Shown here: positions 1 to 20,306 of the stretch, piece after piece
How positions within the stretch are numbered: position 1 is the stretch's first letter
How the letters are laid out: every line of letters starts with the position of its first letter
Assembly: GCA_023512255.1 (NCBI GenBank)
Contig: JAILZY010000063.1
Coordinates: 1 to 20,306, forward strand
Reading direction: 5' to 3'
From: a bacterium
GTDB lineage: Bacteria; SZUA-182; DTGQ01
Length of the DNA: 20,306 nt
The notes under the pieces: generated by a model
What the model was told of the DNA's origin: nothing
What the model saw: the letters and a program-made list of their open reading frames with translations, nothing else
The model's database searches: none
Translations under genes and position numbers: made by a program

Positions 1-74
1 AACTTTCTTCTCTCTTTATTTTCTCTCCTCCCCTTTATATTTTCAACATTATTTTTTCAACATGGGGAACATCT

Positions 75-221
75 GGTCCTCTCGTTAACAAAGTGCGCAA
101 TTTGGGCGGATAAAAGATCAGCTCGTGTAATTGATTGGTTAATTATATATAATTAATTGGGTAATATTGGGTAATTATCCTACAATTAATTGTGTGTACT
201 CTTGCACTTAGCGAAAGAAGC
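75..221. mobile_element. MITE-like element, copy 1 (AT-rich, diverged)
   Basis: The left end starts GGTCCTCTCGTTAACAAAG and the right end finishes CACTTAGCGAAAGAAGC, so the ends are imperfect inverted repeats of each other. The ends match the other copies in the window (near 230, 6157, 6850, 11150 and 18668). The inside is AT-rich, has no ORF, and keeps little of the internal sequence of the other copies. No clear target duplication is visible. Confidence 0.55.
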
Positions 222-229
222 AATTAAGT

Positions 230-403
230 GGTCCTATCGCTAATAAAGGGTGCAAGCTGGGAGTGGGCACAAGGTCTGCCCCTAAAATTGATAGTGTAAT
301 TGATCCGCTGCGCACTTGGGTTACGCGGCAGGCGGCGGGCTCAGGCGGCCCGGAAGGCGATTGATCCGCTGCGCACTTGGGTTATGCACTTAGCGAAAGA
401 AGC
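230..403. mobile_element. MITE-like element, copy 2
   Basis: It starts GGTCCTATCGCTAATAAAG and ends CACTTAGCGAAAGAAGC. The inside carries the family pieces 'gggcacaaggtctgcccct' and 'attgatccgctgcgcacttg'. The latter occurs twice (about 299-328 and 360-388), so the right half seems to have been internally duplicated. It lies 8 bp from copy 1, and both are followed by 'aatt'. It has no coding capacity and would depend on a transposase supplied elsewhere. Confidence 0.6.
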
Positions 404-648
404 AATTCCCCTCCAAGGGGAAAATAAGACATCGGTGGTATAGAAATAAAAAGAAGCTTTTTACGGGAAGTTAAAGAAAGAGAAAAAGCTTACGGGAAGG
501 TAAGAAAGATAGAAAGGGAAAGAGAGAGAGCGTGTGTGAACCAGACGATTAGCCGCTCTCGGGCAAGAGAAGAGTTTTAAGACCCTTAGCGGATCTTTTA
601 CTGGATTAAGAGTAGATGAAGAGTGGATGAAGAAAAAATTTTAGCTCC
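404..648. other. Non-coding spacer with short repeats
   Basis: No ORF is supported here. Near 453-505 a purine-rich block (AGCTT, TTACGGGAAG, GAAAGA) occurs twice at about 36-bp spacing. Positions 608-618 and 619-629 are an 11-bp tandem duplication (AAGAGTAGATG / AAGAGTGGATG). The stretch lies downstream of the minus-strand lipoprotein gene. I see no convincing terminator. Confidence 0.5.
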
Positions 649-1698
649 TTATGGGTAAAGAGGCCCAAGATCAAGATGTTTCCAGAATTCAGCCGCTTTT
701 TGAGCCTGCCTTCTGGCCACCTTGTTAGTCTGCTGCCGAGCTTCATTTTGGGCCTGAATGCTGCGATATGCGGCAAAATTCTTCATTAAATGCTCAATCA
801 CCCCCTGAGGCATACTGATTAGAACGAAACTGCGGTAGACCACTTCGCCAGATGGCCGCGTTTGGTTTTCCTCATAGATTTTGCTCCCCTTGACCCTTTT
901 GGCGATCGCGGATGAGAAAAATTCCCGAAAACTGCTACTGTCGCGATTAGGATCAATGAATTTGCCAGGCAAATGATCGGATGCAGCCAGGCGCTCAAAT
1001 TTTGCCCTAACCAGCCCGCTGACATAATCCACGATTCGGGCTTTGGCATCTTCCATGGCTTTGACCCTGGAGGTTTGCTCATCAGGGCAGTCCTCGGAGG
1101 CACCAACTAGGGTAAGACAGCCATCTTGCCAGGCTGGTTTCTGGTTGATCCACTCTGGCGGTGAGGCAGATACGGGTAAGGCCGCGGCCGGCAAAGCGCT
1201 ATCTTTCTCATCAAGAGAGCTTTCAGCTTGGGTTGCCTGAGGTGGAGCTTTCTCTTGAGCTTGCGGGGTTTCCTCTTGAGCCTGCGGGGTTTTCTCCTCA
1301 GGACTGCTTTTTTCGCCATTTTGCGGCGGCTGGCCTTTTCCTTCCTCTTTGCTCTGCGGCTGACTTTTCTCCTCAGCCTGCGCGTTATGTTTTTCTTCAT
1401 GTTTTTGTTCGACCTGCGGCTGCTTTTCGAACTTGGCTTGATTTTGAATTTCTGGCCCTCCCCTGTCTCCTTCGCTTTCTCTTTCGCCTTTTTCTCCGCC
1501 CTTTTCTATGATTGGATGATGACTCGGCCCTTGTGGTTGAGTCGAATGATGGCTATGCAGGCAGCCGGGGCTAATTATCAGCAGCAGGAGCAGCAGGCAA
1601 AGCATGGGGGAGATAGACAGGCTTGGCCAAACCTTTGGCTGGTTGGATCGGTTAGCTAATCTCTCGCCTATTCTCATTAATCTTTCACCTACTCTCAT
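649..1698 (-). CDS. Lipoprotein with low-complexity stalk and LPP20-like C-terminal domain
   Basis: A 349-residue protein starting at ATG 1698, with GAGGA 8 bases upstream. A TTG five codons earlier is possible but has no better ribosome site. A basic N-terminus is followed by a Leu/Ile-rich segment ending ISPGC, a plausible though weak lipobox, so it is probably an envelope lipoprotein. Roughly residues 50-165 are a hydrophilic Gln/Glu/Lys/Pro stalk with imperfect repeats (PQAQE). The C-terminal 170 residues are globular: a 'GAS...SRVKAMEDAKARIVDYV' type stretch with regularly spaced Ala and Asp recalls the LPP20 family of envelope lipoproteins. The N-terminus itself holds a 7-residue tandem repeat (MRVGERL/MRIGERL). 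No neighbour on this strand suggests a pathway. The lipoprotein call is fairly sure; the family call is tentative. Confidence 0.75.
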   Translation of the reverse strand: MRVGERLMRIGERLANRSNQPKVWPSLSISPMLCLLLLLLIISPGCLHSHHSTQPQGPSHHPIIEKGGEKGERESEGDRGGPEIQNQAKFEKQPQVEQKHEEKHNAQAEEKSQPQSKEEGKGQPPQNGEKSSPEEKTPQAQEETPQAQEKAPPQATQAESSLDEKDSALPAAALPVSASPPEWINQKPAWQDGCLTLVGASEDCPDEQTSRVKAMEDAKARIVDYVSGLVRAKFERLAASDHLPGKFIDPNRDSSSFREFFSSAIAKRVKGSKIYEENQTRPSGEVVYRSFVLISMPQGVIEHLMKNFAAYRSIQAQNEARQQTNKVARRQAQKAAEFWKHLDLGPLYP

Positions 1699-1769
1699 TA
1701 GAGAGATCCTCAAAAATTTTTAAATTTTCCTGATCTTGGTCTTTACAATTAAATCTTGTAATTAGATCT

Positions 1770-1797
1770 ATTGTATAAATATTTATGAATTTGTCAA
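1770..1797 (-). promoter_or_regulatory. Predicted sigma-70 promoter of the lipoprotein gene
   Basis: Read on the minus strand, TTGACA (1797-1792) and TACAAT (1775-1770) are separated by 16 bp. This lies about 72 nt upstream of the ATG at 1698, in an AT-rich spacer. The -35 box is perfect and the -10 box matches 5 of 6. Confidence 0.5.
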
Positions 1798-2334
1798 TAA
1801 TTAAATTTTATCCACTAACGATTAGAATAGCTTTATGGACAAAATTTAAAAACGGCTTCACTAGCAGACGCTTTTTTAGAAGAGACCGGACACTTTTTAA
1901 GAATAGGACTAAGGACTTAGAACTGAGGGCTGAGGGCTGAGGACCCAGGTAGAGCTGGCTTCCAGCCAACTTTCCGGTTATCCACCAAGGGTGTTGGGGA
2001 GAAAATTTCAGACGGAGTCTGATCTCGGCAAGGTATTTTTTATCCCTCAAGGGTGTGGGGAAGAGAGGATGATGGTCCCGGCGATCCTGAAGAGAGGATG
2101 ATGGTCCGGCGATCCTGAACCGTCAGTATTTTATCCCCCAAGAATGTTGGAGAGAGAATATCTTTCGTTTCACCAGAGGCCCAAATTTGGCCGAATACTC
2201 CCTACCCTGTGTTTTTCTCTTTTTTATTTAAACCTCCTCCCCCCCTGTTTTGGGGCTTTGGTGAGCGAAAGCGTAAGCATTTATTTTTTATAAATCTCGT
2301 ATAAATAAAAAATGCTGGTTCAGAATCAAGCTCC

Positions 2335-2368
2335 TATTGATAATTTTATGTTATTGATAATTTTATGT
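2335..2368. repeat. Exact 17-bp tandem duplication
   Basis: TATTGATAATTTTATGT occurs at 2335-2351 and again immediately at 2352-2368. It lies in the AT-rich leader of the gene at 2422 and could change its promoter spacing. TATAAT follows at 2369-2374, but no well-spaced -35 box was found. Confidence 0.85.
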
Positions 2369-2421
2369 TATAATGATACATTATGTATTAAATAATCTAT
2401 TAATTTAAAAGGATTACTATT

Positions 2422-2632
2422 ATGGGAAATGAATATATGACCACAACAAAAGTTATTAAGAGCTTTAAGATCAATAAAGCTAGCTGGCTTAAATTGCTTC
2501 ATCTGGCTTAAATTGCTTCATAAGGGTAGAGTTAAGGCTTTCAGAATCGGCAAAATATAGTGTTTCAAACGATCCGAATTGGAAGAGGATTTACTGATAA
2601 ACATTGAACCACAGAAGGCGGTTATGAAATGA
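2422..2632 (+). pseudogene. Small excisionase/MerR-like helix-turn-helix protein, broken by a 19-bp duplication and an in-frame TAG
   Basis: The ATG at 2422 has AAAAGGA eight bases upstream. As it stands the frame ends at TAA 2509-2511 after 29 residues. The cause is an exact 19-bp tandem duplication (2484-2502 and 2503-2521, CTGGCTTAAATTGCTTCAT). Removing one copy restores a frame of about 63 codons: it reads ...WLKLLHKGRVKAFRIGKI, then TAG at 2558-2560, then CFKRSELEEDLL..., and stops at TGA 2630-2632. The 'G.VKAFRIGK..xFKRSELEE' pattern is typical of short excisionase-type DNA-binding domains, in which an aromatic residue, often Trp, stands near the TAG position. The restored stop overlaps the start of the next gene as ATGA, which suggests a former two-gene operon. 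It is probably no longer functional unless both lesions are bypassed. Confidence 0.6.
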
Positions 2633-2901
2633 GCTCTATTACAAAAGGGATAGAATTATTCAATATATTTGCGGAGACATGGGGAAAAGAAAAGGCTCAG
2701 ATTGCAATCAGAGATATTGAAGAAATAATTGATGCTAGTAAGCAAGATTTGGCGACCAAAAGCGATATTTTGGAATTAAAAAGAGAAATCAAAGAGGTTG
2801 AACTTAAAATAGAGCAGGCAAAAAATAGTACCATCAGGTGGGTTATTAGCTTTATTATCGCTCAGACAGCGGCGATTATTTCTGTCATTTTATTAAAATA
2901 A
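2629..2901 (+). CDS. Small coiled-coil protein with C-terminal membrane anchor (DUF1640-like)
   Basis: A 90-residue protein. Residues about 5-65 are charged and helical, with heptad-like spacing (DILELKREIKEVELKIEQAK) after a 'DLATKSDI' segment. The last 22 residues (WVISFIIAQTAAIISVILL) form one transmembrane helix with a short tail. The 'LATK.DI..LK.EIK...' coiled coil followed by a single helix is the layout of DUF1640/CCDC90-like small bacterial proteins, whose role is poorly known. Its ATG overlaps the restored stop of the helix-turn-helix gene by ATGA, so translation was probably coupled. The ribosome site would lie inside that gene (the AGAAGGCGG region about 10 bases upstream). No partner is apparent. 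Confidence 0.65.
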   Translation: MSSITKGIELFNIFAETWGKEKAQIAIRDIEEIIDASKQDLATKSDILELKREIKEVELKIEQAKNSTIRWVISFIIAQTAAIISVILLK

Positions 2902-3984
2902 CCTGAGTTCGCAATAAGTTATAAATAGACAGTGTGATAAAAGATTATAAGCATTGTAGGTAGGTAGAGAGGAGAAAATAAGCCGGCCAATGCAGGAGGA
3001 CATCAGCCGGCTGGTTACAGGAAGTAGAGAAAAACATGTCTATATTATTCATCGAAATATTTACACTGTTTCTTCGTTATTTTTGTACTATTTTAGCGCT
3101 TTTTTTGATTAATTTTGTAATATATTTTGGTATCTTTTGCCGACTAACTCTATTTGCCTCGCTCGCTAATGTCCATTTCCTCTCTGGCTCGCTAATGTCC
3201 ATTTCCAGCGAAAAGTCGAGTAATTTCAGTATGCCATCATTTCAGTATGCCGTCATTCTGAGCAAAAGCGATAATCCAAAGGTAAAATTACCGGGATTCC
3301 GGTGTCCACAAATGATAGACATGAGTGATGGTTTTTTGCCCTTAATCGAAAGTGCATTGATTGTAAGCTTTCGCTAAAGAATGAGGTTTTTGGCTCATAA
3401 TGGGGTTTTTGAAAGTCCCGCTATAGTCTCAAAGGTTTTCAAAAAACAGTGGGTTTTATAGATTATTCACAATAATTGTGGATAACCTGTAAGTAAGTCG
3501 GGGAGTAATTTCCTTAACTATCTGAAATATAGTTATAAATAGCATTTCAATGGCAGGTTAAAAAGGCCCCTCTGATTATCATTTCTGATTATCATTATCG
3601 AGCTAGTAACACGTAAACCATCGGTCATACGTAAACCATCACCCACATAAGCCATACCCCCACAAAAAGCTGAGCGACAACCATAATGACAACCAACCAT
3701 AATGAGTTATAACATCTCGGCCCAGGATTAATTATTTCAGCCCAGGATAATTATTTCACCTGTTCATCGCTCTCTACTATCTCAAGGTTATAAATCTTTA
3801 TGCTTTGGCACTTAATCCGGCCCTTGCACTCTTGCCAAAGCTATACTTTGGCACTTTTTCTCCGAATACCCTAGATTTTACTGGGTTTGGTATATTCTAC
3901 TGGGTTTGGTATGAAAGATAATTTTCAAAAATTTCAAGGCAGGGGAAGAGATTTCTGCAAAAGTGTAGAAAGAAAAAAGAAGAG
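2902..3984. other. About 1.1 kb non-coding region dense in short direct duplications
   Basis: The only long frame (3036-3377, +) has no ribosome site and spans two obvious DNA duplications, so I do not call it. Duplications seen: GCTCGCTAATGTCCATTTCC at 3161-3180 and 3187-3206; 16-bp tandem at 3223-3238/3239-3254; 13-bp tandem TCTGATTATCATT at 3571-3583/3584-3596; ACGTAAACCATC at 3611-3622 and 3629-3640; 20/19-bp tandem GCCCAGGATTAATTATTTCA at 3720-3739/3740-3758; TACTGGGTTTGGTAT at 3879-3893 and 3898-3912. AGCCGGC elements flank about 2981-3012. The right end is the 3' flank of ftsH. Confidence 0.65.
3946..3968 (-). repeat. Copy A of a diverged repeat shared with the right edge of the window
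   Basis: On the minus strand this reads CTACACTTTTGCAGAAAT followed by CTCTT. The same 23-bp sequence with one change is at 20231-20253 on the plus strand. Weaker similarity (GCCTTGA and beyond) continues about 30 bp in both copies. It lies just past the ftsH stop codon. Confidence 0.6.
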
Positions 3985-5925
3985 TTAGCTATCCGAATCA
4001 TCCTTTTTAAATCCCAGCAGATGATCAACTTCTTCATTTGACAGGCTCTCATGCTCTAGCAGCCCCTGAGCCAAAATATCCAGCCGATCGCGGTTTGATC
4101 GAAGGATCTGCTCGGCCCTCTTTTCCATCTCCCGCACTATTCTTTGTATTTCCTCATCAATCAGCCGGGCCGTAATCTCACTGAAATCCCTCTGCTCGGC
4201 CAGCTCCCGGCCTAGAAAAGGATGGGTCTCACCCCGTGAGAAGGTAATTGGACCGAGCCGATCACTCATTCCCCACTGGGAAACCATGCGCCGCGCTAGT
4301 CTGGTGGCCTCCTTCAGATCGTCGGCAGCTCCTGAGGTAATATCCTGAAAGACAATCTTTTCCGCCACCCGGCCAGCCAGCAAGATGGCTATCCGGTTGA
4401 GGAGATAGGTGCGGCTCAGGTTATAGCGGTCTTCCTTTGGGGTTTGCTCGGTTGCTCCCAGAGAGCGCCCACGGGGGATAATCGTTACCTTTTCAAGAGG
4501 GTCTGCCTCTGGCAGAAGTTTGGCCAGCAAGGCATGGCCAGCCTCATGGTAGGCAATAAACTTTCTCTCCCGCTCGCTGACCATCTCATCTCGCTTGACA
4601 CCCATGATGATCTTATCCCTGGCTTGCTCAAAGTCCTCAGCCTCAACCCGGCTCTTATTTTTCCGGGCAGCCAAAAGGGCTGCCTCATTGACCAGGTTCT
4701 TCAGGTCCGCGCCAGAAAATCCGACTGTTCTGGCCGCCAGCGTCTCAAGATTGACATCCTCGGCCAGCGGCATCTTACGGGTATGAATCTCCAAGATCTG
4801 CTGCCGCGCCTTCCTCTGGGGAAGCTCAAGGGTAATGTGGCGGTCAAAGCGGCCTGGCCTGACCAGGGCAGGATCGAGCACATCAGGCCGGTTTGTGGCC
4901 GCCATGACCACCACAGATTCATGAGGAGCAAAGCCGTCCATCTCGGACAGAATCTGATTCAGGGTCTGCTCCCGCTCATCATGGCCGCCTCCAAGCCCGC
5001 TGCCTCGGACGCGGCCAATAGAGTCTATCTCATCAATGAAGATGATTGAAGGGGCTTCTTTCTTAGCTCTGCTGAACATATCCCTCACCCTGGCTGCCCC
5101 GACACCGACAAACATCTCGACAAACTCAGAGCCGCTGATGCTGAAAAATGGCACCCCGGCCTCACCAGCAGTGGCCCGGGCTATCAGGGTTTTCCCAGTG
5201 CCCGGCGGGCCTACCAGCAAGATTCCCTTGGGCAACTCACACCCTAGCACTCGATATTTCGACGGTTTGCTTAAAAAATCAACAATCTCTTGAAGCTCTT
5301 TTTTGGCGTTAGATAGTCCGGCCACATCCTGGAAGGTGATCTTGATATCTGACCTAGTATAAAGTCTGGCCCTGGACTTGCTGAAGGCAAAAGGCCCTCC
5401 TGCGGCCCCACCCAGGCGGTCGCCAAGCTTCCTGCTGCCATAGGCAAAAAGGCCGATAATGAGAACCCAAGGCAGGAGAGTGAGCAGAAGGGTGCCAAAC
5501 CAGCTCCTGTCTGCTGATTCAGCCTTGATGGTAACGTTATGCTGCTCGAGCAGTTTTAAGAGCTCAGGGTCATCAAGGGCAGGCATAATGGTTTTAAACT
5601 GCCCGCTGATTCGCTCTTCTTCTTCCTGAAGGCTTTTGTCTGACCTTTGACTTACCCTAGGCGGGGTGGTTTTTTTTAGCTCCTGGGGGCTGGTTTCAAC
5701 CTTCTTGATTATTCCAGTTATTTCCCTGCCTCTGAAGGTTATTTCAGCTACCTCTCCTAGGCCCACTCTATGCTTAAACTCAGAGTAAGATATGGTCCTG
5801 GCTTCCTTACCACTGTAGATACCTAGGAAATAAACAATCAGGATAAGAAAAACAATGGGCCACAGCAGACTGCTCCACCAGCTCGGAAACCCTGATGGGA
5901 CTGGAGGTTCCCTGTTTCTGTCCAT
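3985..5925 (-). CDS. ftsH: ATP-dependent membrane zinc protease FtsH
   Basis: A 646-residue AAA+ protease that extracts and degrades membrane and unstable cytosolic proteins, working as a hexamer in the inner membrane. A first transmembrane helix lies at about 20-38. A periplasmic domain follows to about 140, with a longer Ser/Glu-rich insert near 80-110. The second helix is at about 143-163. The ATPase has Walker A GPPGTGKT (239-246), pore motif FVGVG (272-276), Walker B IIFIDEID (294-301) and the second region of homology with arginine fingers RPGRFDR (356-362). The protease has HEAGH (460-464) with the third zinc ligand probably Asp536 in [11 protein letters not shown]. All key residues are present and the length is usual. 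ATG 5925 is preceded by GAGGTG about 10 bases upstream. It stands alone on this strand, not next to tilS or folP as in many genomes. Very secure. Confidence 0.97.
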
Positions 5926-5992
5926 ACCTGAAAAACACCTCGATCACTTGAAAAATCTTCAATGTCTCAATAATATATGCTCCCTTTTGTCT

Positions 5993-6021
5993 ATTTTCGA
6001 CTTTTTCGCCAAAGGTGTCAA
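5993..6021 (-). promoter_or_regulatory. Possible sigma-70 promoter of ftsH
   Basis: Read on the minus strand, TTGACA (6021-6016) is followed after 17 bp by GAAAAT (5998-5993), a 4-of-6 match to the -10 consensus. This is about 70 nt upstream of the ftsH ATG. No clear heat-shock promoter was recognised. Confidence 0.35.
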
Positions 6022-6092
6022 CAGGTTTTGAAATTCAAAGGCATGCCTACCTGATTAGGGGTGCCCCAGATTCTACTTGTCAATCCAAGACG

Positions 6093-6118
6093 TTATAGGC
6101 TAATATTATAGGCTAATA
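6093..6118. repeat. Exact 13-bp tandem duplication
   Basis: TTATAGGCTAATA occurs at 6093-6105 and immediately again at 6106-6118. It lies between ftsH and MITE-like copy 3, in a stretch (5926-6376) with no gene. Further 'ggctaat/ggctaag' variants follow to 6152. Confidence 0.8.
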
Positions 6119-6156
6119 GATGTTGATGGTAGGGCTAATATGATGGATGGCTAAGT

Positions 6157-6291
6157 GGTCCTCTCGCTAACAAAGTGCACAAGCTGGGGGCGGGCACAAG
6201 GGCCGCCCCTACAATTAGCTTATCCGCAGGCTACAATTGATAGCGTAATTGATCCACTGCCCACTTGTGTTACGCACTTGGCGAGAAAACC
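6157..6291. mobile_element. MITE-like element, copy 3, with exact 7-bp target duplication
   Basis: The element is 135 bp, starts GGTCCTCTCGCTAACAAAG and ends CGCACTTGGCGAGAAAACC. It is flanked by GCTAAGT on both sides (6150-6156 and 6292-6298), a perfect 7-bp target duplication. Inside are 'gggcgggcacaagggccg' and 'ttgatccactgcccacttg', as in the other copies. It has no ORF, so it is non-autonomous. It lies 85 bp upstream of the BamE/SmpA-like gene and might affect its promoter. Confidence 0.75.
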
Positions 6292-6376
6292 GCTAAGTTA
6301 CTGAGGGTGAAAATTATGTGCTTTGAAAATTCTGTGTTTATTGGTATCAAAAGCTAACCAGAGGAGGGATCAACCA

Positions 6377-6754
6377 ATGAAAGGGCTCAGAAAACAGATG
6401 AGAATAAGAAAGCAAATAGCTTCGGCCTGCTTCCTGCTCACTTTGGCCGCCACCATCATTGGCTTAGCAGGCTGTGTTACCATCGGACGAGAATTTCCGG
6501 TTGAGGCTGTATCCAAGATTCAGAAGGGCAAGACGACCCGGGCTGAGATTGATCTTTTGTTTGGGACTCCGTGGCGTACAGGAATTGACGATGGGATGAA
6601 AACCTGGACCTATGCCCACTATCGCTATTCGCTTTTGGGGAGCCCGAAAACGCGCGATCTCATCGTCCGGTTTAATGATCAAGGGGTTGTGGTTTCCTAC
6701 ACCTTCAATTCGACCTATGCGGAGGATGCAACAACTATCGGAGCAAGGCCATGA
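6377..6754 (+). CDS. SmpA/OmlA (BamE)-like outer-membrane lipoprotein
   Basis: A 125-residue protein starting at ATG 6377 behind a strong GAGGAGGG site (6361-6368). An upstream ATG at 6323 in frame has no such site. A signal peptide with basic start and hydrophobic core ends in lipobox LAGC, Cys33. The mature part has the SmpA/OmlA pattern: 'VSKIQKGKTTRAEIDLLFGTPWRTGIDDGMKTWTYAHY...LIVRFNDQGVV' shows the K.GKTT..EI...FG.P segment, the W.Y strand and the final F...G.V.SY strand. In proteobacteria BamE is a lipoprotein of the BAM complex that inserts outer-membrane proteins. Many stand-alone family members have no assigned role, so the exact function is open. It sits between two MITE-like elements. 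The family call is good. Confidence 0.85.
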   Translation: MKGLRKQMRIRKQIASACFLLTLAATIIGLAGCVTIGREFPVEAVSKIQKGKTTRAEIDLLFGTPWRTGIDDGMKTWTYAHYRYSLLGSPKTRDLIVRFNDQGVVVSYTFNSTYAEDATTIGARP

Positions 6755-6770
6755 CACAAAAACAAGGCGA

Positions 6771-6842
6771 TAGCGCGTAATTGATCCGCTAATAGTGTAA
6801 TTGATCCGCTGCGCACCGTATTACGCACTTAGCGAAAGAACC
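6771..6842. mobile_element. MITE-like element, copy 4a (right-end fragment)
   Basis: Only the right part is recognisable: two close copies of 'taattgatccgct' (near 6779-6791 and 6798-6810), then GCGCAC and the end CGCACTTAGCGAAAGAACC. No left end is present. It is followed by ATTTAGT (6843-6849), which is also the left flank of copy 4b. This suggests 4b landed next to it or that the pair arose by duplication. Confidence 0.55.
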
Positions 6843-6849
6843 ATTTAGT

Positions 6850-6963
6850 GGTCTTTTCGCTAACAAAGTGCGCAAGCTGAGCGGACCCCAAGGGCCGCCC
6901 TAGACGTAGGAGTTAGGTTTAAAACCCAACCCTACCTTGTATTACGCACTTAGCGAAAGAACC
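6850..6963. mobile_element. MITE-like element, copy 4b, with exact 7-bp target duplication
   Basis: A compact 114-bp copy starting GGTCTTTTCGCTAACAAAG and ending CGCACTTAGCGAAAGAACC. ATTTAGT flanks it on both sides (6843-6849 and 6964-6970). The stop codon of the minus-strand lipoprotein gene (TAA, 6968-6966) lies within the right copy of the duplication, so the insertion is exactly at the 3' end of that gene. Confidence 0.75.
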
Positions 6964-6965
6964 AT

Positions 6966-8444
6966 TTAGTCATACCAGTAGGTTAGGTCGCGGTAGAATA
7001 GGTAAAGCATTTTCCCGGTCGCGGAGTAGGAGCAGATGAATGCTCGGTTATCGTCATCTAAGTATAAGTTGTTATCCAAGCCAATATCTCCTTCCGAAGC
7101 TACTACCTCCCGAGCCCAAAAGTCAGCTTTAAGATATGCAAGTTTAAGATTTTTCAGCGGATAGCCGCTTTTTGCCTTAATTTCATAATAGGCGATCACC
7201 GGGCAGCCTTCAGAGTCAAAAGCTAGACTGCAATAATCTCCGCACTCTGCGCTGTCATCTACCATCATGAGCTCCCAGGAAGAAAACTGCCCGTCAGCAG
7301 CAGAGGCATATCGCAAGCAATGCTTAATACCCCCTGTCGTATAGCTCTTTACATAGTAGGCCACCCCTACCCTTTTGCTCCGCTTATCCCTGGCGCAGCT
7401 TATCCAGCCTACCTCACATCCCTGCTCGATCCATTCCCTCTGCTATGTCCCATCAGATCGTTTTCTAGCCATCCGAAGCCCCTGGCTCTGGTCCGAAAAC
7501 CGTGCGAAGTGGAAAATCACCGGCTGCTCGCTCTCATCCAGGATAATAGCGCAATGGGCTCCAAAGGTATGAGGCCCGCTTCCCTCATCCTTCTCCACCA
7601 TCTGCGCACTTACTTTTTCCTCAAGGTTAGAGCGATGTTTCTTAAGGTAATAAAGATCAGCCAGATTGCTTTTATCCTGGCAGTTTTCAGAGGCCTGCTG
7701 ATAGCCCAGGTGAATATACCCTCGCGAATCAGCGATGATTGATACTTCAGCTCCGGCAAGCCTAACCAGAGAGCCGATCTCACCCTCCTCACCTTCAGCC
7801 CCAATGCAAGATGACCAAACCCCACCTGCCCTAAGACCGAGCATGGCCTGAGACTCCTGCTCTCCCTCATCCTCACTGCATCCCCTAAGCAGCCTCCCAC
7901 CTCGCCAGGCAGCCACCGGACAGCTATCGCTGCAGGTCAAAGTAAGGGCTGGAAGCAGATAATTTTTAACCCTAGCCACAGGCTCAAAAACCGCAGGCTC
8001 GAGCAGCTCCTGATCAGACGGCTGCTGATGAGCGCTCTGCCAATCCCAGACCATATAGCCGATCTGATAGTCTCCATCGGCCAAAGCACGCAGACAAAGA
8101 ATGTGTAGCCTGCCGCAGCAACCTTCCAAAATAGCCCTAATTTTTGGCCTCTGCCTCCCCTCCTCTGTTTCGATCCGGGCCAGAGGAAGCTTTCCCCAGT
8201 AATCTGTAGGCACCTTTATCGCTATCTCAGCGGGGATCGCTATCTCACCGGGCACCTCCGCAGGGGGAGCTTCGGAGCCAGGGCTTTCGCAATCATGATC
8301 ATGACTGTGCTCGCTACCGCTGCTCCCTCCCCCAAGGCATCCGCATACACATACCATGCTGAAAATACAACAGATGCCGAAAATCAAGGCTAAAGGCGAT
8401 ATAGAGTGCGATGGCCCTCCTTTTTTAATCTCGGCGCTCAGCAT
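6966..8444 (-). CDS. Predicted lipoprotein with internal beta-type repeats, interrupted by an in-frame TAG
   Basis: The start is taken at ATG 8444 (GGAGA ten bases upstream, promoter just before). The frame extends 17 codons further up, but that part overlaps the promoter. The signal peptide ends V-C-G-C36, a lipobox, so an envelope lipoprotein is likely. The first ORF stops at TAG 7445-7443 (codon 334). The same frame then runs open for 158 more codons to TAA 6968-6966, and clearly continues the protein. The C-terminal half has repeated units: 'LRMARKRSDGT-TAG-QREW', 'LRYASAADGQFSSWEL', 'LKLAYLKADFWAREVV', each followed by a CG/VG/IG turn and often '.IAYYE'-like strands, as in beta-propeller-like extracellular proteins. 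By that comparison TAG replaces a Trp or similar residue. An 18-bp in-frame tandem duplication lies at 8218-8253 (EIAI twice). Function unknown. It could be a recent pseudogene or a readthrough gene. Confidence 0.6.
7443..7445 (-). other. In-frame TAG codon inside the lipoprotein gene
   Basis: On the minus strand the codons read GGG ACA TAG CAG AGG GAA TGG. No frameshift is needed: both halves are in the same frame and 33 codons downstream of TAG are open before the next Met. One G-to-A change from TGG (Trp) would explain it. Confidence 0.85.
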
Positions 8445-8483
8445 GGCCAAAAAATCTCCAATTTCAATTAAAACAAATAATTT

Positions 8484-8513
8484 ATTATTAAACATATTTT
8501 ATAGAATAGTCAA
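8484..8513 (-). promoter_or_regulatory. Predicted sigma-70 promoter of the interrupted lipoprotein gene
   Basis: On the minus strand, TTGACT (8513-8508) and AATAAT (8489-8484) are 18 bp apart, each matching 5 of 6. Transcription would begin near 8476, downstream of the first possible ATG. This supports the ATG at 8444, which has a GGAGA site. Confidence 0.45.
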
Positions 8514-8540
8514 GCTTTAAATAATGTTAAATTAAATTAA

Positions 8541-8580
8541 TAGCCATTAAATAATGGCTATAATCATTAGATGATTATAG
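8541..8580. other. Two adjacent perfect AT-rich inverted repeats
   Basis: TAGCCATTA (8541-8549) pairs with TAATGGCTA (8552-8560). CTATAATCAT (8558-8567) pairs with ATGATTATAG (8571-8580). They share three bases, so the two hairpins are mutually exclusive at their edge. A smaller hairpin, AGCCGA/TCGGCT, is at 8644-8663. They lie between the rsmG-spoU gene and the lipoprotein gene, both on the minus strand. They could end or process transcripts, but no T-tract follows. Confidence 0.5.
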
Positions 8581-8703
8581 TAGCTGTTAATAAAAATAAT
8601 TAGTCGCTTTCAAAAAAAGGGAAAGAGAAATTACTTGAAGAATAGCCGAAAAATTACTCGGCTCCTCTCGGAAGGGCGTGAGCTAGACAAAATTTGCTTC
8701 TTT

Positions 8704-10440
8704 TTAACTCTTTTTATATACGGCTGATTTTGCCTTGAGTTTTCTTCTCCATTCATACAGGGCAATGGCCACAGCCGTAGCCGCGTTCAGCGACTCAAGA
8801 CCAGGCTCCATAGGGATAGCCACGGTTTGGGAGGAGGCCCTAAGCCCTTGAGGTAGCCCTGGCCCTTCGACCCCTGCCAGAAGGATAAAGCGGTCTGGAA
8901 ATTCGATCTGGCTGATATCAGCTCCCTCCATAGACAGGCTAATCAGGCCGACTCCCTGACTGCTCACTGCCTGGATAAGTGGCTGAATCTCCTGAATGGA
9001 TGGCCCACGGCGGTAGCTCATTCGAAAAATGGCGCTTCCTGCGGCTCGGATACTTTTGGGATGATAGGGGTTAGCCGCCTCTTTGAGCAAAATGACCTCC
9101 CGCACTCCGAAAGCTAATGCGCTTCGGATAACTGCGCCGATATTTTCAGGGTCCTGAAAGGGAATCATCAGGGTACACCCTGCTTCTACCATCTCATCAG
9201 CCTGCCAGGTCTTAATGGGAGGTGTTTGCACGATTAGGATCTTGGCTTCGGTTCCAAAGATATCGAGCTGGCGATAAAGTTGGTGGCTTAAGCGATAGAG
9301 AGGCATCTGCCGGCCAGTTTCCAGGGGAAGAGGCCAGCGGCTAAGATCTTGCGGCCCTGCCTTATCCTGCTCCGACACTTCCATATTCTTCTGCTCCCCG
9401 GCTCTTTCCTCCGATGGCGAGAGAATCAAGCCAAGGCATAACTTGGGGAAATCCCTCATCACCTCGGTGATGATTTTTCGGCCGAAAACCAGAGCCTGCC
9501 CCTCTTTCTTTATTCCCCGAGGAGTCAAAAGAGCCTTTATCCACTTAAAGGTCTCATTGGCTGGGCTTTCAATGAGTGGTGGTATCTGGGGGGATAGTTC
9601 TGGTTCTGTCTCTGGCTGATCCGAAAGCCGCTCGAATATGACCAGCCGCCGCTGATGGGGAGTGTGGGGAATGGTGTAGGCAATGTCTCGCTCGAGCCGA
9701 TAAAATCGGCTCATGCTCTCTATCGCTTCTTTGATTTCTGGTTCGCATTTTGGGCCTTTCATGAATATTGCCCATCCTCCAGGTTGCAGACTCCGCTTTA
9801 CCCTAGCCAGTGTTTTGGCTATAGGCTCAACAGCCCGGGTAATGACCCCTCTTATCGGACGGCTGAACGAGGCTGAGGTTTTATGGCCGTAGATTTCAAT
9901 CTTCTCAAGGCCAAGGGCTTCCACCACTTCGTGGAGAAAGCGGACCCTCTTGTGCCGTCCCTCGGAAAGTATGAATTCGGTCTCAGGGCAGGCTATCTTA
10001 AGTGGAATGGCTGGAAGACCTGCACCAGTGCCAAGGTCAAGGAGAGGGGATGGGAGTGTCCAGTCAAGAAGCTGAGCCACTAGGATACTGTCAATGTAAT
10101 GCTTTTGGACCATCTCATCAAATTGAAAGATGCGGGTTAGGTCATACTCTTCATTTTTTTCCCGCAAAAGGTTATGATACTGCCAAAGCTGCTTGTATTG
10201 TTTGTCGCTAAGTGGTAGATTACATTTAATGAACCACCTTTTGAGTGAAGGAAGCCCGGGGGGAGGGGGAAGTGCCTGGCTAGGGGGGAGGCATCTGGCT
10301 TGCCTGGATTGCCGAGCTTGCCGAGCCGAGCTTTTGGCTCCTTGGGGCTGAAAGCTGCTATTTTGTCTTTTGGTGCTTTTTGCGGCCGATTTTGCTGTTT
10401 TGGTGCCTTTTGCGGCCTCTTTTGCTGATCGAAGATCCAT
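8704..10440 (-). CDS. Fusion: RsmG-type 16S rRNA m7G methyltransferase plus SpoU/TrmH-type rRNA 2'-O-methyltransferase
   Basis: A 578-residue protein from ATG 10440. A TTG 11 codons upstream is open but has no ribosome site. Residues 1-65 are Ala/Lys/Gln/Arg-rich, with a 10-residue in-frame duplication. About 66-272 is an RsmG (GidB) domain: SAM motif LLDLGTGAGLPAIPLK (133-148) and the closing 'TPHQRRLVIFERL'. RsmG methylates G527 of 16S rRNA. About 294-570 is a SpoU-fold enzyme: substrate-binding part 'FKWIKALL...LVFGRKIITEV', then NIGAVIRSALAFG (433-445), GVEGPG (523-528) and SLNAATAVAIALYE (550-563), the three SPOUT motifs forming the knotted SAM site. SpoU enzymes methylate 2'-O of rRNA or tRNA; the target here is unknown. 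A linker of about 20 residues joins them. Both catalytic cores look intact. A two-methyltransferase fusion is unusual; RsmG is normally about 210 residues and alone. Confidence 0.88.
   Translation of the reverse strand: MDLRSAKEAAKGTKTAKSAAKSTKRQNSSFQPQGAKSSARQARQSRQARCLPPSQALPPPPGLPSLKRWFIKCNLPLSDKQYKQLWQYHNLLREKNEEYDLTRIFQFDEMVQKHYIDSILVAQLLDWTLPSPLLDLGTGAGLPAIPLKIACPETEFILSEGRHKRVRFLHEVVEALGLEKIEIYGHKTSASFSRPIRGVITRAVEPIAKTLARVKRSLQPGGWAIFMKGPKCEPEIKEAIESMSRFYRLERDIAYTIPHTPHQRRLVIFERLSDQPETEPELSPQIPPLIESPANETFKWIKALLTPRGIKKEGQALVFGRKIITEVMRDFPKLCLGLILSPSEERAGEQKNMEVSEQDKAGPQDLSRWPLPLETGRQMPLYRLSHQLYRQLDIFGTEAKILIVQTPPIKTWQADEMVEAGCTLMIPFQDPENIGAVIRSALAFGVREVILLKEAANPYHPKSIRAAGSAIFRMSYRRGPSIQEIQPLIQAVSSQGVGLISLSMEGADISQIEFPDRFILLAGVEGPGLPQGLRASSQTVAIPMEPGLESLNAATAVAIALYEWRRKLKAKSAVYKKS
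10368..10427. repeat. 30-bp in-frame tandem duplication in the rsmG-spoU 5' end
   Basis: Two 30-bp units, 10368-10397 and 10398-10427, are alike with a few changes (TTTTGGTGC.TTTTGCGGCC...TTTTGCTG). They encode repeated AK.AAK.TK peptides in the non-conserved N-terminal extension. Confidence 0.75.
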
Positions 10441-10445
10441 ACAGT

Positions 10446-11135
10446 ATGATCCCAAAATCCCTTTTTTTGCCAAATCAAGAGAATCTTCAGATTCTCTATG
10501 AAGACAACCACCTGATAGCCGTATACAAACCAGGCGGTGTTCTGGTCTAGGGAGATATTTCGGGAGATATCTCCCTGATGGATATGATTAAACAGTATAT
10601 CAAAGATACCTACAAAAAGCCAGCCGGGGTATTTCTCGGCCTGGTTCACCGACTTGATCGCCCGGTGTCTGGGGTAGTGGTCATGGCCAAAACATCCAAG
10701 GGTGCCAGAAGGCTATCAGAGCAGTTTCGCTCCCGCAGTGTTACTAAAATCTATTGGGCTCAAGTGTATGGGAAGATGGACCAGAAAGAGGGAATCTTGA
10801 CTACTTATCTTACCCGAGGAGCCAAAAGGACGGTGGTGACTAAAGAGGCCGAGCCTGGGGCTCAGCAGGCAGTTTTGTCTTACCGGATACTGCGGGAAGG
10901 AGGGGGGGGAAAATCACTCCTTGAGATCACCCTACACACGGGTCGACGGCATCAGATCCGCGCTCAGCTTGGCGCTGCAGGACATCCGATTGTCGGCGAT
11001 GTGAAATATGGCGCTCCAAGGCCCCTGCCCGATAATACCATCCGGCTTTTGGCAAAATCCCTAACCTTCAAGCATCCAACCAGGGATGAGATTATAACCG
11101 TTGAATGCCCTGAGCCTGACTGGAGTGAGTTTTGA
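10446..11135 (+). CDS. RluA-family pseudouridine synthase interrupted by an in-frame TAG
   Basis: Converts uridine to pseudouridine in rRNA or tRNA. Reading from ATG 10446, codons 1-34 encode an RluA-type N-terminus (LQILYEDNHLIAVYKPGGVLV). Codon 35 is TAG (10548-10550). The same frame then gives GDISGDISLMDMIKQYI...FLGLVHRLDRPVSG, with catalytic Asp71 in HRLDR, later GRRHQIRAQLGAAGHPIVGD, and ends at TGA 11135. In the family the motif commonly reads '...KP.GLLVQGD', so TAG stands where Gln (CAG) is expected and no residues are missing. Without readthrough, only a 34-residue peptide or an N-truncated form from ATG 10572 or 10578 could be made, lacking the first core strands. It is divergent from rsmG-spoU, the two ATGs being 5 bp apart; each ribosome site would lie in the other gene, and both are weak. 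Family secure; state (nonsense mutant or readthrough) undecided. Confidence 0.75.
10548..10550 (+). other. In-frame TAG codon inside the RluA-family gene
   Basis: The codons read GTT CTG GTC TAG GGA GAT ATT. From my knowledge of RluA sequences, Gln precedes GD at this site, so a single C-to-T change from CAG would explain it. The frame is otherwise open for 229 codons. A 12-bp near-perfect direct repeat (GGGAGATATTTC/GGGAGATATCTC, 10550-10573) follows, but the length still fits the family. Confidence 0.85.
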
Positions 11136-11149
11136 AAAAACCTCTTAAC

Positions 11150-11366
11150 GGTTTTCTCACCAAGTGCGAGAGCAGATCCAATTACCAAATCAATCGCAGG
11201 GACGGCCACCTGTGGCCGCCGAAATTGCGCGCTTTGCTAAGTGTCCGAGCATAAAGATCTATAACTTACTCAAGTAGCGCAAGCGTCTCGCCTGTGCTTG
11301 ACCAGCGAGGCGCTTATCCTACAAAACGTTATAATTTATTATGGTCGGATACTTAGCGAAAGAACC
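11150..11366. mobile_element. MITE-like element, copy 5 (diverged, about 217 bp)
   Basis: The left end is GGTTTTCTCACCAAGTGCGAG and the right end is TACTTAGCGAAAGAACC. Flanks TCTTAAC and TCTTAGT match in 5 of 7 positions, consistent with an old 7-bp target duplication. The inside contains 'gggacggccacctgtggccg' and a separate 'gcgcgctttgctaagtgtcc' segment, possibly an older nested end. It starts 14 bp after the RluA-family stop codon, and a weak AACC/GGTT hairpin overlaps the junction. Confidence 0.55.
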
Positions 11367-11844
11367 TCTTAGTCCTATGCGGCAGGACTCAAGTCCCATT
11401 CCGCAAGACAGATAATAAGATATTGTAATTTTTATTCTTACCAGAAATATGAACTCCTCATCCAAGTGAAAATTCCTGTCCTTCAGGACACATATCCTCT
11501 ATTTTTTGAGGCTCTCTTATCCTGTATCCCGCCCGGCTTATCCGGCTGAAAGCCGCTAACCTCTTGAAATAGCAATATTATGCCATATCAAAGCCGCATC
11601 GAGCGGCTCTTATGGCATGTATTTTGTTTATAATCTCTTTGTTTATCATCTCTTCAGGAAATTAAAATCTTCAGTGAATTAAAAAACGAAATCCAAAAAA
11701 GCAAGGACACCCAATGTGCGCCTCTGCAATAGTCAGAAAGCTTTGCGAAAGACAATCTGCTTGGCGAGAAGCAGACAATCTGCTCCTTAGAATCAGAGCG
11801 GCCTTGCGATTTCCAGAATTTTCATAAGAAAAAGGTGGTAGTCA
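11367..11844. other. Non-coding leader region upstream of the signalling cluster
   Basis: No gene is supported. It holds the compound hairpin at 11580-11618, a 15-bp tandem duplication (TTTGTTTATAATCTC 11623-11637 / TTTGTTTATCATCTC 11638-11652), a short palindrome TGTCCTTCAGGACA (11477-11490), and two copies of AGACAATCTGCT (near 11750 and 11771). Any promoter for the downstream cluster should be here, but I could not identify a convincing one. Confidence 0.55.
11580..11618 (+). terminator. Compound hairpin, possible terminator
   Basis: An outer 8-bp stem ATGCCATA (11580-11587) pairs with TATGGCAT (11611-11618). An inner 6-bp stem AGCCGC (11592-11597) pairs with GCGGCT (11603-11608) around loop ATCGA. 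GTATTTTGTTTATAATC follows, a weak T-rich tail. It could end transcripts from the left or be a structured leader of the signalling genes. Confidence 0.4.
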
Positions 11845-12216
11845 ATGAAATTGCTTCTCTATGCAGCCGCTACCCAAGGCGCCGCAGAGCGACTTCAGAG
11901 GATAATTGCTCCCCTGATTTCTGAGAGGAAGAGAGAAATTTACCAGACAATCACAGACCTATCCTATCGGCTCCGTCAGCCGATGAGTAGCCTTTGTGTG
12001 GCTGTGCTTCTTGCGGCCACTAGGAGTGAGCTTTCGGCTTTGCTCTCCATCCGGGAGCTACTGGCTGATCTTCGCCTGGTGGTTATTCTGCCTGATCTTG
12101 AGAGAGAAACCGTAGCCAGGGGGCACACCTTGCGGCCGCGGTTTGTGAGTCATATTGAGAGTGATTTTACCGATGTAGCGGCAGTGGTCAATAAAATGCT
12201 TGAACAGGAGCGTTAA
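11845..12216 (+). CDS. Receiver-like small protein without obvious phosphorylation site
   Basis: A 123-residue cytoplasmic protein with AAGGTGGT upstream of the ATG. The beta/alpha spacing resembles a CheY fold: 'MKLLLYAAA', then 'SSLCVAVLLAAT' in place of the strand carrying the phospho-acceptor, 'LRLVVILPD' as the fourth strand, 'RFVSHIESDFTDVAAVVNKML' as the last strand and helix. The usual acidic pair near residue 10, the acceptor Asp and the late Lys are not evident, so if it is a receiver it is degenerate. It lies immediately before the chemoreceptor-like gene (stop TAA 12214-12216, next start at 12219 or 12222), so the two are almost certainly translated together. The fold assignment is an inference; the gene is convincing from its ribosome site and coupling. 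Confidence 0.65.
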   Translation: MKLLLYAAATQGAAERLQRIIAPLISERKREIYQTITDLSYRLRQPMSSLCVAVLLAATRSELSALLSIRELLADLRLVVILPDLERETVARGHTLRPRFVSHIESDFTDVAAVVNKMLEQER

Positions 12217-12221
12217 GGGTG

Positions 12222-14186
12222 ATGCTTACTCTATCTAACTTTCTGTCTAGTGCATCCTTAAAAAGATTTTGGCTTCGGCGGCATCTTCCTGGTTTGGGGA
12301 CGAGACTTGAGGAAATCAGCCAAGAGCTCCTTTTGATGGCTTCTCAGAGTGAGCAGGAATTTCTCGCTCTGGGAGAGAAGCTTCAGGAATTTTCTTCGAC
12401 CTCAAGGCAGCTTTCCCAGCAGCTTAGACTTACCCTGGAAAAACTTGGCGGAAGGAGCGATGAGGCGATTTTGGTTAACATCCGGCACCTTCTTGAGAGT
12501 GCCACTGCTGGCTTGGGTGAGCAAAATGAAACTATGACTAGCTCTGTCCAGCATATGAAACCGATATGCAGCCGGCTCTCACAGCTTGGCAAGCTCAGGG
12601 ATGACTTCCAGCAGATTTCCCGTCTTCTCCGGATACTGGGCAATTCTATCAAAATTGAAAGCCATCGCTCCAGCAGCAAAGAGAGCCAAGAATTTATGAT
12701 CCTCGGTGAGGAGATCGATCATATCTGGTCAAACATCAACCAGCACATGGAAAAACTCCTCTCCCAGATTGCCGGATCGGCTCGATCGGTAAATTTAGCC
12801 CGACAGCATATAGCCGACAAGTTCAGGAGCTACCAGAAGCTGATTGCTAGGGCCAGAGAGTCAATCTTAGCGGCTCTGGCTGAGGTAGAGGAGACTTTTG
12901 AGCTCTCGTCTCGGGCTATGAGCGGAATGGCTGAACGTGCTCAGGAAATCTCACGGGAAATCGGCAAGATCGTCTGCTCTCTCCAGTTCCATGATATTGC
13001 CCGCCAGCAGATTGAGCATGTCCATGATGCTCTTGATCGGGCAGGAGGCAGGCTGAAGGACTCTGCCGGTCAAGGAGCTGAGCCGTGGTTTGAACTTCTG
13101 CCCGCTGTCAGCCAGCTTCTAGTTATCCAAAGGTCGCAGCTAGAAAACGTGAGTCTCGAAATGGATCAGGCAGGTGTGGGGATAAGAAAAAGCCTGCTTG
13201 AGATTGCCGGCAGACTGAAGGGTGAGGATAAGGCTATTGCCGCTTTTTGTGATCGAACCCATAGCCAGGAGGCGGGGAAGGTGCAGAGGCTGGAGGGTGA
13301 AATCGTGCACCTGGTCTCAATTCTCAATCAGTGCCAGGAACTTGAGGAAGAAATATCCCGCACCCTGAAGCCAACGATCCAATCCGCGGTCGAGGTCGAA
13401 AAATCTATGAAGGAAATGGAGAAGGTAGGATATGCTATCAATCTCCTGTCCCTTAACGCCTTGATCAAAGCGGCCCGTAATATTGAATCAGGCCAGGTCT
13501 TCGACGTCTTGGCTGAGGAGATTCACCAACAGGCTGTCCGCTCATGCGAATTGTCGGCTAAAGCCTGTGGGGAAATATCTACCCTGATTGAAGACAGTAG
13601 GAAACTTGAGGAAACCATGACTCTTCTCGCTGAGCAAAGGAGCAAGAGCGGATCAGTTATCCGGCTGACCTTGGATAATGCTCTTAGCTTAAAGTCCCTA
13701 AACCAGGAGCTTAGCGCACTCATCGGCCTGCTTGGCCAAAAAGAGAATAGTCTGGCAGAAGAGCTTTCGTCTTTGGCCGAAAGTGTTTGTTTTGACGATC
13801 TTTTCCGAACTAGAATCAAGCGAAGCATTGAGGAATTAGAAAGAATCAGAACTAAGCTTCAAGACTTTCTCGGCCCTGAGCATCAACTTAAACCAGACAG
13901 ACCAGAAAATCAGCCTAAGGACGATCTAGGATTTTCCGCTGATAACTACACCATGGAGAAGGAGAGGCAAATCCACTGGCAAGCAATCTCTGGCAGCAGC
14001 ATCGAAGAAGATAACCCTAAAGGGGGTCTGCTTGCTCAGTATCATGATCAAGACAGCGGCCAAGGTGGTCAGGATCAAAACCAAAACCAGGACCAGAACC
14101 AAAATCAGGACCAGACTGCCAACGAAGAGGCATCTTGCAAGGCTCACCAGGATTCGTCCCTGGGAGATAATGTTGAGCTATTTTGA
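12222..14186 (+). CDS. Soluble chemoreceptor-like coiled-coil protein
   Basis: A 654-residue, almost wholly helical protein with no transmembrane segment. It starts at ATG 12222, or GTG just before it, after AGGAG in the end of the previous gene. It resembles methyl-accepting chemotaxis signalling helices: residues about 405-455 'INLLSLNALIKAARNIESGQVFDVLAEEIHQQAVRS' mirror the MCP tip '[30 protein letters not shown]', but with several substitutions (Lys for Glu, no Ala-Gly). An earlier stretch near 138-170 (LRILGNSIKIES...EFMILGEEI) looks like a second degenerate tip. 'LQFHDIARQQIEHV' (about 254-267) and 'VCFDDLFRTRIKRSIEEL' (about 522-539) recall repeats seen in some chemotaxis-associated coiled coils. 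The last 90 residues are polar, with a QDQNQNQ low-complexity tract from an 18-bp duplication. It might scaffold CheA/CheW or bind the preceding receiver-like protein; no ligand is suggested. Confidence 0.8.
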   Translation: MLTLSNFLSSASLKRFWLRRHLPGLGTRLEEISQELLLMASQSEQEFLALGEKLQEFSSTSRQLSQQLRLTLEKLGGRSDEAILVNIRHLLESATAGLGEQNETMTSSVQHMKPICSRLSQLGKLRDDFQQISRLLRILGNSIKIESHRSSSKESQEFMILGEEIDHIWSNINQHMEKLLSQIAGSARSVNLARQHIADKFRSYQKLIARARESILAALAEVEETFELSSRAMSGMAERAQEISREIGKIVCSLQFHDIARQQIEHVHDALDRAGGRLKDSAGQGAEPWFELLPAVSQLLVIQRSQLENVSLEMDQAGVGIRKSLLEIAGRLKGEDKAIAAFCDRTHSQEAGKVQRLEGEIVHLVSILNQCQELEEEISRTLKPTIQSAVEVEKSMKEMEKVGYAINLLSLNALIKAARNIESGQVFDVLAEEIHQQAVRSCELSAKACGEISTLIEDSRKLEETMTLLAEQRSKSGSVIRLTLDNALSLKSLNQELSALIGLLGQKENSLAEELSSLAESVCFDDLFRTRIKRSIEELERIRTKLQDFLGPEHQLKPDRPENQPKDDLGFSADNYTMEKERQIHWQAISGSSIEEDNPKGGLLAQYHDQDSGQGGQDQNQNQDQNQNQDQTANEEASCKAHQDSSLGDNVELF

Positions 14187-14400
14187 GCAGTTTGTTGAGA
14201 AAAGATGTTTCCCATAGTTGATGGAGACTCCCATTTTCTTATTGAATACTTTTAGGAAAATCTAGAGTGATAAGACTATCATTGGCATTTTCATCTACAT
14301 TTAAAGATACATTTAAAGAAGACCCGCATTGTAGTAAGGCTCTCATTGACATTGAAAAGCCCCTGATCGGTATCGCTTGCGGGGGGAGATTGAGGTATTC
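14187..14400. other. Gap that may hold a decayed 5' part of the GGDEF gene
   Basis: Two short frames fit together only with frameshifts. ATG 14205 gives MFPIVDGDSHFLIEYF, then TAG (14253-14255) and ENLE before a TGA. A second frame from about 14246 to 14399 gives '...SRVIRLSLAFSSTFKDTFKEDPHCSKALIDIEKPLIGIACGG' and runs out at a GGGGGG tract (14380-14385), just where the GGDEF frame begins (EIEVF...). A 12-bp tandem duplication ACATTTAAAGAT/ACATTTAAAGAA (14298-14321) lies inside. This suggests loss of an N-terminal domain, but it is not proven. Confidence 0.35.
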
Positions 14401-15900
14401 ATGATCCAAGATAGAGAGCGGATCTACTTTACTAGATTCATCGTCGATGACCTGACCGGTCTTTTCAGCCACTCCTATTTTCAGCAGATTCTTCCTCAGG
14501 AGATGAAGCGGGCAAAAGCTGACCTCTCGCCTCTTTCGCTGGCTTTTTTAAACCTTGATAATTTTTCATCCTATAACCTAGGTTATGGATATTTCCAGGG
14601 CGATTATCTCTTAAGATCGGTCAGTGACACCATAAGACAGAACATTCGAAAATCAGATATTGCCTGTCGATACAAAGGTGATGAGTTTGCGGTGATCTTT
14701 CCGCGCACCTCTTCTCAGCAGGCCCTGTCAGTGGTGAATCAGATCAGATTCTTTCTGTTTCAGGGGGTTGATGCCCCTTGGCCTATTCAGGAAAAGCAGC
14801 CCATCACCCTGAGCGGAGGAATAGCCTCATTCCCTGATGATGCCACCAGTGCAGATGAGCTGATCGCCAAGGCCCAAAGAGCCCTCTCTTTGGTCAAAAT
14901 CAGGGGGAAAAATCAATGCTATCTATTTGCAGAATCATCAAATCTGCTCCAAGATCGTCAAGCCACTATCCTGATTGTTGACGATATGAAGTGCAATATC
15001 CTATCCATAGAAGAGGCGCTTGCTCCCCTCAACTTTTTTCCCCTCAGGGCCTATGATGGAATGCAGGCTCTGTCCATAGTCAAGCGCCAGAGGCCGGATC
15101 TTATTCTCATGGATATCATGATGCCGAATCTCAATGGTTATGAAGTCTGCCGCAGACTCAAAGAGGATGATAAGACCAGACTCATCCCGATCATCCTGAT
15201 TACCTCACTGAATACGCTCCAAGATAAGATTATGGGTATTGAGGTTGGGGCTGATGATTATCTGCTTAAACCTTTCGAGAAAGAAGAGCTTATAGCCAGG
15301 GTTAAGTCCTTGCTGCGAGTAAAGTATCTCAATGATCATCTGGAGCGGCAGGAAAATGTCATCTTCTCCCTAGCCAGCGCCATTGAGGCCAAAGATAAAT
15401 ACACCCTCGGCCATACTGAGCGGGTTACCAACTATGCCCTTTTGCTGGGAAATAGAATCGGGCTTGATGAGGCTGCACTCAATGCCTTGAAAATCGGCGG
15501 CCTGCTCCACGATATTGGAAAAATCGGGATCCCGGAGTCGATATTGAATAAACCAGGTCCTCTTGCCCCCTCTGAGCGGACAGTAATTCAAAAACATCCG
15601 GAGATCGGCTTTAACATTTGCCTTCCCCTTAAGGAGAGGCTAGGTGATGCCTTATTGGTTATTCGGCATCATCATGAAAAGCTTGACGGCACAGGCTATC
15701 CCGATGGCCTGCAAGGAAAGTCTATTCCCCTGGTAGCCAGAATCATGGCTATTGCTGATATCTACGATGCCCTAACTACTGACCGATCATACCGCACACG
15801 ACTAACCCGTGAGGATGCTTTGAGGATTATGAAAGATGAGGCTGAGCGAGGAGCGCTTGATCAGGAGCTTGTTCGTCAATTTGAGGATGTTATCGGCTAA
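14401..15900 (+). CDS. GGDEF-receiver-HD-GYP signalling protein
   Basis: A 499-residue soluble protein from ATG 14401, with GAGG six bases upstream (an in-frame TTG at 14377 is an alternative). Order: GGDEF domain (about 16-180), receiver (about 188-305), HD-GYP phosphodiesterase (about 320-499). The GGDEF active site is degenerate: KGDEF (92-96) replaces GGDEF, and the metal-strand reads NLDNF rather than D.DHF. The inhibitory-site RxxD (RKSD, five residues before KGDEF) is kept, so it may bind c-di-GMP without making it. The receiver has VDD (193-195), acceptor Asp238 in LILMDIMMP, and Lys290 in LLKPF, so it should be phosphorylated. HD-GYP has HDIGKIGIP (370-378) and HHHEKLDGTGYPDG, all metal ligands present, so c-di-GMP hydrolysis is likely. 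It precedes cheW by 43 bp. Confidence 0.93.
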   Translation: MIQDRERIYFTRFIVDDLTGLFSHSYFQQILPQEMKRAKADLSPLSLAFLNLDNFSSYNLGYGYFQGDYLLRSVSDTIRQNIRKSDIACRYKGDEFAVIFPRTSSQQALSVVNQIRFFLFQGVDAPWPIQEKQPITLSGGIASFPDDATSADELIAKAQRALSLVKIRGKNQCYLFAESSNLLQDRQATILIVDDMKCNILSIEEALAPLNFFPLRAYDGMQALSIVKRQRPDLILMDIMMPNLNGYEVCRRLKEDDKTRLIPIILITSLNTLQDKIMGIEVGADDYLLKPFEKEELIARVKSLLRVKYLNDHLERQENVIFSLASAIEAKDKYTLGHTERVTNYALLLGNRIGLDEAALNALKIGGLLHDIGKIGIPESILNKPGPLAPSERTVIQKHPEIGFNICLPLKERLGDALLVIRHHHEKLDGTGYPDGLQGKSIPLVARIMAIADIYDALTTDRSYRTRLTREDALRIMKDEAERGALDQELVRQFEDVIG

Positions 15901-15943
15901 CCACCAGAATCACAAGTAGAGGCGGAAAAAGGAGGAGAAAATT

Positions 15944-16480
15944 ATGGGTCAGACTTCCATCTGCAATTCCAATCAGTATCTTACCTTTACCCTGGGAAAT
16001 GAGCTCTTTGCGGCAGATATTGCTAAAGTTAGAGAAGTTCTTGATTTTCCTACGATTACCAGAGTGCCCCGTATGCCCGACTATCTTTTGGGCGTTACCA
16101 ATCTGCGGGACAATGTAGTGCCGGTGATCGACATGCGGCTGAAATTCGGCATGACCCCCACCGAGCGCACGGTAGACACCTGCGTGGTGATTGTTGAGAC
16201 TGAGCTGGATGGAGAGCAAGTTACCATTGGCTGTCTGGCTGACTCGGTTGAGGAGGTTCTCGATCTTCCCCCGGATCAAATTGAGCCTCCACCGAAAATA
16301 GGGCTTGGCCTCGATACGGAATTCCTCAAAGGGATGGGTAAGCAGGGAGACAAGTTCCTGATGATTCTCGATATGGATAAGGTGCTCTCGATCGGAGAGC
16401 TCCACCTGGCCAAGGAGGCGGCCGCGGCTGAGGCCGCCTCCGCCGAGCGACAGCAAGTTGAGGCGGCAGCAGAGATTTGA
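15944..16480 (+). CDS. cheW: Chemotaxis coupling protein CheW
   Basis: A 178-residue CheW-domain protein that links chemoreceptors to the CheA kinase in cytoplasmic arrays. A strong AGGAGG site (around 15930) precedes the ATG. The fold runs from about residue 10 to 155: 'YLTFTLGNELFAADIAKVREVLDFPTITRVPRMPDYLLGVTNLRDNVVPVIDMRLKFG' contains the usual F.LG.E.FA..I..V.E, the P..P....G..NLR..V.PV.D.R motif, followed by 'VGCLADSVEEVLDL' and 'KFLMILDMDKVL'. The usual G in NLRG is D here. The last 25 residues form an Ala/Glu-rich tail not part of the domain. Between the HD-GYP gene and the MCP gene, it indicates one chemosensory pathway. Another CheW-like role, in c-di-GMP or gene regulation, is possible. 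Confidence 0.95.
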   Translation: MGQTSICNSNQYLTFTLGNELFAADIAKVREVLDFPTITRVPRMPDYLLGVTNLRDNVVPVIDMRLKFGMTPTERTVDTCVVIVETELDGEQVTIGCLADSVEEVLDLPPDQIEPPPKIGLGLDTEFLKGMGKQGDKFLMILDMDKVLSIGELHLAKEAAAAEAASAERQQVEAAAEI

Positions 16481-16549
16481 AAGAAGAAAGAAGGCCTTGT
16501 AAACTCAAGGAATACGAATATCTTTCTTCAGAATTTTCCCTCATTGGTG

Positions 16550-16679
16550 CTGATATTGGTGTAGGTGTCTGATATTGGTGTATTAGAGCAAGTTAAGCGT
16601 AGGAGCATGATATTGACTTCGGTATGGGGCAGGGAGAACAAGCGGCAAGCAGCGAAAGTAACCAAGCAACGAAAGTAAC
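16550..16679. repeat. Short direct duplications in the cheW-MCP spacer
   Basis: CTGATATTGGTGTA occurs at 16550-16563 and 16569-16582. CAAGCAGCGAAAGTAAC (16646-16662) is followed immediately by CAAGCAACGAAAGTAAC (16663-16679), one change in 17. They precede the MCP ribosome site, so they lengthen its leader. The rest of the 16481-16694 spacer shows no gene. Confidence 0.8.
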
Positions 16680-16694
16680 AGGAGAAAAGAGGCT

Positions 16695-18647
16695 ATGCTA
16701 AAGAACGTAAAGTTAGGGGTGAAGATAATTATCAGCTTTGGTCTGATGATGGCCATTGCCATGATTATTGGTCTGGTAGGCTATCGCGGGATGAACAATG
16801 TTATGAAGGGCACAGATGAGCTGGCTGAGGTCTGCCTGCCCAGCGTGGAGCAACTTTTCCTGATGAGCAAAGCCCACCAAGCGATTGCCAGGGATGAGCT
16901 TGAGCTGATCAACCGCAGGATTACAAATCCTGAGATCCGCAAGGCTGCCTATGAGAGCATTGAGGCGGCCTGGAAAAAGGTTGATGAGGCCGTAAAGACC
17001 TATGATTCGCTTCCTAAGCCGCCAGAGGAGGCCAGCCTTTGGAAGCAGCTTACGGCAGAATGGGAGCAGTGGAAGAGCGGCCACATCAAGGTCATGAACC
17101 TATCGCAGGCCAAGGATAGGCTGCTAGCCAATGGTCTTGATTTGGATAGCCAGCAGGTGGTAGAGCTTGACAGCCAGCTTATCGATACTTATCTTCAAAA
17201 TCGAAAACCCTTTCTGGCTGCCGAGGCGTCCCTCGATAAGCTCGTTACTATGAATATCACCGAGGGTGATCAAGCCTCTAAGGAGGCTGACGATCTCATG
17301 GCCTCAGCCCAGAAGGTGCTGATCGTAGCCATGATTTTCGGCCTTGCCCTGGCCATTGTGCTGGGAATAGTTTTTACCCGCAATATCGCCGGCATCATCA
17401 AGGCACTTTTAGCCGAGTCAAAACGGCTGACCGAAGCTGCGGTCTGCGGCCAGTTAGACACCCGTGGAGACACCGAGCGGATAAATTTTGAGTTTAGGGG
17501 AATCATTGAAGGCATCAATGATACCCTCGATGCCTTGATCAAGCCACTGAAGCTGGCTGCCGACTATATCGATCGGATAAGCAGGGGGGATCTGCCAGCC
17601 AAGATAGTTGAGGACTGGCAGGGTGATTTCAATCAGATCAAGAATAATCTCAATGCCATGATTGATAACCTAACCCATTTTGCTCTTGAGACCCAGAGGG
17701 TTGCCGAGCAGGTCGCCTCGGCCAGCCAGCAGATGAGCTCAAGTACCCAGCAAATATCGCAAGGAGCCACTGAACAATCCTCCTCGGCTGAAGAGGTTTC
17801 CTCTTCGATGGAGCAGATGGTCTCAAACATCAAGCAAAATGCCGAAAATGCCCAACAGACTGAGCGGATTGCCTTAAAATCGGCCAACGACGCCAAGCAG
17901 AGCGGCCAGGCAGTGGCTGAGACCGTAGCTGCGATGAAGGAAATTGCCGGTAAGATCTCGATTATTGAAGAGATTGCCAGACAAACTAACCTTCTGGCTT
18001 TGAATGCGGCCATTGAGGCGGCCCGAGCTGGAGAGTACGGGAAGGGGTTTGCAGTTGTGGCCTCTGAGGTTCGCAAACTGGCTGAGAGAAGCCAGGTGGC
18101 CGCGGGTGAAATCAGCAAACTTTCTTCATCGAGCGTCGAGGTGGCCGAGCGGGCCGGTGAGATGCTCATCAAATTGGTACCAGACATTCAAAAGACGGCT
18201 GAGTTGGTTCAGGAGATCAGCTCGGCCTGTGCTGAGCAAAACACAGGAGCAGACCAGATCAATCGAGCCATCCAGCAGCTTGATCAGGTGATTCAGCAAA
18301 ATGCCGGAGCATCTGAGGAGATGGCCTCAACCGCCGAGGAGTTGGCTGCCCAGGCCGAGCAGCTTCGAACCACAGTCAGTTTCTTCAAAATAGCCTCATT
18401 GTCCGGAGCTGGGGCAGGATCCGCTGAGGGCCGAGGGATCGGAGAGTATCCGGCATCAGCCGCATTTTCTAAAACTGGCTCCAAGGCCGGCTCCGCTCGC
18501 CTGACCAGGGCTGCGGCTCACGCCTCGACCAGCACTTCGGCCACTGCTGACAGTCTCAAGCACCTTACGGGCGGCGGCTTAAGCCCTCAGCCCGGGGGAA
18601 ATGGTCATCACCGAGACCCGCTCGATCAGGAGTTTGAGCTGGTATAG
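16695..18647 (+). CDS. Membrane methyl-accepting chemotaxis protein
   Basis: A 650-residue chemoreceptor with a GGAGAAAAGAGG site before the ATG. TM1 is at about 8-30. A helical periplasmic sensor (about 31-204, four-helix-bundle type) follows. TM2 is at about 206-227. A HAMP region, apparently doubled, spans about 228-330 ('[19 protein letters not shown]' in the second). The cytoplasmic hairpin has the tip [42 protein letters not shown] (about 425-466), the CheW/CheA contact. Gln/Glu-rich methylation helices flank it. After about 565 an Ala/Gly/Ser-rich linker leads to the end [10 protein letters not shown]; there is no NWETF tether. The stop is TAG (18645-18647), the only TAG used as a terminal stop here; reading through would add 22 residues from the downstream repeat to TAA 18714. 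Ligand unknown. Confidence 0.96.
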
Positions 18648-18667
18648 CCCTCTTGGGTAACGATACT

Positions 18668-18854
18668 GGTTCTTTCGCTAAGTGCGTACACAGGTGCGCA
18701 GCGGATTATGCCTTAAGTGGGGAAAAATCGCTGCTAACAGCGTAACCCAAGTGCGCCGCGGATCAATTAGGCTATCAATTGTAGGGCGGGCATCAATTGT
18801 AGGGGCGGACCTTGTGCCCGCCGCAAGCTTGCGCACTTTATTAGCGAAAAGACC
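18668..18854. mobile_element. MITE-like element, copy 6 (opposite orientation)
   Basis: It starts GGTTCTTTCGCTAAGTGCG and ends CGCACTTTATTAGCGAAAAGACC, so the end types are swapped relative to the other copies. Inside are 'taacccaagtgcgccgcgga' and 'tgtaggggcggaccttgtgc', the reverse complements of the family core. An 18-bp tandem duplication (ATCAATTGTAGGG..., 18774-18791/18792-18809) lies within. Flanks do not give a clear target duplication. It begins 20 bp after the MCP TAG. Confidence 0.65.
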
Positions 18855-18865
18855 ACTGATGTTAC

Positions 18866-19060
18866 ACGCAGACCCTGCCCCCTTTGATAGGAGGGGGGCA
18901 GGGGATCGCACACTCCGGCCGCCGGCAGCGGCAGGCCCTGACCCCCTTTGGCAGGTCCTGACCCCTTTGATGGGAGGGGGCATGGCCTTGAGGATAAGGG
19001 CTTGAGGCTTTTATTCACCCCCACTAAGACATACCCCCATCAAGGGAGTGGAGAGAAGCA
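18866..19060. repeat. GC-rich repeat cluster with a strong hairpin
   Basis: CCCTGCCCCC (18873-18882) pairs perfectly with GGGGGCAGGG (18894-18903) around an 11-nt loop. Variants of 'ctgacccc..tttgatgggaggggg' recur at about 18937-18982, and a partial inverse 'acccccatcaagggag' lies near 19031. The base composition differs sharply from the flanking genes. Open frames here have no ribosome site or recognisable protein, so I do not call a gene. It may be a second repeat family or an RNA hairpin between the MCP and DUF72 genes. Confidence 0.5.
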
Positions 19061-19115
19061 GCAGAGGCCGCAAGGAAGCTCCTATAGAAGGAGTAAGGTG
19101 GAGAAACAGGATAGA

Positions 19116-19847
19116 TCAACTCTCAAGATAGGCTTTAAGTTGCTTGGCATCAAAGACAGCATGGGCCAGGGCATCATTATTGAAATAGGCATAGACATCC
19201 ACTCCTTGCCCCTTAATCCATTCAGCCCACTCCAGGAGAGCTGACGCTGGGTATTTCCCCTGATACTTTTCCCCCATACCGTGAAAGCGAAGATAGCACA
19301 CCGGGCCAATAACCTTGCGGGGACAGCTTAAGCCAGGCATATCATGGATACAAAATGAGCATCTGTAGCGATCTAGGAGATGGAAAATATCATCTTCCAT
19401 CCAGGATTGATCTCGAAATTCAAACACATGCACAAGATCTTTAGGCAAAAGATCAAGAAAGCTCTCAAGTCTCTGGCAATCTTTTGTCCAGTGAGGCGGC
19501 AGTTGATAGAGAATAGGCCCAAGCTTGCTGCCTAACAAGCGCACCCTGGCAATGAACTTCGCAAGAGGATCTTGGACATGACGCAGTTTTTTCAGATGGG
19601 TAAGATAACGGTTAGCCTTGACAGCGTAAATAAATCCACTTTTGGCTTGTCTCTCCCATTGACAAAAGACCTCCTCTTGTGGCAAATGATAAAAGGTATT
19701 GTTAATTTCTACTGTATCAAATGATGAGCAATAGAAATCGAACCACTCTCTCTGCTTCAGACCATCTGGGTAAAACCGCCCCTTCCAGTGGGGATAGTTC
19801 CAGCCGGAGCAGCCGATTCGAATTCTTCTTAATCTGCTCATATCCAC
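19116..19847 (-). CDS. DUF72 family protein (YecE-like)
   Basis: A 243-residue protein of the DUF72 family, a TIM-barrel-like fold whose activity is not established. Features match: N-terminal 'RIGCSGWNYPHWKGRFYP', 'FDTVEINNTFYHLPQEEVFCQWERQAKSGFIYAVKANRYLTHLKKL', 'LGPILYQLPPHWTKD', 'VFEFRDQSWMEDDIF', and the C-terminal 'YLRFHGMGEKYQGKYP...VDVYAYFNNDALAHAVFDAKQL'. Length is normal. The start is taken as GTG 19847, eight bases after AAGGA; an ATG two codons later is the alternative. It is the only gene on this strand at this end and appears monocistronic, with its own promoter. Family is secure, function is not. Confidence 0.93.
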   Translation of the reverse strand: MDMSRLRRIRIGCSGWNYPHWKGRFYPDGLKQREWFDFYCSSFDTVEINNTFYHLPQEEVFCQWERQAKSGFIYAVKANRYLTHLKKLRHVQDPLAKFIARVRLLGSKLGPILYQLPPHWTKDCQRLESFLDLLPKDLVHVFEFRDQSWMEDDIFHLLDRYRCSFCIHDMPGLSCPRKVIGPVCYLRFHGMGEKYQGKYPASALLEWAEWIKGQGVDVYAYFNNDALAHAVFDAKQLKAYLES

Positions 19848-19918
19848 ACTTAATATCCTTCCTTCTTCTTCCCGTTGAAGATCACTGCCTAATACTATCT
19901 TTTATAATATTTAATGAT

Positions 19919-19948
19919 ATTATAATATTAATTTATGCTACTTAACAA
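19919..19948 (-). promoter_or_regulatory. Predicted sigma-70 promoter of the DUF72 gene
   Basis: On the minus strand TTGTTA (19948-19943) and a perfect TATAAT (19924-19919) are 18 bp apart, about 72 nt before the GTG start. The whole stretch 19895-19970 is very AT-rich, so chance matches are likely; this is the best-spaced pair. Confidence 0.4.
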
Positions 19949-20118
19949 TAGTATAATATTAATTCGATCAAATTCTACCAATAAACAGGGCTGGTCAGTA
20001 AAAAGTGTCGGTAGTCAAACCAAAAAATCACCATGGCCAATGAAGAGGCAAAATTTTATACTCTAAGGTAGAAAAATTACCGATCTAGCTTCAGACCAAA
20101 GTCGAAAAAATAATAAAG

Positions 20119-20192
20119 AGAGGGCATTTTCTCCAATATCTGCCCTCTATTTCTCGGGGAGCCTAGTTTTTCATGGGGAGACTGGGCTCCCC
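20119..20192. terminator. Two successive hairpins, possible terminator
   Basis: AGAGGGCA (20119-20126) pairs with TGCCCTCT (20141-20148). Then GGGGAGCCTAGT (20156-20167) pairs with ACTGGGCTCCCC (20181-20192), 12 bp with one G-T type mismatch. TTAACTCTCTTTCTTC follows on the plus strand. No gene is seen in 19848-20306; a 12-codon frame at 20032 that meets a TAG was not called. The hairpins might serve a gene beyond the right edge. Confidence 0.4.
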
Positions 20193-20230
20193 TTAACTCT
20201 CTTTCTTCAAAAGGAAAATTCTTCAGAATA

Positions 20231-20253
20231 CTACACTTTTGCAGAAATTTCTT
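20231..20253 (+). repeat. Copy B of the repeat also found after ftsH
   Basis: CTACACTTTTGCAGAAATTTCTT here matches the minus-strand sequence at 3968-3946 in 22 of 23 positions, with looser similarity beyond (GCCTTGA at 20257-20263). It may be an edge of a larger dispersed element running out of the window. Confidence 0.6.
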
Positions 20254-20306
20254 AGCGCCTTGACATCCTTAGAAAGTTACCTCTAATAGCAAATCCAGTA
20301 AAATCA

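Follow-up and report, generated by a model that had tools for sequence, protein, structure and literature searches.

An RluA-type pseudouridine synthase gene in the draft genome of an uncultured bacterium (assembly GCA_023512255.1, contig JAILZY010000063.1) is interrupted by a single TAG where its relatives encode glutamine, which raises the question of whether this codon is translated, abolishes the enzyme, or is an error in the contig. The window, meaning the whole stretch of DNA that was analysed, is 20,306 nucleotides long. The evidence points to either an ordinary nonsense allele or a consensus error. The best explanation, with a probability of roughly 55%, is a recent single-base nonsense change (CAG to TAG) in an ordinary RluA-type gene, from which the enzyme is not made.

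The interrupted RluA-type gene

The features of the locus are as follows:

10446-11135 (+): RluA-family pseudouridine synthase gene, interrupted, 229 codons on readthrough (TIGR00005, PF00849 and orthologues)
10548-10550 (+): in-frame TAG in a conserved glutamine column, occupied by CAG in the nearest relatives that cover it
10578-11135 (+): frame after the stop, 185 amino acids from the first downstream ATG, lacking the first 37 of the 152 positions of PF00849
8704-10473 (-): RsmG-SpoU fusion gene, the divergent neighbour (domain profile matches)

The frame is discontinuous under the standard code, the TAG at codon 35 being its only internal stop, and it terminates with TGA (11133-11135). When the stop is read through, the translation scores 118.2 bits against PF00849 (PseudoU_synth_2, gathering threshold 26.8), which together with the orthologues bears out the RluA-type identity proposed in the preliminary description. 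Its score against TIGR00005 is 163.5 bits, under the cut-off of 192.7, with the match beginning at model position 67 and the N-terminal part of the model absent, and the gene is therefore classified by its Pfam domain and its orthologues. Judged by these comparisons, the interrupted gene is a member of the family by descent. The catalytic motif (HRLDRPVSG) is present in frame on the 3' side of the TAG, as had been noted. In its domain, HRLDR motif, length and glutamine column the gene resembles a short stand-alone subfamily of RluA-type proteins (about 230 amino acids, V-Q-GD..GD.SL), and its orthologues within the genus and the family are intact; it differs by one in-frame TAG.

Conservation and selection

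The expectation that the TAG falls in a family glutamine column was checked by alignment with relatives. Glutamine occupies the column in 84 of the 108 homologs that have it, and in 83 of the 84 that are at least 44% identical, the remaining one having methionine; more distant RluD-like proteins mostly have histidine. Of the relatives that include this column, the nearest four (G001, G002, G013 and G033) all use CAG. The orthologue in G001, of the same genus, is intact and 79% identical (G001:C78), and so is that in G002, of the same family (66% identical). Both genomes also keep the adjacency of the gene to its divergent neighbour, whose 589 codons fuse RsmG (16S rRNA methyltransferase) and SpoU-type methylase domains. 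This fusion is itself retained in G001 (544 amino acids, 73% identical), and the G002 match spans both domains. The RluA orthologue in a third genome, G003 (L040:1-181), carries, at the edge of a contig, an N-terminal portion of unrelated sequence and is perhaps an assembly chimera.

The preliminary description held that no residues had been lost or gained and that the remainder of the frame showed no decay. The frame is indeed clean, and its only indel relative to the G001 orthologue is one residue, in a loop near residue 153. In pairwise comparison with G001, dN/dS is 0.17 before the stop and 0.14 after it, close to the value for the RsmG-SpoU neighbour (0.17), which indicates selection on both halves until recently. 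Purifying selection has acted on the gene since its split from this relative, and the gene was under ordinary constraint until recently. With G002 as outgroup, 19 amino-acid changes are assigned to the lineage of the interrupted gene and 10 to that of G001, an excess that lies entirely after the stop but is mild and not significant (sign test, estimated p about 0.14). The genome has just one further RluA-type gene. It is RluD-like, with 328 codons and 39-44% identity, and is no close paralogue that would make the interrupted copy redundant, which disposes of one circumstance that had been named as a possible refutation.

These observations are consistent with a nonsense codon created by one transition at codon 35, recent enough that the rest of the frame would have had no time to decay. 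RF1 would normally stop translation at the TAG, leaving a product of 34 residues and no full-length enzyme from this allele. On such a reading the base is real, and the product is inferred to be lost or cut to a probably inactive fragment. Two findings count against it: the 19 to 10 excess is only mild and so gives no separate indication that function was lost, and in-frame stops are concentrated in this contig in a way that would be odd for random decay of the genome.

Another interrupted gene in the contig

6966-8495 (-): second gene, broken by a single clean in-frame TAG at 7443-7445, where the two G001 homologs carry TGG

This gene of 509 codons encodes a repeat-containing, lipoprotein-like protein, and its G001 homologs (61% and 45% identical) both have tryptophan at the TAG column. 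The two TAGs are 3.1 kb apart and each corresponds to a C to T change on the plus strand. Among gene matches counted as comparable (at least 40% identity and at least 60% coverage), clean in-frame stops were found in 2 of 4 in the window and in 0 of 153 elsewhere, in a comparison that covered about 1.05 Mb of the 3.83 Mb genome; the enrichment is overstated, since the window was chosen for its first TAG. Several other candidate stops were set aside. That at L185 appears 5' of the gene's own start and was judged to be an artefact of calling ORFs mechanically. A TAG at L175:17544 was rejected as further recoding because the gene is also frameshifted and thus decayed; it lies in a PAS-domain histidine kinase gene of contig C32 (L175:16545-18114, minus strand). 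The tblastn list contains many more stops; these are clustered or at match edges and were judged as a group to be antisense frames or match ends.

The pair of TAGs in the contig fits two independent C:G-to-T:A nonsense changes (CAG to TAG and TGG to TAG) or base errors, and a contig-specific consensus problem could lie behind their clustering. It is accordingly a substantial possibility, held at somewhat less than even odds, that the TAG in the RluA-type gene is an erroneous or minority-strain base in the contig consensus, the population having CAG and a normal enzyme. The genome is a draft of 172 contigs (96.6% complete, 2.2% contamination), the two clean TAGs share one contig and the same direction of change, and in published assemblies an internal stop frequently reflects an assembly error at low coverage, many internal-stop pseudogenes being of this kind (PMC11017572). 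Against such an error, the neighbouring FtsH, RsmG-SpoU, CheW and MCP genes are without frameshift or other anomaly, and in composition the contig does not stand out from the genome.

The downstream start codons and the hairpin

10549-10577 (+): coding hairpin over the GDISGDISL repeat, not associated with TAG; foldable in G001 and G002, which have CAG

If the TAG is real, a shorter protein that retains function might be made by reinitiation or from an internal start. The in-frame ATGs downstream of the TAG are at 10578 and 10584, and not at 10572 and 10578 as had been described. ATG 10578 is 5' of the HRLDR motif and the remainder of the domain, and a GGGAG sequence is located about 11 bases upstream of this ATG. 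This GGGAG and the region 5' of the ATG are, however, inside a predicted hairpin, and the 37 PF00849 positions that the shorter protein would lack include the YED..IAVxKP strand kept by intact orthologues, in agreement with the earlier view that an N-truncated product would lose part of the core. A functional product from this start is improbable.

In the RNA, the stretch running from the TAG as far as the downstream ATG is predicted to fold into a stable hairpin (-17.9 kcal/mol over 36 nt). Synonymous shuffles equally stable numbered 12 of 1000 for this genome, 138 of 1000 for G001 and 109 of 1000 for G002. In this genome, then, 988 of 1000 shuffles are less stable than the hairpin, which lies directly on and 3' of the TAG. 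This is a point in favour of readthrough, but the hairpin was rejected as a readthrough signal because the CAG-bearing relatives G001 and G002 have a similar fold.

Genome-wide tests of TAG translation

The preliminary description left two choices, a very recent change or a translated codon, of which only the first is supported. Reading of the TAG as an amino acid, by a change of code, pyrrolysine or programmed readthrough, is favoured by the hairpin and by a frame that is clean 5' and 3' of the codon, but is not supported by the genome and is very unlikely. The RF1 gene (prfA) is an uninterrupted frame of 355 codons; an apparent TAG inside it was dismissed, as the match starts one codon 5' of the ATG. 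Among 133 scored genes, with ends compared to those of G001, TAG is a common terminator (42, with 51 TAA and 40 TGA). The genome thus has neither the rarity or absence of TAG as a terminator nor the loss or alteration of RF1 that mark amber-recoded genomes, and a code change was rejected on both grounds. No in-frame stops were found in 53 ABC-ATPase matches or in 85 response-regulator matches.

None of the 41 tRNA genes has a CUA anticodon, all RF00005 matches having been typed, although an odd tRNA-Pyl may escape RF00005 outside the sampled stretches; tRNA-Sec is present among the matches. There are two clearly different tRNA-Gln(TTG) genes (L171:13315-13386 and L245:12548-12618) and one tRNA-Gln(CTG). 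The extra tRNA-Gln(TTG) copy was considered as a suppressor and rejected, the anticodon being an ordinary TTG in both. The best match to PylS in the genome reaches 27.1 bits, where the cut-off is 178.15, and weak matches occur in 13 of 14 controls as well. A search of the genome for MttB found none, and a pyrrolysine system, of which neither a PylS above the cut-off nor a CUA tRNA among the 41 typed was detected, was rejected on the PylS score and the absence of MttB. The second TAG replaces tryptophan rather than glutamine, and the two sites therefore do not fit reassignment to one residue. Partial readthrough, in which the hairpin would favour insertion of a near-cognate glutamine and the gene would give both a 34-residue peptide and full enzyme, is just as hard to credit.

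Significance of the interrupted gene

With one stop, an intact remainder and an intact relative in the same genus, the RluA-type gene resembles recent internal-stop pseudogenes of bacteria, true or spurious (PMC11017572). Like amber-decoding systems, such as pyrrolysine (PylS/PylT) and the amber-recoded phages, it shows a TAG within the frame of a gene that is otherwise good, but it differs from them in that the machinery was not found, TAG is a widespread terminator, and different residues are replaced at the two sites.

The locus is a caution: a conserved glutamine replaced by a clean in-frame TAG can mimic recoding, but RF1, tRNAs, terminator use and replaced residues, taken genome-wide, favour simple nonsense or an erroneous base. 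If both TAGs of the contig are real, two genes would have been lost very recently in one lineage.
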